Source of the DNA: Flavobacterium luminosum
GTDB lineage: Bacteria; Bacteroidota; Bacteroidia; Flavobacteriales; Flavobacteriaceae
Direction: 5' to 3'
Length of the DNA: 64,000 nt
Assembly: GCF_023635005.1 (NCBI RefSeq)
Contig: NZ_JAMLJM010000002.1
Location: forward strand, 310,001 to 374,000
Position 1 is the stretch's first letter; each line of letters starts with the position of its first letter. Below the pieces are notes generated by a model. The model was not told where the DNA came from. It was given only the letters and a program-made list of their open reading frames with translations, and searched no databases. Positions 1 through 64,000 of the stretch are shown here, piece by piece. Made by a program: the position numbers and the translations under genes.

Positions 1-537
1 GGGGATGGTGCTCACGAACATCCTACACAAGCTTTATTGGATGCATATACTATTAGAGAACGTTTGGGAGATGTGGCCGGAAAGAAAATTGTAATTGTTG
101 GCGATATTTTGCATTCAAGAGTTGCTTTGTCAAATATTTATTCTCTACAAAAATTAGGAGCTACCGTAAAGGTTTGTGGACCAAAAACATTAATCCCGAG
201 ATATATACAGGATTTGGGAGTTCAGGTGGAGCCTAATCTTCGTAAAGCATTAGAATGGTGTGATGTAGCAAATATGCTGAGAGTTCAAAATGAGCGTTTG
301 GATATTAGCTATTTCCCTTCGACTAGAGAATATGCCATGCAGTATGGTGTCGATAAATCTTTGTTAGATTCTCTAAATAAAGAAATTGTAATCATGCATC
401 CTGGGCCAATTAACAGAGGTGTTGAAATTACCAGTGATGTAGCAGATTCGAAACAATCGGTTATTTTGGATCAGGTTGAAAATGGAGTAGCTGTGAGAAT
501 GGCTGTTATTTATTTATTGGCTTCAAAAATTAAATAA
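1..537 (+). CDS. pyrB: Aspartate carbamoyltransferase catalytic chain, C-terminal part (5' end outside window)
   Basis: This enzyme condenses carbamoyl phosphate with aspartate, the first committed step of pyrimidine synthesis. The reading frame is open from base 1 and begins within the family motif GDGAHEHPTQALLDAYTI, so roughly the first 130 residues lie upstream of the window. The remaining part is the aspartate-binding domain: the hinge helix is followed by a Rossmann-like segment (KIVIVGDILHSRVA) and the late signature MHPGPINRGVEI, where the HPGP loop contacts substrate. The stop is at 535-537, and a small STAS-like gene follows 64 bp later on the same strand. In flavobacteria pyrB is often preceded by pyrR; that cannot be checked here. 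The identification is secure. The partial state comes only from the window edge. Confidence 0.97.
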   Translation, partial: GDGAHEHPTQALLDAYTIRERLGDVAGKKIVIVGDILHSRVALSNIYSLQKLGATVKVCGPKTLIPRYIQDLGVQVEPNLRKALEWCDVANMLRVQNERLDISYFPSTREYAMQYGVDKSLLDSLNKEIVIMHPGPINRGVEITSDVADSKQSVILDQVENGVAVRMAVIYLLASKIK

Positions 538-601
538 AAAAGTTTTTAAATTGGTATTGGTTTCCGTACTTTAGTAAAAGTCAAAAAATAGGAAAAAATC
601 A

Positions 602-934
602 ATGAAAGTAGATCAAAAAGGACATACAACTATTATTAAAGATACAGAAGGTAATTCGAATGTTTTTCTGCAAAAAATTACAGATCAATACAATAGCTTT
701 AAGACAGCAAATCTTATATTAGATATCACACAAGATAAAACCATTGATCTAGCGGCTATAAAACTATTTGAAGATTTATCTAAAAAGCATAAAAAAGGCA
801 AAAAATCATTTGTCTTAGTGGCAGAAGGAATCGATTTTAATGAAGTTCCCGATTCTATCTTGTTGGTTCCTACAGTTTTAGAAGCTCATGATATCATTGA
901 AATGGAAGAAATAGAAAGAGATTTAGGTTTTTAG
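602..934 (+). CDS. Small STAS-like (anti-sigma-antagonist-like) conserved protein
   Basis: A 110-residue soluble protein with no signal peptide or membrane segment. Its predicted alternation of strands and helices (about residues 35-43 LILDITQD, 47-60 a helix, 70-75 SFVLVA, then a C-terminal helix rich in Glu) resembles flavobacterial proteins annotated as STAS-like or ribonuclease Z-associated hypothetical proteins. No conserved phosphorylatable Ser is obvious, so a classical anti-anti-sigma role is not supported. It starts 64 bp after pyrB and may be cotranscribed; a strong terminator follows at 974. From memory such a gene often sits between pyrB and the RNase Z gene in flavobacteria, whereas here rnz is 14 kb away behind proline dehydrogenase. 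Function unknown. Confidence 0.8.
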   Translation: MKVDQKGHTTIIKDTEGNSNVFLQKITDQYNSFKTANLILDITQDKTIDLAAIKLFEDLSKKHKKGKKSFVLVAEGIDFNEVPDSILLVPTVLEAHDIIEMEEIERDLGF

Positions 935-973
935 TAGCGTTAACAGCAATACATTAGAAATATAATATTGATG

Positions 974-1003
974 ACCCAAAGTGAATAGTACTTTGGGTTT
1001 TTT
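974..1003 (+). terminator. Rho-independent terminator after pyrB and STAS-like gene
   Basis: A perfect 9-bp stem (ACCCAAAGT / ACTTTGGGT) with a 7-nt loop is followed by a run of six T. It sits 40 bp past the stop of the STAS-like gene and closes that transcription unit. Confidence 0.85.
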
Positions 1004-1114
1004 ATTGTAAAATGGCAAAGTATTCTGTTGATTTTACTTGAAAGGACTCAATGAATTTTATTATTCTTCTCTCTAAAGAATAAAAATGAGTTCTATTTAT
1101 TGGAGTGTTTAAAG

Positions 1115-1148
1115 GAAAAATTCCCCGCTAAATTAATAACAGGGAATT
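1115..1148 (-). terminator. Terminator for the CoA-transferase gene (minus strand)
   Basis: On the minus strand a stem AATTCCC / GGGGAATT with a loop of about 15 nt is followed by five T. It lies about 40 bp beyond the stop of the CoA-transferase gene. The interval 1004-1114 between this and the plus-strand terminator shows nothing else recognisable. Confidence 0.6.
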
Positions 1149-1189
1149 CCAACAAAAACAATTTAGAAATATTAAATCTGAAAAAAAAT

Positions 1190-2707
1190 TTAATAGACTG
1201 ATTTTACAAGAGCATTTTGTTTCATACTACTGGTATTCTTAAAACGGGTATGAAAACTAAAAGCTTCTTCAAGAAGGTGAGGTGTGTGGCCACCATGTAG
1301 AGAAGCTCTATTGAAATAATCCGTTAATTCTTCTTTATAATCTGGATGGGCACATTTTTCTATGATTAGTTTAGCTCTTTCTCTTGGGGCTAAGCCTCTA
1401 AGATCTGCTAAACCTTGTTCGGTTACTAAAATATCAACATCATGTTCGGAGTGGTCTACATGGGAAACCATCGGGAGTACATGAGAAATAGCATTGAATT
1501 CTTTAGATGCAGACTGTGATACGAAAATACTTAGGTAAGCATTGCGAGCAAAATCACCCGAACCACCAATACCATTCATCATTTTCGTACCCGAAATATG
1601 AGTAGAATTTACGTTTCCGTAGATATCAAATTCAATAGCTGTATTGATAGCGATAATTCCTAATCGGCGGATAACTTCGGCGGAATTACTAATGTTTTGT
1701 GGTCGAAGAATTATTTTGTCTTTATAATCATCAAAATGATCTAAAAGGTGTTTGTAGCATCCTTCGGAGACAGTAATCGATGAAGCCGAAGCAAAATCCA
1801 TCTTTCCGGAGTCAATCAACTCAAAAGTACTGTCTTGCAATACTTCGGAATACATGGTTAAGTTTTTAAAATTTCCTTTGGCTAAACCAGACATCACTGC
1901 ATTGGCTACTTTTCCAATTCCAACTTGCAATGGCATTAAACTAGTGGTCAATCTTTTTTCTTTGATTTCATTTTCAAAAAAATCGACAAGGTGTTGCGCG
2001 ATTGCAGTTGTTTTTGCGTCGGGTTGCGAAAGTTGAGCAAAACTATCTGAAAGTTCAGTAAAAACAATTCCTACTACTTTTTCCGGATCAATGATGATGA
2101 AGTTTTCCCCGATTCTTGTATCGGAAGCCGTAATGTTTATCGGTTTTCTATTAGGATAGTTTTCTTGTATAAAAATATCGTGTATTCCTTTGAATTTTAA
2201 AGGTATAGAAGTGTTTATCTCAATAATGATTTTATTAGCTAACTTGGCGAAAGTAGCTGAATTTCCAACGGAAGTAGTTGGAATAATGTTACCATTTTCG
2301 TCGATATAAGTAGCTTCAATTACTGCAAAATCAAGTTGAGGCAAATGTTTGTTTTCTAACAATTCGGCGGTTTCACTCAAATGTTGATCAATAAAGTAGA
2401 TGTCTCCTTCATTGATTTTGTTTCGTAAACCTGCATCAGCCTGAAAAGGCATTCTCTTGTAAAGAGCATTATTTTGAGCAAGGTCTGTATCTGTAGTTAA
2501 TCCAAGGGAAGCTCCCGTTATGAGTGTAATTCCAATCGACTCTTTTTCGGCACGTTTTGCAAATGCCGGAAGTACTGCCTTACTGTCCCCGGCTTTAGTG
2601 AATCCACTAGAACCAACCACCATTTTATCTTCAAAAAAACTAGCAGCTTGTTGCGCGGAAATTATTTTGTCTTTGTAACTTTGATACAAAATTCTGTCAT
2701 CTGTCAT
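1190..2707 (-). CDS. Acetyl-CoA hydrolase/succinate CoA-transferase family protein
   Basis: A 505-residue class I CoA-transferase of the acetyl-CoA hydrolase / succinate:CoA transferase (SCACT, Cat1/YgfH-like) family. Such enzymes move CoA between acetyl- or propionyl-CoA and succinate. The length is normal and both halves are present. The C-terminal half carries the characteristic GIGGSGDFARNAYLS glycine motif (about residues 380-394) and the later HVDHSEHDVDILVTEQG segment. A conserved Glu in the middle (YSEVLQDSTFELIDSGK) fits the catalytic glutamate region of the family. The cytosolic product has no leader. It is divergent from an AraC-type regulator 159 bp away, which suggests that regulator controls it. 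Substrate preference cannot be read from the sequence. Confidence 0.9.
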   Translation of the reverse strand: MTDDRILYQSYKDKIISAQQAASFFEDKMVVGSSGFTKAGDSKAVLPAFAKRAEKESIGITLITGASLGLTTDTDLAQNNALYKRMPFQADAGLRNKINEGDIYFIDQHLSETAELLENKHLPQLDFAVIEATYIDENGNIIPTTSVGNSATFAKLANKIIIEINTSIPLKFKGIHDIFIQENYPNRKPINITASDTRIGENFIIIDPEKVVGIVFTELSDSFAQLSQPDAKTTAIAQHLVDFFENEIKEKRLTTSLMPLQVGIGKVANAVMSGLAKGNFKNLTMYSEVLQDSTFELIDSGKMDFASASSITVSEGCYKHLLDHFDDYKDKIILRPQNISNSAEVIRRLGIIAINTAIEFDIYGNVNSTHISGTKMMNGIGGSGDFARNAYLSIFVSQSASKEFNAISHVLPMVSHVDHSEHDVDILVTEQGLADLRGLAPRERAKLIIEKCAHPDYKEELTDYFNRASLHGGHTPHLLEEAFSFHTRFKNTSSMKQNALVKSVY

Positions 2708-2866
2708 AAAATCGATTTATTAAAAATTAACTAAAAAGAATAGATAATTTAAAGTTTAATTTTTTGATTTTAAATTTTAATTATTTTGATTTCACAATTT
2801 TATGAAAAGAATAAGCTGTAATAATATTATTATAAGCCATAAAAATATTCATTTCAGACACCGTCA

Positions 2867-3682
2867 ATGATGAAAAACAATCAAGAAAAATATTACACTC
2901 AAGAAGTAGATGTAGATCCGGAGAGTATTTATTGCCACCACGATTTGATGGGAGAATTACTTATTCCAACACACAAACATGACAAAGCACAGTTGTTGTA
3001 TGCTGAGGGTGGAATTGTTTATGTAACTACTGAAACTAAAACCTATTTTCTTCCTGCAAGACATTTTATGTGGATTCCTAGTGGTGTTGAACATAGTATT
3101 CATCCAAGTTCTGAGGATGTAATGATGCGCAATTTGTATTTTCCGAATGAGATCGATGACGAAGTTTTTTATTCAAAAGAAGGGATTTATCCCGTAAATG
3201 ATTTGTTGCTTCAAATGATGTTGTTTACCAATCGTTGGAATGGTGATTTGAAAAAAGAGAGTCGAAATTTTAGGATTGCTTTGGCCATCAAGGCTATTTT
3301 ACCTCAGATTTGTGGTATAAATCTTCCCTTGGCTTTGCCTTTTCCTAAAGAACAACGTTTGGTGAAAATTGTAGCCTATATTGATGATAATTTATCTGAA
3401 AATATCCATTTTTCCTCTTTAGCTCAAAAATTTGGTTTCAGTGAGCGCTCTTTGTATAGGTTGTTTCAAAAGGATATGGGGATGTCTTTTATTCAGTTTT
3501 TTACCATAAAAAGGATGCTTAGAGCATTAGAACTTCTGATAGAAACCAAACTTACCGTTAACGAAATTGCTTTGGCAGTAGGGTATAACAGCCCACCTAC
3601 TTTTAGTAATACTTTTTATAAGATATTAGGACAACGCCCTTCTGATTATCTAAAAGGTATGGAGATATTAAAACAAAAATAA
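2867..3682 (+). CDS. AraC family transcriptional regulator with cupin-like sensor domain
   Basis: A 271-residue regulator. Residues 1-110 form a cupin-like sensing domain (HKHDKAQLLYAEGG, HFMWIPSGVEHSI). Residues 165-268 form the double helix-turn-helix AraC DNA-binding domain, with FSSLAQKFGFSERSLYRLFQKD as first HTH region and VNEIALAVGYNSPPTFSNTF as the second, which is the typical signature. The gene is divergent from the CoA-transferase, so the shared 159-bp spacer 2708-2866 probably holds both promoters and the operator. The spacer is very AT-rich and I see no clear TAnnTTTG there. The family normally binds small metabolites through the cupin. The ligand is unknown, but a short-chain acid or CoA-ester metabolite is a reasonable guess from context. 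Confidence 0.92.
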   Translation: MMKNNQEKYYTQEVDVDPESIYCHHDLMGELLIPTHKHDKAQLLYAEGGIVYVTTETKTYFLPARHFMWIPSGVEHSIHPSSEDVMMRNLYFPNEIDDEVFYSKEGIYPVNDLLLQMMLFTNRWNGDLKKESRNFRIALAIKAILPQICGINLPLALPFPKEQRLVKIVAYIDDNLSENIHFSSLAQKFGFSERSLYRLFQKDMGMSFIQFFTIKRMLRALELLIETKLTVNEIALAVGYNSPPTFSNTFYKILGQRPSDYLKGMEILKQK

Positions 3683-3708
3683 AAAGGATTACTTGTTGTA
3701 ATCCTTTT
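3682..3708. terminator. Bidirectional terminator overlapping the end of the GNAT gene
   Basis: A perfect 11-bp stem (AAAAGGATTAC / GTAATCCTTTT) with a 5-nt loop lies between the convergent araC-type and GNAT genes. It begins inside the araC-type stop codon and extends about 20 bp into the 3' end of the GNAT coding sequence. A-rich and T-rich flanks serve both directions. Confidence 0.8.
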
Positions 3709-4228
3709 GTTTAATACGCCACCAATGCCATTTTACACCATCATTTGCAATATATTCTTCCATAAATTGCATGCCTGCTTTATTCAAAATATGATTTGAG
3801 GCGTCATTTTGATGATGGGTATACGCATGTAGCTCTTCTATATTCATTTTTTTAAAGGCATGGTCGAACCAAGCAAAAGTTGCTTCTGTGGCATAGCCTT
3901 TACCCCAAAAAGGTTCGTTTAGACGATACCCATAATCGTAAAAATTAATATTACTATTTTCGGGTTGTTCTGTAACGAATTTGATTCCTGTCCAACCAAT
4001 AAATTCTCCTGTATCTTTTAGAATAGTAGCAAAACGACCAATATTATTTTGTTGATATTGCCCTTGTACAAAGGCAATCGTTTTCTTTATTTCTTCAATG
4101 TCTTGACTAGGATTTTGCCAAAGATATTGGTGTACCTTTGGATTGCTATCCATTTCGAACATTGCTTCAGCATCGCTCAATTCGAGCGGCCGTAGTATAA
4201 GGCGTTTTGTTTCTAAAATAAGATCCAT
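3689..4228 (-). CDS. GNAT family N-acetyltransferase (RimJ/RimL-like)
   Basis: A 179-residue acetyltransferase of the Acetyltransf_3 type. The start resembles ribosomal-protein acetyltransferases (LETKRLILRPLELSDAEAMF), and the acetyl-CoA-binding loop region is visible at DYGYRLNEPFWGKGYATEA (about residues 105-123), followed by the late motif AYTHHQNDASNHILNKAGM. It uses acetyl-CoA to acetylate an amine; the acceptor may be a protein N-terminus or a small molecule. The start codon is one base after the stop of the upstream DUF4265 gene, so the two are translationally close and probably cotranscribed. The last codons form one arm of a terminator hairpin shared with the convergent gene. Confidence 0.9.
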   Translation of the reverse strand: MDLILETKRLILRPLELSDAEAMFEMDSNPKVHQYLWQNPSQDIEEIKKTIAFVQGQYQQNNIGRFATILKDTGEFIGWTGIKFVTEQPENSNINFYDYGYRLNEPFWGKGYATEATFAWFDHAFKKMNIEELHAYTHHQNDASNHILNKAGMQFMEEYIANDGVKWHWWRIKQKDYNK

Positions 4229-4229
4229 T

Positions 4230-4709
4230 TTAATTTAAATCGGCAGCATGTTTAGAGGATAAACAAGGTTCTGCATAATCAATTGTACCTTCATTTTGAA
4301 GTTTTTCCAAATATTGATTAATGATTTTGTAATCGTTATCATATTTAACTTCAATCACAAAAAAAGTATCTGTTACTCCTTCTGAATCACAATGAAGCTT
4401 CACAAATTCGTTTCTTAAATCCTCTACATTAGTTTGATTGTCTACCACAGCGATTTGAATCACAGAATTTCCAGAACTTTCAATAGTATCTTGATAGAAT
4501 AATGTTTCTCCATCATGACCAATTTCAACAGAAAAAATATCATCAGGAGCAATTAATGCGCCATAAAATGGAATATTAACCAATCTGTATAAGGCTTCTT
4601 GTTCATCTATGACTTCGGCCCACATTGTTTCAACTATATTTTCTTCTAAAACATCGCTGTAATAATTGAAACTTACTTTTTTACAATTATCATAAAAAGA
4701 GTCGTCCAT
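4230..4709 (-). CDS. DUF4265-like protein
   Basis: A 159-residue soluble acidic protein that resembles DUF4265: an N-terminal segment with a conserved TMWAEVIDE motif, a middle IPFYGALIAPDDIFSVE segment, and a C-terminal half that seems to be a separate alpha/beta unit ending in IDYAEPCLSS. Function is unknown for the family. The ATG overlaps the stop of the nucleoside phosphorylase gene (TAATG on the minus strand), and the GNAT gene starts one base after its own stop. The three genes therefore form a tight cluster transcribed leftwards. No catalytic motif is visible, and no signal peptide or membrane helix is present. Confidence 0.75.
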   Translation of the reverse strand: MDDSFYDNCKKVSFNYYSDVLEENIVETMWAEVIDEQEALYRLVNIPFYGALIAPDDIFSVEIGHDGETLFYQDTIESSGNSVIQIAVVDNQTNVEDLRNEFVKLHCDSEGVTDTFFVIEVKYDNDYKIINQYLEKLQNEGTIDYAEPCLSSKHAADLN

Positions 4710-5575
4710 TATTCGGCCAATTTATCCAAAGTATAAGCAATTAAAGCATCTACGGCTTTGTAAGGATCCTCGCTAAAAGTACCAGTTGCACGGTTGGCGA
4801 TGATAGCGTTTAAGGATAAACATTGGTGCCCTAAAAGTTTACCTAGCCCGTAAATAGCTCCGGTTTCCATTTCAAGGTTAGTCATTCGAATGCCATTGTA
4901 ATTGAAGGCGTCCATTTTGCTATTTAGTTCAGGATCTTGAATATCTAAACGTAAAACACGACCTTGTGGACCATAAAAACCTCCGGCAGTTCCTGTAAAA
5001 CCTTTGTGGATTTGATCACTTTCTAAACGTTTTTCTAAAACTTCGCTACCAGCAATAACATATGGTTTACCTTTTCTCATATCCCAATTGGTTTGCTCGA
5101 TAAACGCGTTTTCCATTTCAGTTTCAGAAATAGGATCGATTAGATAAGAGCGTAACATATTGTCTAACCCTAATCCGTATTTAGACATGACAAAGCTATC
5201 ACAAGGAATGTCTGCTTGTAATGATCCAGAAGTTCCGATTCTTACAATATTTAATGAGGTAAGATTTTCTTTGATGGTTCTAGTTTCTAAATCAATATTA
5301 ACTAAAGCATCTAATTCGTTCATTACAATATCGATATTGTCTGGTCCAATTCCCGTTGACATTACGGTAATGCGTTTGCCTTTGTAAGTACCTGTTTGTG
5401 TTTTGAATTCTCTCTTTTGAGTAGAAAATTCAATAGAATCAAAGAATTGAGTGATTTTTTCAACACGGTTTTGGTCTCCAACGAAAATAACATCGTTTGC
5501 GACTTGCCCTGGTTTTAAATTGATGTGGTATACACTACCATCTGGGTTTAATATTAATTCTGATGAAGCAATCAT
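4709..5575 (-). CDS. Nucleoside phosphorylase (purine/uridine phosphorylase family)
   Basis: A phosphorylase of the PNP/UDP-1 fold that cleaves nucleosides with phosphate to free base and (deoxy)ribose 1-phosphate. Recognisable segments are the phosphate-binding region (FVGDQNRVEKI), GIGPDNIDIVMNELDAL, RIGTSGSLQADI, and the late ribose-contacting motif NLEMETGAIYGLG. The frame is open back to an ATG at 5602, but the ATG at 5575 (MIASSELILNPDG) matches where I would expect family members to begin, so I use it; the longer form adds nine residues. It overlaps the DUF4265 gene at TAATG. The likely role is nucleoside salvage. Whether uridine or purines are preferred cannot be decided here. Confidence 0.87.
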   Translation of the reverse strand: MIASSELILNPDGSVYHINLKPGQVANDVIFVGDQNRVEKITQFFDSIEFSTQKREFKTQTGTYKGKRITVMSTGIGPDNIDIVMNELDALVNIDLETRTIKENLTSLNIVRIGTSGSLQADIPCDSFVMSKYGLGLDNMLRSYLIDPISETEMENAFIEQTNWDMRKGKPYVIAGSEVLEKRLESDQIHKGFTGTAGGFYGPQGRVLRLDIQDPELNSKMDAFNYNGIRMTNLEMETGAIYGLGKLLGHQCLSLNAIIANRATGTFSEDPYKAVDALIAYTLDKLAE

Positions 5576-5631
5576 AATTTTTTTGTTAAATGGGTTAATC
5601 ATTTTTGTTTTTGAGTAAAGAACTTATGGTG

Positions 5632-5961
5632 TTAACCACCAACTCGTTTTACTTTAAAACCTTTATCTTTTAGTATTGTCATTATTTTATCACGATAGTC
5701 ACCTTGAATAATGATACAGCCTTCCTTAAAACTGCCGCCAACACTCAATTTTGTTTTGATTTCTTTGGCTAAAATTTTAAAGTCTTCGTCTTTACCTTCA
5801 TAGCCTTCAATGATTGTAATAGGTTTTCCTTTGCGTTTTTCATATTTACAAATCATTGGTGATGCTTGAACATATAACTCGTGTTCTGATTTCAAAATTT
5901 CTTCTGGTTCAGATTCGATATGGTCAGGGAATAGGTTTTTTAATTGATCTTTTAAATCCAT
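5632..5961 (-). CDS. SUI1/YciH-type translation initiation factor
   Basis: A 109-residue bacterial member of the SUI1/eIF1 family (YciH type). The core fold occupies residues 40-109: KRKGKPITIIEGYEG, then KTKLSVGGSFKEGCIIIQGD, and the C-terminal helix-strand ending in KVKRVGG. In E. coli YciH the family takes part in discrimination during translation initiation, although it is not essential. It lies upstream of the nucleoside phosphorylase gene on the same strand, with a gap of about 56 bp to the chosen start. A terminator at 5976-6010 separates it from the next upstream gene, so it probably starts its own transcript. Confidence 0.9.
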   Translation of the reverse strand: MDLKDQLKNLFPDHIESEPEEILKSEHELYVQASPMICKYEKRKGKPITIIEGYEGKDEDFKILAKEIKTKLSVGGSFKEGCIIIQGDYRDKIMTILKDKGFKVKRVGG

Positions 5962-5975
5962 TCTATAAAATTATA

Positions 5976-6010
5976 AAAAATAAAAGTACGGATTAATTAA
6001 ATCCGTACTT
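5976..6010 (-). terminator. Terminator after the Fe(II)/2-oxoglutarate oxygenase gene
   Basis: A 10-bp perfect stem (AAGTACGGAT / ATCCGTACTT) with a 7-nt AT loop is followed on the minus strand by a T-rich tract. It lies about 20 bp beyond the oxygenase stop codon and upstream of the SUI1 gene. Confidence 0.8.
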
Positions 6011-6030
6011 CATTTCGTATTTCGTTAGGA

Positions 6031-6984
6031 TTACTTTTTAATTAATCCTAACTCAACCAATCTTTCATGTAAAAACTCTCCAGCTGTGATATCCTCATAT
6101 AATTTAGGATGATCAGCATCGATACATTCAGGAAGACAGTTTAAAGACATGTCGCTTACTGGATGCATAAAGAAAGGTATAGAGTAGCGAGAAGTACCCC
6201 ATAATTCTCTTGGAGGATTAACTACTTGATGTATAGTCGATTTTAATTTATTGTTCGTATGACGAGAAAGCATATCACCAACATTGATCATTAATTCATC
6301 GTCTTGAGCAATAGCATCAATCCATTCTCCATTGTGGTTTTGTACTTGCAACCCTTTACCTTGAGCACCCATTAAAAGTGTGATCAAGTTAATATCGCCA
6401 TGAGCAGCAGCACGAACAGCTCCATCTTTTGGCTCATCAGTGATAGGAGGGTAGTGAATTGGACGTAAAATACTATTACCATCTTTGATGTATTTATCAA
6501 AGTAAAATTCATCTAAACCGATAAATAATGCTAAAGCTCTTAAAACATAAACACCAGTTTTTTCTAGCATTTGATAAGCTTCTTTACCTACTTCGTTAAA
6601 GTGAGGTAATTCAGTAACTGTTACATTTTCAGGGTATTCTCCAGCATATTTTGAACCTTCGGATACATATTGGCCAAAATGCCAGAATTCTTTTAAATCT
6701 CCGGTAGAACGGCCTTTGGCTGATTCTTTTCCAAAAGAAACATAACCTCTTTGTCCTCCAATACCTGGGATTTCATATTTTTCTTTCACTTCTAGAGGCA
6801 AGTTGAAAAAGTTGCGTACTTCGTTGTACAAATCTCCAACTAATTTGTCATCTAAAAAGTGACCTTTTAATGCTACGAAACCAATCTCTTCGTAGGCTTT
6901 TCCGATTTCATTTACAAATTTTTGTTTACGTACCGGGTCATCCGATAGGAAATCACGTAAGTCAACACTAGGAATTTTTTGCAT
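6031..6984 (-). CDS. Isopenicillin N synthase-like Fe(II)/2-oxoglutarate-dependent oxygenase
   Basis: A 317-residue oxygenase of the isopenicillin N synthase / 2OG-Fe(II) superfamily. The N-terminal DIOX_N region starts with IPSVDLRDFLSDD and includes the helix GKAYEEIGFVALKGH. The double-stranded beta-helix carries the iron ligands: H and D in AAAHGDINLITLL (about residues 191-201) and the distal H in STIHQVVNPP, followed by the RYSIPFFMHP motif whose Arg and Ser bind the 2-oxoglutarate carboxylate. All key residues are present, so it is probably active. The substrate is unknown. The gene is divergent from the E1 fusion across about 170 bp, and a terminator follows its stop. Confidence 0.9.
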   Translation of the reverse strand: MQKIPSVDLRDFLSDDPVRKQKFVNEIGKAYEEIGFVALKGHFLDDKLVGDLYNEVRNFFNLPLEVKEKYEIPGIGGQRGYVSFGKESAKGRSTGDLKEFWHFGQYVSEGSKYAGEYPENVTVTELPHFNEVGKEAYQMLEKTGVYVLRALALFIGLDEFYFDKYIKDGNSILRPIHYPPITDEPKDGAVRAAAHGDINLITLLMGAQGKGLQVQNHNGEWIDAIAQDDELMINVGDMLSRHTNNKLKSTIHQVVNPPRELWGTSRYSIPFFMHPVSDMSLNCLPECIDADHPKLYEDITAGEFLHERLVELGLIKK

Positions 6985-7125
6985 TGTCTTAGTTTTTGTT
7001 AATAACTTAAATTTGGCAAATGCCTTGATATCACAAATGTATATATAAAAAAGTTATAACTATTTTAAAAGTTATTAACAATTTAAAAAAATATAACATT
7101 TACAGGCTTTGCTGTTATTTTTTTA

Positions 7126-7133
7126 TATTTTTG
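7126..7133 (+). promoter_or_regulatory. -7 element for the E1 fusion gene
   Basis: TATTTTTG matches the Bacteroidota -7 consensus TAnnTTTG and lies 20 bp before the chosen ATG at 7154. A TTG at 7109-7111 is somewhat too close (14 bp) for an ideal -33 box. It lies inside the longer possible reading frame, which argues for the downstream start. Confidence 0.4.
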
Positions 7134-7153
7134 AGGCATTAAAAATTGTACAG

Positions 7154-9130
7154 ATGAATTTTGAAAGAAAAGAGCTTTCTAACGCTCAATTACTCGATTT
7201 ATATAAGAAGATTTTAAAGCCTCGTTTGATTGAGGAGAAAATGTTAATCTTAATTCGCCAAGGTAAAGTTTCTAAGTGGTTCTCTGGAATAGGTCAGGAG
7301 GCTATAGCCGTGGGAATTACCACAGCATTAGATAAGGACGAATATATTTTACCAATGCATCGAAATCTAGGTGTTTTTACGACTCGTGAAATTCCTTTGC
7401 ATCGTTTGTTTTCACAATGGCAAGGTAAGCGAAACGGTTTTACTAAAGGTCGTGACCGTTCTTTTCATTTTGGAACTCAGGAATATCATATTATTGGAAT
7501 GATTTCGCATTTGGGACCTCAAATGGGGGTTGCAGATGGAATTGCTTTAGCAAATAAACTAAAACAAAACGGAAAAGTAACGGCAGTTTTTACTGGCGAA
7601 GGCGCTACTTCGGAAGGTGATTTCCATGAGGCACTTAATGTTGCCTCTGTATGGAATTTACCAGTATTATTTGTTATTGAAAATAATGGATATGGTTTAT
7701 CTACTCCAACCAATGAACAATATCGTTGTGAAAATTTAGCGGATAGAGGAGTTGGTTATGGAATGGAAAGTCATATTGTAGATGGTAACAATATTTTAGA
7801 AGTTTATACTTTAATTTCAGAATTAAAAGCTTCGATGAAAGATAATCCAAGACCTATTCTATTGGAATTTAAAACTTTTCGTATGCGAGGCCACGAGGAA
7901 GCAAGTGGGATCAAATATGTTCCTCAGGAATTAATGGACGTATGGGCTGAAAAAGACCCTGTCGAAAATTATAGAAAGTATTTGAAATTGACCATGGTGC
8001 TTTCTGATCAAGAAGACGAATTGATTCGTGCTGAAATCAAGAAAGAGATTGATGAAGATTGGGCTAAAGTACAAGAAGAACCGGCTATTGTTGCCGATTT
8101 AGACGAAGAATTAAATGATGTTTATTGTCCTTGGGAACATGAACAAATTGATCATTTTGAAGAGTTTGAAAACATTCGTTTGATTGACGCTATTTCTCAA
8201 AGTTTGAGTCAGTCGATGGAGCGTCACTCTAATCTAGTGATTATGGGTCAAGATATCGCAGAATATGGAGGCGCTTTTAAAATCACCGAAGGTTTTGTAG
8301 ATAAATTTGGCAAAGAACGTGTTCGTAATACTCCTATTTGTGAAAGCGTTATTGTTTCTGCAGCAAACGGATTGTCTATTAATGGACATAAAGCTGTGGT
8401 AGAAATGCAGTTTGCCGATTTCGTTTCTACGGGATTTAATCCAATAGTAAATTTATTAGCGAAACAGCATTATCGTTGGCAGGAAAAAGCTGATGTTGTA
8501 GTGCGCATGCCTTGTGGAGGAGGAACTCAAGCGGGACCTTTTCATTCGCAAACTAATGAAGCTTGGTTTACAAAGACTCCAGGTTTAAAAGTAGTTTATC
8601 CAGCTTTTCCATACGATGCAAAAGGATTATTAGCTACCGCAATTAACGATCCTAATCCGGTAATGTTCTTTGAACATAAATTGTTATACAGAAGTATTTA
8701 TCAAGACGTACCTAAGGATTATTATACGTTACCTTTTGGTAAGGCTTCTTTGCTAAAAGAAGGGGAGCAAGTGACCATAGTTACTTTCGGTGCGGGAGTA
8801 CATTGGGCTTTGGAAACATTGAAAAAAAATCCTGAAATCTCTGCTGATTTATTGGATTTAAGAACTTTACAGCCACTAGATTGGGAAGCAATTTACGCTT
8901 CGGTTAAGAAAACAAATCGAGTGATTATACTTCAGGAAGATACTTTGTTTGGTGGTGTAGCAAGTGATATTTCTTCTATGATTATGGAGAATTGTTTTGA
9001 GTATTTAGATGCTCCGGTTCGCCGAGTAGGAAGTTTAGAATCAGCTATTCCGTTCATGAAATCGTTAGAAGATCAATATTTACCAAAAGAGCGATTTGAA
9101 AAAGAATTGAAAGAACTTTTGGCCTATTAA
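7154..9130 (+). CDS. Branched-chain 2-oxoacid dehydrogenase E1, alpha and beta subunits fused
   Basis: A 658-residue single-chain E1 (thiamine diphosphate) component of a branched-chain or related 2-oxoacid dehydrogenase complex. Residues about 1-320 are E1 alpha, with the ThDP motif GEGATSEGDFHEA...IENNGYGLSTPT and the RMRGHEEAS segment. About 335-658 are E1 beta (QDIAEYGGAFKITEGF, MQFADFV, GGGTQAGPFHSQ, FEHKLLYRS). It oxidatively decarboxylates 2-oxoacids and passes the acyl group to an E2 lipoyl domain; E2 is not in the window, but an E3 (lpdA) is at 36.3 kb. A TTG at 7109 would give a longer frame, but a -7 promoter element lies inside that extension, so ATG 7154 is preferred. A terminator follows at 9162. 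Confidence 0.93.
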   Translation: MNFERKELSNAQLLDLYKKILKPRLIEEKMLILIRQGKVSKWFSGIGQEAIAVGITTALDKDEYILPMHRNLGVFTTREIPLHRLFSQWQGKRNGFTKGRDRSFHFGTQEYHIIGMISHLGPQMGVADGIALANKLKQNGKVTAVFTGEGATSEGDFHEALNVASVWNLPVLFVIENNGYGLSTPTNEQYRCENLADRGVGYGMESHIVDGNNILEVYTLISELKASMKDNPRPILLEFKTFRMRGHEEASGIKYVPQELMDVWAEKDPVENYRKYLKLTMVLSDQEDELIRAEIKKEIDEDWAKVQEEPAIVADLDEELNDVYCPWEHEQIDHFEEFENIRLIDAISQSLSQSMERHSNLVIMGQDIAEYGGAFKITEGFVDKFGKERVRNTPICESVIVSAANGLSINGHKAVVEMQFADFVSTGFNPIVNLLAKQHYRWQEKADVVVRMPCGGGTQAGPFHSQTNEAWFTKTPGLKVVYPAFPYDAKGLLATAINDPNPVMFFEHKLLYRSIYQDVPKDYYTLPFGKASLLKEGEQVTIVTFGAGVHWALETLKKNPEISADLLDLRTLQPLDWEAIYASVKKTNRVIILQEDTLFGGVASDISSMIMENCFEYLDAPVRRVGSLESAIPFMKSLEDQYLPKERFEKELKELLAY

Positions 9131-9161
9131 TTAAAAATACACGGAGATTTTAATAAAAAGT

Positions 9162-9195
9162 AATCCCGTTTAAGCAATTAAGCGGGATTTTTTAT
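9162..9195 (+). terminator. Terminator after the E1 fusion
   Basis: A stem AATCCCG / CGGGATT with a 14-nt loop is followed by six T, 30 bp after the stop. The following stretch 9196-9297 is AT-rich with no ORF or recognisable site. Confidence 0.7.
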
Positions 9196-9297
9196 TAGTA
9201 ACAGTTGTTATTAGAATTCGTAAATTATTCAGAATTATATAGATTGTAAAGTATTTTAAATATTCCAATTAAATTTCAAATGAAAATTATGATGTAA

Positions 9298-9333
9298 AAA
9301 AAAGCCCGGTAAAACAATACCGGGCTTTTTTAT
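9298..9333. terminator. Strong bidirectional terminator
   Basis: An 11-bp perfect stem (AAAGCCCGGTA / TACCGGGCTTT) with a 6-nt loop has A-rich and T-rich flanks on both sides. It can end the leftward unit that contains the acidic-tailed protein gene and also backs up the E1 terminator. Confidence 0.85.
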
Positions 9334-9385
9334 AAAATAAATTTAAATTTTAAACACAGAGGTTAGTCTATTTAAGTTTATCCTT

Positions 9386-9742
9386 TTATTCATCATCTTC
9401 GTCAGAGTCTTCGTCATCAGAATCAGCAACGTCATTTTCTTCTTCTTCCTCGTCGTCGTCACTGCTTTCGATTTCTAATTCTTTTAATGCGTCCAAAGAA
9501 ACATCGGTTGTTACCAATTCTTCGTCTTCATCATAGTTTTCAATTCTGTCGGCAAGTTTGGTGCTTACTTTTACTAGGTAGATAGTATCCTCGGTACGAA
9601 CTTCAACAGCTTCAATCGATTCATTTTTTGCATTTTTAAATCTAATGATGTCTGAATCATCATAACCTTCAGGAAATTTCTCTACCAGTAAGTTTAAAAT
9701 TTCACTTGTTAATTTTGAATAATCAACGATAACTCTTTTCAT
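9386..9742 (-). CDS. Conserved small protein with a highly acidic C-terminal tail
   Basis: A 118-residue protein of unknown function that I recognise as a flavobacterial hypothetical. Residues 1-85 look folded (MKRVIVDYSKLTSEILNLLV, then IYLVKVSTKLADRIENYDED). Residues about 92-118 are almost only Asp, Glu and Ser, an intrinsically disordered polyanion. It lies 21 bp downstream of the deoxyhypusine-synthase-like gene on the same strand and may be the last gene of a speA-DHS-acidic protein unit ended by the terminator at 9298. A polyanionic tail could bind cationic partners such as polyamines or basic proteins, which is inference from charge and context only. Confidence 0.82.
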   Translation of the reverse strand: MKRVIVDYSKLTSEILNLLVEKFPEGYDDSDIIRFKNAKNESIEAVEVRTEDTIYLVKVSTKLADRIENYDEDEELVTTDVSLDALKELEIESSDDDEEEEENDVADSDDEDSDEDDE

Positions 9743-9763
9743 AAAATGGGGATCTTCTATATA

Positions 9764-10738
9764 TTATTGACCTAATACGTATGCAAATATAAGAGGTGCA
9801 ACGATAGTTGCATCAGATTCTACAATAAATTTTGGAGTAGTAATGTCTAATTTACCCCAAGTAATTTTCTCGTTAGGTACTGCTCCTGAGTAAGAACCAT
9901 AACTAGTCGTTGAATCTGATATTTGACAGAAATACGCCCAGAATGGAACATCGTGCATTTCTAAATCTTGATACAACATAGGAACTACACAGATAGGAAA
10001 GTCACCGGCAATACCACCACCAATTTGGAAGAATCCGATTCCTTTTCCTGAGCAATTTTCTCTGTACCAATCGGCTAACCACATCATGTATTCGATACCA
10101 CTTTTCATAGTTGTAGCGGTAAATTCACCTTTAATACAGTAAGAAGCAAAAATGTTACCCATTGTACTGTCTTCCCATCCTGGAACTACGATTGGAAGAT
10201 TTTTTTCAGCAGCAGCTACCATCCATGAGTCTTTTGGATCAATTTCATAGTATTGTTCTAAAACTCCTGAATTAATCATTTGATACATGAATTCATGAGG
10301 GAAATATCTTTCTCCAGATTTATCAGCTTTGTTCCAAATATCGTATAAATGAGATTGTAAGCGACGGAAAGCTTCTTCTTCAGGAATACAAGTGTCCGTA
10401 ACACGATTGTAATGGTTTTCTAATAAATCCCATTCCTCTTGAGGAGACAAATCACGGTAGTTAGGAACTCTTTTGTATGAATTATGAGCTACTAAGTTCA
10501 TAATATCTTCCTCTAAGTTAGCTCCTGTACAAGAAATAATATGTACTTTATCTTGACGGATCATTTCAGCTAATGATTTTCCCATTTCGGCAGTACTCAT
10601 TGCACCAGCTAATGTGATCATCATTTTTCCGTTGTCTAACAAATGTTCTTCATAGCCTTTAGCGGCATCAACTAAAGCTGCAGCGTTAAAGTGAAGGTAG
10701 TGTTTTTCAATAAACTGACTAATAGGTCCTTTGCTCAT
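9764..10738 (-). CDS. Deoxyhypusine synthase-like protein (bacterial)
   Basis: A 324-residue bacterial homologue of deoxyhypusine synthase, an NAD-dependent enzyme that in eukaryotes moves the aminobutyl group of spermidine to a lysine of eIF5A. The catalytic lysine that forms the imine intermediate in the human enzyme (SWGK) is conserved as ITWGK, 28 residues before the C terminus. The NAD-site region corresponds to GWEDSTMGNIFASYC, and glycine motifs such as FFQIGGGIAGDFP are present. Bacteria lack eIF5A, so the acceptor must differ; related enzymes act as homospermidine synthases. It directly follows arginine decarboxylase, supporting a polyamine role. A TTG nine codons upstream is possible, but ATG 10738 is the better start. 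Confidence 0.85.
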   Translation of the reverse strand: MSKGPISQFIEKHYLHFNAAALVDAAKGYEEHLLDNGKMMITLAGAMSTAEMGKSLAEMIRQDKVHIISCTGANLEEDIMNLVAHNSYKRVPNYRDLSPQEEWDLLENHYNRVTDTCIPEEEAFRRLQSHLYDIWNKADKSGERYFPHEFMYQMINSGVLEQYYEIDPKDSWMVAAAEKNLPIVVPGWEDSTMGNIFASYCIKGEFTATTMKSGIEYMMWLADWYRENCSGKGIGFFQIGGGIAGDFPICVVPMLYQDLEMHDVPFWAYFCQISDSTTSYGSYSGAVPNEKITWGKLDITTPKFIVESDATIVAPLIFAYVLGQ

Positions 10739-10769
10739 TTTGTTTGTTTTCTGCTTAGATAGCAAGTTA

Positions 10770-12170
10770 TTACTTTTTGTTGTATCCTAAAATTTCTAAA
10801 ATATCTTCTGCTTTTTGTTGTTCAGAGAACACCTCGGTTGCAAAAATTCCGTTTTTATCTTTGTCAATCAAGATATGTTTTGGTTGCGGCAAAATACAGT
10901 GATGTAAACCACCAAAACCACCAATAGTTTCCTGATAAGCCCCAGTGTTAAAGAAACCTATATAAAGAGGTTTTTCTCTGTTATATTTAGGTAAATACAC
11001 CGCATTCATATGTTGTTCGGAATTGTAATAATCGTCTCCGTCACAAGTTAAACCTCCTAAAAGTACCCTTTCGTAGGTATCGTTCCAGCGGTTAACAGCC
11101 ATCATTACAAAGCGTTTGTTGATCGCCCATGTATCCGGTAAGGTTGTGATAAACGAAGAATCAATCATATTCCAGTTTTCACGATCATTTTGTTTCTTTT
11201 GGTACAATACTTTATATATTGCTCCTCCAGATTCACCTACGGTAAATGAACCAAATTCTGTAAAAATGTGTGGTACCGGAACATCCGCTTCATCACAAGC
11301 AATTTTAATTTGGTTTAGGATTTCATCAACCATGTATTGGTAATCGTATTCAAAAGCTAATGAACTTTTGATTGGGAAACCACCACCAATATTTAAACTA
11401 TCTAATGTTGGACATTCTTTTTTCAGCGCAATGTATACTTTCATACATTTTAACAATTCATTCCAATAATACGAAGTATCTCTAATACCAGCATTAATAA
11501 AGAAGTGAAGCATTTTTAATTCTACTCTTTTATTGTCTTGAATTTGTTTACGGAAAAAAGGAACAATGTCTTTGTAGCCAATTCCTAATCGAGAAGTATA
11601 AAACTCAAATTTAGGTTCTTCCTCGGCTGCAATTCTAATTCCGATTTTAAATTTACCTTCAATTTCTTCTTGCAATAAATCTAATTCTTCAAAATTATCT
11701 ATTACAGGAATCGTGTTTTTATGTCCGTTATTAATTAAGCGCGCAATATTGGTGATGTATTGATCACGTTTAAAACCATTACAAACCACAAAGGTATTTT
11801 TATTGATTTTTCCTTCTTCCATTAATCGCTCTACAATATCAATATCGAAGGCAGAAGAAGTTTCAATGTGGATGTTGTTTTTTAAGGCTTCGTTTAAGAT
11901 AAACTCAAAATGCGAACTTTTAGTACAATAGCAGTAAAAATACTTAGCTTCATAATTGTGTTTTTCCATAGCATTACGAAACCACATTTTGGCTTTGTTG
12001 ATGTTTTCGGAAATTTTAGGAAGGTAGGTAAATTTTAAAGGCGTACCATATTGTTCTACTAATTTCATTAGATCAATTCCATGAAATTGTAAGTTGTCTT
12101 TATTTAAAGTAAATTCTTCTTGAGGGAAGTAAAAAGTTTGATTGATTAAATCGAAATATTTTGTATTCAT
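10770..12170 (-). CDS. speA: Arginine decarboxylase (short Bacteroidota type)
   Basis: A 466-residue PLP-dependent decarboxylase of the alanine-racemase fold (group IV), producing agmatine from arginine. The PLP lysine is in FYCYCTKSSHFEF (about residue 98), followed by the pyridoxal phosphate-binding LNIGGGFPIK, the catalytic Cys-Asp region GLTCDGDDYY, and the late FFNTGAYQETIGG. It is clearly shorter than the approximately 630-660-residue E. coli SpeA, which is normal for the Bacteroidota form. The deoxyhypusine-synthase-like gene begins 31 bp after its stop. The nearest promoter-like element lies about 240 bp upstream, in front of a 58-codon ORF, so the mRNA may have a long leader. The substrate call is from family resemblance; diaminopimelate or carboxynorspermidine decarboxylase is less likely. 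Confidence 0.85.
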   Translation of the reverse strand: MNTKYFDLINQTFYFPQEEFTLNKDNLQFHGIDLMKLVEQYGTPLKFTYLPKISENINKAKMWFRNAMEKHNYEAKYFYCYCTKSSHFEFILNEALKNNIHIETSSAFDIDIVERLMEEGKINKNTFVVCNGFKRDQYITNIARLINNGHKNTIPVIDNFEELDLLQEEIEGKFKIGIRIAAEEEPKFEFYTSRLGIGYKDIVPFFRKQIQDNKRVELKMLHFFINAGIRDTSYYWNELLKCMKVYIALKKECPTLDSLNIGGGFPIKSSLAFEYDYQYMVDEILNQIKIACDEADVPVPHIFTEFGSFTVGESGGAIYKVLYQKKQNDRENWNMIDSSFITTLPDTWAINKRFVMMAVNRWNDTYERVLLGGLTCDGDDYYNSEQHMNAVYLPKYNREKPLYIGFFNTGAYQETIGGFGGLHHCILPQPKHILIDKDKNGIFATEVFSEQQKAEDILEILGYNKK

Positions 12171-12224
12171 TTAGTTATCAGTATTTTGTAATTAAAAATA
12201 ATAAAAATTCTAATACAAAATTTT

Positions 12225-12401
12225 TCAAACTCTGATATTCGCAAATTCAATTTCTAATTCACTGTAGGTTTTCTGATTAGTTGCGTATAATCTGTGGGCA
12301 TCCCATTTAATGACAGTCACAATTTTTAAGACAGCATTAGATATTTCCAGAATTGTTTCCTGAAAAGTCTGAAATCTTCTCCAATTATTGTGTTTGTTCA
12401 T
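12225..12401 (-). CDS. Candidate 58-residue leader ORF upstream of speA
   Basis: An ATG-initiated 58-codon frame runs from 12401 to a TGA at 12225, 54 bp before speA. The predicted peptide starts MNKHNNWRRFQTFQETILEI and contains Trp twice, His and Tyr, so it is not just the Lys/Asn/Phe mix that chance AT-rich frames usually give. Its ATG is preceded at six bases by the minus-strand element TAAATTTG, a match to the -7 consensus, so it would be at or near the transcription start. It does not resemble any family I know. It could be a regulatory upstream ORF with tandem Arg codons at positions 8-9, a decayed gene remnant, or chance. Confidence 0.35.
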   Translation of the reverse strand: MNKHNNWRRFQTFQETILEISNAVLKIVTVIKWDAHRLYATNQKTYSELEIEFANIRV

Positions 12402-12406
12402 GCGGG

Positions 12407-12414
12407 CAAATTTA
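12407..12414 (-). promoter_or_regulatory. Putative -7 element upstream of the speA leader ORF
   Basis: TAAATTTG on the minus strand matches TAnnTTTG exactly. The nearest TTG upstream is about 25 bp away, slightly outside the usual 17-23 bp range. No other consensus element occurs between here and the speA start, so this is the best candidate promoter for the speA unit. Confidence 0.45.
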
Positions 12415-12457
12415 AAAAATTAAATTTCGTATATGAAAACAAAAAAACAAAAAAACG

Positions 12458-13525
12458 CTATAAATTATAATCACTAAAAGATTTTGTAATTACTTCATTA
12501 TTAGCGGTTTGATTGATTTTTATATCTCCAATTCTATTTAGTAATGCAAATTGTACTTTTCCGTATTCATTTTTTTTGTCGTGAATTAGTAAATCGATGA
12601 TAGAATTTTGATCATTAGCATCGAAAAATACGGTTCCATAAATTTGTTGTAAATGGTGTTTGATTTCAAGATATTCTTCTTCTTTTAGTAACCCTTGTTG
12701 AAAAGAGATAAAAGATTCTAAAATCATGCCGACTGCAATAGCTTCTCCGTGAAGTAATGCTTCTTTTTCAGGATGTTCTAATAAATAAGTTTCTATGGCG
12801 TGTCCTAGAGTGTGTCCAAAATTCAACGCTTTTCGAATTCCGTTTTCGGTGGGATCTTGAGTTACAATAGCATTTTTTATAGAAACAGATTCGGCAATTA
12901 ATTCATCTAAAGTATCAAAATCGATATCCGAAAGTTTTTTGAATTTTTCCCAATGCGATTTTTTTGCAATCAAACCATGTTTTAGCATTTCGGCTAGGCC
13001 AGAACGCATTTCTCTTTGGGATAAAGTTTCAAGAAAAGAAGAATCAATAAGTACCATTTCAGGGTTGGTAATAGTCCCAATCTGATTCTTTAGTCCGCCA
13101 AAATCTACACCATTTTTACCGCCTACAGATGCATCGACCATAGATAATAGTGTGGTTGGAATGTTTATAAACGCTATTCCTCTCTTAAAGGTTGAAGCTA
13201 TAAAACCTCCCATATCGGTTATAACTCCACCACCTACATTAATAATTAGGCTTTTTCTGTCGGCACCTAATTCCAATAAAACACTCCAAATTTGTATGCA
13301 GGTTTCAATGGTTTTATTTTCTTCTCCGGATTCAATTTCAATAATTTCAAACGGTGTGTTTGTTTCTACTAGAGGTAAAACTTTTGGTAAACAATATTCA
13401 TTGGTGTTTTCATCGACAATGAAGAAAATTTTCGAAAAAATTTTCTCGTTTAAATACGAATTAAGTCGCAAATATGCTTCATTATTAAAGTGTATGTCGT
13501 AACCGTTTGCCTGAATAGAGTTCAT
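12458..13525 (-). CDS. aroB: 3-dehydroquinate synthase
   Basis: A 355-residue enzyme that converts DAHP to 3-dehydroquinate in the shikimate pathway, using NAD and a divalent metal. Signature motifs are GGGVITDMGGFIASTFKRG (NAD-binding region), IPTTLLSMVDASVGGKNGVD, the metal-binding FGHTLGHAIE and LHGEAIAVGM. All are intact and the length is typical. It is transcribed leftwards, divergent from proline dehydrogenase across about 97 bp, and is followed by the leader region of speA in the same direction, though no shared function is implied. Identification is secure. Confidence 0.96.
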   Translation of the reverse strand: MNSIQANGYDIHFNNEAYLRLNSYLNEKIFSKIFFIVDENTNEYCLPKVLPLVETNTPFEIIEIESGEENKTIETCIQIWSVLLELGADRKSLIINVGGGVITDMGGFIASTFKRGIAFINIPTTLLSMVDASVGGKNGVDFGGLKNQIGTITNPEMVLIDSSFLETLSQREMRSGLAEMLKHGLIAKKSHWEKFKKLSDIDFDTLDELIAESVSIKNAIVTQDPTENGIRKALNFGHTLGHAIETYLLEHPEKEALLHGEAIAVGMILESFISFQQGLLKEEEYLEIKHHLQQIYGTVFFDANDQNSIIDLLIHDKKNEYGKVQFALLNRIGDIKINQTANNEVITKSFSDYNL

Positions 13526-13593
13526 TTCTCAGAGGAGTGTTAAGTGTAGTGCAAAATAACGTAAAAATAGTGTAATATAATAATGAGGAGTTT

Positions 13594-13601
13594 TATATTT
13601 G
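13594..13601 (+). promoter_or_regulatory. -7 element for proline dehydrogenase/rnz
   Basis: TATATTTG, an exact match to TAnnTTTG, lies 21 bp before the ATG at 13623. No good TTG box is visible at the expected distance. It would drive the proline dehydrogenase-rnz unit. Confidence 0.5.
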
Positions 13602-13622
13602 CATAACCTTATGTGAATAATC

Positions 13623-14795
13623 ATGGATAAAATTTTTAACAATACACAAAACGCTTTTTCACTGAAAAGTGATACCGAATTAGAAAGAGCTTATTTTCTT
13701 TTTAAATTAATAGATTCAGAACCTTTAGTAAAAATAGGTACTGCGGTTACCAACTTTGCTTTAAAAGCCCATCTTCCAGTAGAAGGATTAATTAGAGCGA
13801 CTGTTTTCGATCATTTTTGTGGCGGAGTTTCAGAAGACGATTGTATTCCTGTAGTGGATAAAATGTTTACTAAAGGAGTTTCTTCTGTATTGGATTATTC
13901 AGTAGAGGGGAAAGAGGATGAAGCTGCTTTTGATGAAGCAATGAATAAAACGTTGAAGATTATCAATTTTGCTAAAGAAAAAGATGCTATACCTTTTGCC
14001 GTTTTCAAACCGACTGGTTTTGGTAGATTCGAATTGTATCAAAAATTAGGTGAAGGAAAATCTTTAAATGAAACAGAGCAAGCGGAGTGGAATAGAGTAG
14101 TAGAACGTTTTGATAGAGTTTGTAAAGCCGCTCACGATAACGATATTGCTTTGTTAATTGATGGTGAAGAGAGTTGGATGCAAGACGCAGCCGATAATTT
14201 GGTTGCTGATATGATGCGTAAATACAATAAGAAAAAAGCAATTGTTTACAATACGTTACAAATGTATCGTTGGGATCGTTTAGATTATTTGAAAATCTTA
14301 CACCAACAAGCGCAAGAGGAAGGCTTTCATATCGGAATGAAACTAGTTCGTGGCGCTTACATGGAAAAAGAGAACAAACGTGCCGAAGAAAAAGGATACA
14401 AATCGCCAATATGTGCTTCTAAACAAGCTACAGATTATAACTACGACGATGCAGTAGCATTTATGGTAGAACACATAGATACTATGGCTATTTTTGCAGG
14501 CACTCACAACGAAGAGAGTTCGTATAAATTAATGGAATTAATGGCTCACCGTGGTATTGCCAAAAACGATTTTAGAGTTTGGTTTGGTCAATTATACGGA
14601 ATGAGTGATAATATGAGTTTTAATCTTGCGGCCGAAGGGTATAATGTGGCTAAATATTTGCCTTTTGGACCAGTGAAAGATGTGATGCCTTACTTAATCC
14701 GTCGTGCCGAAGAAAATACTTCAGTGGCAGGACAAACTAGCCGCGAATTGACTTTAATTAAAAACGAAAGAGAGAGAAGAAAAGGAAAAAGATAA
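13623..14795 (+). CDS. Proline dehydrogenase (monofunctional)
   Basis: A 390-residue FAD-dependent proline dehydrogenase that oxidises proline to pyrroline-5-carboxylate and passes electrons to the membrane quinone pool. The TIM-barrel signature is clear: YNTLQMYRWDRLDYL, KLVRGAYMEKE (flavin and substrate contacts), RVWFGQLYGMSDNMSFNLA, and near the end PFGPVKDVMPYLIRRAEEN, whose two Arg residues bind the proline carboxylate. No P5C dehydrogenase domain is attached, unlike E. coli PutA. The stop overlaps the RNase Z start in a TAATG arrangement, which suggests translational coupling. This gene pair is of unrelated function, so co-expression is probably incidental. Confidence 0.93.
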   Translation: MDKIFNNTQNAFSLKSDTELERAYFLFKLIDSEPLVKIGTAVTNFALKAHLPVEGLIRATVFDHFCGGVSEDDCIPVVDKMFTKGVSSVLDYSVEGKEDEAAFDEAMNKTLKIINFAKEKDAIPFAVFKPTGFGRFELYQKLGEGKSLNETEQAEWNRVVERFDRVCKAAHDNDIALLIDGEESWMQDAADNLVADMMRKYNKKKAIVYNTLQMYRWDRLDYLKILHQQAQEEGFHIGMKLVRGAYMEKENKRAEEKGYKSPICASKQATDYNYDDAVAFMVEHIDTMAIFAGTHNEESSYKLMELMAHRGIAKNDFRVWFGQLYGMSDNMSFNLAAEGYNVAKYLPFGPVKDVMPYLIRRAEENTSVAGQTSRELTLIKNERERRKGKR

Positions 14796-15700
14796 TGAAT
14801 TTAACCATTTTAGGTTGCTACGCTGCTACACCCAGAACATTTACCAATCCGACTTCGCAAGTTTTGGAAATAAATAATCGATTGTTTTTAATCGATTGTG
14901 GTGAAGGAACTCAGGTGCAGTTACGGAAAAATAAAATCAAATTTTCGGCAATTAATCAAATTTTTATTTCGCATTTGCATGGAGATCATGTTTATGGTCT
15001 GATTGGTCTGATTTCTACATTCACATTACTGAATAGAGTAACACCATTAACCGTTTTTGGTCCGGTAGGTATAAAAGAAATGATTAAGTTGCAATTGAAA
15101 CTGGCAAATTCTTGGCCCCAATATGAACTCACTTTTGTGGAATTGTCTTCTACAGAATCAGAAGTAATCTTTGAAGATGATAAAGTGTTAGTTAAGACCA
15201 TTCCGCTGAAACACAGAGTGTACACCAATGGTTTTTTGTTTCAGGAAAAACCAAAAGAGCGTAATTTGAACATTGATAAGGTTCGAGAATATGAAATTGA
15301 GACCTGTTTTTTTCAAAATATAAAAAACGGAAAAGATATTACTTTAGACGATGGACGAGTAATTCCCAACTCAGTTTTAACGTTCGATCCGCCATCTCCT
15401 AAAAGTTATGCCTTCTGTTCTGACACATTATACAATGAAGATGTAATACCTATTATTTCAGGTGTTGATGTGTTGTATCATGAAGCTACCTTTTTAGAAT
15501 CGGAATCTCATTACACAGAACGAACGATGCACAGTACCGCAAAAGAAGCGGCTCGCATAGCCCTTAAAGCAAATGTAGGACAATTAATTTTAGGACATTA
15601 TTCTACGCGATATGAGTCGATTCAATTGTTTAAAGAAGAAGCGGTCACTGTATTCGAAAATACACTTTTGGCAGATGATGGCGTCTTTTTTGAATTTTAG
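14795..15700 (+). CDS. rnz: Ribonuclease Z
   Basis: A 301-residue metallo-beta-lactamase-fold endonuclease that trims the 3' end of tRNA precursors lacking CCA. The zinc motif SHLHGDHVYGL is at about residues 60-70, the second-site Asp in YAFCSDTLYNEDV, and the late motif LILGHYSTRY supplies another His. These match the short bacterial RNase Z (ElaC) form. The ATG shares an A with the proline dehydrogenase stop (TAATG), so it is probably translated by coupling. pdxH follows 63 bp later on the same strand and may be in the same unit. Confidence 0.95.
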   Translation: MNLTILGCYAATPRTFTNPTSQVLEINNRLFLIDCGEGTQVQLRKNKIKFSAINQIFISHLHGDHVYGLIGLISTFTLLNRVTPLTVFGPVGIKEMIKLQLKLANSWPQYELTFVELSSTESEVIFEDDKVLVKTIPLKHRVYTNGFLFQEKPKERNLNIDKVREYEIETCFFQNIKNGKDITLDDGRVIPNSVLTFDPPSPKSYAFCSDTLYNEDVIPIISGVDVLYHEATFLESESHYTERTMHSTAKEAARIALKANVGQLILGHYSTRYESIQLFKEEAVTVFENTLLADDGVFFEF

Positions 15701-15763
15701 ACAAAGTGTCTTTCGTGGTTTTGACAGCTGTTCAATTTAGTTTTATAACAAAATCAGTACATT

Positions 15764-16408
15764 ATGGAAGATTTGAGCAATTATAGAAAATCGTACGAGA
15801 AAAGTGAATTATTGGAAGCCAATATTCCAGAGGATCCAATCAATTTATTCAATGTATGGTTTCATGAAGTAGAGGAGTTTGGTGGTGTAGAAGAGGTGAA
15901 TGCGATGACGGTTTCAACGATTGGATTGGACGGTTTTCCAAAATCTCGTGTGGTTTTGCTCAAACAATACACTTACGAAGGCTTTATATTTTATACCAAT
16001 TATAATTCGGAAAAAGGAAAAGCTATTGAAGCAAATCCTAATATATGTCTGTCTTTTTTTTGGCATTCATTAGAGCGTCAGGTAATTATAAAAGGAAGAG
16101 CACAAAAGGTAGCCGAAAATATTTCAGATGGTTATTTCGAATCACGCCCGGAAGGAAGTAAACTGGGAGCAATTGTTTCTAATCAAAGTGAAGTCATTCC
16201 GTCTAGACTGTTTTTAGACGAAAAATTAAAACAATTAGAAATCGAATACCAAGGAAAAAAAATTTTAAGACCCAAACATTGGGGAGGGTATTTGGTTGTA
16301 CCTCAGGAAATTGAATTTTGGCAAGGACGCCCTAATCGATTACATGATAGAATTCGGTATCAATTATTAGAAGACTTTTCATGGAAAATTGAGAGATTGT
16401 CTTCTTAA
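15764..16408 (+). CDS. pdxH: Pyridoxamine 5'-phosphate oxidase
   Basis: A 214-residue FMN flavoprotein that oxidises pyridoxine or pyridoxamine 5'-phosphate to PLP, using oxygen. Characteristic segments are KSRVVLLKQYTYEGFIFYTN (FMN and phosphate contacts), FFWHSLERQVIIKG, ESRPEGSKLGAIVSNQS, and the C-terminal signature EFWQGRPNRLHDR containing the substrate-binding Arg and His. The length is normal. It is the last gene of the proline dehydrogenase-rnz-pdxH run. A structured intergenic region with its own promoter candidate follows. Several PLP enzymes in the window (speA, cysteine desulfurase) depend on its product. Confidence 0.96.
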   Translation: MEDLSNYRKSYEKSELLEANIPEDPINLFNVWFHEVEEFGGVEEVNAMTVSTIGLDGFPKSRVVLLKQYTYEGFIFYTNYNSEKGKAIEANPNICLSFFWHSLERQVIIKGRAQKVAENISDGYFESRPEGSKLGAIVSNQSEVIPSRLFLDEKLKQLEIEYQGKKILRPKHWGGYLVVPQEIEFWQGRPNRLHDRIRYQLLEDFSWKIERLSS

Positions 16409-16462
16409 AACGTAAGTATTATCTTTAATTTATATAGAAAAAACGCATTTCATCGATTTTTT

Positions 16463-16494
16463 TTGGTACTTCATCGATAATTGATGTATATTTG
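16463..16494 (+). promoter_or_regulatory. Near-ideal Bacteroidota promoter without a following ORF
   Basis: TTG at 16463-16465, a 21-bp spacer, and TATATTTG at 16487-16494 match the flavobacterial -33/-7 consensus (TTG-N17-23-TAnnTTTG). No plus-strand gene follows; the next annotated gene is on the other strand. It therefore probably drives a non-coding transcript (see 16498-16678). Confidence 0.6.
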
Positions 16495-16497
16495 AAC

Positions 16498-16678
16498 TAT
16501 CAAAATGATTCAAAAACAAGTTTGATACCCAAATTTCCAAAAACATTCTAGGGATAGGATGTTTTTAAAAGAAATTACACACAATTTAATTATTGTGTTT
16601 TAAAATAGTTAGTTTTTTAGTTTGTTTATTTGATTGTTAAAGTGCCAAAGGTTCCCCAAACTATGGCACTTTATCTTT
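16498..16678 (+). ncRNA. Candidate structured small RNA between pdxH and the DEAD-box helicase gene
   Basis: Starting just after a near-consensus promoter, this 180-nt interval holds four successive inverted repeats: TATCAAA/TTTGATA (16498-16527), AAAAACATTC/GGATGTTTTT with one G-U pair (16539-16566), ACACAAT/ATTGTGT (16579-16598), and a terminal 9-bp stem AAAGTGCCA/TGGCACTTT (16639-16672) followed by ATCTTTTT. There is no ORF of note. A promoter, several hairpins and a terminator in this order are what a stand-alone sRNA gene looks like. Regulatory RNAs of the 6S-Flavo type exist in this phylum, but I cannot confirm membership by eye. The terminal hairpin could alternatively serve only as a terminator for the converging genes. 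Confidence 0.45.
16639..16678. terminator. Terminator between pdxH/sRNA and the DEAD-box helicase gene
   Basis: A perfect 9-bp stem (AAAGTGCCA/TGGCACTTT) with a 16-nt loop is followed on the plus strand by ATCTTTTT. It ends about 10 bp before the stop codon of the convergent helicase gene. Confidence 0.7.
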
Positions 16679-16688
16679 TTAGTACCTT

Positions 16689-17960
16689 TTAGTACCAACG
16701 CTTCTTGTTCTTTTTAGCGTTTTCAGATTTTCTAGAATTTTTTGCCTTTGATTTTCCGCTACGGTTATTAGAATTCGCCTGAGGCTTTGCAGCTTTGTCT
16801 TCTGTAGTTTTTTTAACCGTTCCTTTCCAAGGAAAAGGATGGTCTTCCATAGTTTTTACTTTGGCTTTGGTTAGTTTCAGAATGTCTTTCCAATATACTT
16901 CTTCGTCTTTTGAACAAAAAGAAATAGAAAGGCCACTATTTCCGGCTCTTCCGGTTCTTCCTATACGATGAACATAGGTTTCTGGAATATTGGGTAAATC
17001 AAAATTAATGACATAAGGAAGAAGTTCGATATCAATACCACGAGCTGCCACATCAGTAGCAACTAAGATATCGATTTCTTTATCTTTAAAGGCGTTTAAG
17101 ACCCTTTGTCTAGCATTTTGTGATTTATCACCATGAATAGCTTCTGCTTTGAAGTTATTCTTTTGTAACGATTTTACAATGTTATCTGCTCCATGTTTGG
17201 TACGGGCAAAAATAAGTACATTTTTAAGGTCTTCTGTTTGTAATAAATGCAATAATAATTGCTTTTTTTCGGGTTTATCTACAAAATAAATTTGTTGTCG
17301 AACCATTTCTGTCGTAGATGAAACAGGAGTAACCTGAACTGTGGCAGGATTATGTAAAAATTGATCGGCTAATTCTCTAATGGCTAGAGGCATAGTAGCA
17401 GAAAATAGCAAGGTTTGTCTATTACTTGGCGTAAGTTTTATAATTTTTTTTACATCATTGATGAAACCCATGTCAAACATTTGGTCCGCTTCATCTAAAA
17501 CTAAATGGTGTAAATGATCTAAATCTATAAATCCTTGCTTGTGTAAATCCAATAATCGACCAGGGGTTCCTATTAATATATCGACTCCTTTTTTAAGTTG
17601 ATCCACCTGAGCGTTTTGAGAAACACCTCCGAAAATGGTTAATTGAGTTGTATTTAAATATTTTCCATAGGTTTCAAAAGCTTCACCAATCTGAATTGCC
17701 AGTTCGCGAGTAGGAGTAACCACAAGAGTTCTAATTTTTTTTCCTTTCGATGATTTACTCACTAAAGGATGCAATTGACTGAGGATAGGAATGGCAAAAG
17801 CAGCAGTTTTACCGGTTCCGGTTTGAGCGCAACCTACTAAATCGTTGCCTTCCATGATAATTGGAATCGCTTTTTCTTGAATAGGAGTTGGAGTTGTGTA
17901 ACCTTCTTCGGTAACGGCCAATAAAACGCTTTTGGAAATAGATAAATCTTGAAACTGCAT
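16689..17960 (-). CDS. DEAD-box RNA helicase (RhlE-like)
   Basis: A 423-residue ATP-dependent RNA helicase. The motifs occur in order: Q motif (PTPIQEKAIPIIMEGNDLV), Walker A AQTGTGKTAAFA, PTRELAIQ, Walker B VLDEADQMFDMGF, SAT, and in domain 2 HGDKSQNARQ, VATDVAARGIDI and HRIGRTGRAG. The C-terminal 50 residues are Lys/Ser/Asn-rich and probably bind RNA non-specifically, as in RhlE/SrmB types. It acts in ribosome assembly or RNA turnover; the exact paralogue is not resolvable. The arginase-family gene lies 29 bp upstream on the same strand, but a -7 element in that gap (17975-17982) suggests it can be transcribed alone. Confidence 0.94.
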   Translation of the reverse strand: MQFQDLSISKSVLLAVTEEGYTTPTPIQEKAIPIIMEGNDLVGCAQTGTGKTAAFAIPILSQLHPLVSKSSKGKKIRTLVVTPTRELAIQIGEAFETYGKYLNTTQLTIFGGVSQNAQVDQLKKGVDILIGTPGRLLDLHKQGFIDLDHLHHLVLDEADQMFDMGFINDVKKIIKLTPSNRQTLLFSATMPLAIRELADQFLHNPATVQVTPVSSTTEMVRQQIYFVDKPEKKQLLLHLLQTEDLKNVLIFARTKHGADNIVKSLQKNNFKAEAIHGDKSQNARQRVLNAFKDKEIDILVATDVAARGIDIELLPYVINFDLPNIPETYVHRIGRTGRAGNSGLSISFCSKDEEVYWKDILKLTKAKVKTMEDHPFPWKGTVKKTTEDKAAKPQANSNNRSGKSKAKNSRKSENAKKNKKRWY

Positions 17961-17974
17961 ATAAAAATTTTATG

Positions 17975-17982
17975 CAAAGATA
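17975..17982 (-). promoter_or_regulatory. -7 element for the DEAD-box helicase gene
   Basis: TATCTTTG on the minus strand matches TAnnTTTG and lies 15 bp before the helicase ATG. No TTG box at standard distance is visible. Confidence 0.45.
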
Positions 17983-17989
17983 GTCTAAA

Positions 17990-19024
17990 TTAGTTTGTCG
18001 AATACGCTTTAATGAAATCGGTTACCAGATAGCCGATGAGTTTACCTATTAAATGATTGTTTTTGTCTTCTCCCAATGAAGGTGCACCTTCGCAAATATG
18101 AAGATACGCCGCATTTTTGTGATTGCCAAAGTAATGAATAAATTGTCTTAATTCTTCAACGGAAAATCCACTAAGCGTCATTGCACTGGAAGCAATACCA
18201 GGAATAGCATCCAAATCGATTTCTATTCCGAATGCCTCTTGTTTGATGAATTCTAAGGCTTGGAATAGTTCTTGTGAAAAACTTTTTTGAGAGCGTATTT
18301 TAATTTCGTCGTAAGTATTGTATTTGACTCTGTCTTTTAATGATTTTAAATTATCTAAAACATTTTTGGAAGAATAACTTTCATGTAATCCGAAAATGAA
18401 ATAATTTTTCAAAAAACCTTCATCATACGCATACGAAAAGCCGTTTCCGCTATGTCTTCCTTCTAAAATTCTAAAATCAGAGTGAGGATCAAAATTAATA
18501 GCATTTATGGGTTTTCCTTTAGCAAGGGCAGTTCCCTTAATGTTTCCATAAGCATTATTGTGTCCACCACCAATGATTATGGGGGTTTTACCAGCTTTTA
18601 CAATATGAAAAATGATATGTGATACTTCTTTGTCTATTTGCTCAACTATTTTAAAAAGCTTTTTTCGATCTTCGGGATTATTTTCATCAAGTAGTGCAGC
18701 AGCTTCTATTTCTTGTGAAGTATCAACCTGTCCTAAGACTAAAATAGAATTTCCTTTGCAAAATTTATTGTGTTGAATGTTAGCAATGCTCGCAATGGCA
18801 CTTTTCCAAGCCGATTCGGCACCAGCTCTTCCTAAATTAGCTCTAACTCCCACATCTTCAGGGATTCCAAGGATAACGAATTGGGCTTCACAATTTTTTA
18901 TAAACTCAAAGACGTTTTCATCTTTGGGGACAATTAGCATCTTTTCTCCAAATTTTATTTCTCCGTTTCTAAAGTTTGTAATTTTTGCTAAATCAGATTG
19001 TTTAAATCGAATTAAATTGTCCAT
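17990..19024 (-). CDS. Arginase-family hydrolase (formimidoylglutamase/agmatinase-like)
   Basis: A 344-residue binuclear manganese hydrolase of the ureohydrolase family. Metal-binding motifs are GGGHNNAYG (H), NFDPHSDFR (D-x-H-x-D type) and GIEIDLDAIPG (D-x-D), all intact though DPHSD differs from the usual DAHxD. Members cleave guanidino or formimino groups: arginase, agmatinase, formimidoylglutamase. Flavobacterial homologues are usually called formimidoylglutamase. With speA 6 kb away, agmatinase activity would be attractive, but nothing in the sequence decides this. A -7 element lies at 19045-19052, just upstream, and the helicase gene follows closely. Confidence 0.85.
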   Translation of the reverse strand: MDNLIRFKQSDLAKITNFRNGEIKFGEKMLIVPKDENVFEFIKNCEAQFVILGIPEDVGVRANLGRAGAESAWKSAIASIANIQHNKFCKGNSILVLGQVDTSQEIEAAALLDENNPEDRKKLFKIVEQIDKEVSHIIFHIVKAGKTPIIIGGGHNNAYGNIKGTALAKGKPINAINFDPHSDFRILEGRHSGNGFSYAYDEGFLKNYFIFGLHESYSSKNVLDNLKSLKDRVKYNTYDEIKIRSQKSFSQELFQALEFIKQEAFGIEIDLDAIPGIASSAMTLSGFSVEELRQFIHYFGNHKNAAYLHICEGAPSLGEDKNNHLIGKLIGYLVTDFIKAYSTN

Positions 19025-19044
19025 TGATGTAATTTCTGTTGATT

Positions 19045-19052
19045 CAAAAATA
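19045..19052 (-). promoter_or_regulatory. -7 element for the arginase-family gene
   Basis: TATTTTTG on the minus strand matches TAnnTTTG, 21 bp upstream of the ATG at 19024. Confidence 0.4.
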
Positions 19053-19147
19053 CTATTTTTATGGAAACTTACGTTATAATTTGCAAACTGAAATAAAAAA
19101 TATAAATTAGCGATTCAAATTAATTATAAATTACCTTAATTCTAGTT

Positions 19148-20044
19148 ATGGAACAACCAGTTAGTAAAGAAAAACAAAGTAACAGTAATTCAAGTTTAAA
19201 AGCAATTATAGCAGTTTTAGCATTGTTATTGATTGGTAGCCTTGGATATATGTATAAGTTAAGTACCGATAATAAAGAAACAATAAATGTTTTAGAGACC
19301 GAAAAATCTGCTGTAATGAAAGATTTGGAAGCTTCTAAAGCCTCTTTGGACGAAGCTATTGCTAATAATACAAGCATGTCTGAGGAGTTAATTGCTGAAC
19401 GTGATAAAGTTCAGAAATTAATGGAAGAAGTTGAGAAATCTAAAGGAGATGCTCAGAGTTTAGCCAAATACAAAGCAGAGGCTGCAAAACTTAGAGAAAA
19501 AGTAGCTGCATTAATGAAAGATGTAGAAGTTCTTAAACAAGAGAATTCTAAGTTGACTACCAAAATTGACAGTACTAATGTTGTATTAGCAGATTCTAGA
19601 AGAGCTAATGATACTTTGGTTTCTAAAAATGATTACTTGGCTAAAACTGTAGAAAAAGGATCTAAATTATCAGTATTGAATTTACAAACTACTGCGGTTA
19701 AGCAAAAAAGTTCTGGAAAACAAGTAGAAACGGATAAAGCTAGTAGAGCAGATGTTTTGAAAGTTAGTTTTATGATTGCTGAAAATCAAATTGCTAAATC
19801 GGGAGATAAAACGTATTATGTTCAAATCATTGATAGTAAAAACAATGTTTTAGGAGATAAAAAGACAGAGACTTTTGGCGATAAGACTTTAACATATAGT
19901 TTTATTTCAACGGTTAAGTATGAAAATAAAACGGTAAAAGTTGAAAAAGATCTTCCAGTGAGTAATATTACAGAAGGTACTTATTTTGTTTACATTTTTG
20001 ATAAGGCAGAATTAGTTTCGAAATCAAGTTTTATTTTGAAATAA
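19148..20044 (+). CDS. Membrane-anchored coiled-coil protein
   Basis: A 298-residue protein. A short cytoplasmic N-terminal segment is followed by one membrane helix at about residues 17-35 (LKAIIAVLALLLIGSLGYMY). Residues about 40-155 form a long coiled coil rich in Lys, Glu, Ala and Leu, and residues about 175-298 a beta-rich C-terminal domain (VLKVSFMIAENQIAKSGDKT, then YVQIIDSKNNVLG) that would lie in the periplasm. It is conserved in flavobacteria from memory, with no assigned function. The architecture suggests a spacer or envelope-tethered adaptor. It is monocistronic: a strong terminator follows at 20078. Confidence 0.85.
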   Translation: MEQPVSKEKQSNSNSSLKAIIAVLALLLIGSLGYMYKLSTDNKETINVLETEKSAVMKDLEASKASLDEAIANNTSMSEELIAERDKVQKLMEEVEKSKGDAQSLAKYKAEAAKLREKVAALMKDVEVLKQENSKLTTKIDSTNVVLADSRRANDTLVSKNDYLAKTVEKGSKLSVLNLQTTAVKQKSSGKQVETDKASRADVLKVSFMIAENQIAKSGDKTYYVQIIDSKNNVLGDKKTETFGDKTLTYSFISTVKYENKTVKVEKDLPVSNITEGTYFVYIFDKAELVSKSSFILK

Positions 20045-20077
20045 AAGATATCTATAAAGACAGATTTTCTAAAATTT

Positions 20078-20115
20078 AAAAACCACCTAACCAATTTTGG
20101 TTAGGTGGTTTTTTG
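20078..20115 (+). terminator. Strong terminator after the coiled-coil protein gene
   Basis: A 13-bp stem (AAACCACCTAACC / GGTTAGGTGGTTT) with a 6-nt loop is followed by six T. Confidence 0.9.
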
Positions 20116-20265
20116 CGACTACTTAAAATTAATGAAGAGTGTTTATTTAAACGATAATTTTGTGCTTTATATCGAATTTATTTAAGAGTAAGACTACAAA
20201 GCTATACATTCGTTAGAAGTTTGCTTGGTTTTAATAATATAAAACATAAATATTATTATGGGTTT
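20116..20265. other. Intergenic stretch with one isolated -7 element
   Basis: The gene-free region 20045-20353 is 309 bp long. Apart from the two terminators at 20078 and 20266 it contains TAATTTTG at 20155-20162 on the plus strand, which matches TAnnTTTG but has no TTG box at the right distance. A short transcript ending at 20299 is conceivable but weakly supported. Nothing else is recognisable. Confidence 0.4.
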
Positions 20266-20299
20266 AAAAAACGGTCTCAAAAGAGACCGTTTTTTTTTT
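20266..20299. terminator. Bidirectional terminator after the membrane protein gene
   Basis: A perfect stem ACGGTCTC / GAGACCGT, extended by A/T pairs on both sides, has a 4-nt loop and nine or more T on the plus strand and six on the minus strand. It lies about 55 bp past the stop of the leftward membrane protein gene. Confidence 0.85.
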
Positions 20300-20353
20300 A
20301 TTAAATAAGTTCTAGTGATAATAGCAATAACTTTATTGTGTAATAATAAATTA

Positions 20354-21091
20354 TTAGGATAGGTTTTTATAGACTGTATACTGTACAGCATAGATGATCG
20401 GTAAAGTGAAAATAATCCCTACGCAAAAAGCAATTAATCCTACAAAAGCAAAAATATAACCCAATAGTAATAAAATTAATACCGTAAAAAAGTTCTTAGA
20501 AACTAATTGAGTACTTTTTGAAATAGCTTGTATAGCATTAAGCCTTTCAAATAATATAAGTGGTAGCATGATAAAGGTTAAAACACTTATAGGGAAAGTG
20601 ATACAAATGGCTAAAATATTACCAAAAAGAGGCATGCTGCTCGTTAAATAATTGTTGATTGCGGTAGTGATAAGGGTAATTAGCGAAGTGGCTAATACAA
20701 TATGAATGAATCTATCGGAGTTCACATAAAACCAAATAGAAGAAAACTTTACTTCTTCATTGTGATCCACTTCATGACACATTTTTTGTATTCCGGCAAT
20801 AAAGGGACTAATAAGTGCTGTGATGATAGTAATAACGCCAATGTAAATTAAATTGTCTTGAAATGATAAGGTTTCAGGTTTAAAGTTTTTCATTTTTTCT
20901 GAAAAACTTTCAATATCCACAAAGAAACCAATACCGGAAATAGATGCAATAGAAAGAATAGCCATGATTAACAATAATCCTAGGCCACCGGGTAATGCAA
21001 TTTTTTTATATATTTCAAAAGATTGGTTAATAGCTTCTCCTAAATCAAACGCTTTTTTTTGTTCTTTCTCAAATGATTCAAATTCTGACAT
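20354..21091 (-). CDS. Multi-pass membrane protein of unknown function
   Basis: A 245-residue protein with about six hydrophobic segments: near residues 33-58 (GGLGLLLIMAILSIASISGI), 85-105, 130-150, 158-185, 198-235. A soluble N-terminal segment (EKEQKKAFDLGEAINQSFEI) precedes them. Such proteins in flavobacteria are often labelled as beta-carotene 15,15'-monooxygenases, a label the sequence does not support, since no iron-binding histidine cluster is visible. It is the last gene of a leftward run panB-rluA-like-aldehyde dehydrogenase-this gene, with an 18-bp gap to the dehydrogenase, and a terminator follows. Function unknown. Confidence 0.85.
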   Translation of the reverse strand: MSEFESFEKEQKKAFDLGEAINQSFEIYKKIALPGGLGLLLIMAILSIASISGIGFFVDIESFSEKMKNFKPETLSFQDNLIYIGVITIITALISPFIAGIQKMCHEVDHNEEVKFSSIWFYVNSDRFIHIVLATSLITLITTAINNYLTSSMPLFGNILAICITFPISVLTFIMLPLILFERLNAIQAISKSTQLVSKNFFTVLILLLLGYIFAFVGLIAFCVGIIFTLPIIYAVQYTVYKNLS

Positions 21092-21109
21092 TTTTTTTAA
21101 TTTTAATTT

Positions 21110-22438
21110 TTATACCCAGTTTAAAATTCGTTTTATAAGTTTAAGTTTTCCTCCGTACGGAGCATAACGCAAAGGAACATCTAACCAGTTTGCTTTTTTA
21201 ACTACTGCTTTTTGATGCGAAAAACTGTCAAATCCTAAACGGCCATGATAGGCACCTATTCCGGAATGTCCCACACCTCCAAAAGGCAATTTATGATTGG
21301 CAAAATGAATTAAAGTGTCGTTAATACAACCACCGCCAAATGAATAACGCTCGCTAATTTCTTTTATAAATGCTTTGTTCTCCGAAAATAAATATAAAGC
21401 CAGCGGTTTTTCAAAACGGGAAATGATTCTCTCAATATCGGTTTTATTTTCATACGACTTTATCGGAAGTATGGGTCCGAAAATTTCTTCCTGCATTACA
21501 GGACTATCCAAGTCCGGTTCCTCAATTAGCGTTGGGGCAAGATATAATTCTTCTTCCTGATATTGTCCTCCAAAAATAATGTTTTGATTTTCCAGTAAAC
21601 CGATTTGTCGTCTCCAGTTTTTTAAATTGATAATTCGAGCAAAGTCTTTTGAATTTTCAGGATTTTCACCCAAGGCTTTTTGAATTTCTTCTTTAAGTAA
21701 TTCAATAAATTTTTTCTTTACTCTGTAATGAACTAAAATATAATCAGGAGCAATACAGGTTTGTCCAGCGTTGACTAATTTCCCCCAAGCAATTCTCTTG
21801 GCGGCCAAAGGAAGATTTGCTGTTTCATCAACAATACAAGGACTTTTGCCTCCTAATTCCAGAGTAACAGGTGTCATATGTTCAGATGCCGCTTTGGCTA
21901 CAATTTTGCCAACGGGAACACTACCGGTGAAAAATATATAATCCCAACGTTTTTGTAATAAATCTTGAGCAATGGTATGGTCTCCTGTTACGACTAAAGC
22001 TTGTCTCACATCAAAAGTTTCTCGGATGATTTTTGAGATTAATGCTGAAGTATATGGAGTCATTTCAGAAGGCTTTAATGTTACGCTATTTCCTGCCGCT
22101 ATAGCTGCTACAAGAGGAGATAAGGCCAACTGAAAAGGGTAATTCCATGGGGCTATGATTAGTACTTTTCCATAGGGTTCCTTGTAGATATAATCAGAAG
22201 ACGGAAAATTTAAAAGAGAAGGTAAGACCCTTTGAGGTTTTGCCCACTGGTTTAAATTTTTTATCGTATGCTTTAAATCGTTTATTACGTAAGAAGTTTC
22301 GGTGATAACACCTTCAAATCTTGGTTTTTTAAAATCTTTATATAAAGCATCCAAAATTTCTTCTTCGTGAACGATTATATTTTTTAGAAGTTTTCGTAGA
22401 ACTTCTTTTCTTTCCGAAACAGAAGGGAATGTTCTCAT
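21110..22438 (-). CDS. Class 3-type (fatty) aldehyde dehydrogenase
   Basis: A 442-residue NAD(P)-dependent aldehyde dehydrogenase that resembles the class 3 / fatty aldehyde branch (shorter than the 480-500-residue classical forms). Motifs are APWNYPFQLALSPLVAAIAA (Asn of the oxyanion hole), FTGSVPVGKIVAKAA (cofactor-binding), VTLELGGKSPCIV (general base Glu) and NAGQTCIAPDYIL (catalytic Cys). All catalytic residues are present. It oxidises medium or long-chain aldehydes to acids in related proteins; the actual substrate is unknown. It sits between an RluA-type synthase gene (24 bp) and a membrane protein gene (18 bp) on the same strand, probably one transcription unit. Confidence 0.93.
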   Translation of the reverse strand: MRTFPSVSERKEVLRKLLKNIIVHEEEILDALYKDFKKPRFEGVITETSYVINDLKHTIKNLNQWAKPQRVLPSLLNFPSSDYIYKEPYGKVLIIAPWNYPFQLALSPLVAAIAAGNSVTLKPSEMTPYTSALISKIIRETFDVRQALVVTGDHTIAQDLLQKRWDYIFFTGSVPVGKIVAKAASEHMTPVTLELGGKSPCIVDETANLPLAAKRIAWGKLVNAGQTCIAPDYILVHYRVKKKFIELLKEEIQKALGENPENSKDFARIINLKNWRRQIGLLENQNIIFGGQYQEEELYLAPTLIEEPDLDSPVMQEEIFGPILPIKSYENKTDIERIISRFEKPLALYLFSENKAFIKEISERYSFGGGCINDTLIHFANHKLPFGGVGHSGIGAYHGRLGFDSFSHQKAVVKKANWLDVPLRYAPYGGKLKLIKRILNWV

Positions 22439-22462
22439 ATCATTTTTTGCTAAAGGTAAAGA

Positions 22463-23152
22463 TTAAATCGAATTCCAAATTACATCATCAGGAACGGGAG
22501 CCGTAATTTCAAGGGTTTCTTTAGATACGGGATGCACAAACTGGAGTTTTCGAGCGTGAAGATGAATGCCACCATCAGGATTACTACGATCAAAACCATA
22601 TTTTAAATCACCTTTTATTGGACATCCAATTGCTGAAAGTTGAGAACGTATTTGATGATGACGCCCTGTGTGCAATTGAATTTCTAAAACAAAATAATTT
22701 TTTAATTCTTTGATTATTTTATAGTCTAAACTCGCTTTTTTACTGTCTGAAACTTCTTTGCTATAAGCTTTTGAAGTATTATTTTGAGTGTTTCTTTTCA
22801 GAAAATGAATTAATAGGTCTTCGTTTTTTGGAGGTCGGTTTTTAACGACTGCCCAATATGTTTTTTGTGTTTCTCTGTTACTGAACATCTCATTAAGACG
22901 TGTCAATGCCTTACTGGTTCTGGCAAAAACAACTATTCCCGTAGTGGGTCTGTCTAAACGATGAACTACTCCAAGAAAAACTTCACCAGGCTTGTGGTAT
23001 TTTTCTTTGATGTATTCTTTAACGACATCAGATAATGGTTTGTCGCCGGTTTTGTCTCCTTGAACTATATCGCCAACACGTTTATTTACCACAATAATGT
23101 GATTGTCTTCATAGAGTACTTGAAGGTTGTCTTTGTTGGAAAGAATTTTCAT
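22463..23152 (-). CDS. RluA family RNA pseudouridine synthase
   Basis: A 229-residue pseudouridine synthase. The catalytic Asp is in GVVHRLDRPTTGIVVFARTS (about residues 63-82), and the RNA-binding ELQLHTGRHHQIRSQL motif follows near residue 165. The short length and absence of an N-terminal S4 domain fit the TruC/RluA-type subgroup rather than RluD. It modifies uridine in rRNA or tRNA; the position cannot be assigned. It lies 37 bp after panB in the same direction, with an aldehyde dehydrogenase gene 24 bp after it, and is likely part of that operon. Confidence 0.92.
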   Translation of the reverse strand: MKILSNKDNLQVLYEDNHIIVVNKRVGDIVQGDKTGDKPLSDVVKEYIKEKYHKPGEVFLGVVHRLDRPTTGIVVFARTSKALTRLNEMFSNRETQKTYWAVVKNRPPKNEDLLIHFLKRNTQNNTSKAYSKEVSDSKKASLDYKIIKELKNYFVLEIQLHTGRHHQIRSQLSAIGCPIKGDLKYGFDRSNPDGGIHLHARKLQFVHPVSKETLEITAPVPDDVIWNSI

Positions 23153-23189
23153 TTATAAAATTTCAAATTAAAATGGTTTCTAATTTGAA

Positions 23190-24008
23190 TTAATATTGTT
23201 CATTGATGTTTGGGAAATCTTCTGATTTTACATCGGAAACATATTGTCCTATAGATTTAGTCATATCTTCATATAAGTTCATATAACGACGTAAGAATCT
23301 TGGACTGAATTCGTTGTTCATTCCTAACATATCGTGTACCACTAATACTTGACCATCTACACCGCCTCCTGCACCGATTCCTATAACCGGAATGGCAATA
23401 CTTTCGGCTACTTTTCTAGCTAAGGCTGCAGGGATTTTTTCAAGAACTAAGGCAAAGCAACCTATTTTTTCTAATAATTTAGCATCTTCCAAAAGTTTTT
23501 CTGCTTCTGCTTCTTCTTTAGCGCGAACAGTATACGTTCCGAATTTGTAGATAGATTGAGGGGTTAAACCCAAATGTCCCATAACAGGAATTCCAGCTTG
23601 AAGTATTTTACGAATTGATTCTTTGATTTCTTTTCCACCTTCTAATTTTACGGCATGACCACCACTTTCTTTCATTACACGAATAGCAGATCGTAAGGCT
23701 TCTTTAGAATCAGATTGGTAGGAACCAAAAGGTAGATCTACTACAACTAAGGCTCTTTCGGCACCACGAACTACTGAAGAAGCGTGATAAATCATTTGAT
23801 CAAGTGTAATAGGTAAAGTCGTTTCATGTCCAGCCATTACGTTACTTGCCGAATCGCCAACTAAAATCACATCTACACCAGCCGAATCCACTATTTTAGC
23901 CATGGTGTAATCGTAGGCCGTTAGCATAGAGATTTTTTCTCCGTTAGCTTTCATATCAATTAATGACTTGGTAGTGATTCTTTTATAATCTTTTTTAGCT
24001 GTAGACAT
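23190..24008 (-). CDS. panB: 3-methyl-2-oxobutanoate hydroxymethyltransferase
   Basis: A 272-residue TIM-barrel enzyme that transfers a hydroxymethyl group from methylenetetrahydrofolate to 2-oxoisovalerate, giving ketopantoate for pantothenate and CoA synthesis. Family motifs: [35 protein letters not shown] (metal-binding Asp), [20 protein letters not shown] and [18 protein letters not shown]. All are intact and the length is normal. It is the first gene of a leftward run panB-rluA-like-aldehyde dehydrogenase-membrane protein. The divergent spacer 24009-24109 contains no consensus promoter that I can see. Confidence 0.96.
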
Positions 24009-24109
24009 AATTTTGTGTTTTGTTTGGTTTGTAAAATTACTATAATTTATAAAAAAATTGTAACATATTTACCATTAATACTACTTATTGTCTTAAAAAT
24101 TGATTTTTG

Positions 24110-24541
24110 ATGAGAGTTTTTTTAGTAATGATAGCATTAGGATTTTCCGTAATGTTACAAGCGCAAAAGGTTGAAGTGGAGAATACGATTAAACAATTTT
24201 TCACAGGTTTTCATGCGAAAGACACTGTCAAAATTAAATCGATTTGTGATGAAACTATGATGTTACAGTCTATTTTAGAAAATAAAACAGAGTCTAAATT
24301 GAAACAGGAAAAAAGTACTGATTTCTTTAAATCTATTGCTAAAATTCCAAATGAAGTACGTTTTGAAGAAAAAATCTTAAGCTACAAGATAAAAATTGAT
24401 GGAGCTATGGCTCATGCCTGGACACCATATGAATTTTATTTAAACGGAAAACTTAGTCACAAAGGGGTTAATTCTTTTACTCTTTTCAAGACAGCACAAG
24501 GATGGAAGATTGTTCATATTATTGATACCAGAAGAAAATAG
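24110..24541 (+). CDS. Secreted NTF2-like (SnoaL/DUF4440-like) protein
   Basis: A 143-residue protein with a signal peptide (MRVFLVMIALGFSVMLQAQ, cleavage after about residue 18) and a mature NTF2-like fold: helix VENTIKQFFTGFHAKDTVKI, then beta strands including MAHAWTPYEFYLNGKLSHKG and the terminal GWKIVHIIDTRR typical of such cone-shaped domains. The function is unknown; the family includes ligand-binding and enzyme variants, but no catalytic residues are evident. A TTG immediately before the ATG could also be read as start; ATG 24110 is preferred. The gene is convergent with the DUF2809 gene, with only 4 bp between the stop codons. Confidence 0.85.
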   Translation: MRVFLVMIALGFSVMLQAQKVEVENTIKQFFTGFHAKDTVKIKSICDETMMLQSILENKTESKLKQEKSTDFFKSIAKIPNEVRFEEKILSYKIKIDGAMAHAWTPYEFYLNGKLSHKGVNSFTLFKTAQGWKIVHIIDTRRK

Positions 24542-24545
24542 TTTT

Positions 24546-24854
24546 TTACTTACTGAAGAAATTGTTCTGGTGAATTATAAACGATAGACTACTGCCAATA
24601 GTATAATAAATCAGGTCACTCCACAAAAAGCCTTCCCCTAATAAGTAATGACCTATCGTGGTTCCTCTAAAAGTTACAAGCCAAGATAAATCGCAAATTT
24701 GTTGTATCTCGATTAAATAGCAAATAACTAAACTAATTCCTAAAATAGTTAAGGATTTTGTTTTGGGAAACAACAAGCACACTATAAAGTATACCATCGA
24801 AGCATATAAAATATCACCAAAAAACAAAGGAATAAACTCAAATTGACGAGACAA
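24546..24854 (-). CDS. DUF2809-like membrane protein with unclear start codon
   Basis: From TTG 24854 the protein has 102 residues. Membrane helices are at GDILYASMVYFIVCLLF, SLTILGISLVICYLIEIQQI, GHYLLGEGFLWSDLIYY and the C-terminal segment, as in DUF2809. The open frame extends upstream 24 more codons to 24926 without any ATG, GTG or TTG, and the extension encodes a hydrophobic helix (YLVTTCYIIILGI) that belongs to the domain in relatives. That points to a start further upstream, yet the only candidates are ATA at 24914 and ATT at 24899. The frame begins immediately after, and in phase with, the TAA of sdaA. Either the start is non-standard, TTG gives a truncated product, or the gene is decayed. 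Confidence 0.65.
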   Translation of the reverse strand: MSRQFEFIPLFFGDILYASMVYFIVCLLFPKTKSLTILGISLVICYLIEIQQICDLSWLVTFRGTTIGHYLLGEGFLWSDLIYYTIGSSLSFIIHQNNFFSK

Positions 24855-24926
24855 TATCCCTAGGATGATGATGTAACAAGTAGTGACAAGATATGTAATG
24901 CGTTGCTTTTCTATAGTAAATCGAAA

Positions 24927-26357
24927 TTAACAATCGGCAACATTAACCGCTACAGCTAGGCCTCCTTCAGAAGTTTCTTTGTATTTATTATTCATATCCT
25001 TTGCTGTTTCCCACATGGTATTGATAACTTTGTCTAATGGTACTTTAGCATTTTTAGGATCGGTTTCTAAAGCTAATTCAGCAGCATTGATGGCTTTAAT
25101 AGCTCCCATAGTATTTCTTTCAATACACGGAATTTGAACTAAACCACCAATAGGATCGCACGTTAAACCTAAATGATGTTCCATGGCTATTTCTGAAGCC
25201 ATTAAAACTTGTTCAGGTGTTCCGCCCATAAGTTCACACAATGCACCGGCAGCCATTGCAGAGGAAACACCAATTTCTGCTTGACAGCCACCCATAGCAG
25301 CTGAAATCGTGGCTCCTTTTTTGAAAATACTTCCAATTTCTCCAGCAACCATTAAGAATTGTTTTACCTGTTCTTCGTTAGCCTGATGGTTTTCAATTAC
25401 CATATAATACATTAAAACAGCTGGTATAACTCCCGCACTTCCATTGGTAGGAGCGGTAACTACTCTTCCTAAAGAGGCATTAACTTCATTAACAGCTAAA
25501 GCAAAACAACTTACCCATTTTAATATTTGCCGGAATTTTACTTCGGTTTTACGTATGGTTTCTAGCCATTCTTGTGGTGTAGAATAATTGGCCAAACCGA
25601 TTAAATTCTGATGCATATCAAAAGCTCTTCGGCGGACATTTAATCCACCAGGAAGAATTCCTTCGCTATGACAACCTATGTACATGCACTCTAGCATGGT
25701 ATTCCAGATGCGGAGCAATTCACGGTGAATTTCCTCTTCGGAACGCATCGATTTCTCATTATCGTAAACAATTTCAGATATTTTTCGATTTTGTTTTTGA
25801 CAATAATCTAATAATTCAGAGGCGTAATTTATAGGATATGGGAAAGCACATTGAATAGTGTTTTCACTGGTTTGGACATTATCTTTCTCTTCTTTAACAA
25901 CAAAACCACCACCGATGGAATAAAACGTTGATTGGTAATTACTGTCATCCTTCAAAAAGGCAGTAAATGTCATTCCGTTGGCGTGAAAAGGAAGAAAATT
26001 TTTATTGAAAACGATGTCTCGCTCTATTTGAAAATCAATTAAAAAGGAATTATTAAGATTTAATTGATGGTTGTTACGAATATCTTTTATGATACCGTCT
26101 ATATCTTGTACCGGAATGTATTCAGGATCCTGACCGCTAAGACCTAACATAACGGCTAAATCTGTGGCGTGTCCTATTCCAGTTAATGACAATGAACCGT
26201 ATAAATCTACTTTGATTTGTGAGATTTCTGAAAGAATGTTTTTTTCTTGTAGCTCTTTTAAAAATCGTTCAGCAGCACGCCAAGGACCAAGGGTATGAGA
26301 ACTTGAAGGGCCTACACCAATCTTTAACATGTCAAAAATTGAAATACATTCTTCCAT
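24927..26357 (-). CDS. sdaA: L-serine ammonia-lyase (iron-sulfur, single chain)
   Basis: A 476-residue [4Fe-4S] serine dehydratase that converts L-serine to pyruvate and ammonia. The beta domain (about residues 1-160) begins with [20 protein letters not shown], the SSSHT motif typical of the family. The alpha domain (about 190-476) carries [17 protein letters not shown], cluster-ligand cysteines in [19 protein letters not shown], and the C-terminal Cys in VNVADC, which in the B. pneumophila-type structures folds back towards the active site. Full length and intact. The downstream DUF2809 frame follows the TAA without a gap and in the same phase. A -7 element is at 26382-26389. Confidence 0.95.
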
Positions 26358-26381
26358 AATATAATTATTGATTTATACTTG

Positions 26382-26389
26382 CAAAGATA
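26382..26389 (-). promoter_or_regulatory. -7 element for sdaA
   Basis: TATCTTTG on the minus strand matches TAnnTTTG, 24 bp upstream of the ATG. A TTG lies about 15 bp further upstream, slightly close to the element. Confidence 0.45.
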
Positions 26390-26440
26390 ACCGCTATAAT
26401 CAAACAAAAAAGAGATAATTTTTTAAAAAACACCAATAGA

Positions 26441-27466
26441 TTAGTTCAATATCGTGTTGATGTATTTAATAATTTCATCATTAGGCGTTTGAGTGGTATT
26501 AAATCCTATATTATGATTTCCGTAGGGTTCATAAACTGCCATATTGTTGAATTGAAACAACCCAATAGTAGGGGATAGGGAAGCACTAGCGAGATGCATA
26601 ATACCACTATCGGCACCAATGAAAACATCACAATTAGATATAAAACTAGCAATTTCTCGGACATCTTTACTGTAGAATGATGGAATGGTAAAATTCAATT
26701 GAGAAATATTTTCAACTGGAAGCACTTCGATAATGTTATAGTCAGGAAATGCTTGTTTCAATTCTTGATAGAAGGTTTCCCACCATTCTATGCAATAACA
26801 TTTTTGACCGGTAGCATAAGTGAAAACTGCAATTGTCTTGTGATCATTCTGGATTAAATCTTTCAATAATTGCTTTCCTTTATTTTTTTCAGTGTCATTT
26901 AATTTTAAATCCAATAAAGGAATATTTTCAAATGAAATTTTATTTAATATAGACCTAATATCGTAAATTGGTTTTTTAGCAATATGTTTATAGCCAAGGA
27001 ATTGAGCTTGTAAGGATTCGTTATTCTCACTGAAAATTCGGTATTTGGCATTAGAAAATTTAGTGGCTAATTTTCCAGAAGAAGAACCTGGAGTGACATT
27101 GATAGCAATATCATACGAATTAGTAATCAATTTCATCCAACCTTTTACATATTTAAAAAATTCTTTGAAATGCTTTTTCGGTAAGGTGATTACATCGTCT
27201 ACATTGGTATAATTTTCAAATAAAATCGGTCCTAATCCTCCTTTTAAAAACAAATCTACTTTACTGTTGGGGAATAGAGACTCTAATTCCTGAACTAAAG
27301 GAGTGATTAATAACTGATTTCCTAATCGGTGATTAGGTCTAATCACAATAATTTTACGGATTTTCTGAGGATCAATAGTTTCAAAACTTTTATAATTTGT
27401 TTTTCCAATATTCTTAGTCAATCCCTTTGTGATTTTTCTTCTGTAGTTATTTATTTTTTTTAACAT
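26441..27466 (-). CDS. Glycosyltransferase family 9 (heptosyltransferase-like)
   Basis: A 341-residue GT-B glycosyltransferase of family 9, the group of LPS heptosyltransferases. The N-terminal motif IRPNHRLGNQLLITPLVQEL and the C-terminal donor-site motif CDVFIGADSGIMHLASA are both clear. It would add a sugar to a lipid A core or another envelope glycan on the cytoplasmic face of the inner membrane. No other LPS genes are adjacent: upstream is an EamA transporter (42 bp) and downstream sdaA. The donor cannot be inferred; Bacteroidota often lack heptose, so another sugar is possible. Confidence 0.9.
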   Translation of the reverse strand: MLKKINNYRRKITKGLTKNIGKTNYKSFETIDPQKIRKIIVIRPNHRLGNQLLITPLVQELESLFPNSKVDLFLKGGLGPILFENYTNVDDVITLPKKHFKEFFKYVKGWMKLITNSYDIAINVTPGSSSGKLATKFSNAKYRIFSENNESLQAQFLGYKHIAKKPIYDIRSILNKISFENIPLLDLKLNDTEKNKGKQLLKDLIQNDHKTIAVFTYATGQKCYCIEWWETFYQELKQAFPDYNIIEVLPVENISQLNFTIPSFYSKDVREIASFISNCDVFIGADSGIMHLASASLSPTIGLFQFNNMAVYEPYGNHNIGFNTTQTPNDEIIKYINTILN

Positions 27467-27508
27467 TTAGTTTAGAATTTAGTTTGCTAAAATAGTTTTT
27501 TTATGTAA

Positions 27509-28372
27509 TTATTTCAATTGTGAATAGGAAATAAATCCAATAGCTAAAAGAGAAAGTAAAATTCCTAAATAATTCCATCGATTTACTTTTTCTTTAAAAA
27601 CCATAATTCCAACTAAACTACCTAAAACAATTACCCCCATGTTCATACTTGCAAAAACCGTCGACGGATTGCTAGACAAGGCTTGATGCGCTTTAATGTA
27701 AAGTGAAATATTTCCAAAATTGAGTATTCCTACTCCAATGCCCCATAGAATATTGATAGGATTAAAAGATTCTTTGCCTTTGATTAAATAATAAATCGAA
27801 ATAATTAAAGAAACGAATAAGGCTCCCGGGAACACTAAAAAGAGCACTTCTGTAAACTGTAATTCCTGTAAAGAAGCTACTTTTTTAAATAGGATATCAA
27901 TAACACCAAAGCCTAATAAAACAAGAGGTAAAAAGTGCCATTTGTTATTTTTGGTCAATTCAGCATCATTTTTTCTGTAAAAAGTTAGAAAAATCGCTAC
28001 GAAAGCGAGTAGTATTCCAATCCATTTATAGATGCCAAAGATTTCTTTCGCGATAAAAAAAGAAAACAAAAGTGATAAGAACAAGGACATTCGTTGGGCG
28101 ATATCTGTTTTTACAATGCCACTATATTTGATTGCTTTAGCTTGGAACACAAAAATTACAGGAAGTAAAATGCTCAAGGCTATAATAATACTAGAAGTGG
28201 AAGAACTTAATTGCGTTTTTAATTGGGGTTGATACATCAGTTGAGTTAAACCCCAAGCGATGATATAGTTAATGCTAATAATTTGGTAAAAGCTATAGTG
28301 TTTCTTTTTTGCTAATTTCAAAAGAATTCCAACGGAAACACTGCAAATAACACTAAGTACAACGTATAGCAT
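27509..28372 (-). CDS. EamA/DMT family transporter
   Basis: A 287-residue integral membrane protein with about ten hydrophobic helices arranged as two EamA repeats (residues about 1-135 and 145-287), for example LYVVLSVICSVSVGILL at the start and YLGILLSLLAIGFISYSQ at the end. The conserved C-terminal signature MGVIVLGSLVGIMVFKEKVN resembles drug/metabolite transporters. The substrate is unknown. The next gene on the same strand, a family 9 glycosyltransferase, begins 42 bp later, so the two may be cotranscribed; a transporter for a sugar or lipid precursor is possible but unproven. Confidence 0.87.
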   Translation of the reverse strand: MLYVVLSVICSVSVGILLKLAKKKHYSFYQIISINYIIAWGLTQLMYQPQLKTQLSSSTSSIIIALSILLPVIFVFQAKAIKYSGIVKTDIAQRMSLFLSLLFSFFIAKEIFGIYKWIGILLAFVAIFLTFYRKNDAELTKNNKWHFLPLVLLGFGVIDILFKKVASLQELQFTEVLFLVFPGALFVSLIISIYYLIKGKESFNPINILWGIGVGILNFGNISLYIKAHQALSSNPSTVFASMNMGVIVLGSLVGIMVFKEKVNRWNYLGILLSLLAIGFISYSQLK

Positions 28373-28395
28373 AATTATTTTTTATGCAATGATAC

Positions 28396-28421
28396 AAAAA
28401 AAGCCCTGATTTCTCAGAGCT
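28396..28421 (-). terminator. Terminator after purL
   Basis: On the minus strand the stem AGCTCTGA / TCAGGGCT, with one G-U pair and a 4-nt loop, is followed by seven T. It lies 12 bp past the purL stop. Confidence 0.75.
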
Positions 28422-28432
28422 CTTTGTTTGGA

Positions 28433-31400
28433 TTATTTTTGATTTTCGATCCATTTTCTAGCATTCACAAAAGCTTCAATCCATGGAGAAACCTCGTCTT
28501 TTTCTTCTCTTTCTGGGTAATACGCCCAGTTCCATGGAAAAATAGAACGCTCAATGTGTGGCATCATCACTAAATGTCTTCCAGTAGTATCGCATAGCAT
28601 AGCGGTGTTAAAATCAGAACCATTTGGATTGGCAGGATAACCTTCGTAAGCATATTTACCTACAATATTGTATTTTTCTTCAGCATAAGGCAATTTAAAT
28701 TTACCCTCACCATGTGAAATCCAAACCCCAAGTGTTAATCCTTCTAAAGAAGATAACATCACCGAGTTATTCTTTTGGATTTTAACTGATGTAAACCCAC
28801 TTTCGTGTTTGTTTGAGGTATTGTGATGCATTTTGCCATGTATTTCGTGTTCAGGATTAATTAATTCTAATTCCATAAACAATTGGCATCCATTACAAAT
28901 ACCAACAGATAATGTATCTTTTCTATTAAAGAAGTTTTTTAAAGCAGTATTTGCTTTTTCATTGTAAAGGAACGCACCGGCCCATCCTTTTGCAGATCCT
29001 AAAACATCTGAATTAGAGAATCCACCCACGGCTCCGATAAACTGAATATCTTCAAGCGTTTCACGACCCGAAATTAAATCGGTCATGTGTACGTCTTTAA
29101 CATCAAATCCTGCCAAATACATTGCATTAGCCATTTCACGTTCAGAATTACTTCCTTTTTCACGAATAATCGCTGCTTTTGGTCTTGAACCAACAGGAGC
29201 AATGTCACCCTGAGCTTGACGAAGGGTTCCATCAAAACTACTAGGGAAAACAAATTCTAAAGGTTGGTTTTTGTAGTTCGCATAACGCGCTTCTGCCATA
29301 CCATTCTTCGATTGTTTAGTATCTAATAAATACGAAGTTTTAAACCAAGTATCTCTTGATTCTGTAATGGAGAAATTAAAGTTGTCATTTCCGTTTTTAA
29401 TAGCAATGAAATCGCCTTCTAATACTGAACCAATTTTGAATATTTCAATGCCATTAGCTTTGAAAGTTGCTTCCACATCTTCATTCGCTTGGAAAACAAC
29501 TGCAATATTTTCGTTGAATAAGGTTTTTACGGTATCTGATTCACCTAATACAGATAAATCATAAGCAGCGCCAACGCCCACTTCAGCAAACGATAATTCT
29601 AATAAAGTTGTGATTAAACCGCCACTTCCAATATCGTGTCCAGCTTTGATTTTACGATCTTTGATTAATTCTTGTAAGGTGTTAAAGGCTTTTTTAAAAT
29701 AAGTAGCATCTTTAATCGTTGGTACTTCTGAACCTACTTTGTTTAGAATTTGGTAAAATGAACTACCACCTAATTTGAATCTATCTTGTGATAAGTTTAA
29801 GTAGTAGATATTACCACCATTTCTTTTTAAAACAGGTTCTACAACTTTGGTTATATTAGAACAATTTCCAATAGCCGAAATAATTACTGTTCCTGGAGCA
29901 ATTACTTCATCATTTGGATATTTTTGTTTCATAGATAAGGAATCTTTTCCTGTTGGAATATTGATTCCTAACTCAATTGCAAAATCGGAACATCCTTTCA
30001 CTGCTTGGTATAAACGAGCGTCTTCACCCTCATTTTTACAAGCCCACATCCAATTCGCAGATAAGGAAACAGACTGTAAACCATTTTTAATTGGCGCCCA
30101 AACTAAGTTAGATAAAGCCTCTCCAATTGAATTTCTGGAACCCGCAACAGGGTCAACTAATGCAGAAATAGGCGAGTGCCCAATCGAAGTCGCAATTCCT
30201 TCTTTTCCTTTAAAATCTAATGCCATAACCCCGACATTATTTAAAGGAAGTTGTAATGGACCTGCACACTGTTGTTTTGCCACGCGTCCGCCTACACAAC
30301 GGTCTACTTTGTTAGTTAACCAATCTTTACAAGCCACCGCTTCTAATTGTAAAACTTGATTTAAATAGGTTGGAATTTCTGAAGTTGTATATTCTGGATT
30401 GGTATAATTACGTTTTATGCTCTTATCGGTCATGATCGTTTTTGGAGAACTTCCAAAGAAATCTTCCAAAGCATAGTCCATTGGTTTTGCGCCTGTGGTT
30501 TTTGATTCAAAAGTAAATCGATGATCATTGGTAACATCTCCAACGGTGTACATAGGTGCACGTTCCCTTTCTGCGATGCGTTGTAAAGTTTCGATATCTT
30601 TTTCACCAATCACTAATCCCATTCTTTCTTGCGATTCGTTACCGATGATTTCTTTAGCTGAAAGGGTAGGGTCACCCACTGGTAATTTATCTAAATCGAT
30701 ATGCCCGCCTGTAGCTTCAACTAATTCAGACAAACAGTTTAAGTGTCCACCAGCTCCGTGATCATGAATAGAAACAATTGGGTTGTTATCGCTTTCTACT
30801 AACCCACGAATAGCATTTGCAGCACGTTTTTGCATTTCAGGATTGGAACGTTGAATCGCATTTAATTCAATTCCTGAACCAAATGCTCCTGTATCAGCAG
30901 AGGATACTGCAGCACCACCCATTCCAATACGATAATTTTCACCACCTAGAATAACAATTTTATCTCCTGCTTTTGGTTCATGCTTTTTAGCTTGATCCAA
31001 TTTGGCATAACCAATTCCACCCGCTTGCATGATTACTTTATCAAAACCTAATTTTCTGGCTTCTTCTTCATGCTCAAAGGTTAAAACGGAACCAGTAATT
31101 AAAGGTTGCCCAAATTTATTTCCAAAATCGGAAGCCCCGTTAGACGCTTTAATTAAAATATCCATTGGTGTTTGGTACAACCATTTTCTTTCTTCCATTC
31201 CTTTTTCCCATGGACGTTCTTCGTTTAATCTTGAATAGGAAGTCATGTAAACGGCTGTTCCTGCTAAGGGTAACGAACCTTGACCACCTGCTAAACGGTC
31301 GCGAATTTCACCACCCGAGCCTGTTGCAGCTCCATTAAAAGGTTCTACTGTGGTAGGGAAATTATGTGTTTCTGCTTTTAAAGAAAGTACCGAATCAAAT

Positions 31401-32110
31401 GCTGATTCTTGATAGAAATCAGGTTTATCCGCACTTTTAGGAGCAAATTGAACTGCTTTCGGACCTTTTACAAAAGCCACATTGTCTTTGTAAGCAGAAA
31501 CAATATCGTTTGGATTCGTTTCTGATGTTTTCTTGATTAACTTGAATAGGGAAGTAGGTTGTTCTTCACCATCAATCACAAAGGTTCCATTGAAAATTTT
31601 ATGTCGGCAATGCTCTGAGTTCGCTTGCGAAAAAGCAAAAATCTCTGAATCAGTTAGTTTTCTGCCAATTTTATTCGATAAATTATGAAGATATTCTACT
31701 TCTTCAGGACTTAAAGCCAAACCTTCTTGTTGGTTGTAAGCGTTAATATCTTCAATTTCTAAAATAGGTTCTGGTTGGATATTGATGGTGTAAATGTCCT
31801 GATTTAATTCCGAATATTTTTGCGATAACATCGGATCAAAATCAGTGAAATCGGCATTTACTTTTTGGAATTCTTCAATACGAATAATTCCTTCAATTCC
31901 CATGTTTTGAGTGATTTCAACAGCATTGGTACTCCACGGAGTAATCATAGCTGCACGAGGTCCAACAAAAAAATCCGTCAATACGGATTTTTCTATTTTA
32001 TGTGCGTGGCCAAAAAGCCAGTTTAATTTGTTGATGTCTTCTGTCGATAAGTCATGTTGCGTTTGTACCGCAAAAACCGTATTGGATTGGTTTCCGAAGA
32101 AATGAATCAT
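28433..32110 (-). CDS. purL: Phosphoribosylformylglycinamidine synthase, single chain
   Basis: A 1225-residue FGAM synthase, which uses glutamine and ATP to amidate FGAR in purine synthesis. The order is an N-terminal PurS-like domain, two AIRS-like synthase halves (KAETHNFPTTVEPFNGAATG, FGQPLITGSVLTFE, then TGKDSLSMKQKYP) and a C-terminal glutaminase (about residues 975-1225) with nucleophile Cys in SVGICNGCQLFME and the His/Glu pair in VMMPHIERSIFP. Size is slightly below E. coli PurL (1295). The linker before the glutaminase contains the peptide TLRQAQGD, encoded by an intergenic-type repeat at 29204-29227. A -7 element and a terminator flank the gene, so it is probably monocistronic. Confidence 0.97.
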   Translation of the reverse strand: MIHFFGNQSNTVFAVQTQHDLSTEDINKLNWLFGHAHKIEKSVLTDFFVGPRAAMITPWSTNAVEITQNMGIEGIIRIEEFQKVNADFTDFDPMLSQKYSELNQDIYTINIQPEPILEIEDINAYNQQEGLALSPEEVEYLHNLSNKIGRKLTDSEIFAFSQANSEHCRHKIFNGTFVIDGEEQPTSLFKLIKKTSETNPNDIVSAYKDNVAFVKGPKAVQFAPKSADKPDFYQESAFDSVLSLKAETHNFPTTVEPFNGAATGSGGEIRDRLAGGQGSLPLAGTAVYMTSYSRLNEERPWEKGMEERKWLYQTPMDILIKASNGASDFGNKFGQPLITGSVLTFEHEEEARKLGFDKVIMQAGGIGYAKLDQAKKHEPKAGDKIVILGGENYRIGMGGAAVSSADTGAFGSGIELNAIQRSNPEMQKRAANAIRGLVESDNNPIVSIHDHGAGGHLNCLSELVEATGGHIDLDKLPVGDPTLSAKEIIGNESQERMGLVIGEKDIETLQRIAERERAPMYTVGDVTNDHRFTFESKTTGAKPMDYALEDFFGSSPKTIMTDKSIKRNYTNPEYTTSEIPTYLNQVLQLEAVACKDWLTNKVDRCVGGRVAKQQCAGPLQLPLNNVGVMALDFKGKEGIATSIGHSPISALVDPVAGSRNSIGEALSNLVWAPIKNGLQSVSLSANWMWACKNEGEDARLYQAVKGCSDFAIELGINIPTGKDSLSMKQKYPNDEVIAPGTVIISAIGNCSNITKVVEPVLKRNGGNIYYLNLSQDRFKLGGSSFYQILNKVGSEVPTIKDATYFKKAFNTLQELIKDRKIKAGHDIGSGGLITTLLELSFAEVGVGAAYDLSVLGESDTVKTLFNENIAVVFQANEDVEATFKANGIEIFKIGSVLEGDFIAIKNGNDNFNFSITESRDTWFKTSYLLDTKQSKNGMAEARYANYKNQPLEFVFPSSFDGTLRQAQGDIAPVGSRPKAAIIREKGSNSEREMANAMYLAGFDVKDVHMTDLISGRETLEDIQFIGAVGGFSNSDVLGSAKGWAGAFLYNEKANTALKNFFNRKDTLSVGICNGCQLFMELELINPEHEIHGKMHHNTSNKHESGFTSVKIQKNNSVMLSSLEGLTLGVWISHGEGKFKLPYAEEKYNIVGKYAYEGYPANPNGSDFNTAMLCDTTGRHLVMMPHIERSIFPWNWAYYPEREEKDEVSPWIEAFVNARKWIENQK
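29204..29227. repeat. Short palindromic repeat copy inside purL
   Basis: The 24-bp sequence, with core CCCTGAGCTTGACGAAGGG, is nearly the widespread intergenic repeat of which one strand reads CCCTTCGACAAGCTCAGGG. Its ends CCCT/AGGG are complementary. Here it lies in the purL coding region in frame and yields residues about 962-969 (TLRQAQGD), between the synthase and glutaminase domains. Confidence 0.65.
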
Positions 32111-32136
32111 GTTGTGTTGTTGTTGTGTTTGTTTTG

Positions 32137-32144
32137 CAAATTTA
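32137..32144 (-). promoter_or_regulatory. -7 element for purL
   Basis: TAAATTTG on the minus strand matches TAnnTTTG, 26 bp upstream of the purL ATG. No PurR-like operator is apparent. Confidence 0.45.
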
Positions 32145-32182
32145 CTATTTCACTTTTGAAATACGAAGCGCTTTTTAAAAAA

Positions 32183-33544
32183 TTATTTACAAGTATTGAT
32201 GGGTAAAATTTCCCAATTGCTTTTATTGAAGTTTGTGCTAGGGATAGCGTTGCTTTTTTTTCGCTTTAGGGTCTCATTTTCCGAGAATATTTTGGCGTCA
32301 TTAAAAGTACCCAAACAATCAATTAATTTGTCATTTAAAAATAAACCAATAGGATCGTTGCCATTAAATTCGAGTTCGGTTGACTCTAATCGTAAGCTAT
32401 TGGAATAGGAACAATTGAGTTGCGATTTTGGATGCAGTATGATTAAACTTTGGTTAGGCGCTAATTTACTTTTGACTTTTAGTCCGTTAGACCAACCACC
32501 TTTGCCATTGGTCTGTTTTTTTATCGTGTAATTTCCTAAATCAATTGACTTCGAAGTTCCATTGGTAATAATCAATGCTTTATTGTTTCCAGAACCTTCA
32601 ATGTAGGCCGAAAAATATACATTCCCAGTCGTATTATTTGGTGTAGCGATGATAGGAGGAGAGGTTTTAGTTTTCTGAATACTTTTGGTATTGGTTTGAT
32701 TTATTGTTGTCTTTTTAGAAGTATTGGTTTTTACCACCGAAGCCTTACCCCAAATTTTCTCTACGAATTCAGGATGATCAATAAATGGGTTTCTATTTCC
32801 TTGTCTTTTATAAATGGCATTATTTCGTTTCTTCTCTCGTTCACTTACTGGATCCATTTTATGCCATTGAAGCAACATATTTTTGAAGGCTTCTGTAAAA
32901 ACTTGATGATTCGTACCGTTGAACATATCATAGTTATAACCAGCAACTTTATTTTCATAGCAGGTCGCAAAATAAAAATACATACGAGCGATATCGCCTT
33001 TGAATTCATTAATAGGTTCAAAAACGATTCCTTTGTATCCGTTTATGGCGCTGGAGCCCAATTTACTTCCATTTTCTGATGTCCATTTAGCCGAAGCCAC
33101 GTTTCCGTGTGGAAAATTACTTCGTTTACCGTTTACTTTTCCGTCCGTAGGAGGAATAAAATGAGCATCGGAAACCATAGGAGCAGCAGAATTGAAAACA
33201 GATTGCGGGATGATATGTTCTCGATTGTAACAGTCGCCTTCAGCAGAATAAATGCCACATTGGTTGGAACCCATCTTAAAAATGTAAGGATCTTTTCCTC
33301 TTGGATTTTCAGAATACATGTCTAAGACAGATTGGTCTTTCTCATAAAAATCATCAATATCAGAAGTTTTATAGGTTTGCCATAATCCACCATAGCCTAA
33401 ATCTTTATGCTTACTGATTATTTTGTGCAGTTGGGTTTTGAGTGTATAACCAGAGCCAGTAGCCGTATTATAATACCCCGCTGGAGCTTGAGAGTTAGCT
33501 AAAAAAAAGCTTAGTAATGTTACTAAGATTAATCTTGGTTTCAT
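32183..33544 (-). CDS. Secreted endonuclease I with C-terminal lamin-tail-like domain
   Basis: A 453-residue secreted nuclease. After a signal peptide (MKPRLILVTLLSFFLANSQA) comes an endonuclease I / NucM-type domain (about residues 20-270) with the catalytic motif CYNREHIIPQSVF and the metal-binding SNFPHGNVA region; RNPFIDHPEFVEKIWG closes it. Residues about 315-435 form a lamin-tail-like beta domain (NKALIITNGTSKSIDLGNY). No T9SS sorting tail is evident at the end (TNFNKSNWEILPINTCK), so it may stay periplasmic or use another route. It degrades extracellular DNA or RNA in related proteins. A second endonuclease I gene lies immediately upstream on the same strand, which suggests tandem duplication. 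Confidence 0.9.
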   Translation of the reverse strand: MKPRLILVTLLSFFLANSQAPAGYYNTATGSGYTLKTQLHKIISKHKDLGYGGLWQTYKTSDIDDFYEKDQSVLDMYSENPRGKDPYIFKMGSNQCGIYSAEGDCYNREHIIPQSVFNSAAPMVSDAHFIPPTDGKVNGKRSNFPHGNVASAKWTSENGSKLGSSAINGYKGIVFEPINEFKGDIARMYFYFATCYENKVAGYNYDMFNGTNHQVFTEAFKNMLLQWHKMDPVSEREKKRNNAIYKRQGNRNPFIDHPEFVEKIWGKASVVKTNTSKKTTINQTNTKSIQKTKTSPPIIATPNNTTGNVYFSAYIEGSGNNKALIITNGTSKSIDLGNYTIKKQTNGKGGWSNGLKVKSKLAPNQSLIILHPKSQLNCSYSNSLRLESTELEFNGNDPIGLFLNDKLIDCLGTFNDAKIFSENETLKRKKSNAIPSTNFNKSNWEILPINTCK

Positions 33545-33583
33545 TAGGTAGTTTAGTTTAGTTCTTGTTGGTTTGAAATTTAT

Positions 33584-33612
33584 GAAAAAAAGCGGTCTCT
33601 ACAGACCGCTTT
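33584..33612 (-). terminator. Terminator after the second endonuclease I gene
   Basis: A 10-bp perfect stem (AAAGCGGTCT / AGACCGCTTT) with a 4-nt loop and a T tract on the minus strand lies 3 bp past the stop codon. Confidence 0.85.
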
Positions 33613-33615
33613 AGA

Positions 33616-34830
33616 TTAATTGATAACAATTTTTTCAACAATTGATTGTGTATTTTTAGAAATTCTTACAAAATATATTCCTTTTTGAACGTTGTTAATT
33701 TCGATATTGTTTTTGTTGTTTTCTTTAGCCGAAAAAACCTTTTGTCCTAACGTGTTGAAAATTTCGATACTATAATCACCATATTCTTTAAAGTCGATAG
33801 TGAAATTTCCATTTGATGGGTTAGGATAGATAGATGTTTTTTCTTTTAAAGCAAAATTATCATTACTTAGTTTAGTACATTCAGTAGACCAGATTTGACA
33901 AACATATTCAGGATGATCGATGAAAGGATTTCTGTTTGATTGATAATTAAATGCTGCATCATTTCTTTTAATTTCTTTTAAACTAACAGGATCTTGTAAA
34001 TGCCAAGTTAAAAGAATATTGATGAAAGTTGGACTAAATACTTTGTTTGTTGATCCATCAAACATTACTCTAGCATCAACGGTAGTGTATAAACTATATA
34101 ATTCATCCATATCATCTTCGTAGCGTGTTGCAAAATATAAGAATACACGGGCTATATCTCCTTTAAATTTGTCAATAGGTTCAAAAACAGTTCCTGAATA
34201 TCCTATAGCATATCCCGAATTAGAAGCATTTCCTAATTTAGATCCATTAGAAGAAGTATAACTTGCTGTATTTCCAACTTTGCCAAAAGGAAAATCAGCT
34301 CTCATTCCGTTTACTTTGCCATCGGTTGGATAAACATGTTGAATGTCAGTTTTCATGATTAAATATTTAGATAGTTGTGGTCCTGAATTATTATGGCCAA
34401 AATAAGATTGAGGAATTAGATGTTCTCTATTATAGCAATCTCCTTCATTAACGTAGGAGCCACATTGCCCATTATTTCCACCAGATGCAGTATTAAAGTT
34501 GAAATTGTAAGTGTCTGGACCATTTGGATTTTCCGTATATATATCAACTATTGTATTGTCATCTTCATAACCAATACCCATATCTCTGTCTGTAGTACCA
34601 TAAGCTGACCAAAGTCCATTATTCGTGGTGTTTGTTCCTGTTCCATAACCTTTATCTACATGAAAATATTCGGGTGATAAACCGTCATTATTACTGTTGA
34701 TTATTTTTTTTAATTGGGTTTTAAGAGCCCAGCCTGATAAACCATTTGCAGAATCATAATATCCAGTAGGAATTTGAGCTATCCCAAGAAAGGAACTCAA
34801 CAAAACGATTAAGAAGTAATTTTTTTTCAT
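33616..34830 (-). CDS. Secreted endonuclease I with T9SS sorting domain
   Basis: A 404-residue secreted nuclease. The signal peptide (MKKNYFLIVLLSSFLGIAQ) is followed by an endonuclease I domain (about residues 20-320) with the catalytic YNREHLIPQSYF, the FPFGKVGN region and RNPFIDHPEYVCQIW. The C-terminal 75 residues are a type IX secretion sorting domain: SIYPNPSNGNFTIDF, then a YSIEIFNTLGQKVF segment and KGIYFVRI near the end. The protein should cross the outer membrane through T9SS and be released or anchored. It lies 72 bp upstream of the related gene at 32183-33544, with a terminator between them, so each has its own transcript. It probably supplies nucleotides or phosphate from extracellular DNA. 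Confidence 0.92.
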   Translation of the reverse strand: MKKNYFLIVLLSSFLGIAQIPTGYYDSANGLSGWALKTQLKKIINSNNDGLSPEYFHVDKGYGTGTNTTNNGLWSAYGTTDRDMGIGYEDDNTIVDIYTENPNGPDTYNFNFNTASGGNNGQCGSYVNEGDCYNREHLIPQSYFGHNNSGPQLSKYLIMKTDIQHVYPTDGKVNGMRADFPFGKVGNTASYTSSNGSKLGNASNSGYAIGYSGTVFEPIDKFKGDIARVFLYFATRYEDDMDELYSLYTTVDARVMFDGSTNKVFSPTFINILLTWHLQDPVSLKEIKRNDAAFNYQSNRNPFIDHPEYVCQIWSTECTKLSNDNFALKEKTSIYPNPSNGNFTIDFKEYGDYSIEIFNTLGQKVFSAKENNKNNIEINNVQKGIYFVRISKNTQSIVEKIVIN

Positions 34831-34856
34831 AAATATTTTGGTTTTTGGGGTTAAGG

Positions 34857-36071
34857 TTAAGATTTTCTTTCTAACAAAGCCATATAGAATCCGTCATACC
34901 CTGTTTCGTGAGCTAGGATTTTATGGTCTTCTACAAAGGTAAAATTTTTTCCGCTTTCTGTTGCTAGAAATTTTTGTATTTGTTCTTGATTTTCAGAAGG
35001 TAAGATAGAACAAGTAGCGTAAACCAATTTTCCTCCCGGTTTTACTATTTTCGAGTAATTTTCTAAAACTTCTGCCTGTACTTTTTTGATGTTGTCTATG
35101 AATTCAGGTTGCAATTTCCATTTGCTATCGGGGTTACGTTTTAAAACACCCAAACCGCTACAAGGAGCGTCAATAAGAACTCTGTCCGCTTTTTCGTGTA
35201 GTTTTTTAATCGTTTTAGAACTTTCTATCACACGGGTTTCAATGTTGTGCACTCCGTTGCGGCGGGCACGTAATTTGAGCTGATTGAGTTTACTTTCATA
35301 TAAATCTAAAGCAATCAATTGACCTTTATTTTCCATGATAGAAGCTAGGTGCAATGTTTTTCCACCCGCTCCTGCACAGGTGTCAACTACGCGCATTCCT
35401 GGTTTTACATCTAATAAAGGTGCTACCAATTGTGATGAAGCATCTTGAACTTCAAATAATCCGTCTTTGAATTCTTGAGTTAAAAAAACATTAGCGCGTT
35501 CTTTTAAAACTAAGGCTTGAGGTTGATTCTTAATGTATTCCGTTTCGATATTCGCATCCATTAAACGGGCGCGAAGTTTATCTGGAGTTATTTTTAATGT
35601 ATTGGTACGTAGAATTACTTTGGCTTGTTCGTTTTGTGCTTTAATTTCTTTTGTCCAAACCACTTCTCCTAATTCTTTTACTCCTAAAGCATCCATCCAA
35701 TCTGGAATAGATTCTTTGATGGCTCTGTTCTTTGACAATTCATCGAAACGACCTTTTATTTTTCGTTCCGGTGTGCCTTGTAATTGTGTCCAATCCGGGA
35801 TAGGGTAACCTCTTAGGACTGCCCAAGCCGCAAACATACGCCACAGATTATCACGGTTATAAGGTTCTTTAACCTCTGCAATTTCGGCATATAAACGTTT
35901 CCAACGTACAATTTCATAGATGGTTTCCGCAACAAACTTACGGTCGGCGCTGCCCCAGCGTTTGTCCTTTTTCAAGGCTCTGGCTACTACTTTATCGGCG
36001 TATTCTCCTTCGTTAAAAATGGCATTTAGAGAGTCTATTGTGGTGTAAACCAAATTTCTATGTAATCGCAT
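34857..36071 (-). CDS. RsmB-like rRNA cytosine-C5 methyltransferase
   Basis: A 404-residue RNA m5C methyltransferase of the RsmB/NSUN family. The N-terminal NusB-like region (residues about 1-130) is followed by the SAM-binding domain with motif I VVDTCAGAGGKTLHLAS, motif IV DAPCSGLGVLKRNPDSKW (one conserved Cys), and the catalytic Cys in YATCSILPSENQEQ. Both cysteines needed for catalysis and release are present. It would methylate 16S rRNA C967-equivalent or another site; the exact target is inferred from family only. It is transcribed leftwards, 26 bp ahead of the T9SS endonuclease gene, but unrelated to it. Confidence 0.92.
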   Translation of the reverse strand: MRLHRNLVYTTIDSLNAIFNEGEYADKVVARALKKDKRWGSADRKFVAETIYEIVRWKRLYAEIAEVKEPYNRDNLWRMFAAWAVLRGYPIPDWTQLQGTPERKIKGRFDELSKNRAIKESIPDWMDALGVKELGEVVWTKEIKAQNEQAKVILRTNTLKITPDKLRARLMDANIETEYIKNQPQALVLKERANVFLTQEFKDGLFEVQDASSQLVAPLLDVKPGMRVVDTCAGAGGKTLHLASIMENKGQLIALDLYESKLNQLKLRARRNGVHNIETRVIESSKTIKKLHEKADRVLIDAPCSGLGVLKRNPDSKWKLQPEFIDNIKKVQAEVLENYSKIVKPGGKLVYATCSILPSENQEQIQKFLATESGKNFTFVEDHKILAHETGYDGFYMALLERKS

Positions 36072-36170
36072 GTTGTTAATTTTGAGCGTGCAAAGATACT
36101 ATAAAGTTTTAAGTTTAAGGTTTAGAGCTTAAAGTTTTTTGCTATTATACAGAATAAATGGTGTGTTCAT

Positions 36171-36242
36171 ACGGCGAATTGCGTTAACGGGTGAAGCTAG
36201 CTACCGTGTAGCGCGAAACACGTGGCCCGAAGGGAAACGCCC
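36171..36242. repeat. GC-rich intergenic repeat relic
   Basis: A 72-bp block, far richer in G and C than its surroundings, contains GCTAGCTACCGTGTAGC with complementary ends, the palindrome CACGTG, and ends in GGCCCGAAGGGAAACGCCC. That terminal block closely resembles intergenic repeats I remember from Flavobacterium genomes. It lies between the divergent rsmB-like and lpdA genes, just upstream of the lpdA promoter. A shorter related copy is at 53058-53080. Confidence 0.5.
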
Positions 36243-36261
36243 AAATAATTGTTTAGAATAT

Positions 36262-36292
36262 TTGAGAACTCTATATTAATTATGTACTTTTG
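36262..36292 (+). promoter_or_regulatory. Promoter of lpdA
   Basis: TTG at 36262-36264, a 20-bp spacer, and TACTTTTG at 36285-36292 give a full consensus match. It lies 28 bp before the ATG at 36321 and inside the longer possible reading frame, which decides the start. Confidence 0.6.
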
Positions 36293-36320
36293 GACTCAAA
36301 TTTTGAAAAATTATCATTTT

Positions 36321-37709
36321 ATGAAATACGATATCATAGTTTTAGGAAGTGGTCCTGGTGGTTATGTTACTGCTATTAGAGCATCACAATTAGGCTTTAA
36401 AGTAGCCGTTATCGAAAAAGAAAATTTGGGTGGAATTTGTTTGAATTGGGGTTGTATTCCAACGAAAGCGTTATTGAAATCGGCTCAAGTTTTTGATTAC
36501 CTAAAACATGCTTCTGATTATGGATTAACCGTTAAGGAATTTGATAAAGATTTTAATGCGGTGATTGCACGTTCTCGTTCCGTAGCTGATGGAATGAGCA
36601 AAGGTGTTCAATTCTTAATGAAAAAGAATAAAATTGACGTTATTGATGGTTTTGGAAAAGTAAAACCAGGAAAAAAAGTAGACGTTACTACTGCTGATGG
36701 TAAAGTTACCGAATATTCGGCAGATCATATTATTATTGCTACTGGAGCGCGTTCTCGTGAATTACCTAACTTACCTCAAGATGGTAAAAAAGTAATAGGA
36801 TACCGCCAAGCTATGACTTTAGCGGAGCAACCAAAGAAAATGATTGTGGTTGGTTCTGGTGCGATTGGAGTGGAGTTTGCTCATTTCTACAACACTATGG
36901 GAACGGAAGTAACCATTGTAGAATTCATGCCAAACATTGTTCCGGTGGAAGACGAAGATATCTCTAAACAATTTGAGCGTTCTTTGAAAAAATCAGGAAT
37001 CAACATTATGACTAATTCTTCAGTAGAAAGAATTGATACGTCTGGTGAGGGTGTTAAAGCTTTTGTGAAAACGGCTAAAGGAGAGGAAGTTTTAGAAGCG
37101 GATATTTTATTATCTGCAGTTGGAATTAAATCGAACATCGAGAACATTGGTTTAGAAGAGGTAGGAATTGCTACCGATAGAGATAAAATTTTAGTGAATG
37201 CTTATTACCAAACTAATGTACCGGGTTACTATGCAATTGGTGACGTAGTTCCAGGTCAAGCATTAGCTCACGTGGCTTCAGCAGAAGGAATCTTATGTGT
37301 GGAAAAAATCGCAGGATTACATGTTGAGGCATTAGACTATGGAAACATTCCAGGTTGTACATATGCTACCCCTGAAATTGCTTCGGTAGGTTTAACAGAA
37401 AAGCAAGCTAAAGAAAAAGGTTACGAAATTAAAGTGGGTAAATTTCCATTTACTGCTTCTGGTAAAGCAAAAGCAGCGGGTACTCCTGACGGTTTTGTGA
37501 AAGTAATTTTCGATGCAAAATACGGCGAATGGTTAGGTTGTCACATGATTGGTGCTGGAGTTACCGATATGATTGCAGAAGCAGTTGTAGCGCGTAAACT
37601 AGAAACTACGGGACACGAAATCTTAAAAGCAGTGCATCCTCACCCAACGATGAGTGAAGCAGTAATGGAAGCAGTTGCCGATGCTTATGGTGAAGTGATT
37701 CACTTATAA
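36321..37709 (+). CDS. lpdA: Dihydrolipoyl dehydrogenase (E3)
   Basis: A 462-residue FAD flavoprotein that reoxidises dihydrolipoamide for pyruvate, 2-oxoglutarate and branched-chain complexes. The FAD motif GSGPGGYVTAIRASQLG is followed by the redox disulfide GGICLNWGCIPTKAL, the NAD-binding GSGAIGVEFA, the second FAD motif YYAIGDVVPG, and the C-terminal His-Glu dyad HPHPTMSEAV. All catalytic residues are intact. An in-frame upstream ATG at 36249 would add 24 residues, but a consensus promoter (36262-36292) sits inside that extension and the family starts at MKYDIIVLG. A terminator follows. The two E1 fusions in the window are its likely complex partners. Confidence 0.96.
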   Translation: MKYDIIVLGSGPGGYVTAIRASQLGFKVAVIEKENLGGICLNWGCIPTKALLKSAQVFDYLKHASDYGLTVKEFDKDFNAVIARSRSVADGMSKGVQFLMKKNKIDVIDGFGKVKPGKKVDVTTADGKVTEYSADHIIIATGARSRELPNLPQDGKKVIGYRQAMTLAEQPKKMIVVGSGAIGVEFAHFYNTMGTEVTIVEFMPNIVPVEDEDISKQFERSLKKSGINIMTNSSVERIDTSGEGVKAFVKTAKGEEVLEADILLSAVGIKSNIENIGLEEVGIATDRDKILVNAYYQTNVPGYYAIGDVVPGQALAHVASAEGILCVEKIAGLHVEALDYGNIPGCTYATPEIASVGLTEKQAKEKGYEIKVGKFPFTASGKAKAAGTPDGFVKVIFDAKYGEWLGCHMIGAGVTDMIAEAVVARKLETTGHEILKAVHPHPTMSEAVMEAVADAYGEVIHL

Positions 37710-37735
37710 TCTTTTAGAATAAAAGAAATAGATAG

Positions 37736-37768
37736 AAAACCGATTTGTGTAAGCAAATCGGTTTTTTT
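37736..37768 (+). terminator. Terminator after lpdA
   Basis: An 11-bp stem (AAACCGATTTG / CAAATCGGTTT) with a 6-nt loop is followed by four further T, about 28 bp past the stop. Confidence 0.85.
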
Positions 37769-37856
37769 GTGGTATCTCTTTTGTAATAAATGTTTTTTAA
37801 ACGAAAATATAGTTTACATCGGGTTAGGGAATATAATTATCCTGATGAAAGAATCA

Positions 37857-37944
37857 AAAGATGTACGACGATTGCATGAAAGATGTACGACAATTAAGTA
37901 AAAGATGTACAGGAATTTTGTAATTGATGTACGGCAAATGAATT
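37857..37944. repeat. Four tandem 22-bp degenerate repeats upstream of the mla operon
   Basis: Units begin at 37857, 37879, 37901 and 37923, exactly 22 bp apart. Each has the core GATGTAC, followed by GACGATT, GACAATT, AGGAATT or GGCAAAT. The 22-bp period equals about two helical turns, which puts each core on the same face of the DNA. They lie 140-230 bp before the mlaE promoter. The rest of the 425-bp gene-free region 37710-38134 holds the lpdA terminator, AT-rich sequence, a further TGTACG at 38045, and the mlaE promoter. Confidence 0.7.
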
Positions 37945-38085
37945 TATTGTATAGTTAACTTAAAAATAGCGCCTATTATAGAAGAAAATGTAATATAATT
38001 TTCTTTAAAAAAGGTTCAAAAACAAAGCCGAAACCAAAAGTTGCTGTACGTCAGTTTTTTCACAACAGGTCTTGTAAATATCTTC

Positions 38086-38114
38086 TTGCATCTTATTAAA
38101 AATCATTATATTTG
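38086..38114 (+). promoter_or_regulatory. Promoter of the mla operon
   Basis: TTG at 38086-38088, an 18-bp spacer and TATATTTG at 38107-38114 are a full match to TTG-N17-23-TAnnTTTG. The mlaE ATG follows 20 bp later. Confidence 0.65.
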
Positions 38115-38134
38115 GAGGTAATAAGCGTTGCTTC

Positions 38135-38920
38135 ATGAAAAAATATTACACTACTCTTACTGACGCTGTTCAAAATTTTCTTATCGAAGTAGGAGATATA
38201 TCCTATTTCGCCGGACGTTTCTTTAAAGAAGTCGTAAAGCGACCTTTTGAATTTAACGAGTTTTTAAGGCAATGCTACAATATGGGGAATCGTTCTCTTC
38301 TATTGGTAGGCGTGACCGGTTTTATCATCGGTTTGGTGTTTACTTTGCAATCCCGACCTACTTTAATGGAATTTGGTGCGGTTTCTTGGATGCCTTCCAT
38401 GGTTAGTATTTCCATTATTAGAGAGATTGGCCCTATTATAACGGCTTTGATTTGTGCGGGTAGAATCGGATCGGGGATTGGTGCCGAATTGGGTTCGATG
38501 AGAGTAACGGAGCAAATTGATGCTATGGAAGTATCGGGCACGAATCCTTATAAATACCTTGTGGTGACTCGAATTCTCGCTACTACGTTCATGTTACCTA
38601 TTCTTATCATTGTAGGAGATGCGATTGCCATTTATGGTTCTTTTTTAGTGGAAAACCTAAAAGGGAATGTCTCTTTTCTATTGTATTTTAACCAAGTATT
38701 TGATGCCTTAGAGTTTAGTGATCTCATTCCAGCGACGATTAAATCGTTTTTCTTTGGATTTGCCATAGGATTAGTGGGCTGTTACAAAGGGTATAATTGT
38801 AAAAAGGGAACTGCAGGAGTAGGGTTAGCCGCCAATTCGGCAGTAGTATATACTTCAATGTTGTTGTTTGTGATTGACTTTATAGCGGTATTCGTTACCG
38901 ATATATTTTATGATTTATAA
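38135..38920 (+). CDS. mlaE: MlaE/YrbE-type ABC transporter permease
   Basis: A 261-residue inner-membrane permease of the MlaE family, part of the system that moves phospholipids between inner and outer membranes. After a soluble N terminus there are about five hydrophobic segments. The family signature is IREIGPIITALICAGRIGSGIGAELGSM (visible as IREIGPIITALICAG and GRIGSGIGAELGSMRVTEQI), with a later ATIKSFFFGFAIGLVGCYKG. It is followed with overlap or a one-base gap by the ATPase gene and then the MCE-domain gene. This is the usual MlaE-F-D order. The promoter at 38086 and the tandem repeats upstream may control the three genes. MlaB and MlaC are absent here. Confidence 0.92.
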   Translation: MKKYYTTLTDAVQNFLIEVGDISYFAGRFFKEVVKRPFEFNEFLRQCYNMGNRSLLLVGVTGFIIGLVFTLQSRPTLMEFGAVSWMPSMVSISIIREIGPIITALICAGRIGSGIGAELGSMRVTEQIDAMEVSGTNPYKYLVVTRILATTFMLPILIIVGDAIAIYGSFLVENLKGNVSFLLYFNQVFDALEFSDLIPATIKSFFFGFAIGLVGCYKGYNCKKGTAGVGLAANSAVVYTSMLLFVIDFIAVFVTDIFYDL

Positions 38921-38921
38921 G

Positions 38922-39653
38922 ATGGAACCTATAGTTGTTATAAAAGATCTTCGAAAAAGTTTTGGAACCAATCATGTTTTGGATGGTTTTAATATGGAAT
39001 TACTTGAAGGAGAAAATCTAGTAGTTATGGGCAAATCAGGTTCCGGTAAATCGGTCATGATTAAATGTCTCATTGGTCTAGAGCAACCGGATAGTGGTAC
39101 TATTGAAGTGATGGGAAAAGATATCTCTAAATTGAACGATGATGAATTGGATGAAATTAGAACTGAAGTCGGTTTTCTTTTTCAGGGAAGTGCCCTTTAT
39201 GATTCGATGTCGGTTCGAGAAAACTTAGAATTTCCTTTGCGAAGACATACCAAAAAGTTCGGAGTTATCGAAGATACCACTCCTTTAGTCATGGAAGCAT
39301 TAAAAAGTGTGGGATTAGAACACGCGGTCGATTTGATGCCGAATGAACTCTCTGGGGGGATGAAGCGAAGAATTGCTTTAGCAAGAACATTAATTTTAAA
39401 GCCAAAGATTATTTTATACGACGAACCAACCACAGGATTGGATCCGATAACGTCTAAGGAAATCATATTGTTAATGCAAAACGTACAGAAAAAATATAAA
39501 ACGTCTTCAATTATTATCACTCACGATGTAGATTGCGCCAGAGTAATTGCCAACCGAATGATTCTATTGGTTGACGGGATTAATTACGCGGAAGGTTCTT
39601 TTGAAGACCTTTCGAATTCGGAAGATGTTAAAGTAAAAGCCTTTTTTAAATAG
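38922..39653 (+). CDS. mlaF: MlaF-type ABC transporter ATP-binding protein
   Basis: A 243-residue ATPase of the Mla lipid transport system. Walker A is in MGKSGSGKSVMIK, the Q-loop in GFLFQGSALYDSMSV, the signature LSGGMKRRIALAR, Walker B with IILYDEPTTGLDP, and the switch His in IIITHDVDCA. A start at ATG 38910, overlapping the end of mlaE, would add four residues; ATG 38922 lies one base past the mlaE stop. Either choice gives a complete protein. The MCE-domain gene follows 7 bp later, so the three genes are one operon. Confidence 0.92.
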   Translation: MEPIVVIKDLRKSFGTNHVLDGFNMELLEGENLVVMGKSGSGKSVMIKCLIGLEQPDSGTIEVMGKDISKLNDDELDEIRTEVGFLFQGSALYDSMSVRENLEFPLRRHTKKFGVIEDTTPLVMEALKSVGLEHAVDLMPNELSGGMKRRIALARTLILKPKIILYDEPTTGLDPITSKEIILLMQNVQKKYKTSSIIITHDVDCARVIANRMILLVDGINYAEGSFEDLSNSEDVKVKAFFK

Positions 39654-39660
39654 TAGTGTT

Positions 39661-40641
39661 ATGGAGAAAACGAATGCTGAAAAAATAAAACTAGGAATTT
39701 TTGTCATAATTGGTTTGTCTGTCTTTGTTGCGGCAGTTTATTTTATTGGAAATAAACAAAACATGTTTGGCAATACAGTTCATTTGAGTTCGGTATTTAA
39801 CAATGTAAATGGATTGCAGTTGGGGAACAATGTGCGTTATTCTGGGATTAACGTAGGAACAGTTAGAAACATTGAGATGATAAACGATACTGTTATCAAA
39901 GTCGATATGGTCATTCAAGGTGATATTTTAAAACACATTAAAAAGAACGCCATAGCAACCATTAGTTCTGATGGTTTGGTGGGTAGTATGTTAATTAATA
40001 TCATACCTGGTAGTGGCGAGGCGCCTTCAGTAGAACCCGGAGATGTAATACAATCCTTCAGTCGTACTAGAACCGAAGATATGTTGAAAACATTGAATGT
40101 TACCAATGAAAATGCAGCGGTGTTAACCAGTGATTTAATTAAAATTACGCACGAAATTACCGAAGGAAAAGGAACAATTGGTACTTTGTTGTACGATCGT
40201 GAAATGGCTAATGATTTGAAAGAGACGATGCATTATTTAAAAATGACTAGCCAAGGAACGAATGAGTCGATAGCCAACTTGAATAAATTAATTAATTCGC
40301 TCAATAAAAAGGACAATGTAGTAGGGGTAATTAATGATACTGCGGTGGCGAACCAAATCAAAAATATTGTGATTAATCTTCAAAAATCGAGTAAAAAAAT
40401 TGATTTGGTGGTCGACAACCTCAATACAACCATTGATAATGCAAAAGGAGGGAAAGGAGTGATCAATTATTTGTCTAACGATCCTAAATTGGTACGAAAA
40501 GTTGATTCTACTATGACCAATATTAATGAAGCTAGTATTCGACTAAATCAAAATTTAGAAGCGTTAAAGCATAATATTTTCTTCAGAGGCTATTTCAAAA
40601 AACAAGAAAAGCAAAAAGCTTCCAAAAAACAGGTACAATAA
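39661..40641 (+). CDS. mlaD: MlaD-like MCE domain protein
   Basis: A 326-residue periplasmic substrate-binding component. A single N-terminal membrane helix (about residues 10-30, LGIFVIIGLSVFVAAVYFIG) anchors it. The MCE domain follows (about 38-115: VNGLQLGNNVRYSGINVGTV and SDGLVGSMLINIIPG), then a long helical region to the end with an Asn/Ile-rich pattern. It is longer than E. coli MlaD (183 residues), with the additional helical tail common in Bacteroidota. It would bind phospholipid between MlaFE and the outer membrane. The last 15 residues are very basic (KKQEKQKASKKQVQ). It is the last gene of the mla operon. Confidence 0.9.
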   Translation: MEKTNAEKIKLGIFVIIGLSVFVAAVYFIGNKQNMFGNTVHLSSVFNNVNGLQLGNNVRYSGINVGTVRNIEMINDTVIKVDMVIQGDILKHIKKNAIATISSDGLVGSMLINIIPGSGEAPSVEPGDVIQSFSRTRTEDMLKTLNVTNENAAVLTSDLIKITHEITEGKGTIGTLLYDREMANDLKETMHYLKMTSQGTNESIANLNKLINSLNKKDNVVGVINDTAVANQIKNIVINLQKSSKKIDLVVDNLNTTIDNAKGGKGVINYLSNDPKLVRKVDSTMTNINEASIRLNQNLEALKHNIFFRGYFKKQEKQKASKKQVQ

Positions 40642-40650
40642 TTTAGAATC

Positions 40651-40683
40651 AGGCAAATAGTATAAGATTGGTATTATTTGCCT
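40651..40683 (+). terminator. Possible weak terminator after the mla operon
   Basis: A 9-bp stem (AGGCAAATA / TATTTGCCT) with a loop of about 15 nt, followed by an AT-rich tract, lies 10 bp after the stop. The T tract is poor. Confidence 0.4.
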
Positions 40684-40751
40684 AAATATATCTTTTGGGT
40701 TTATAATGCAGAGATGCCTCGTTAAAAGAGGTAAAGCCTGATTATTAGAGC

Positions 40752-41624
40752 TTAGTTCTTTACTAATTCAAAATAACGATTCGGATAATCGGTAATCAGT
40801 CCATCAATACCATAACTCAAGACCGTAATCATATCTTTTTGTTCATTGACCGTCCAAGGAATCACCTTAATATTTTTTTTGTGAAGATAGGATGTTTTCT
40901 TTTTGTTTAATAGCACAAATTCTGGGCTGTAAACATCGGGATAGAATCCTAATAAGTCTAAATTTTTGTCAATACTCCATGTATTTTCGACTAATAAAAC
41001 CGTTTTAAATTCAGGATATTTTTGGTGTAAATATTGTAATGTTCTTACATCGAAAGATTGGATATAGACTTTGTGTTCTATCTTTTTTTCTTTGATGACA
41101 CGAACAAGTAAATCGACAAACTGTTCTGGTTTGGGATGAAAAATATCGTCTCCCTCCACGGTTGTTTTCGTTTCAATGTTGTAGTATAATTTTCTTTCAG
41201 GATATTTCAACGAAAGGTAACGTTCTACTGTATCTATAACTTCTGCCAATAAAGGTTTGTAAGTCGGTATTTTCTGTTGTTCTAAAAAACGAGGATGAAT
41301 TTTACTTCCACAATCGTAACGCTTAATTTCATCGTAATTCATTTGATACAAATTGAAGCGTTTTTCTTCCTCTTCTGTAATTTCTTTGTTGTTTAAATCC
41401 AACGCGATTTCGTGGGAAAGAAAAGGCTCGTGCGATAATAGAACCTGATGGTCTTTAGAAATTACAATATCCATTTCTAGAGTAGTGACTCCTAAATCAA
41501 TGGCTTTAATCATTGCTTCGATAGAATTTTCAGGAAGTAATCCGCGACAACCTCTATGCCCTTGAATATCAAATTCCTGAGAAAATGTCAGAAAAGGAAA
41601 TAACAGAAAAAAGTAGTATTTCAT
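40752..41624 (-). CDS. Secreted glycerophosphodiester phosphodiesterase
   Basis: A 290-residue GDPD-family phosphodiesterase with a short signal peptide (MKYYFFLLFPFLTFSQ). It hydrolyses glycerophosphodiesters such as glycerophosphocholine to glycerol 3-phosphate and an alcohol. The catalytic region is clear: GHRGCRGLLPENSIEAM, then TTLEMDIVISKDHQVLLSHE (metal-binding Glu and Asp, catalytic His), and the TIM-barrel end WTVNEQKDMITVLSYGIDGLITDYPN. It is longer than E. coli UgpQ and resembles the periplasmic GlpQ. Its ATG overlaps the stop of the cysteine desulfurase gene (TAATG), so the two are translationally linked although the functions differ. Confidence 0.92.
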   Translation of the reverse strand: MKYYFFLLFPFLTFSQEFDIQGHRGCRGLLPENSIEAMIKAIDLGVTTLEMDIVISKDHQVLLSHEPFLSHEIALDLNNKEITEEEEKRFNLYQMNYDEIKRYDCGSKIHPRFLEQQKIPTYKPLLAEVIDTVERYLSLKYPERKLYYNIETKTTVEGDDIFHPKPEQFVDLLVRVIKEKKIEHKVYIQSFDVRTLQYLHQKYPEFKTVLLVENTWSIDKNLDLLGFYPDVYSPEFVLLNKKKTSYLHKKNIKVIPWTVNEQKDMITVLSYGIDGLITDYPNRYFELVKN

Positions 41625-42751
41625 TATATCTTTTTTAAAACTTCCAATAAATAATCAACATCCTCTTTGGTATTATAATGAGAAAAAGAAACGCGAATAT
41701 TCGGTTTTTGAAGTAATTCTTTAGAAACAAAAGCCTCTAAAACATGCGATGGTTTAACACTTCCAGATTGGCAGGCACTTCCTCTGGAAACCGCTACGCC
41801 GTTCATATCTAATTGAAATAGAAGCATACTGGTTTTGCTTTCATCGAAAGGTAGGATAACATTAATTACATTATAAAAAGTATCCTCCGGTTTTCCTGCA
41901 AAAACAACTTCGGGAAAATGAAGGTATAATTGCTCCACGAAGTAATTTTTTAGAGCAATAATTTCATTTCGCTCAGTTTCTAAATGTTCTACAGCCATTT
42001 CTAGGGCTTTTGCCATACCCACAATGTTATGAATACTTTCAGTCCCGGCACGTAATCCTTTTTCTTGTTCACCGCCAAGAAGTAATGGTTGTAGGACAAT
42101 GTTTTTTCGGATAAAAGCAAATCCAATTCCTTTAGGACCATGAAATTTATGTGCACTGGCTACCAAAAAATCTATGGGCAATTGGGTTAGGTCGATTTCT
42201 GTTTTACCAATAGATTGTACCGTATCGGTATGGAAATAGGCGTTATAGCTTTTGCAAAGTTGTGATACTTTTTCCAAATTCAGAACGGTGCCGATTTCAT
42301 TATTGACATGCATCAAGCTCACTAATGTTTTTTTATTTTGTGATAGCAACTCGACTAAATCGTTATAATCTATGGTGCCATCTTCTAAAATAGAAACAAA
42401 ATCAAGTTGAATATTATATTGTTTTTCAAAAACTTCCAACGTATGCAATACGGCATGATGTTCAATTTTTGAGGTAATAATTCTTTCCACTTTTAAATCA
42501 CGAATGCACGATAATAGGATAAAATTATTAGCCTCAGTTCCACACGATGTGAAAATGATTTCTTGAGCACTGCAATTCAGGTTTTTAGCAATGCTTTTTC
42601 GGGATAATTCGATTAGAGTTTTAGAACTTCTTCCGAAAGCATGAGTGGAAGAAGGATTTCCAAAGTTTTCTGTTAAAACTTTTGTCATTTCGGCGATGAC
42701 TTCCGGTCGTAATGGGGTAGTGGAAGCGTTGTCTAAATAGATATTTTTCAT
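41624..42751 (-). CDS. Cysteine desulfurase (NifS/IscS family)
   Basis: A 375-residue PLP enzyme that removes sulfur from cysteine for Fe-S clusters or thio-modification. The N-terminal DNASTTPLRPEVIAEM motif, the PLP Lys in ASAHKFHGPKGIGFAF, and the persulfide Cys loop VSRGSACQSGSVKPSHVLEA are clear. The short loop resembles the NifS/IscS-type group (group I) rather than SufS. No iscU, iscR or thiI is adjacent; a phosphoesterase gene is divergent and a GDPD gene overlaps downstream. So its role is housekeeping or tRNA-thiolation and not decided by context. Confidence 0.92.
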   Translation of the reverse strand: MKNIYLDNASTTPLRPEVIAEMTKVLTENFGNPSSTHAFGRSSKTLIELSRKSIAKNLNCSAQEIIFTSCGTEANNFILLSCIRDLKVERIITSKIEHHAVLHTLEVFEKQYNIQLDFVSILEDGTIDYNDLVELLSQNKKTLVSLMHVNNEIGTVLNLEKVSQLCKSYNAYFHTDTVQSIGKTEIDLTQLPIDFLVASAHKFHGPKGIGFAFIRKNIVLQPLLLGGEQEKGLRAGTESIHNIVGMAKALEMAVEHLETERNEIIALKNYFVEQLYLHFPEVVFAGKPEDTFYNVINVILPFDESKTSMLLFQLDMNGVAVSRGSACQSGSVKPSHVLEAFVSKELLQKPNIRVSFSHYNTKEDVDYLLEVLKKI

Positions 42752-42773
42752 ATTCTCAAATGTAGCAATTTTA

Positions 42774-42781
42774 TATCTTTG
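42774..42781 (+). promoter_or_regulatory. -7 element for the phosphoesterase gene
   Basis: TATCTTTG matches TAnnTTTG and lies only 14 bp before the TTG start at 42796, giving a very short leader. This supports that start. Confidence 0.45.
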
Positions 42782-42795
42782 GCAAAAATCTCTAC

Positions 42796-43290
42796 TTGAA
42801 AAAAATTCTACTTTTATCCGATACTCACAGTCATATTGATGACGTTATTTTGAAATATGTCGCTTGGGCTGACGAGGTTTGGCACGCCGGTGATATTGGT
42901 GATTTGTCTGTGACGGAAGCCATAGAAAAGCAAAAAACATTAAGAGCTGTTTATGGCAATATTGATGGTTCCGATGCAAGAATAATGTTTCCGTTGCATA
43001 ATCGATTCAGTTGTGAAGGAGTTCAGGTTTGGATGACACACATAGGAGGATATCCCGGTAAATATAATCCGAATATTCGGGAAGAATTAAAACTAAATCC
43101 TCCCAAACTGTTCATTTGTGGACATTCCCATATTTTAAAGGTTCAGTATGATAAAACCTTAGATCTTTTGCACATGAATCCTGGAGCTTGTGGGAAAAGT
43201 GGTTTTCATCAGGTAAGAACCATGCTTCGATTTGTAATAGAAGGAGATAAAATTAAAGATTTGGAAGTTATAGAATTGGGTAAAAAATAA
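42796..43290 (+). CDS. YfcE-type metallophosphoesterase
   Basis: A 164-residue calcineurin-like phosphoesterase of the YfcE/MJ0936 type. The metal motifs are in order: SDTHSHID, HAGDIGD, GNIDG, MTHIGG and CGHSHI. All metal ligands are present. Members hydrolyse phosphodiesters or phosphorylated small molecules; the substrate is unknown. The start is TTG (MKKILLLSDTHSHID) with no ATG or GTG nearby, and a -7 element 14 bp upstream fits it. The gene is divergent from the cysteine desulfurase and convergent with the histidine kinase; the stop codons are adjacent, with no gap. Confidence 0.9.
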   Translation: MKKILLLSDTHSHIDDVILKYVAWADEVWHAGDIGDLSVTEAIEKQKTLRAVYGNIDGSDARIMFPLHNRFSCEGVQVWMTHIGGYPGKYNPNIREELKLNPPKLFICGHSHILKVQYDKTLDLLHMNPGACGKSGFHQVRTMLRFVIEGDKIKDLEVIELGKK

Positions 43291-45042
43291 TTATTCTTTT
43301 ACTTTTATAATAATTGCGGTTCCTTCTCCTTTTTTCGATTTGATGACTACTGTACCTTGCATATTTTTGACACGGGCTTTGATTTGTGTCAATCCAAAAC
43401 CTTCAGTTTTATGTACAGAATCATTCTCAAAACCTTTTCCGTTGTCTTTTAATACAAAACAAAAGTAATCGTTTTCTTCATAGACATTCAGCTGTGCTTC
43501 TGTAGCTTGGCTGTGTTTGATAATGTTATTAATAAGTTCTGAAACGATGTAATAAATCTTGGTTTCAAATTCAATATCAAATTTTTTAGAATTTGGAATC
43601 AAGGAATGATACGTGATTTTTAGCAGTGTATTAGAGTTTTTTTCACATAAATCACTTAGTGCAAATTGTAATCCAAACTTAACCAACAAAGGAGATACTA
43701 ATTCATGAGACAAATCTCTTACTTTATCATGAGCCTGTTTTAACAACAATCTTGTTTTTTTTAGATCTTCTCTTTGTTCGTTGCTCAAAGAGGTTTCGAA
43801 CGCAGATAAATGTAAACCTACCGAAGATAGAGTAGCACTAACATTATCGTGTAAAACCTGAGAAATTTTATTGCGCTCCTGATCCTGTCCATCTAGGGTA
43901 GCACTAATGATCTTAAATTGTAAATCGTTGTCTATATTTTTTAGTTTGTTTTTTTGTTTAAGAACTAAGTTTTGGTAATAAAAATAAAAAATCAAACCGG
44001 AAAGCAACAGTAAAAATGCCAATAATAAAGAGATGTTTTGATTTCTTTTTTGTTTCTCAACAATAATATTTTCTTTTTCTTTAAATATAAGCGCTGCTTT
44101 GTCTAATTGGTATTTGGTTTCTATTTCCCTTGTAGCTTTTTCAATCCTACCATTAATCATAGAATCGTATAGTTCAAAATACTTGTTACTATATTCTAAG
44201 GCTTTTTTATAATCCCCTATTTTTTCATATGCATACGAGGCATTAAGAAAACAAGAAGCTACTATTTTTGTGTTCTCATTATTCGGAAAAAGTTTTAGAA
44301 CACTTTCGTAAATTTCGATAGCTTTTTTGTAATTACGCTCTCCTTCCATTTCAATTAAGGCAGCGTTGACTTTTGCAGTGGCGATTACTACAGGATCTTT
44401 TGTTAGCAACGCCGTTTCGATAGATTTCTGAGCATATTCTTTAGCAAGATCGAATTTTTTTAGTTTATTATAGTAAAAAACGTAATTGTCATACGCTTTT
44501 GATTTTTCCTTGAGATCTTTAGAATTTTTAGTGTATAATGCGACCTTGTCAATATAATATTTTAAACTATCTGAATCTACTGTACCATGGTACCTGCACA
44601 AGCCTTGATGAGTTTTTGAGAGTAAAACAGTGTCTTTTAATTTTTCAGCATTCTTTTTTGCTTTGTGCAAATGACTTTGAGCCTTTTGAAATTCAAAAGA
44701 AGTAGTGTAGAGGTTTCCGACTTTCCAGTGTATGTCTACCAATTTATCGTAAAGATGATTTTTTTCAGCTATTTTTCGCGATTCGAATAAAATTTTGATA
44801 GCATTTTCTACATCATTAAAACTTTCATAGAGTAGAGCTTGTTCGTATTTAAGATCACAATATTTTTTAAAATTGCGTTTTTTTAGAGAAGAATTTGCTT
44901 GTTTGTTAGCAAAATTAATTGCTTTGATAGGATCGTTATTTTCCTTATAATAGCTTATAGAATCTGTTTCGGTTTTTTTGTTTTGAAAACCGAAACAGAA
45001 GTTATAAAGAAATAGAATTATGTAGATAGGGTTTTTGATCAC
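43291..45042 (-). CDS. TPR-containing sensor histidine kinase (NarX type)
   Basis: A 583-residue membrane histidine kinase. The periplasmic N-terminal half (after a short leader) contains several tetratricopeptide-like repeats at about residues 25-300 (for example VDIHWKVGNLYTTSFEFQKAQ). One membrane helix is near residue 330-355 (ISLLLAFLLLLSGLIFYFYY). The cytoplasmic part has HisKA_3 with the phospho-His in QVLHDNVSATLSSVGLHL and an HATPase_c domain with NNIIKHSQAT, DNGKGF and GFGLTQIKARVKNM. It phosphorylates the response regulator encoded upstream in the same run; a 95-residue gene sits between the two. TPRs as sensor are common in Bacteroidota kinases of this type. Confidence 0.92.
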   Translation of the reverse strand: MIKNPIYIILFLYNFCFGFQNKKTETDSISYYKENNDPIKAINFANKQANSSLKKRNFKKYCDLKYEQALLYESFNDVENAIKILFESRKIAEKNHLYDKLVDIHWKVGNLYTTSFEFQKAQSHLHKAKKNAEKLKDTVLLSKTHQGLCRYHGTVDSDSLKYYIDKVALYTKNSKDLKEKSKAYDNYVFYYNKLKKFDLAKEYAQKSIETALLTKDPVVIATAKVNAALIEMEGERNYKKAIEIYESVLKLFPNNENTKIVASCFLNASYAYEKIGDYKKALEYSNKYFELYDSMINGRIEKATREIETKYQLDKAALIFKEKENIIVEKQKRNQNISLLLAFLLLLSGLIFYFYYQNLVLKQKNKLKNIDNDLQFKIISATLDGQDQERNKISQVLHDNVSATLSSVGLHLSAFETSLSNEQREDLKKTRLLLKQAHDKVRDLSHELVSPLLVKFGLQFALSDLCEKNSNTLLKITYHSLIPNSKKFDIEFETKIYYIVSELINNIIKHSQATEAQLNVYEENDYFCFVLKDNGKGFENDSVHKTEGFGLTQIKARVKNMQGTVVIKSKKGEGTAIIIKVKE

Positions 45043-45047
45043 TTTTG

Positions 45048-45335
45048 TTAGTCGGTTAAGATACCTGATGGTTTTTTTATAATAGTTTTAGCAGATTCGT
45101 ATTGCTCAAATTTAAAGTTTAAACTGTCACTTATCATATTAACTATTTCTGTTTCCTCTATAAAAACAGTACTAGGCGTTGTTTCTCCGGGATTTAATTT
45201 AATTTCGATGGTGTATTTTCCTGAAACACATACTAAATTGTAGAAACAGTTATCAGGTATTTTAAAAGTGATTTGGAATTGAGAATTGTTAATCTTAGTG
45301 TAAGAGTACTCACTTAATAAGGAATAATTTGACAT
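45048..45335 (-). CDS. Small protein between response regulator and kinase genes
   Basis: A 95-residue protein unlike any family I recognise. It has no signal peptide or membrane segment. It is predicted to be mostly beta (FQITFKIPDNCFYNLVCVSG, then YTIEIKLNPGE), with two cysteines close together. It is separated from the response regulator by 5 bp and from the histidine kinase by 5 bp, so all three are almost certainly cotranscribed and probably act together. It could modulate signalling or simply be an accessory passenger. No counterpart is usual in NarL-type systems I know. Confidence 0.7.
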   Translation of the reverse strand: MSNYSLLSEYSYTKINNSQFQITFKIPDNCFYNLVCVSGKYTIEIKLNPGETTPSTVFIEETEIVNMISDSLNFKFEQYESAKTIIKKPSGILTD

Positions 45336-45340
45336 AATAT

Positions 45341-46009
45341 TTATTGATTTAAATTGATTAAATTGTGTTTTGTAGCAAATAAAACAAGCCCGACAGAACT
45401 TTTTACTTTTAATTTTTTCATTAGGTTTTTACGATGCGTTTCTACCGTATTAGGACTAATGTTGAGCAATTCACCTATATCTCTTCCGCTTTTTTCTTCA
45501 CAAATATATCCTAATATCTCTAGTTCACGAGTGGTGATATTAGCAATAGCATCTTCTGCTTTTAATGCTTCTCGATGGTTGTTTTCGGTAAAAATATCAA
45601 ATATTTTATCTTTAATATTAGAAGAAAAATATTGTTTGCCTTCATATACAGCCATAATAGCATCTAAAATACTTTCTCCAGCGCTTTGTTTGGTTAAATA
45701 ACCACTTGCTCCTAATTTTATAACTTCTTTGATGAGTTTAGGATCATCATAACTCGATAAGATAATTACTTTGCACGTAAATCCTTTTTCGCTAAATTCT
45801 CTTAAAACCTGAATACCGTCTTTCTCCGGCATATTGATATCCATGATGAGTACATGCGCATCATTTTCTGCTACTCTATCTACCAAACCTTCACCATCAA
45901 GTGAAAATCCCACTACTTCAAAAAGAGGATTTGTTTTAAGAACGGCCAATAATCCGTCTATTAGTACCTGATGATCGTCGGCAAGATGTATTTTTATTTT
46001 AGTTTCCAT
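45341..46009 (-). CDS. NarL/FixJ-type response regulator
   Basis: A 222-residue response regulator. The receiver domain (about residues 4-120) has the acidic pocket (HLADDHQVLIDGLL) and phospho-Asp in VLIMDINMPEKDG, plus the switch Thr/Ser and Lys in ILSSYDDPKLIKEVIK...GASGYLTK. The LuxR-type HTH (about residues 155-215) contains TTRELEILGYICEEKSGRD and SPNTVETHRKNLMKKL. It is the first gene of a run with a 95-residue protein and a TPR histidine kinase. A -7 element is at 46029-46036 and a perfect palindrome at 46083-46100 upstream, a candidate site for autoregulation. Confidence 0.94.
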   Translation of the reverse strand: METKIKIHLADDHQVLIDGLLAVLKTNPLFEVVGFSLDGEGLVDRVAENDAHVLIMDINMPEKDGIQVLREFSEKGFTCKVIILSSYDDPKLIKEVIKLGASGYLTKQSAGESILDAIMAVYEGKQYFSSNIKDKIFDIFTENNHREALKAEDAIANITTRELEILGYICEEKSGRDIGELLNISPNTVETHRKNLMKKLKVKSSVGLVLFATKHNLINLNQ

Positions 46010-46028
46010 AATTTGTTAAGTGATTTTT

Positions 46029-46036
46029 CAAAAGTA
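46029..46036 (-). promoter_or_regulatory. -7 element for the response regulator operon
   Basis: TACTTTTG on the minus strand matches TAnnTTTG, 19 bp upstream of the ATG. No TTG box stands at the usual distance, which fits a promoter needing an activator. Confidence 0.45.
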
Positions 46037-46082
46037 GGAGAATAAAAGTTTATCTGAAATACCCGTACTTAATGAATTTTAC

Positions 46083-46100
46083 ATCACCAATTTTGGTGAT
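46083..46100. promoter_or_regulatory. Palindromic operator candidate upstream of the response regulator
   Basis: ATCACCAATTTTGGTGAT is a dyad with 8-bp perfect arms around a TT spacer. It is 74-91 bp from the regulator ATG and about 47 bp upstream of the -7 element, a position typical of activator sites. It is not followed by a T tract, so it does not look like a terminator. Confidence 0.45.
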
Positions 46101-46133
46101 ATACTTATTAAAGTTAATCAAAAATAGTTAAAA

Positions 46134-46164
46134 ACAAAAAAGCTAACCATTTCAGGTTAGCTTT
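46134..46164 (-). terminator. Terminator after the DUF4293 gene
   Basis: A 10-bp perfect stem (AAAGCTAACC / GGTTAGCTTT) with a 6-nt loop is followed on the minus strand by a T-rich tract. It lies 30 bp past the DUF4293 stop. Confidence 0.8.
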
Positions 46165-46193
46165 CGTCGCACTAATAAACTAAGATGATAGGT

Positions 46194-46604
46194 TTATCGT
46201 AATCGATCCACAGATTTTACGAGATCTTCATCCTTTTTGATGGCTCTATTGGCTAAGACCAATAGTAAGATAGATAAAATAGGTAAGAACATCCCAATAC
46301 CCTTCTCTGAAACAGGAGTTTCTCCAGGTAGGTTTAGTGTACGATACACAAATAATCCTAGTAAAATTAAGTTTAATATCATATTCAGTCTGTTCATCAC
46401 AAACTGTTGTTGTCTTTTTTTATAAGTCAAAAGGCTCAAAATAGCCAAAGTAGAAGATAGCCCCAAAAGAATAGTGTAGCTTATCGATTCCATAAAATAA
46501 AAGAGCTGACCGTTTTCTAATTTCCATAAATGAAAAACAAAAGGTAAAACAGCACTCATTAGAAATGCAAAAAATAAATAAACACTTTGTATTCGTTGAA
46601 TCAT
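46194..46604 (-). CDS. DUF4293 family membrane protein
   Basis: A 136-residue membrane protein with four hydrophobic segments: at residues about 5-25 (QSVYLFFAFLMSAVLPFVF), 38-58 (MESISYTILLGLSSTLAI), 68-90 and 100-120 (GMFLPILSILLLVLANRAI). The start MIQRIQSVYLFF is the characteristic beginning of DUF4293, so I take ATG 46604 rather than an upstream ATG at 46646 that adds 14 residues. A short charged tail (KKDEDLVKSVDRLR) ends the protein. Function unknown. In Bacteroidota it is often next to rho, as here: rho is divergent across about 175 bp. Confidence 0.85.
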   Translation of the reverse strand: MIQRIQSVYLFFAFLMSAVLPFVFHLWKLENGQLFYFMESISYTILLGLSSTLAILSLLTYKKRQQQFVMNRLNMILNLILLGLFVYRTLNLPGETPVSEKGIGMFLPILSILLLVLANRAIKKDEDLVKSVDRLR

Positions 46605-46778
46605 TTTTTCAAAAAATTGAGAAACAAAAATAGGGTATCTTTTCATAAAAAACTATTGTTTACTAAAATAAAATTCGTATTATTGCATTATAAATCCGTA
46701 AGCACTTCATACTTCGGAACATAGAATTCAAAAAATCTCTTTTTTATTTTATCCCATAATTAAATCTTACAACCTTAT

Positions 46779-48473
46779 ATGTTTGATATTTCTGTATTAA
46801 AAGAAATGAAGCTTTCTGAGCTCCAAGAAATTGCAAAAATTGCAAAAATCAAGAGCTTTAAAACCTTAAAAAAGGATGAGTTGGTATACCAAATTTTAGA
46901 TTACCAAGCGGCAAATCCTGATAAAATTGCCCCAGAGACTAGTAATAAAGAAGAAAACAAGACAGAAGCTCCTAAAACCAAAAGAGTTAGAATTGTTAAA
47001 GAAGACACCAAAACAGGTGAAGTTAAAACAGCTAAACCTTCAGAAGAAAAAATAGCAGAACCACAAGCAATACTTTTTGAAGAATCGAAAGCAGAAGTAA
47101 TAGAAAAGAAAGAAGTAGAAATACGACACAAAGAAGCTAGAAATAATCGCTTTCAAAAGAACAAAGTTAAAAATACTCCAAAGGAAGTTGAAAATTCCTC
47201 CCCAGAAATAACAGTTGTTGCATCAGAATCCGAAACCTCGCCGGTAGTAGCAACAGAAGAAATTTCAACTCCAGAAGTTGAAACCCCAACAAACAATCCT
47301 AACCCGAAATTCAACAAGCACAAGAAAAATACTAATTTCCGTGAACCTGATTATGAATTTGAAGGAATCATAGAAAGTGAAGGTGTATTAGAAATGATGC
47401 CGGACGGTTACGGTTTTTTAAGATCCTCAGATTATAACTACTTGGCGTCGCCTGACGATATCTATTTATCGACATCTCAAATTCGTTTGTTCGGTTTAAA
47501 AACAGGAGATACGGTAAAAGGGGTGGTGAGACCTCCTAAAGAAGGAGAAAAATATTTTCCTTTGGTAAAAGTATTAAAAATCAACGGGCATGATCCTCAA
47601 GTCGTTCGCGATAGAGTTTCTTTTGACCATTTAACACCCGTTTTTCCAACAGAAAAGTTCAAATTAGCCGAAAAAGGAAGTTCGATTTCTACTAGAATTA
47701 TAGATTTGTTTTCTCCTATCGGGAAGGGGCAACGTGGTATGATAGTGGCACAACCTAAAACTGGTAAAACCATGTTGTTAAAGGACATTGCCAATGCCAT
47801 AGCTGCCAATCACCCTGAGGTGTACATGATTGTACTTTTAATAGATGAACGACCTGAAGAGGTAACCGATATGCAACGTAGTGTGCGTGCTGAAGTAATT
47901 GCTTCCACTTTCGATAGAGAGCCACAAGAACATGTGAAAATTGCCAATATTGTTTTAGAAAAAGCAAAACGCTTAGTGGAATGTGGACACGATGTAGTTA
48001 TTTTATTAGATTCGATTACTCGTTTGGCACGTGCTTATAATACTGTTCAGCCTGCATCCGGTAAAGTATTAAGTGGTGGTGTTGATGCCAATGCATTACA
48101 AAAACCTAAACGTTTCTTTGGTGCGGCTCGTAATGTTGAAAATGGAGGTTCTTTGAGCATCATTGCAACGGCCTTGACCGAAACTGGATCTAAAATGGAT
48201 GAAGTAATTTTTGAAGAATTCAAAGGAACGGGTAATATGGAATTACAATTAGATCGTAAGATTGCGAATCGTCGTATTTTCCCTGCGGTTGATTTAACTT
48301 CTTCAAGTACACGTCGAGACGATTTGTTACTAGATGAAAAAACAATTCAACGCATGTGGATTATGAGAAAATATTTGGCAGATATGAATTCGGTTGAAGC
48401 GATGGAATTTATTAATGACCGCATTAAGAAAACCAGAAACAACGAAGAATTTCTCATCTCGATGAATGATTAG
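46779..48473 (+). CDS. rho: Transcription termination factor Rho with long disordered insertion
   Basis: A 564-residue Rho. The N-terminal Rho_N domain (residues 1-45, [20 protein letters not shown]) is followed by a low-complexity Lys/Glu/Thr/Pro-rich insert (about 45-190), then the RNA-binding cold-shock-like domain (about 197-270, [20 protein letters not shown]) and the RecA-like motor with Walker [14 protein letters not shown], Walker [13 protein letters not shown], the Q-loop/R-loop segment [21 protein letters not shown]. coli Rho is 419 residues; the extra length is the insert. Bacteroides Rho carries a similar insert that has been reported to form condensates. A terminator follows directly at 48523. 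Confidence 0.97.
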
Positions 48474-48522
48474 TTTTTTTAATAAACATTTGATATATCA
48501 AAATCTTAAAAAAATGTGTAAT

Positions 48523-48551
48523 AAACCGTTTCATTATGAAGCGGTTTTTTT
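48523..48551 (+). terminator. Terminator after rho
   Basis: Stem AAACCGTTTC / GAAGCGGTTT with one G-U pair and a 5-nt loop, followed by T residues, about 50 bp beyond the rho stop. Confidence 0.85.
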
Positions 48552-48554
48552 ATG

Positions 48555-48703
48555 ACCTTTTCCAGCTTTTCGCTTTAACCTACCTGATCAAAGCTTTTTT
48601 CTCTCTTCCACTAAAGGAGCTTCCTTCAATCGCTCTATAGATCGTATAAAAATAGCTTTGATTTTTTCGGGACTACCGCTATAACCAAGGGGCAATAGTT
48701 ACA
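48555..48703. repeat. Degenerate Flavobacterium-type intergenic repeat
   Basis: A block with more G and C than its flanks. Read on the minus strand it has the order GATTGAAGGAAGCTCC, then AAAGCTTTGATC, then AAAGCGAAAAGCTGGAAAAG, which resembles a family I remember from Flavobacterium (GATTGAAGCGGCATCC ... AGCGAAAAGCGGGAAA). A 9-bp inverted repeat (ATCAAAGCT 48587-48595 / AGCTTTGAT 48654-48662) can fold the interior. It follows the rho terminator. The gene-free stretch 48704-48924 is otherwise AT-rich with one dyad, TAAGATA/TATCTTA at 48795-48811, and no clear promoter. Confidence 0.5.
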
Positions 48704-48924
48704 AAATTTTATATTTTATTTTTTGGATTTTATATCAAGTTTATAAAATCTAAATTTTAACAAAATGTACGGAAAAACCGTAATATTTAATTGGTAAGAT
48801 ACTATATCTTATGCAGTCAAAATTGAATTTTTAATATTACTGTGAATAGCAATAATAAGTGGTGAATGAACTCCGAAACAAGCGACTCTAAATTCTTGAA
48901 AGTAGGAAAAAAATAAATTAAAAA

Positions 48925-49148
48925 ATGAAACAATTATTTATTGGGTTGCTTATGTTTGCAGGTAGCTCTATTGCTTTTGCAAATAATGGAGAAGTTAAAA
49001 AAAAATTAAAATGACTTTGCCTCCAGTCGACACCTGTACTATTACAGTGACTGTATTAGTTGATGGTTATACTTGTACAGGAACGGGTACTGCTACAGAT
49101 TGCAAGGAAGCTGAGAAAAAAGCAATTGCTAACATTAGTTGCAATTAA
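48925..49148 (+). CDS. Secreted four-cysteine small protein, reading frame split by a homopolymer
   Basis: Frame 1 (ATG 48925, TGA 49012-49014) encodes 29 residues that look like a signal peptide: MKQLFIGLLMFAGSSIAFA, then NNGEVKKK. Frame 2 (ATG 49011, TAA 49146-49148) encodes 45 residues with four cysteines: VDTCTITVTVLVDGYTCTGT, then ATDCKEAEKKAIANISCN. They overlap at ATGA just after a run of nine A (48997-49005). One added A, or two fewer, would join them to one protein of about 74 residues with cleavage after AFA. That suggests either a sequencing error, phase variation or slippage, or a recent frameshift. Two coupled genes are less likely. It lies before a GLPGLI protein and an outer-membrane receptor-like gene and ends at a terminator. 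No known family is recognised. Confidence 0.6.
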
Positions 49149-49158
49149 TAATTTCATA

Positions 49159-49193
49159 ATACAAAACAGAATTTTATTTCTGTTTTGTATTTA
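49159..49193 (+). terminator. Hairpin between the peptide gene and the GLPGLI gene
   Basis: A perfect 13-bp stem (ATACAAAACAGAA / TTCTGTTTTGTAT) with a 6-nt loop begins 10 bp past the peptide stop. The T tract afterwards is short, so it may be a leaky terminator or a 3' stabiliser. Confidence 0.65.
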
Positions 49194-49287
49194 AATAACT
49201 TTTAAATGGCCTTTTACAACGATTTTGTTTCAAACAATAAACAAAGGTGATGCCATTTATAACCTATAAACAATGCACATTATAATC

Positions 49288-50043
49288 ATGAAAAGTATTT
49301 ATTTATTATTTTTATTTTTAAATTTTAATTTTTATGCTCAGTTAAAGATAGAATATGATTACACAATGGGTAATCACGAATCAAGTACAATAAACAAGTG
49401 TTATTTATACACAGATGGTGTAAACTCTAAATTTGTTTATAGACGTATAATTAACGGAGAAACTGAAAGTATATTTACGCATATTAATCCTACGGTTTTA
49501 GAATTTATGAACTCTAAATTCAAGAAACAAGCAGGTGATAGTATAGGTAAAATTGTACTAAAAAAGATGAACTCTGATAGTATTTATTGTAGATATTCAA
49601 CAGCAGATAATAAGTACGTAAAAGTACTTGAAAAAAATACACCAATTATCAAAATTGTAGATGAGTTTAAAACGGTTTTTAATTACAATTGTCAAAAAGC
49701 TATTTTTGACTTCGGGGAAAGAGTTTTTGAAGTTTGGTTTACGAATGACATTCCAATTAGTGATGGGCCTTGGAAACTAAAAGGGCTTCCTGGTTTAGTT
49801 TTAAGTGCAAAAACTAATGATGGTATTCATCATTTTGAAATTACAAGTCTAAAGAATTGTCCTCCTTTCGAAAAGTCTTTTTTTGATTTCCCATTCGTGA
49901 AAATACTTTCTAAAGAAGTTTTTGTAGACGATTTCATAAGAATTACAGAGAATAAATTTAAATATCAAAAATCGCAAAAACCTGATGCTAATTCAACAAT
50001 GACAATTGATATGTTAGACATTCCAAAAACTCTTTTCAAATAG
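49288..50043 (+). CDS. GLPGLI family secreted protein
   Basis: A 251-residue protein with a signal peptide (MKSIYLLFLFLNFNFYAQ) and the hallmark motif GPWKLKGLPGLVL at about residues 161-173. The rest is rich in beta structure, as in the Bacteroidota GLPGLI family (formerly noted as a paralogous set in Porphyromonas gingivalis). No enzymatic function is established. An upstream in-frame ATG at 49273 adds five residues; ATG 49288 gives the best signal peptide. It lies between the split four-cysteine peptide gene and a TonB-receptor-like barrel gene on the same strand. GLPGLI proteins beside such receptors are a recurrent combination in Bacteroidota, by my recollection, so a shared export or uptake task is likely but undefined. 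Confidence 0.87.
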   Translation: MKSIYLLFLFLNFNFYAQLKIEYDYTMGNHESSTINKCYLYTDGVNSKFVYRRIINGETESIFTHINPTVLEFMNSKFKKQAGDSIGKIVLKKMNSDSIYCRYSTADNKYVKVLEKNTPIIKIVDEFKTVFNYNCQKAIFDFGERVFEVWFTNDIPISDGPWKLKGLPGLVLSAKTNDGIHHFEITSLKNCPPFEKSFFDFPFVKILSKEVFVDDFIRITENKFKYQKSQKPDANSTMTIDMLDIPKTLFK

Positions 50044-50305
50044 CATTGTATATCTGTTGCATTATCATCTTGTCAACAATTAAGTTTAAAATGTGTTTTG
50101 TAAAAGATGTTTGAAATTGAAATTTTATAATTACTGATTTAATAAATAATCAGTGTGATAGATATGTAAGACAACACCATTTTAGGAGTTAAATATAGAG
50201 CAGTAAATTTTAAAAGGATTTAAAAAAACAAAAATGCTGTAAATAAAAAAACTTAATAAAATCATATTAAACAATTTAGACATATCTTTAATAGTTTTTG
50301 AATAA

Positions 50306-52936
50306 ATGCCATTACAAAAATACTTTTTGTTGTTATTATTACTAAACCTAAGTGGTTTAACAGCGCAAACAATAAAAGGAAAAATAACTACCATTGATAA
50401 CAAAATTATCGAAACGGCCAGCATTATCATCAAAGATTCGATTAAAGCAAAAGGTATTAAAGAGTATACTATTGCTCTAAACGGAAACTACGAAATATTG
50501 CTCACCAAAGAGTACAAAACTATTTGTGTAGAAATAGCAGTTAGTAATTATTCAAAAGATAGTTTTACCATTTCAAACCCAGAAAAAGGTAAGACTTACG
50601 TTTATGATTTTTTATTAAAAAAAGACAAAGTCATTGCCATTCAAGAAGTCAAGATTTCCGCAAAAAGAAGATCTTATACAGAAGTAAAAGATACTGTAAA
50701 TTTCAATGTGGCTGCATACAAAGATGGATCGGATAGAAAAATTCAAGATGTTATAAAAAAATTACCTGGTATGGAAGTCAATGACAATACTGGCGAAATA
50801 AAATACAAAGGTATGTCAGTGGAGACTGTTCAATTAGATGGAGAAGATTTATTTAGTGGGAACTACACAATTGGCACCAAAAACATAAACGTTAACATGA
50901 TTGATCAAGTTCAAGCTATTGAAAACTTTGCGAGTAATAAATTACTTAAAGGCTTGGAAAGAGATGGAAAAGTAGCTTTAAACTTGAAACTCAAAAAAAA
51001 CATTATTGATGTTTCAGGAAGTGTTAATTCGTCTTTGGGCGCTTTTAAACAAGAAAAAATTGCAACCGACTCTGATGCTAATTTTTTATCAGTGTCATCA
51101 AAAATAAAATCGTTTGGAACATTAAGTTACAATAACATTGCTTTAAATTACTCACCTTTTGATTACTTCGGAAATTTCCAAAGCAAAAAAGATGGGCAAA
51201 ACCAAACATTCAAAAACAATAAAATTATTCCTGAATTCAGTTTTTTAAATATGCTTGATAATAAGCGAACTGTTTTAAACAATTCCATATTTGCAAATTA
51301 TAATATTTCGCTTAAAAAAAGCCCTAATACCAGCTATAAGTCTAACCTATACTTTGTAAGAGATGCCATATCTTCACTAAACTTTAGTGAGACAAACAAT
51401 ACAGTTGATGACCAAAATTTTACGACTAGCGATAGTAACAATGCAATTAAAAAACCGTTGTTACTGCGAGCCGATTTTAATATAAAATCGTTTGGATCAG
51501 AATCTTCTTCTATCGATTATGATGTTATGGTGAGTAAAGAGAAAGTAAAATCTAAAACAAAAATAATTCAAAATAAAGCGCTTTCATATAATACAAATTT
51601 ACTGAGTGATGATTTTTTTTTAAAGTCAAAAATCGTTTATACAAAAAGAATATCCGATAATAAAGCATTTCAATTAACAACTCATCAAACCTTTGATGTA
51701 CTAAATCAACAGTATAAAATTACACCGCAAGAATCAAATACTGCTGCGGTAAATGCCATCCAAGACATAGAATCAAGAAAAACATTTTTCGACCTACAAA
51801 GTAGTATCATTGGAAAAATAAAGCGCGCAAAATATAGTATGAACTTAGGTTTAGAGTATACAAGCAATCCATTGAATTCATCATTGGAAGATTTAACGCT
51901 TTCAATACCCATTAGCACTAATGCAGTTGTATTTGAGAAAAATAAAGTATTTTTAAATAATAGCTTCGATTATGATTGGGGCAACTGGCGAATATTTTCA
52001 ACTTTAAATCTATCTTTACTCAATCGTTATTTAAAAAAACAGTCGCGAGTTAATGATTTTATTGTAGAACCAGAGATTAATTTAAATTATAAATTTAGCA
52101 GAATTTCTAGTTTTAACATTAGTCTTAGTTCAAAAATAAATCCGCAAGCTGACAATTTTGTTTATGCAAATGAAGTTCTAATTAATAATAGAACAACAAT
52201 TAAAAACACTCCTAGTTTAGCTTTGCAAAAAACAGCTACTTATAATGCGAATTACAATCTTTATGATTTATCAAATCAATTCCAAATTAATATTGGCATA
52301 AATTATTCAGATAATAAAGGTGATTTTTTTTCTAATATTAACATCGATCAAAACAATACACAAATCGAATATTTCTTCTTAAACGAAAAATTTAACAATC
52401 GTAGTTTTAATTTTATGATTGAGAAATATTTACCCTTCATGGAATCTACCATTCGCTTTAAAACACTATACAGTATTTCCAATTATAAAAATTTCATAAA
52501 TTATTCTGAAATTAGAGATAATAAAAGTAAAAATTTAATTAATGAGCTATTCTTAAAATCAGCCTTCGATGGTAAATTCAACTTTGAAAATGTTTTTAAA
52601 TACAATTTAAGACTAACTATTAACAACGAAAACCAAAATTTTGAAAACATAAATTATAATAATTCTTTCAAACTATTATTCAAACCTAATAAAAAGTGGT
52701 TCGCCAACGCTGTTTACGATATCTATTCCACCAATCAAAAAACTAAATACTCCTTTATAGATTTTTTAATAAAATATACTCCATCGGATAAAAGATTTGC
52801 TTTTAGTCTTGCAGGTAAAAACCTTTTAAACAATGAAAATTTCATAGAAATACAAACCTCTGATTATTATACCAGTATTTACGGAAGTAATATTATGCCG
52901 CGAACTTTATTAATTTCTTGTAATTATAGTTTTTAA
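50306..52936 (+). CDS. TonB-dependent receptor-like outer-membrane beta-barrel protein
   Basis: An 876-residue outer-membrane protein. After a signal peptide (MPLQKYFLLLLLLNLSGLTA) come a carboxypeptidase-regulatory-like beta sandwich (about residues 22-115), a plug-like domain (about 130-230: KIQDVIKKLPGMEVNDNTGE, then VQLDGEDLFSGNY) and a large barrel to the terminal Phe (SCNYSF). This is the OMP_b-brl_3 architecture, related to TonB receptors but without a clear TonB box. It lies 262 bp after the GLPGLI gene; the gap 50044-50305 shows no terminator or promoter that I recognise, so cotranscription is possible. It could import or, as speculation, export a ligand linked to the neighbouring secreted peptide. 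The coding region is more Asn/Lys-rich than the housekeeping genes around it. Confidence 0.9.
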   Translation: MPLQKYFLLLLLLNLSGLTAQTIKGKITTIDNKIIETASIIIKDSIKAKGIKEYTIALNGNYEILLTKEYKTICVEIAVSNYSKDSFTISNPEKGKTYVYDFLLKKDKVIAIQEVKISAKRRSYTEVKDTVNFNVAAYKDGSDRKIQDVIKKLPGMEVNDNTGEIKYKGMSVETVQLDGEDLFSGNYTIGTKNINVNMIDQVQAIENFASNKLLKGLERDGKVALNLKLKKNIIDVSGSVNSSLGAFKQEKIATDSDANFLSVSSKIKSFGTLSYNNIALNYSPFDYFGNFQSKKDGQNQTFKNNKIIPEFSFLNMLDNKRTVLNNSIFANYNISLKKSPNTSYKSNLYFVRDAISSLNFSETNNTVDDQNFTTSDSNNAIKKPLLLRADFNIKSFGSESSSIDYDVMVSKEKVKSKTKIIQNKALSYNTNLLSDDFFLKSKIVYTKRISDNKAFQLTTHQTFDVLNQQYKITPQESNTAAVNAIQDIESRKTFFDLQSSIIGKIKRAKYSMNLGLEYTSNPLNSSLEDLTLSIPISTNAVVFEKNKVFLNNSFDYDWGNWRIFSTLNLSLLNRYLKKQSRVNDFIVEPEINLNYKFSRISSFNISLSSKINPQADNFVYANEVLINNRTTIKNTPSLALQKTATYNANYNLYDLSNQFQINIGINYSDNKGDFFSNINIDQNNTQIEYFFLNEKFNNRSFNFMIEKYLPFMESTIRFKTLYSISNYKNFINYSEIRDNKSKNLINELFLKSAFDGKFNFENVFKYNLRLTINNENQNFENINYNNSFKLLFKPNKKWFANAVYDIYSTNQKTKYSFIDFLIKYTPSDKRFAFSLAGKNLLNNENFIEIQTSDYYTSIYGSNIMPRTLLISCNYSF

Positions 52937-53057
52937 GTTTTTGTATTATAAATACTCAGAGGAAGTTGCATAATAGCAATAATTTATTAATTAGGAATTT
53001 TTAATCAATAAAAAACCTCGAAACTATTTATCATGGGGTTATAAAAAAATGTAGAGG

Positions 53058-53080
53058 ATAGCGCGACCTGAAGAGTAACT
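53058..53080 (+). repeat. Short relic of the GC-rich intergenic repeat
   Basis: The sequence TAGCGCGACCTGAAGAGTAAC resembles the 3' part of the element at 36171-36242 (TAGCGCGA...GGCCCGAAGGGAAAC). It sits in the 215-bp gap between the barrel gene and yaaA, where nothing else is recognised. Confidence 0.35.
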
Positions 53081-53151
53081 ATTAGAGTCACTACATAAAA
53101 ACACAAGTTGAAATAATTAGTAATATTCTAAAGTTATAAATTTAAAAACAA

Positions 53152-53910
53152 TCACCTCGTAAACACCAAAGTATTCCCTTTTGAAAGATTGGCATCAAAA
53201 AGATAACCTTCATAATTGAATCCTTTTAGTTCCTCTAGAGTTTCAACATTGTGGTCTAAAATATAGCGAACCATCAAACCACGAGCTTTTTTGGCAAAAA
53301 ACGAGATCACTTTTAATTTTCCGTCCTTATAATCTTTAAACTCAGGAGTAATTACAGGAACCTTTAATTTTTTCGTATCAAGAACCGAAAAATATTCGTT
53401 ACTGGCTAGATTAAGAAATAACTCGTCTGATTTTAATTCTTTGTTTAATGCATCGGTAAGGGTCTCTTTCCAGAAAGCATATAAATTCTTGTGATTTCCA
53501 ATAGGTAATGATGTTCCCATTTCTAAACGATACGGCTGCATTAAATCTAATGGTTTTAAAATTCCATATTGCCCTGAAAGAATACGTAGCTTTTCTTGTA
53601 AAGTATCTAGCTTTTCTTCCGGTATAGTATATGCATCTAGACCCGTGTAAACATCACCATTGAAAGCGTAAATGGCAGGTCGAGCATTTTCTTGGTTAAA
53701 AGGAGTTTTAAAATTTTTATTTCGCTGCCAGTTTAATTCCGCTAACTTATCAGAAATATGCATTAATTCCGATAAATCCTTTGGAGTCAAATTCTGTAAA
53801 ACAGAAACAATTTCTTTTGATTGTTTTAGAAAAGATGGGGTTGAAAATCTTTTGTTAGGTAATGGAGATTCAAAATCCAACGATTTGGCCGGTGATATCA
53901 CTATTTTCAT
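53152..53910 (-). CDS. yaaA: Peroxide stress protein YaaA
   Basis: A 252-residue protein of the YaaA/DUF328 family, which in E. coli lowers free iron and limits peroxide damage. The N-terminal signature MKIVISPAKSLDFESPLP is exact, with later family segments QYGILKPLDLMQPYRLEMGT and FFAKKARGLMVRYILDH. Length is normal. The family also includes DNA-binding members, so the mechanism is not settled. It is transcribed leftwards as a single gene; a -7 element lies at 53933-53940, and no OxyR-type site can be recognised by eye. Confidence 0.95.
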   Translation of the reverse strand: MKIVISPAKSLDFESPLPNKRFSTPSFLKQSKEIVSVLQNLTPKDLSELMHISDKLAELNWQRNKNFKTPFNQENARPAIYAFNGDVYTGLDAYTIPEEKLDTLQEKLRILSGQYGILKPLDLMQPYRLEMGTSLPIGNHKNLYAFWKETLTDALNKELKSDELFLNLASNEYFSVLDTKKLKVPVITPEFKDYKDGKLKVISFFAKKARGLMVRYILDHNVETLEELKGFNYEGYLFDANLSKGNTLVFTR

Positions 53911-53932
53911 TTGTATAATCGCTATTTGAGAG

Positions 53933-53940
53933 CAAATATA
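53933..53940 (-). promoter_or_regulatory. -7 element for yaaA
   Basis: TATATTTG on the minus strand matches TAnnTTTG, 22 bp upstream of the ATG. Confidence 0.45.
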
Positions 53941-54031
53941 ATTAATCTCCTTATTAATTCAGTAACCCACTGATAAATGAAAATCTGTTACAAATTATTT
54001 TGATGCATGGTGTTTAAAAGACACTATTTCC

Positions 54032-54499
54032 TTACATAGGTTTTGGTTTTTGTTCTTTTGTGTAAATAGCCGAAACTTTATTATCATCATCAATAACTAC
54101 GGTTAATTCTCGTTTGAAATATTTTTTTTCGTATTCAATTGCATATTTGAAGAGATATTCTTTACTGTTTTTATTGAATGAAATAGTAGTTAACTGTAAT
54201 CCCAAAAACCGTCCGTTTCTAAAATTGATTTTTCTACAAGTTTCAGAAATTCTCGAAAGGGTAGCGTTCCGAATCACTTGATCAGTAGCTTCTTCTTTGG
54301 TGTAAGGTTTGAATTTTGAGGTATTACAAGCATCTAATAATCGGTAGCCAAGAGCGTAGGCACGATCTTTTTTGAATGTTTCAACTTCATTGGGACTAAC
54401 TTCAATCATCCTGTTTTCAGTATCTGAAATAGCTATTTTTTTACTTTTACAATTACTGACTAAAAATAGAATTCCTAAAAAAACGAGAAACTTTTTCAT
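54032..54499 (-). CDS. Small lipoprotein of unknown function
   Basis: A 155-residue protein with a lipoprotein signal: MKKFLVFLGILFLVSNCKSK, with Cys-17 as the lipidation site. The mature part is alpha/beta with two further cysteines (DACNTSKF and SETCRKINF) and a C-terminal beta section with basic residues (KKYFKRELTVVIDDDNKVSA). No recognised domain. It would be anchored in the inner or outer membrane. It lies 73 bp downstream of the E1 fusion's terminator in the sense of position, but runs in the same leftward direction and ends upstream of yaaA, so it is probably monocistronic. Confidence 0.82.
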   Translation of the reverse strand: MKKFLVFLGILFLVSNCKSKKIAISDTENRMIEVSPNEVETFKKDRAYALGYRLLDACNTSKFKPYTKEEATDQVIRNATLSRISETCRKINFRNGRFLGLQLTTISFNKNSKEYLFKYAIEYEKKYFKRELTVVIDDDNKVSAIYTKEQKPKPM

Positions 54500-54544
54500 G
54501 GGTTACGAATTTTTAAGAATAACGTTTTTATTGGATGTTTTGGT

Positions 54545-54573
54545 ATAAAAAAACCACCCGAAGGTGGTTTTTT
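54545..54573. terminator. Terminator after the second E1 fusion
   Basis: A stem AAAAAACCACC / GGTGGTTTTTT with the stable 4-nt loop CGAA is symmetric and so works in both directions. It directly adjoins the stop codon of the E1 gene. Confidence 0.88.
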
Positions 54574-56975
54574 TAGTATAAACTTGGATATTTTACGGGG
54601 TTAGCCTCGTGCATTATCTCATATACTTTTTCAAAAATATCTTCTACCGAAGGTTTAGAAAAATAATCACCATCTGTACCATAAGCTGGACGATGTGCTT
54701 TTGCAGCTAAAGTTTCCGGTTGACTATCTAAATATTTATAACCTTTTTGTTCATCGATAACTTGTTGTAAAATGAACGCTGAGGCACCTCCCGGTACATC
54801 TTCATCTACAATCAATAAACGATTGGTTTTAGCTAAAGATTTTACAATATCATGGTTGATATCAAAAGGTAACAAGGATTGGATATCTATAATTTCTACA
54901 TCAATTCCAAGGTCTAATAATTCTTTAGCAGCTTGTTCTACTAATCGTAATGTTGAACCGTAAGAAACAACAGTAATATCAGTACCTTTTTTTATGGTTT
55001 CCACAACACCAATTGGCGTTTTGAATTCACCTAAATTGGTTGGCATTTTCTCTTTTAAACGGTATCCGTTCAAACATTCCACGATTAAAGCTGGTTCGTC
55101 AGTTTCTAATAAGGTATTGTAGAAACCAGCGGCTTTAGTCATATTTCTAGGGACTAAAACATGAATACCTCGAATGGCATTGATGATCATACCCATTGGA
55201 GAACCTGAATGCCAAATTCCTTCCAAGCGGTGTCCTCTTGTACGTATAATTAACGGTGCTTTTTGTCGACCGGCAGTTCTGTATTGTAATGTAGCCAAAT
55301 CATCACTCATGATCTGGATAGCATAAAGCAAATAATCTAAATATTGAATTTCGGCAATAGGACGCAATCCTCTCATAGCCATTCCAATTCCTTGTCCAAG
55401 AATGGTAGCTTCACGAATACCCGCATCAGAAACACGAAGTTCTCCATATTTTTCCTGCATACCTTCCAAACCTTGGTTTACGTCGCCAATATTTCCGGAA
55501 TCCTCTCCAAAAATTAAAGTTTCAGGATATTTACTAAAAATAGCATCGAAATTATCACGCAATACCAAACGTGCATCTACTTCTTCAGCAGATTCATCGT
55601 AGGTTGGTAAAACTTCTTGAACAGAGAAAATATTCTTTTCTGATTGAGAGAATAGATGAGAACTGAATTTAGGTTGGATAGTTTCTGAATAAGATTTGAT
55701 CCATGCTGCCAAAGGCGCTTTACTATTTTCTTTAGCTACCATTCGAAGTACTTTTCTTGCCGTAACAATCAAATCTTTTCGAATAGGTTCTTTGATGCTT
55801 GCTAAATCGTTCGCGTATTTTTCAATAAAGATTTTATTATCTGAACCAGCAGCTACTGTATTTAGAACACTTACTAATTCGTCTCTTTCTGTTTTAATAG
55901 GAGTAATAAAATTAGTCCAAGCTGTTTTTTTAGCTTCTAATACGTCTTTTTTCGCTTGAGCATCGATTTCATCCAATTCAACCGCAGTAGCTAAATTGTT
56001 TTCCAATAACCATTCGCGCATTTTTGCCAAACAGTCAAATTCTGCTTCCCAAGCCAGACGATCAGCATCCTTGTAACGCTCGTGAGAACCAGAGGTTGAG
56101 TGTCCTTGAGGTTGAGTTAGTTCCTGAACATGGATTAAAACAGGAATATGTTGTTCGCGAGCAATGTGAGACGCTTTTTGATAGGTTTCAACTAGAGTAG
56201 GGTAATCCCAACCCTTTACAGTCATGATTTCGTACCCATTGTTGTTTTCATCACGTTGGAAACCTTTTAAGATTTCCGAGATGTTTTCTTTGGTCGTTTG
56301 GTAGCGAGCATGAACAGAAATTCCGTATTCGTCATCCCATACACTCATCACCATAGGAACTTGAAGGACTCCTGCAGCGTTAATGGTTTCAAAGAATAAA
56401 CCTTCAGAGGTAGAGGCATTTCCGATAGTTCCCCAAGCAACTTCATTTCCTTTTTCAGAAAATAGAGTTTGGTTTATACCTTCAACATTTCTGTATATTT
56501 TTGAAGCTTGAGCCAATCCTAATAAACGAGGCATTTGACCTGCAGTAGGAGAAATATCTGCGCTGGAATTTTTTTGTTGTGTTAAATTTTTCCAATTTCC
56601 ATTTTCGTCAAGGGAATGCGTAGCAAAATGACCACCCATTTGACGACCAGCACTCATAGGATCAAAATTTAAGTCGGTATGACCATATAAACCGGCAAAA
56701 AACTGTTCTATTGTCATAGCGCCGATTGCCATCATGAACGTTTGATCGCGATAATAACCGGAACGGAAATCACCATTTTGAAAAGCTTTTGCCAGTGCTA
56801 GCTGAGGCACTTCTTTTCCGTCACCAAAAATTCCGAATTTAGCTTTTCCGGTTAGGACTTCTTTTCTTCCCAGTAGGCTACATTCTCTGCTTATACGGGC
56901 AATTTTATAATCACCTAAAACTTCTGTTTTAAAATCTTCAAAAGTTAGATCTTTTTTGTCTTCCACTTGTATCAT
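54573..56975 (-). CDS. 2-oxoacid dehydrogenase E1 fusion, second type
   Basis: An 800-residue alpha/beta-fused thiamine-dependent E1. The alpha half (about residues 1-400) carries the ThDP region as GNASTSEGLFFETINAAG and WDDEYGIS, a departure from the canonical GDG...NN pattern; the beta half (about 440-800) is canonical (ILGQGIGMAMRGLRPIAEIQ, LIIRTRGHRLEGIWHSGSPM, VVSYGSTLRLVEQAAKELL). It decarboxylates a 2-oxoacid and transfers the acyl to E2. The same ThDP-region variant, as I remember, is found in other Bacteroidota alpha/beta fusions, so it may be normal for the subfamily. This is clearly a different paralogue from the fusion at 7154. Alone on its transcript, between a -7 element (56998) and a terminator. 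Confidence 0.9.
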   Translation of the reverse strand: MIQVEDKKDLTFEDFKTEVLGDYKIARISRECSLLGRKEVLTGKAKFGIFGDGKEVPQLALAKAFQNGDFRSGYYRDQTFMMAIGAMTIEQFFAGLYGHTDLNFDPMSAGRQMGGHFATHSLDENGNWKNLTQQKNSSADISPTAGQMPRLLGLAQASKIYRNVEGINQTLFSEKGNEVAWGTIGNASTSEGLFFETINAAGVLQVPMVMSVWDDEYGISVHARYQTTKENISEILKGFQRDENNNGYEIMTVKGWDYPTLVETYQKASHIAREQHIPVLIHVQELTQPQGHSTSGSHERYKDADRLAWEAEFDCLAKMREWLLENNLATAVELDEIDAQAKKDVLEAKKTAWTNFITPIKTERDELVSVLNTVAAGSDNKIFIEKYANDLASIKEPIRKDLIVTARKVLRMVAKENSKAPLAAWIKSYSETIQPKFSSHLFSQSEKNIFSVQEVLPTYDESAEEVDARLVLRDNFDAIFSKYPETLIFGEDSGNIGDVNQGLEGMQEKYGELRVSDAGIREATILGQGIGMAMRGLRPIAEIQYLDYLLYAIQIMSDDLATLQYRTAGRQKAPLIIRTRGHRLEGIWHSGSPMGMIINAIRGIHVLVPRNMTKAAGFYNTLLETDEPALIVECLNGYRLKEKMPTNLGEFKTPIGVVETIKKGTDITVVSYGSTLRLVEQAAKELLDLGIDVEIIDIQSLLPFDINHDIVKSLAKTNRLLIVDEDVPGGASAFILQQVIDEQKGYKYLDSQPETLAAKAHRPAYGTDGDYFSKPSVEDIFEKVYEIMHEANPVKYPSLY

Positions 56976-56997
56976 AAGAATATACTTGTAACATCGA

Positions 56998-57005
56998 CAA
57001 ATTTA
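56998..57005 (-). promoter_or_regulatory. -7 element for the second E1 fusion
   Basis: TAAATTTG on the minus strand matches TAnnTTTG, 22 bp upstream of the ATG. The rest of the gap to 57158 is AT-rich and empty. Confidence 0.45.
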
Positions 57006-57158
57006 AACAAAATCACGATATATTCTAATTCTAATGAGAAAATATTAATTGAATTATTTTTATAAAATATGTTTTTAAAAGTTTATTTTTTAAATAAAAT
57101 CACAAGAAATCATCTTTTTAATGTAAATAATTAATTAAAAGAGATTGTTTTATGATTA

Positions 57159-60011
57159 TTAAAACCATTTTCTAGTAAAAAGATTTATGAGTGTTTTAGG
57201 ATTTAAAGTGACCATAAATCTAATTTTTTGGTCATAGTTATTTTGAGAGGGTTCAAATCCGTTTGAAGAATAGAGTGGAAAAAACAACTCAAAATAATCA
57301 GGAACTAAATTCAAGTGAATACCACTGTCGTAGATAAATTTAGGATTAATTCCCTTATTTTTATAAAAACCAATATCGCCGTATAATTGAATCCATTTCC
57401 AGATGGACGAGTTGACATTTAGGGTTGTCATCCATTGATTGGCATAAGGATTAATGAATTTAGATTTAAAGCCTCCTTCGGCAATAATAATTTGTTGACT
57501 GAAAATACCAGAAGTTTCGGAACGCCCATAGTATTGATAGTCAAAAAGATAATCTTTAGGTCTGTCTAAGCCAAAATTAAAATAATCGGTTTCTGTTTTC
57601 TTGTATAAAAATGTTCCGGCAAATAAGCGAAGACTTAGTTGGTAGTTGTTTTCAAAAAGTTTTCGATAGCCCGATTCTATACTGAATTTTCCAAAATGAT
57701 TGGACAGTTGGACATTCGTCAGAAAATTATAACTTTTGGCTGTTTCTCCATCGCCAAATCCGTAGCGTAAATCAGAAACAGTGTAATTCAGTGGCGCCGT
57801 ATCATTCAAAATTAATGGGCTGAATTCTTTGGTAAGAATTACTTGTCTGATGCTGATACTTTGCCAAAAATTATCTCTTAAATCGTTGTTGTTTCTAAAT
57901 TTAAATTGAACTGAAGGAGTAAAACGTAAATAACTAGCGTCTTGAATGTAATGAAAATAAGCTCCAGCCAATGAATATCTTACTTGGTATAAGTTTGAGT
58001 TCTTGATTTGTTGCGTATAGTTCACAATTCCAAATCCTGTTAAACTTACTGATGTCGTTGAAAAACTAGGACTCAGATGAAAGGAAAATGGTTTTTCTAT
58101 AAGCGTTTTATTGTGAAAAGTCACGGATAAAATAGCTCCGTCGTAGACGTTGTAACCAATTTCTGGAACGTAAAAAACCTGATGATAGTTAGGATTTTCA
58201 ACATCTTTAAGAAAAATTAATTTCAGAGGTTTGTTAAGATCGGGAAAGCTTTTTAAAGACTTGTAATTATTACGATTATTAATCTCAGGAATTTTGTTTT
58301 TGTGATTAATAATCAACTTATCGATATCTGGATTTTGAATGCTAATAATCGAATCATATTTTACGCCGGTATACCAGTTTTCAAATATTTTGGTTCTGTT
58401 TTTGAAACCTGAAAGGGTAAAAGGAACTTCAAGATTTGTTTTATTATGAATTTGAACCTGTAAAGAATTTTCAGTTTTTTCAATTTTACCAAACGAAAAA
58501 TCAATTTCTTGCTCACAATTAATTACATTTTCAAAAAACCAATTCAAAGTATTTCCCGTGTTTCTCTGGAAAAGTTCTTGAAAGTCGTCTGGGGTCGTTT
58601 TTTGAGATCTGTTGAGAGCAATGAAATCAGAAAACGTTTTAGTGACTGTGTCATTTTTTAAGTATTGCTCTAGGTATAAAAAAGAGATTCCTGCCTTATT
58701 TCTACTGGCAATTTGTTCGTTAAATTTTACAAGCGCATTTTTTGATTCTGTTAGGTGTTGGTCCAGATTTTTTCGAGCCATCAACAGGTATAAAAAATAA
58801 TATTGATCATTAAAATCGGCTTTGGCCAGCTGATAGCCTCTAATAACCTTGAAGCGACTTAAATCACCTAATAATTTTAAATCAGGATAATTTTCTTCAA
58901 CGTATTTAATAAGCAAATACGTCTGAATACCATCTAAAATGTAATGATCTTTTCGATAGTCGATATTTAGATTCTGTTTTAAAAAATTATCGGTGTAGGT
59001 TTTTAAGAATTTCAATTCAAATAGAAAAGAATTCGAAAATGGACTGATAAAATTGGGTAATTGATTCAGACCGTAAAATGGATTCTTGTCGTATTCGGTT
59101 TCTGAAATTACAAATTTCTTTACTGCAGAAGGACCAAGTTTTTCTTGAGTAAAACGAATGATTCTATCAATAACGATTGCCTTTATAAAATCGTCAGTTT
59201 TAGAGCTATTGATATTGGTTTCAATCTCTATATTTTCGTTTTTATAATTCCGAAAGCTTTTGTTTTTTTCAATAATGATTTGGACATCTTGTAAATTTTG
59301 ACCAGAGAACGAAACCTGTTTATCTGTATTGAGGGTGTTTTCTGCAATTAGATTCAGATTAGAAGTAATTAGGTAAACAGAAGGCAGTGTAACATTGAGA
59401 TTTATTTTTTCTATTTTCTCGTATGAAGCATCATCAATATTTTCGTTACTGTATCGAACAGGATTTCCTTCGGGATTGATTCGGGCTATTTGCAAAAGGC
59501 AATTTTTTAAGTAAAAATCTCCTTTATTATTTCCATAACGACTGAATTTTGCATCAGGAATTTTGAGTGTGTATTCAAAATAAAGCTGAATTGAATCGTT
59601 GGGTAATAATTCTTTAGGTAAGTTAATCTCTAATAGATCTTCGTGGTGTTTGATTCTTTTCCAAGCACTTTGAATCGTATTGATTTCTAGACTTTTGATA
59701 TCAGTATATCCTCGTTCTTTTGCACGGGAAAGATGAAAATTTCGAACGTATTCATCTGAAAATCGCTTGCCAAGAGGTGATTTTCTGTTAGAATAAGCAT
59801 GATTCCAGTCGTTTACGATTAAATAAGACAAAGGTTTCGAAGAAGTATTTTTGTACCACAGAGTTTGTTTGACTAAAAATAATTCCGTTTCAGCATCAAA
59901 AGATAGGGCAACATCAATGTTTTGTTGGCTAAACCCTAAAAAAGAATTCAGAACAAAGAGTAGAGAAACGAGTATGTGTGTTAGTTTTTTCAATGTTTTA
60001 AAATTACGCAA
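57159..60011 (-). CDS. M1-peptidase-like protein with degenerate zinc site and C-terminal barrel
   Basis: A 950-residue exported protein. After a signal peptide (about residues 1-28, LVSLLFVLNSFLGFSQ) comes an M1 aminopeptidase-like region (about 30-470). The GxMEN-like motif is present as YGLNQLPNF (313-321). The HExxH zinc motif is replaced by FLFELKFLK (about 329-337), with no His, and the downstream NEGFA motif by ILDGIQTYL (about 358-366). The zinc site is therefore lost and peptidase activity unlikely. Residues about 640-950 are a beta-barrel-like outer-membrane domain ending in KWF. The domain pairing is unusual. It is a single gene, divergent from the third endonuclease I. It may act as a pseudoenzyme surface protein. 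Confidence 0.8.
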   Translation of the reverse strand: MRNFKTLKKLTHILVSLLFVLNSFLGFSQQNIDVALSFDAETELFLVKQTLWYKNTSSKPLSYLIVNDWNHAYSNRKSPLGKRFSDEYVRNFHLSRAKERGYTDIKSLEINTIQSAWKRIKHHEDLLEINLPKELLPNDSIQLYFEYTLKIPDAKFSRYGNNKGDFYLKNCLLQIARINPEGNPVRYSNENIDDASYEKIEKINLNVTLPSVYLITSNLNLIAENTLNTDKQVSFSGQNLQDVQIIIEKNKSFRNYKNENIEIETNINSSKTDDFIKAIVIDRIIRFTQEKLGPSAVKKFVISETEYDKNPFYGLNQLPNFISPFSNSFLFELKFLKTYTDNFLKQNLNIDYRKDHYILDGIQTYLLIKYVEENYPDLKLLGDLSRFKVIRGYQLAKADFNDQYYFLYLLMARKNLDQHLTESKNALVKFNEQIASRNKAGISFLYLEQYLKNDTVTKTFSDFIALNRSQKTTPDDFQELFQRNTGNTLNWFFENVINCEQEIDFSFGKIEKTENSLQVQIHNKTNLEVPFTLSGFKNRTKIFENWYTGVKYDSIISIQNPDIDKLIINHKNKIPEINNRNNYKSLKSFPDLNKPLKLIFLKDVENPNYHQVFYVPEIGYNVYDGAILSVTFHNKTLIEKPFSFHLSPSFSTTSVSLTGFGIVNYTQQIKNSNLYQVRYSLAGAYFHYIQDASYLRFTPSVQFKFRNNNDLRDNFWQSISIRQVILTKEFSPLILNDTAPLNYTVSDLRYGFGDGETAKSYNFLTNVQLSNHFGKFSIESGYRKLFENNYQLSLRLFAGTFLYKKTETDYFNFGLDRPKDYLFDYQYYGRSETSGIFSQQIIIAEGGFKSKFINPYANQWMTTLNVNSSIWKWIQLYGDIGFYKNKGINPKFIYDSGIHLNLVPDYFELFFPLYSSNGFEPSQNNYDQKIRFMVTLNPKTLINLFTRKWF

Positions 60012-60165
60012 TTTACTACTAAATCTTAATTTGAAATAGAAAAGAGGTGCGTATATTCTTAAATTTTAAATGTTTTACTGCTTGTTAACGGAAAAATAGT
60101 TACAAATTAATATTATTTCTCATCAAACATCCTTAATTTTAGTTAATTTGCAATCCCCAAATTTT

Positions 60166-62139
60166 ATGATGATGTTAAAAAAATTACTCTTTATTCTATT
60201 TTTCTCAACGGTCTCTTACGGACAAGTTGTAATTAATGAACTAGATGCGGATACGCCCAGTACTGATAAACTCGAATTTATTGAATTAAAGTCAGATACG
60301 CCCAATTTTCCACTTGATGGTTATGTTTTAGTTTTTTTTAACGGATCATCTACAGGTAGTACATCTACAAGTTATATGACTATAGATCTTGACGGTTATA
60401 CTACCGATTTAAATGGTATTTTTCACCTAGGAAATACATTGGTTTCACCTTCGCCCATTCTTACGATTGCAGACAGTTCAATTCAAAATGGTCCAGATGC
60501 GGTAGCGCTTTATCAAGGAAACGCAACCGATTTTCCTGATGGGACACTTGCAAGATCAACTAATTTAAAAAGTGCCTTGGCATACAGTAATGGTACCACA
60601 GCTCCAACTACTTTGATGACAGCCTTAAATTTAAGTACCTTTATTAATGAAAATCAAACCCTAAAAGCTGCTACGGTTTCTATTCAAAGGAAAAATGATG
60701 GAACTTATGAGTTAAAAGCTCCCACTCCCGGAGCAAACAACGATGGAACAGGTGTGGTTTTTAATGCTATAACAACTAGCGTAAATCCAAATCGGAATTT
60801 ACTAGAAGGCGAATCATTCGATGTGGTTTTTACGACACAAACTCCTATATCGAGCAATGATCTCATGTTTTCATTCAGTATTGTAAATGGAAATTTTGAT
60901 ATTTATGATTACAGCGGAAATTTCTCCGTAACCATACCAGTAGGTCAAACTACAGCTACTAAAACGATTCAATTAACCGATGATACTCTTGATGAAGGAG
61001 ATGAATTTCTTAAAATTACCATTGGAAGTATCCCTTCGGGTTATGTTTTAAGTAATAACAATAAAATTGTTAGGGTAAATGATAACGATTATGAAGTCAA
61101 ACCATGGGGAACTCCGTTAAATCCAACCTATAATTTGTGCCCCAATTTGACTCCTGCAGGGTATTACGATTCTTTAGAAGGTAAATCAGGCAATCAGTTA
61201 AAACAGGCTATTCAAGACATTATTGCTAATCCAAGCGTTGTTAGAGAACATTCGTATGCTGATGTTTGGGAAATGTTAAAACAAGCCGATGTGAATCCAG
61301 AAAACGGAAGCCAAGTTTGGTTAATGTATGTCGAACGTCCCAGTTCTAAAGTAGACCAACAAACAGGAACAAGTGGTGCTGTTGGTTTTTGGAACAGAGA
61401 GCACATTTATTGTCAATCGAGAGGAAATTTTAGTTTAGATCCTTTAGCACCCAATGATGGAATTAATGTTTGGACAACTACCGATGCGAATGATATTACT
61501 GCTGGAGGTGCTGACGGTCATCATCTGAGAGCTGAAGACAGCCCCGAAAATACGGTTCGTAATAATAGAAATTACGGGGTTGATTATAATGGGCCTTCAG
61601 GCAATGCTGGAAGTTGGAGAGGGGATGTAGCTAGAGCTATTTTTTACATGGCAGTTCGTTATAATGGACTTAATGTTGTAAATGGTGACGTTTCTGAAAC
61701 ACCAACAGGATACATTGGAGATTTGGAGACCTTGCTTTCGTGGAATACTTTGGACAAGGCCGATGACTTTGAAATGAATCGTAATAATGTAATTTACAAT
61801 TGGCAAAAAAATAGAAATCCTTTTATAGACTATCCGATGTTAGCAGAATATGTTTTTGGAAGTCATTTTGGAGAGACTTGGTATACTTCTATGTCAAATC
61901 CTGATTTTAATTCGGAGTGGAATGTTAGTTTTTATCCCAATCCAGCTCAAAATTATATTGTCATTGCAGGATTAAGAGAAAATACTCCGATAGAAATATA
62001 TTCGGCAGCTGGAATGAAAGTCTACGAAGGTGTTTATTTTCCAGAATCTCAATTAAATTTAAATCTGTCTTCGGGTATGTATATGTTAAAAATGACTCAA
62101 GAAGGTCGGTCTACAACCAAAAAACTGATTATCAAGTAA
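60166..62139 (+). CDS. Large secreted endonuclease I with lamin-tail, Calx-beta-like and T9SS domains
   Basis: A 657-residue secreted nuclease. The signal peptide is MMMLKKLLFILFFSTVSYG. Then come a lamin-tail domain (about 20-190, VVINELDADTPSTDKLEFIE), a Calx-beta-like domain (about 200-300: EGESFDVVFTTQ and LDEGDEFLKITIG), an endonuclease I domain (about 325-580) with the catalytic NREHIYCQSRG, GADGHHLRAEDS and RNPFIDYPM, and a C-terminal T9SS sorting domain (VSFYPNPAQNYIVIAG, then SGMYMLKM). TTG 60148 would add six residues; ATG 60166 is preferred because it starts the signal peptide. It is the third endonuclease I in the window, with the lamin-tail domain N-terminal instead of C-terminal. 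Confidence 0.92.
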   Translation: MMMLKKLLFILFFSTVSYGQVVINELDADTPSTDKLEFIELKSDTPNFPLDGYVLVFFNGSSTGSTSTSYMTIDLDGYTTDLNGIFHLGNTLVSPSPILTIADSSIQNGPDAVALYQGNATDFPDGTLARSTNLKSALAYSNGTTAPTTLMTALNLSTFINENQTLKAATVSIQRKNDGTYELKAPTPGANNDGTGVVFNAITTSVNPNRNLLEGESFDVVFTTQTPISSNDLMFSFSIVNGNFDIYDYSGNFSVTIPVGQTTATKTIQLTDDTLDEGDEFLKITIGSIPSGYVLSNNNKIVRVNDNDYEVKPWGTPLNPTYNLCPNLTPAGYYDSLEGKSGNQLKQAIQDIIANPSVVREHSYADVWEMLKQADVNPENGSQVWLMYVERPSSKVDQQTGTSGAVGFWNREHIYCQSRGNFSLDPLAPNDGINVWTTTDANDITAGGADGHHLRAEDSPENTVRNNRNYGVDYNGPSGNAGSWRGDVARAIFYMAVRYNGLNVVNGDVSETPTGYIGDLETLLSWNTLDKADDFEMNRNNVIYNWQKNRNPFIDYPMLAEYVFGSHFGETWYTSMSNPDFNSEWNVSFYPNPAQNYIVIAGLRENTPIEIYSAAGMKVYEGVYFPESQLNLNLSSGMYMLKMTQEGRSTTKKLIIK

Positions 62140-62166
62140 TATCACTTACTTTATTTTTACACTTTT

Positions 62167-62260
62167 AAAGAAGTACAATCATCGAGTTTTCCTTAGCTTT
62201 TGGTTATCATACCAAAGTTGCTACTTACAATAGGATAAAGTTGATTGTACTTCTTTTTTT
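62167..62260 (+). terminator. Long structured 3' region ending in a T tract
   Basis: Arms AAAGAAGTACAATCA (62167-62181) and TGATTGTACTTCTTT (62242-62256) pair perfectly over 15 bp around a 60-nt loop; the loop contains an inner hairpin CTTTTGGT / ACCAAAG. Seven or more T follow. It lies 28 bp after the endonuclease stop and probably terminates that transcript, though it is much larger than usual. Confidence 0.6.
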
Positions 62261-62319
62261 GTATATATTAATTTAACAAAATCATTCAAAATTAACAGTT
62301 TTATTACTGTGAGATATCG

Positions 62320-62327
62320 TACATTTG
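62320..62327 (+). promoter_or_regulatory. -7 element for the acyl-CoA ligase gene
   Basis: TACATTTG matches TAnnTTTG, 22 bp before the ATG at 62350. No clear TTG box is visible. Confidence 0.45.
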
Positions 62328-62349
62328 AGGATATAGCTTATTATTTATT

Positions 62350-63984
62350 ATGACTTCATCTATTTCTTATGTATACGGAGAGGCTTCCAAACCACTTTTG
62401 GGAGAAACTATAGGGCAAAATTTAGAGAAAACGGTAGCTCAATATCCTAATGCTATCGCTTTGATTTCGGTACATCAAAATATCCGAATGGATTATATAA
62501 CATTTTGGGAGGAAACGACTAAAGTGGCCAAAGCACTCTTAGCCAAAGGGATTCAATCGGGTGATCGTGTGGGAATTTGGTCTCCTAATCGCTACGAATG
62601 GGTAATTCTACAATATGCTACTTCTCGAATTGGTGTTGTTTTGGTTAATCTGAATCCAGCCTATCGTAAAAAAGAACTTCAATATGTTGTCAATCAATCG
62701 GGAATGAAGATGATAGTGTCTGCTTTGTCGTATAAAACTAGCGATTACAGCAAAATGATAGCTAAAATTAAGCGTAAGACAGATTGCTTGAAAGAAGCCA
62801 TCTTTTTTGATGATAATTGGGATGATTTTGTTGCAATGCACACGGAAACGAGTGATGCGATTATAGAAGCCGTTGAAGCTCGAGTTCAATTTGATGATCC
62901 AATTAACTTACAATATACTTCTGGCACAACAGGTTTCCCTAAGGGCGTAACACTGTCTCATCATAATATTCTCAATAATGGCTATTTTATAGGTGAACGA
63001 TTACATTATACCAACCTTGATAAAGTATGTTTGCCGGTTCCATTTTTTCATTGTTTTGGGATGGTAATAGGAAACTTGAGTATTACTTCTCATGGTGCCT
63101 GTATGGTAATTCCGAGTGAAAGTTTTGATCCTAAAGCTACGTTGCAAGCGGTACAAGACGAGAAATGTACTTCTTTATATGGTGTTCCCACTATGTTTAT
63201 AGCCGAATTGCAGCTTCCTAATTTTAATGATTATGATTTAACGTCATTACGAACTGGCGTGATGGCTGGTTCTCCTTGTCCGGTAGAAATTATGAAACAG
63301 GTGCAGTCAAAAATGTACATGAAAGAGGTTTCAATTTGCTATGGCATGACAGAAACGTCTCCAGTATCTACCCAAACACTAATTGGAGCGCCACTAGACA
63401 AACAAGTCAGTACAGTAGGAACGGTGCAAGATCATTTGGAAATAAAAATTATTAATCCAGAAACTGGGGAAATTGTACCTAGAGGTGTTTCGGGTGAATT
63501 GTGTACTAGAGGGTATTCTGTGATGTTAAAATATTGGGATAATCCCGAAGCAACACAACAGGTACTAGACAGTGCTCGATGGATGCATACCGGAGATTTA
63601 GCTATGATAGATGAGGAGGGCTACATATCAATTACAGGACGCATTAAAGATATTATCATTAGAGGTGGTGAAAACGTTTCTCCGAGAGAGATTGAAGAAT
63701 ACTTATATACTCATGAAAATGTAGAAGATGTGCAGGTAATAGGTGTTCCGGACGAAAAATATGGAGAAGAAATTATGGCTTGGGTAAAACTTATTTCGGG
63801 TAGTATTGTCACAGAGGAGGATTTACGAGCTTTTTGTAAGGATGAAATCGCACATTATAAAATTCCAAAATATTGGAAATTTGTCGATAGTTTTCCAATG
63901 ACAGTTTCTGGGAAGGTACGAAAAGTAGAAATGCGCGAAATTTCTACGAAGGAATTAGGCTTAGATAAACTGAAAAAAGATTAA
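62350..63984 (+). CDS. AMP-forming acyl-CoA ligase
   Basis: A 544-residue adenylating acyl-CoA synthetase of the ANL superfamily. Motifs: [20 protein letters not shown] (P-loop), [31 protein letters not shown] and [20 protein letters not shown] (hinge), and the catalytic Lys region [15 protein letters not shown]. It activates a fatty or other carboxylic acid to acyl-CoA. It resembles medium- to long-chain acyl-CoA ligases (FadD3/AcsF-like) rather than acetyl-CoA synthetase; the substrate cannot be set. Complete, ending 16 bp before the window edge. The initial sequence [20 protein letters not shown] is typical of flavobacterial members. Confidence 0.93.
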
Positions 63985-64000
63985 AAGCGGTATAGGGCAA

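Follow-up and report, generated by a model that had tools for sequence, protein, structure and literature searches.

A linked trio of small peptide, GLPGLI protein and outer membrane barrel in Bacteroidota looks like an undescribed peptide-handling system

Three features between rho and yaaA

The window analyzed here, a stretch of 64,000 nucleotides from Flavobacterium luminosum, carries three same-strand features bracketed by rho (46779-48473) and yaaA (53152-53910, minus strand), neighbors that both match NCBIfam equivalogs. The preliminary description of this DNA had placed three genes here; the locus is real, except that the small peptide is not encoded by one open reading frame. Its signal-peptide part (48925..49014, plus strand) runs for 29 codons to a TGA and appears by eye to be of the Sec type, ending SSIAFA/NN. 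The four-Cys mature part (49011..49148, plus strand) lies in a different frame, with 45 aa from an internal ATG, and the frame is lost at a nine-A run (48997-49005). The broken frame probably leaves the peptide gene silent, and the window copy would then be a remnant consisting of partner and gate, accompanied in this genome by two further trios. For the four-Cys part, AlphaFold2 predicted, from 10 sequences, a beta-beta-alpha fold (mean pLDDT 85.7, pTM 0.56). Searching the PDB with this model returned only weak S5-/dsRBD-like pieces (best Foldseek E, 0.32; best VIA Z, 5.3), and a weak dsrm match of the peptide (E 0.031) was taken as the common beta-beta-alpha arrangement.

The signal and four-Cys parts were joined as a single read-through sequence, with which we searched 199 genomes of the genus, that of the window included. 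Some match at an E value of 1 was obtained in 74 of the 199, nearly all of them weak. The four best nonself matches (E 0.0034, 0.0041, 0.0059 and 0.027) all lay directly 5' of a GLPGLI-barrel pair; among the next three, the one inspected (G166, E 0.032) was an unrelated gene. These sequence matches indicate that the broken peptide is more than chance.

The locus had also been proposed to be an accessory insertion flanked by repeat relics at 48555 and 53058, a proposal left unsupported by searches of the window and genome, in which no flanking repeats were found. Sequence pieces from the two positions were not found a second time in the window when up to 3 mismatches were allowed, the segment 48530-48720 occurs only once in the genome, and a 16-mer from 53057 had one further genome match, located elsewhere and with 2 mismatches. 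No rho match was present in the 7 to 9 kb around yaaA in 12 relatives, a megablast search for a plasmid origin gave no match, and the PADLOC anti-phage defense models yielded 0 families at E 0.1 for 3 proteins.

The second feature (49273..50043, plus strand; the start may be 49288) encodes a protein of 256 aa whose identification as GLPGLI was borne out by TIGR01200 (104.3 bits against a cut-off of 50) and accompanied by a Porph_ging match (36.8 against 25). GLPGLI proteins, common in Bacteroidota, have to our knowledge no known role; the excerpts available from open-access papers naming GLPGLI give no function. A signal peptide is present and a lipobox is absent by eye, making a periplasmic location likely. 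The structural model (pLDDT 81.6, pTM 0.77) predicts a LolA/RseB-like fold, by which we mean a shared fold and not LolA function. Foldseek matched LolA3 (E 7.6e-6), RseB (2.8e-5) and LolA (3.7e-5), and VIA gave Z scores of 8 to 10 for LolA and RseB/MucB (rmsd 3.5-5.2 A, 117-144 residues aligned) at a sequence identity of 6 to 13%. Both searches also matched the N-domain of PNGF-II, and the N-terminal domain of PNGase F-II (4r4x, 4r4z; 7zgn) is the closest solved relative of GLPGLI by sequence and fold. The sequence match is to the Pfam N-terminal domain model only, the PDB matches span the N-terminal part, and the domain sits within an N-glycanase of 530 to 560 residues; with 256 residues and no catalytic glycanase domain, the GLPGLI protein was ruled out as a PNGase F-II.

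The third feature (50306..52936, plus strand) encodes a protein of 876 aa, probably an outer membrane barrel of the TonB-dependent-transporter type (family alignment A1), and a putative exit gate. Its N-terminal periplasmic domain and the start of the plug (approximately residues 22 to 140; 50369..50725, plus strand), positioned by reading across from relatives, correspond to the part that is replaced along with the peptide and GLPGLI in some relatives. No swap partner is known for the window's own barrel, whose closest relative is 40% identical. A CarboxypepD_reg-like N terminus was detected in 16 of 18 barrel family members scanned, the window copy giving no match at E 0.01, and the family profile matched the SusC N-terminal domain (8aa4) at 4.8e-10, so that an N-terminal domain of the SusC/Oar type is found at the family level. 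The plug match of the window barrel to PF07715 was subthreshold (E 0.042, 14.8 bits against a cut-off of 23.9), and this domain was not listed at E 0.01 among the 18 members. Because NCBIfam matches numbered 0/18 and OMP_b-brl_3 was matched in just 2/18 (best E 4.6e-4), we only infer that the barrel depends on TonB. By eye, a TonB-box-like LxEVV motif precedes the plug.

Recurrence of the trio and loss of the peptide

The preliminary description had staked the three-gene linkage on recurrence of the order in other genomes, and the order recurs in many genera of the Bacteroidota. A small signal-peptide open reading frame was found upstream of 33/85 barrel-linked GLPGLI genes, a count in which a few loci are duplicates from one genome, compared with 8/383 other genes and 4/114 barrels (33/85 versus 8/383, 18-fold enrichment, Fisher p 3e-20). 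Of the 154 unique barrels for which 1 kb or more of upstream sequence was available, 136 had the GLPGLI gene 5' of them; these barrels had been retrieved with models built from this same barrel family. The GLPGLI and barrel genes overlap in 52/142. All 3 GLPGLI genes found in the genome of the window belong to such trios. Peptides were detected in 65 of the 133 loci offering 400 nt or more 5' of GLPGLI; given the heuristic background of 2% (8/383), a few of these 65 are probably false. A literature search of openly licensed PMC papers found no account of the trio.

That background, together with a window reading frame that is broken and matches no Pfam or NCBIfam family at cut-off, is what could be said for regarding the small reading frames as noise upstream of GLPGLI and that of the window as a reading accident. 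We find this scarcely credible, and at the family level it is already contradicted: the enrichment is strong, the peptide of the second trio in this genome is intact and that of the third is open, and the peptides show even Cys numbers, recurring sequence classes and a confidently predicted small fold. Ten peptides drawn from different classes failed to reach the cut-off of any Pfam or NCBIfam family, and none of the toxin, immunity or bacteriocin families was matched at cut-off; one peptide had a subthreshold colicin_Z_Cterm match (13 bits against 50). The Bacteroidota-type -7 promoter motif occurred in 11/63 peptide genes, an unconvincing excess given that shuffling yielded 5.8 on average and 13 at most; the region upstream of the window copy has one TAnnTTTG and none with TTG at the right distance.

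The number of Cys after residue 22 is even in 57 of 64 Cys-bearing peptides, suggesting disulfides rather than metal sites, and the metal-binding product once suggested for this locus gained no support in this analysis. HasA is a secreted scavenger that returns through its receptor, HasR. Small secreted Cys-bearing proteins that adjoin a barrel of the TonB-dependent type, some of them with CxxC patterns (L109, L190 and L201), might likewise capture a ligand, such as a metal or haem, and return via the barrel. We consider such uptake distinctly improbable, in view of the even Cys numbers and of the pattern of exchange described below.

The peptide gene is broken in 11 loci. In 4 of these, a second gene is broken or split as well (the barrel in L111, L190 and L265; GLPGLI in L147), so that loss of the peptide with retention of its partners holds for 7, in which GLPGLI and the barrel are full length. 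Internal stops were seen in only 2 of 73 barrel matches. The breaks lie at or near A/T runs in the window, L111, L180, L204 and L205, and those in L068, L100, L147, L190, L253 and L265 seem to be plain stop or start changes; phase variation via A or T runs is a possible cause, and assembly errors are a possible source. In addition, the heuristic detected no peptide in 68 of the 133 GLPGLI-barrel pairs. As about half of the pairs show none, GLPGLI and the barrel must serve, or must once have served, some other purpose. These observations would suit a scheme in which an outer membrane complex with other cargo includes the peptide and GLPGLI as subunits, the peptide being fast-evolving and dispensable. 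We regard this as rather unlikely, since tandem peptide-GLPGLI units precede one barrel in L085, L173 and L185, and since the mature peptide is tied to GLPGLI as set out next.

Joint exchange of the mature peptide and GLPGLI

Within one clade, the mature peptide and GLPGLI have been exchanged jointly, in some pairs along with the barrel N-terminal domain. In the congeners L178 and L182, which share conserved flanks, the mature peptide, GLPGLI and the periplasmic N terminus of the barrel are replaced as a block, with the remainder of the barrel retained. DNA identity is 88 to 100% across the upstream flank as far as the beginning of the signal peptide, 21 to 66% through the mature peptide, GLPGLI and the first approximately 410 nt of the barrel, and 78 to 100% thereafter. 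The signal peptides are alike at 15/20 residues, and protein identity is 27% for GLPGLI, 37% for the barrel N-terminal domain and 96% for the barrel core, recovering at approximately residue 140. Among clade pairs with barrel cores at least 70% identical, GLPGLI is less than 45% identical in 55/59. Over barrel residues 0 to 125, identity was 29 to 48% in swap pairs versus 45 to 72% in control pairs, in which this stretch is likewise less conserved than the core. In Bacteroidales L113, L131 and L155, where no peptide was detected, GLPGLI and the barrel are mosaic too. L253/L265 was rejected as an example of module transfer, as its near-identical tract continues into the barrel.

Partial Mantel tests were run on 19 loci of the clade, omitting L147 (GLPGLI broken) and the duplicate or partial L247-L249, L251, L258, L260 and L266. 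Peptide similarity tracked GLPGLI (r 0.85, 0/5000 permutations) and not the barrel (r -0.03). Across four variants, r was 0.64 to 0.85 for peptide and GLPGLI given the barrel (0/5000 each) and -0.07 to -0.01 for peptide and barrel given GLPGLI. Over all 62 peptide loci, the association with GLPGLI was weak (r 0.063, 86/2000), and peptide similarity tracked the barrel too (r 0.198, 0/2000). In L172/L174, the signal peptide is 95% identical and the mature part 20%. The tight statistical link within the clade, and such conserved signal peptides on changed mature parts, argue against a dispensable accessory subunit. The mature parts are very diverse, mostly differing between loci whose barrel cores are 72 to 83% identical, and change is smallest in the barrel and greatest in the periplasmic parts, whereas a receptor on the outer surface predicts the reverse; both points speak against scavenger uptake. 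Exchange within a block amounts to a clean natural experiment showing which parts need to fit one another.

The comQXPA loci encode Gram-positive quorum sensing with a kinase, in which the peptide and its partners are exchanged as a block between conserved flanks. The cassettes resemble this polymorphism, in that the peptide, its partner and the N-terminal part of a third protein are replaced as one unit inside conserved flanks, and the variable partners are periplasmic. The peptide might then be a secreted signal, with GLPGLI and the barrel N-terminal domain as matching processing and receiving parts. We hold this to be fairly unlikely: in the gene maps viewed, no sensor kinase (a difference from comQXPA), anti-sigma or sigma factor was noticed beside the cassettes, and the barrel N-terminal domain is of the CarboxypepD_reg rather than the STN signaling type, a distinction drawn in PMC6434023.

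A possible route for peptide export

Changes in the peptide are accompanied by changes in GLPGLI and, for some pairs, in the barrel N-terminal domain. The preliminary description had allowed for either secretion or uptake of the peptide; the gene linkage is supported, and of the two options secretion is the better fit, as these covarying parts are periplasmic and do not include the wall or loops of the barrel. The trio looks like an undescribed peptide-handling system, possibly for bacterial rivalry or recognition. Our leading reading, held tentatively and at somewhat less than even confidence, is that a Sec-exported, bacteriocin- or signal-like peptide under diversifying selection has a dedicated LolA-fold partner and an Oar-like, TonB-dependent exit gate; the dN/dS of the mature peptide was not shown to be above 1. 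The signal peptide would send the peptide to the periplasm, where it would fold as a disulfide-type mini-domain. GLPGLI, proposed as its candidate dedicated partner (carrier and/or immunity), would bind its particular peptide as a carrier and probably as an immunity protein. The barrel would receive the complex at its periplasmic N-terminal domain and serve as the TonB-powered exit for the peptide, as Oar does for PopC in Myxococcus. Outside, it may act on competitors like a bacteriocin, leading to exchange of peptide-GLPGLI modules.

According to the sections of PMC6434023 available to us, Oar of Myxococcus xanthus is an NTE-plug-barrel protein with CarboxypepD_reg that is needed for secretion of the PopC protease and is TonB dependent. 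The order of CarboxypepD_reg N-terminal extension, plug and barrel is common to Oar and the cassette barrel family, and outward movement of a periplasmic protein is proposed for the cassette by analogy. In contrast to the cassette peptide, PopC is described there as being without a signal peptide, and those sections mention no LolA-fold partner or module exchange. They also report that secretion persists after removal of the NTE (PMC6434023); because Oar works without it, a docking role for the barrel N-terminal domain is unsupported by this precedent. As for the partner, GLPGLI shares its predicted fold and likely periplasmic place with LolA, RseB and MucB, the last of which binds MucA according to the titles of structures 6in9 and 6jau, but differs from them in being fast-evolving, linked to a peptide and a barrel, and of low sequence identity.

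More broadly, the cassettes may form a new polymorphic class of peptide export spread through the Bacteroidota, a possibility we entertain with considerable reserve, in which Sec-exported disulfide mini-proteins with their own LolA-fold partners (each both carrier and immunity protein) share an NTE-type TonB-dependent gate, and in which the periplasmic domain of the gate is exchanged with peptide and partner as a single cassette. If so, the orphan GLPGLI family would gain a function, one that linkage to a peptide and a barrel makes directly testable. If movement is outward, the route from Sec via a LolA fold to a TonB gate would join the few known outer membrane crossings for proteins, and would bring with it a large and diverse set of small disulfide peptides as candidate antimicrobials or signals. 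Pediocin-like bacteriocins and bacteroidetocins are small peptides with disulfides and a strand-plus-helix structure, are encoded next to a partner gene, and have a double-glycine leader and a peptidase-ABC exporter. The cassettes differ in their Sec signal peptide and LolA-like-fold partner, with no peptidase-ABC exporter noticed adjoining; in general terms their peptides are similar, being small, disulfide-bearing, of strand-plus-helix form and encoded beside a partner gene.

Organization and recurrence of the trio

In the window, the trio lies on the forward strand with rho and yaaA as its outer neighbours, and consists of genes for a small peptide, a GLPGLI protein (49273-50043; TIGR01200 family) and an 876-residue outer-membrane barrel (50306-52936). 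The peptide gene lacks a continuous reading frame: the signal-peptide part (48925-49014) and the four-cysteine part (49011-49148) are in different frames, with the break at a run of nine A residues (48997-49005). The predicted fold of the four-cysteine part is a beta hairpin and a helix (mean pLDDT 85.7, pTM 0.56). The flanking repeats of the preliminary description, read there as a sign of accessory insertion, were not found on searching.

Barrel relatives were present at E 1e-20 or better in 37 of 101 searched genomes of the genus, and reading the stretches upstream of the fetched relatives revealed the order signal-peptide ORF, GLPGLI gene, barrel gene at many of these loci. A small signal-peptide ORF preceded 33/85 barrel-linked GLPGLI genes, compared with 8/383 other genes (Fisher p 3e-20) and 4/114 barrels, in a set that joined genus-search and named-genome scan loci and counted some genomes twice. 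Addition of 60 further loci and removal of duplicates gave 165 unique barrels. Upstream sequence sufficed for 154 of these, of which 136 had a GLPGLI gene, and a peptide was found in 65 of the 133 loci having at least 400 nt ahead of GLPGLI; since the barrels were found by the family's models, these are shares within the family and not of all outer-membrane barrels. Taxa in which the complete trio occurs include Flavobacterium, Cellulophaga, Aureivirga, Marivirga, Pedobacter duraquae, Saprospiraceae and Bacteroidales. In the window's own genome, G000, a search at E 1e-5 gave three GLPGLI genes, each within a trio: that of the window, L171 (G000:C1:6000-19000, cassette end 8310), with an intact 87-aa peptide, and L246 (G000:C1, about 317090 onward), with a 79-aa peptide starting at an internal ATG and a barrel that matched the profile at E 7e-85 although the stretch ends within it.

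The peptides (median 88 aa) have in common a MKKLFL...AFAN-like signal peptide. Two, four or six cysteines lie beyond residue 22 in 57/65, and the number is even in 57 of the 64 cysteine-bearing peptides (p 8e-11). The mature parts were sorted by eye into several classes: a C-T-V-T hairpin with a Cys-capped helix, which includes the window peptide, CRWRxC..CTEWxxxC, CxxCxxC..CxxC, SCGxxGxxC..helix..C and CC..C..C. None of ten peptides tested reached Pfam or NCBIfam cut-offs. Individual parts of the cassette have known relatives; a search of openly licensed PMC literature found no description of the trio, the peptide-GLPGLI link or the exchange.

Exchange of peptide-GLPGLI modules between conserved barrels

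The main result of our analysis is that mature peptide and GLPGLI, sometimes with the barrel N-terminal domain, are exchanged as a module. The loci L178 (genome G470) and L182 (G251) come from congeners and have common flanks. Their DNA is 88-100% identical from the upstream flank as far as the start of the signal peptide (15/20 residues alike), falls to 21-66% over a tract that spans the mature peptide and GLPGLI and extends ~410 nt into the barrel gene, and returns to 78-100% over the remaining barrel and downstream flank. At the protein level, identity is 96% for the barrel core, 37% for the N-terminal domain and 27% for GLPGLI, and barrel identity recovers near residue 140, past the TonB-box-like motif. 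Similar profiles with less sharp edges were seen for L172/L174, L073/L074 (L073 starting too near a contig end to include its peptide), L139/L172 and L074/L110.

Among 212 locus pairs with barrel cores at least 55% identical, GLPGLI was <45% identical in 182 (mean identities: core 64, N-terminal domain 39, GLPGLI 31); the means for the remaining 30 were 72, 58 and 66. Barrel identity in swap pairs, with similar cores and unlike GLPGLI, was lowest over the first ~125 residues (29-48%), and control pairs had the same dip in milder form (45-72%). Conversely, L074 and L172 are alike in GLPGLI (67%) and mature peptide (63%) with cores only about 60% alike, whereas unrelated modules accompany the closest barrels whose peptide is known, L250 (83%) and L174 (82%).

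In a permutation test on 19 loci of the L074 barrel clade, mature-peptide similarity tracked GLPGLI once the barrel effect was removed (r 0.85, 0/5000 permutations), and did not track the barrel once the GLPGLI effect was removed (r -0.03, 2970/5000). Dropping near-orthologous pairs, broken genes, or L172 as well left r at 0.64-0.72 (0/5000). Two results across all 62 peptide loci, where most mature parts were unalignable, count against this link: the peptide-GLPGLI signal was weak (r 0.063, 86/2000), and the peptide tracked the barrel too (r 0.198, 0/2000). Even so, the nearest locus by peptide was also nearest by GLPGLI in 17/62, against 7/62 by barrel core.

Where no peptide was detected, core and GLPGLI were not in step in the Bacteroidales pair L113/L155 (82 and 31) and changed in step in Pedobacter pairs such as L118/L162 (77/73) and L153/L162 (94/87). 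L113 (Muribaculaceae), L131 (Alistipes) and L155 (Porphyromonadaceae) each have a mosaic GLPGLI against a conserved barrel, and may have a different cargo.

Broken peptide genes and additional GLPGLI genes

Loci lacking an open peptide gene were read by hand (29, 20 and a further set), a procedure that would mostly miss breaks within the mature part. A recognisable peptide gene was broken in or near the signal peptide at 11 loci: the window, L068, L100, L111, L147, L180, L190, L204, L205, L253 and L265. Seven of these had full-length GLPGLI and barrel genes; a second gene was also broken or split at L111, L190 and L265 (barrel) and L147 (GLPGLI). For comparison, 2/73 barrel matches had internal stops. 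The frame breaks of L180, L204, L205, L111 and the window coincide with, or lie near, start-proximal runs of A or T, possibly reflecting phase variation or assembly error.

Two or more successive GLPGLI genes occurred in 24/142 loci, the extra ones often without a peptide, and at L085, L173 and L185 one barrel follows tandem peptide-GLPGLI units. At L077, L112, L122, L175 and L217, one barrel is preceded by three to five successive GLPGLI genes; most of these have no dedicated peptide, in the manner of spare genes for an immunity protein or a carrier.

For four close pairs, dN/dS, here no test of positive selection, was 1.10, 0.59, undefined (no synonymous and 3 other changes) and 0.35 for the mature peptide and 0.16, 0.08, 0.48 and 0.16 for GLPGLI; values over the same four pairs were 0.07, 0.12, 1.88 and 0.32 for the barrel N-terminal domain and 0.17, 0.03, 0.18 and 0.13 for the core.

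Predicted structures and proposed working

The GLPGLI model (53 sequences, pLDDT 81.6, pTM 0.77) predicts a LolA-like fold. Its best structural match was the N-terminal domain of PNGase F-II (Foldseek 1e-8, Z 15.5), followed by LolA, RseB, MucB and VioE (E 8e-6 to 1e-3, Z 8-11). GLPGLI has a signal peptide and, by eye, no lipobox, and is therefore probably periplasmic. The barrel family is an outlier among TonB-dependent transporters: of 18 barrels scanned, 16 had a CarboxypepD_reg N-terminal domain, two matched OMP_b-brl_3 and none matched NCBIfam. Both PDB matches of the barrel profile were SusC homologues, within the N-terminal domain, and a TonB box-like LxEVV motif was seen by eye ahead of the plug.

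From these comparisons we infer the cassette's binding, direction, TonB use and activity. The Sec-exported peptide would meet GLPGLI in the periplasm, and the two probably bind each other, because their sequences change together. The barrel's periplasmic domain can be replaced along with them, which suggests it as the docking site of the pair. Because the barrel wall and loops stay, specificity appears to be set inside the cell envelope and not at the outer face, which favours outward movement of the peptide over uptake and disfavours phage escape as the driver. Exit would be through the barrel and TonB-dependent. Myxococcus xanthus Oar (PMC6434023) is a precedent for TonB-dependent exit through a barrel with an N-terminal extension (NTE). 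The cassette barrel is likewise NTE-type; Oar, however, still secretes after NTE removal (PMC6434023).

Outside the cell, the peptide may be antagonistic, with GLPGLI as its immunity partner. Peptide-plus-immunity systems show diversifying exchange, spare immunity genes and cases where the peptide is lost but its partner remains. Because the exchange, the spare GLPGLI genes and the loss of peptides with retained partners match this pattern, antagonism is our first choice and a signal-receptor system our second; for antagonism, the whole chain of export, binding, docking, exit and activity is held tentatively, at somewhat under an even chance.

At three Pedobacter loci (L146, L164 and L168), distant barrel relatives (about 920-940 aa) occur as tandem pairs, and no GLPGLI gene was detected. 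A small helix-turn-helix-like gene, recognised by eye, lies on the opposite strand upstream of the cassette at L062 (7696-8055), L071 (8960-9283) and L079 (5533-5871).
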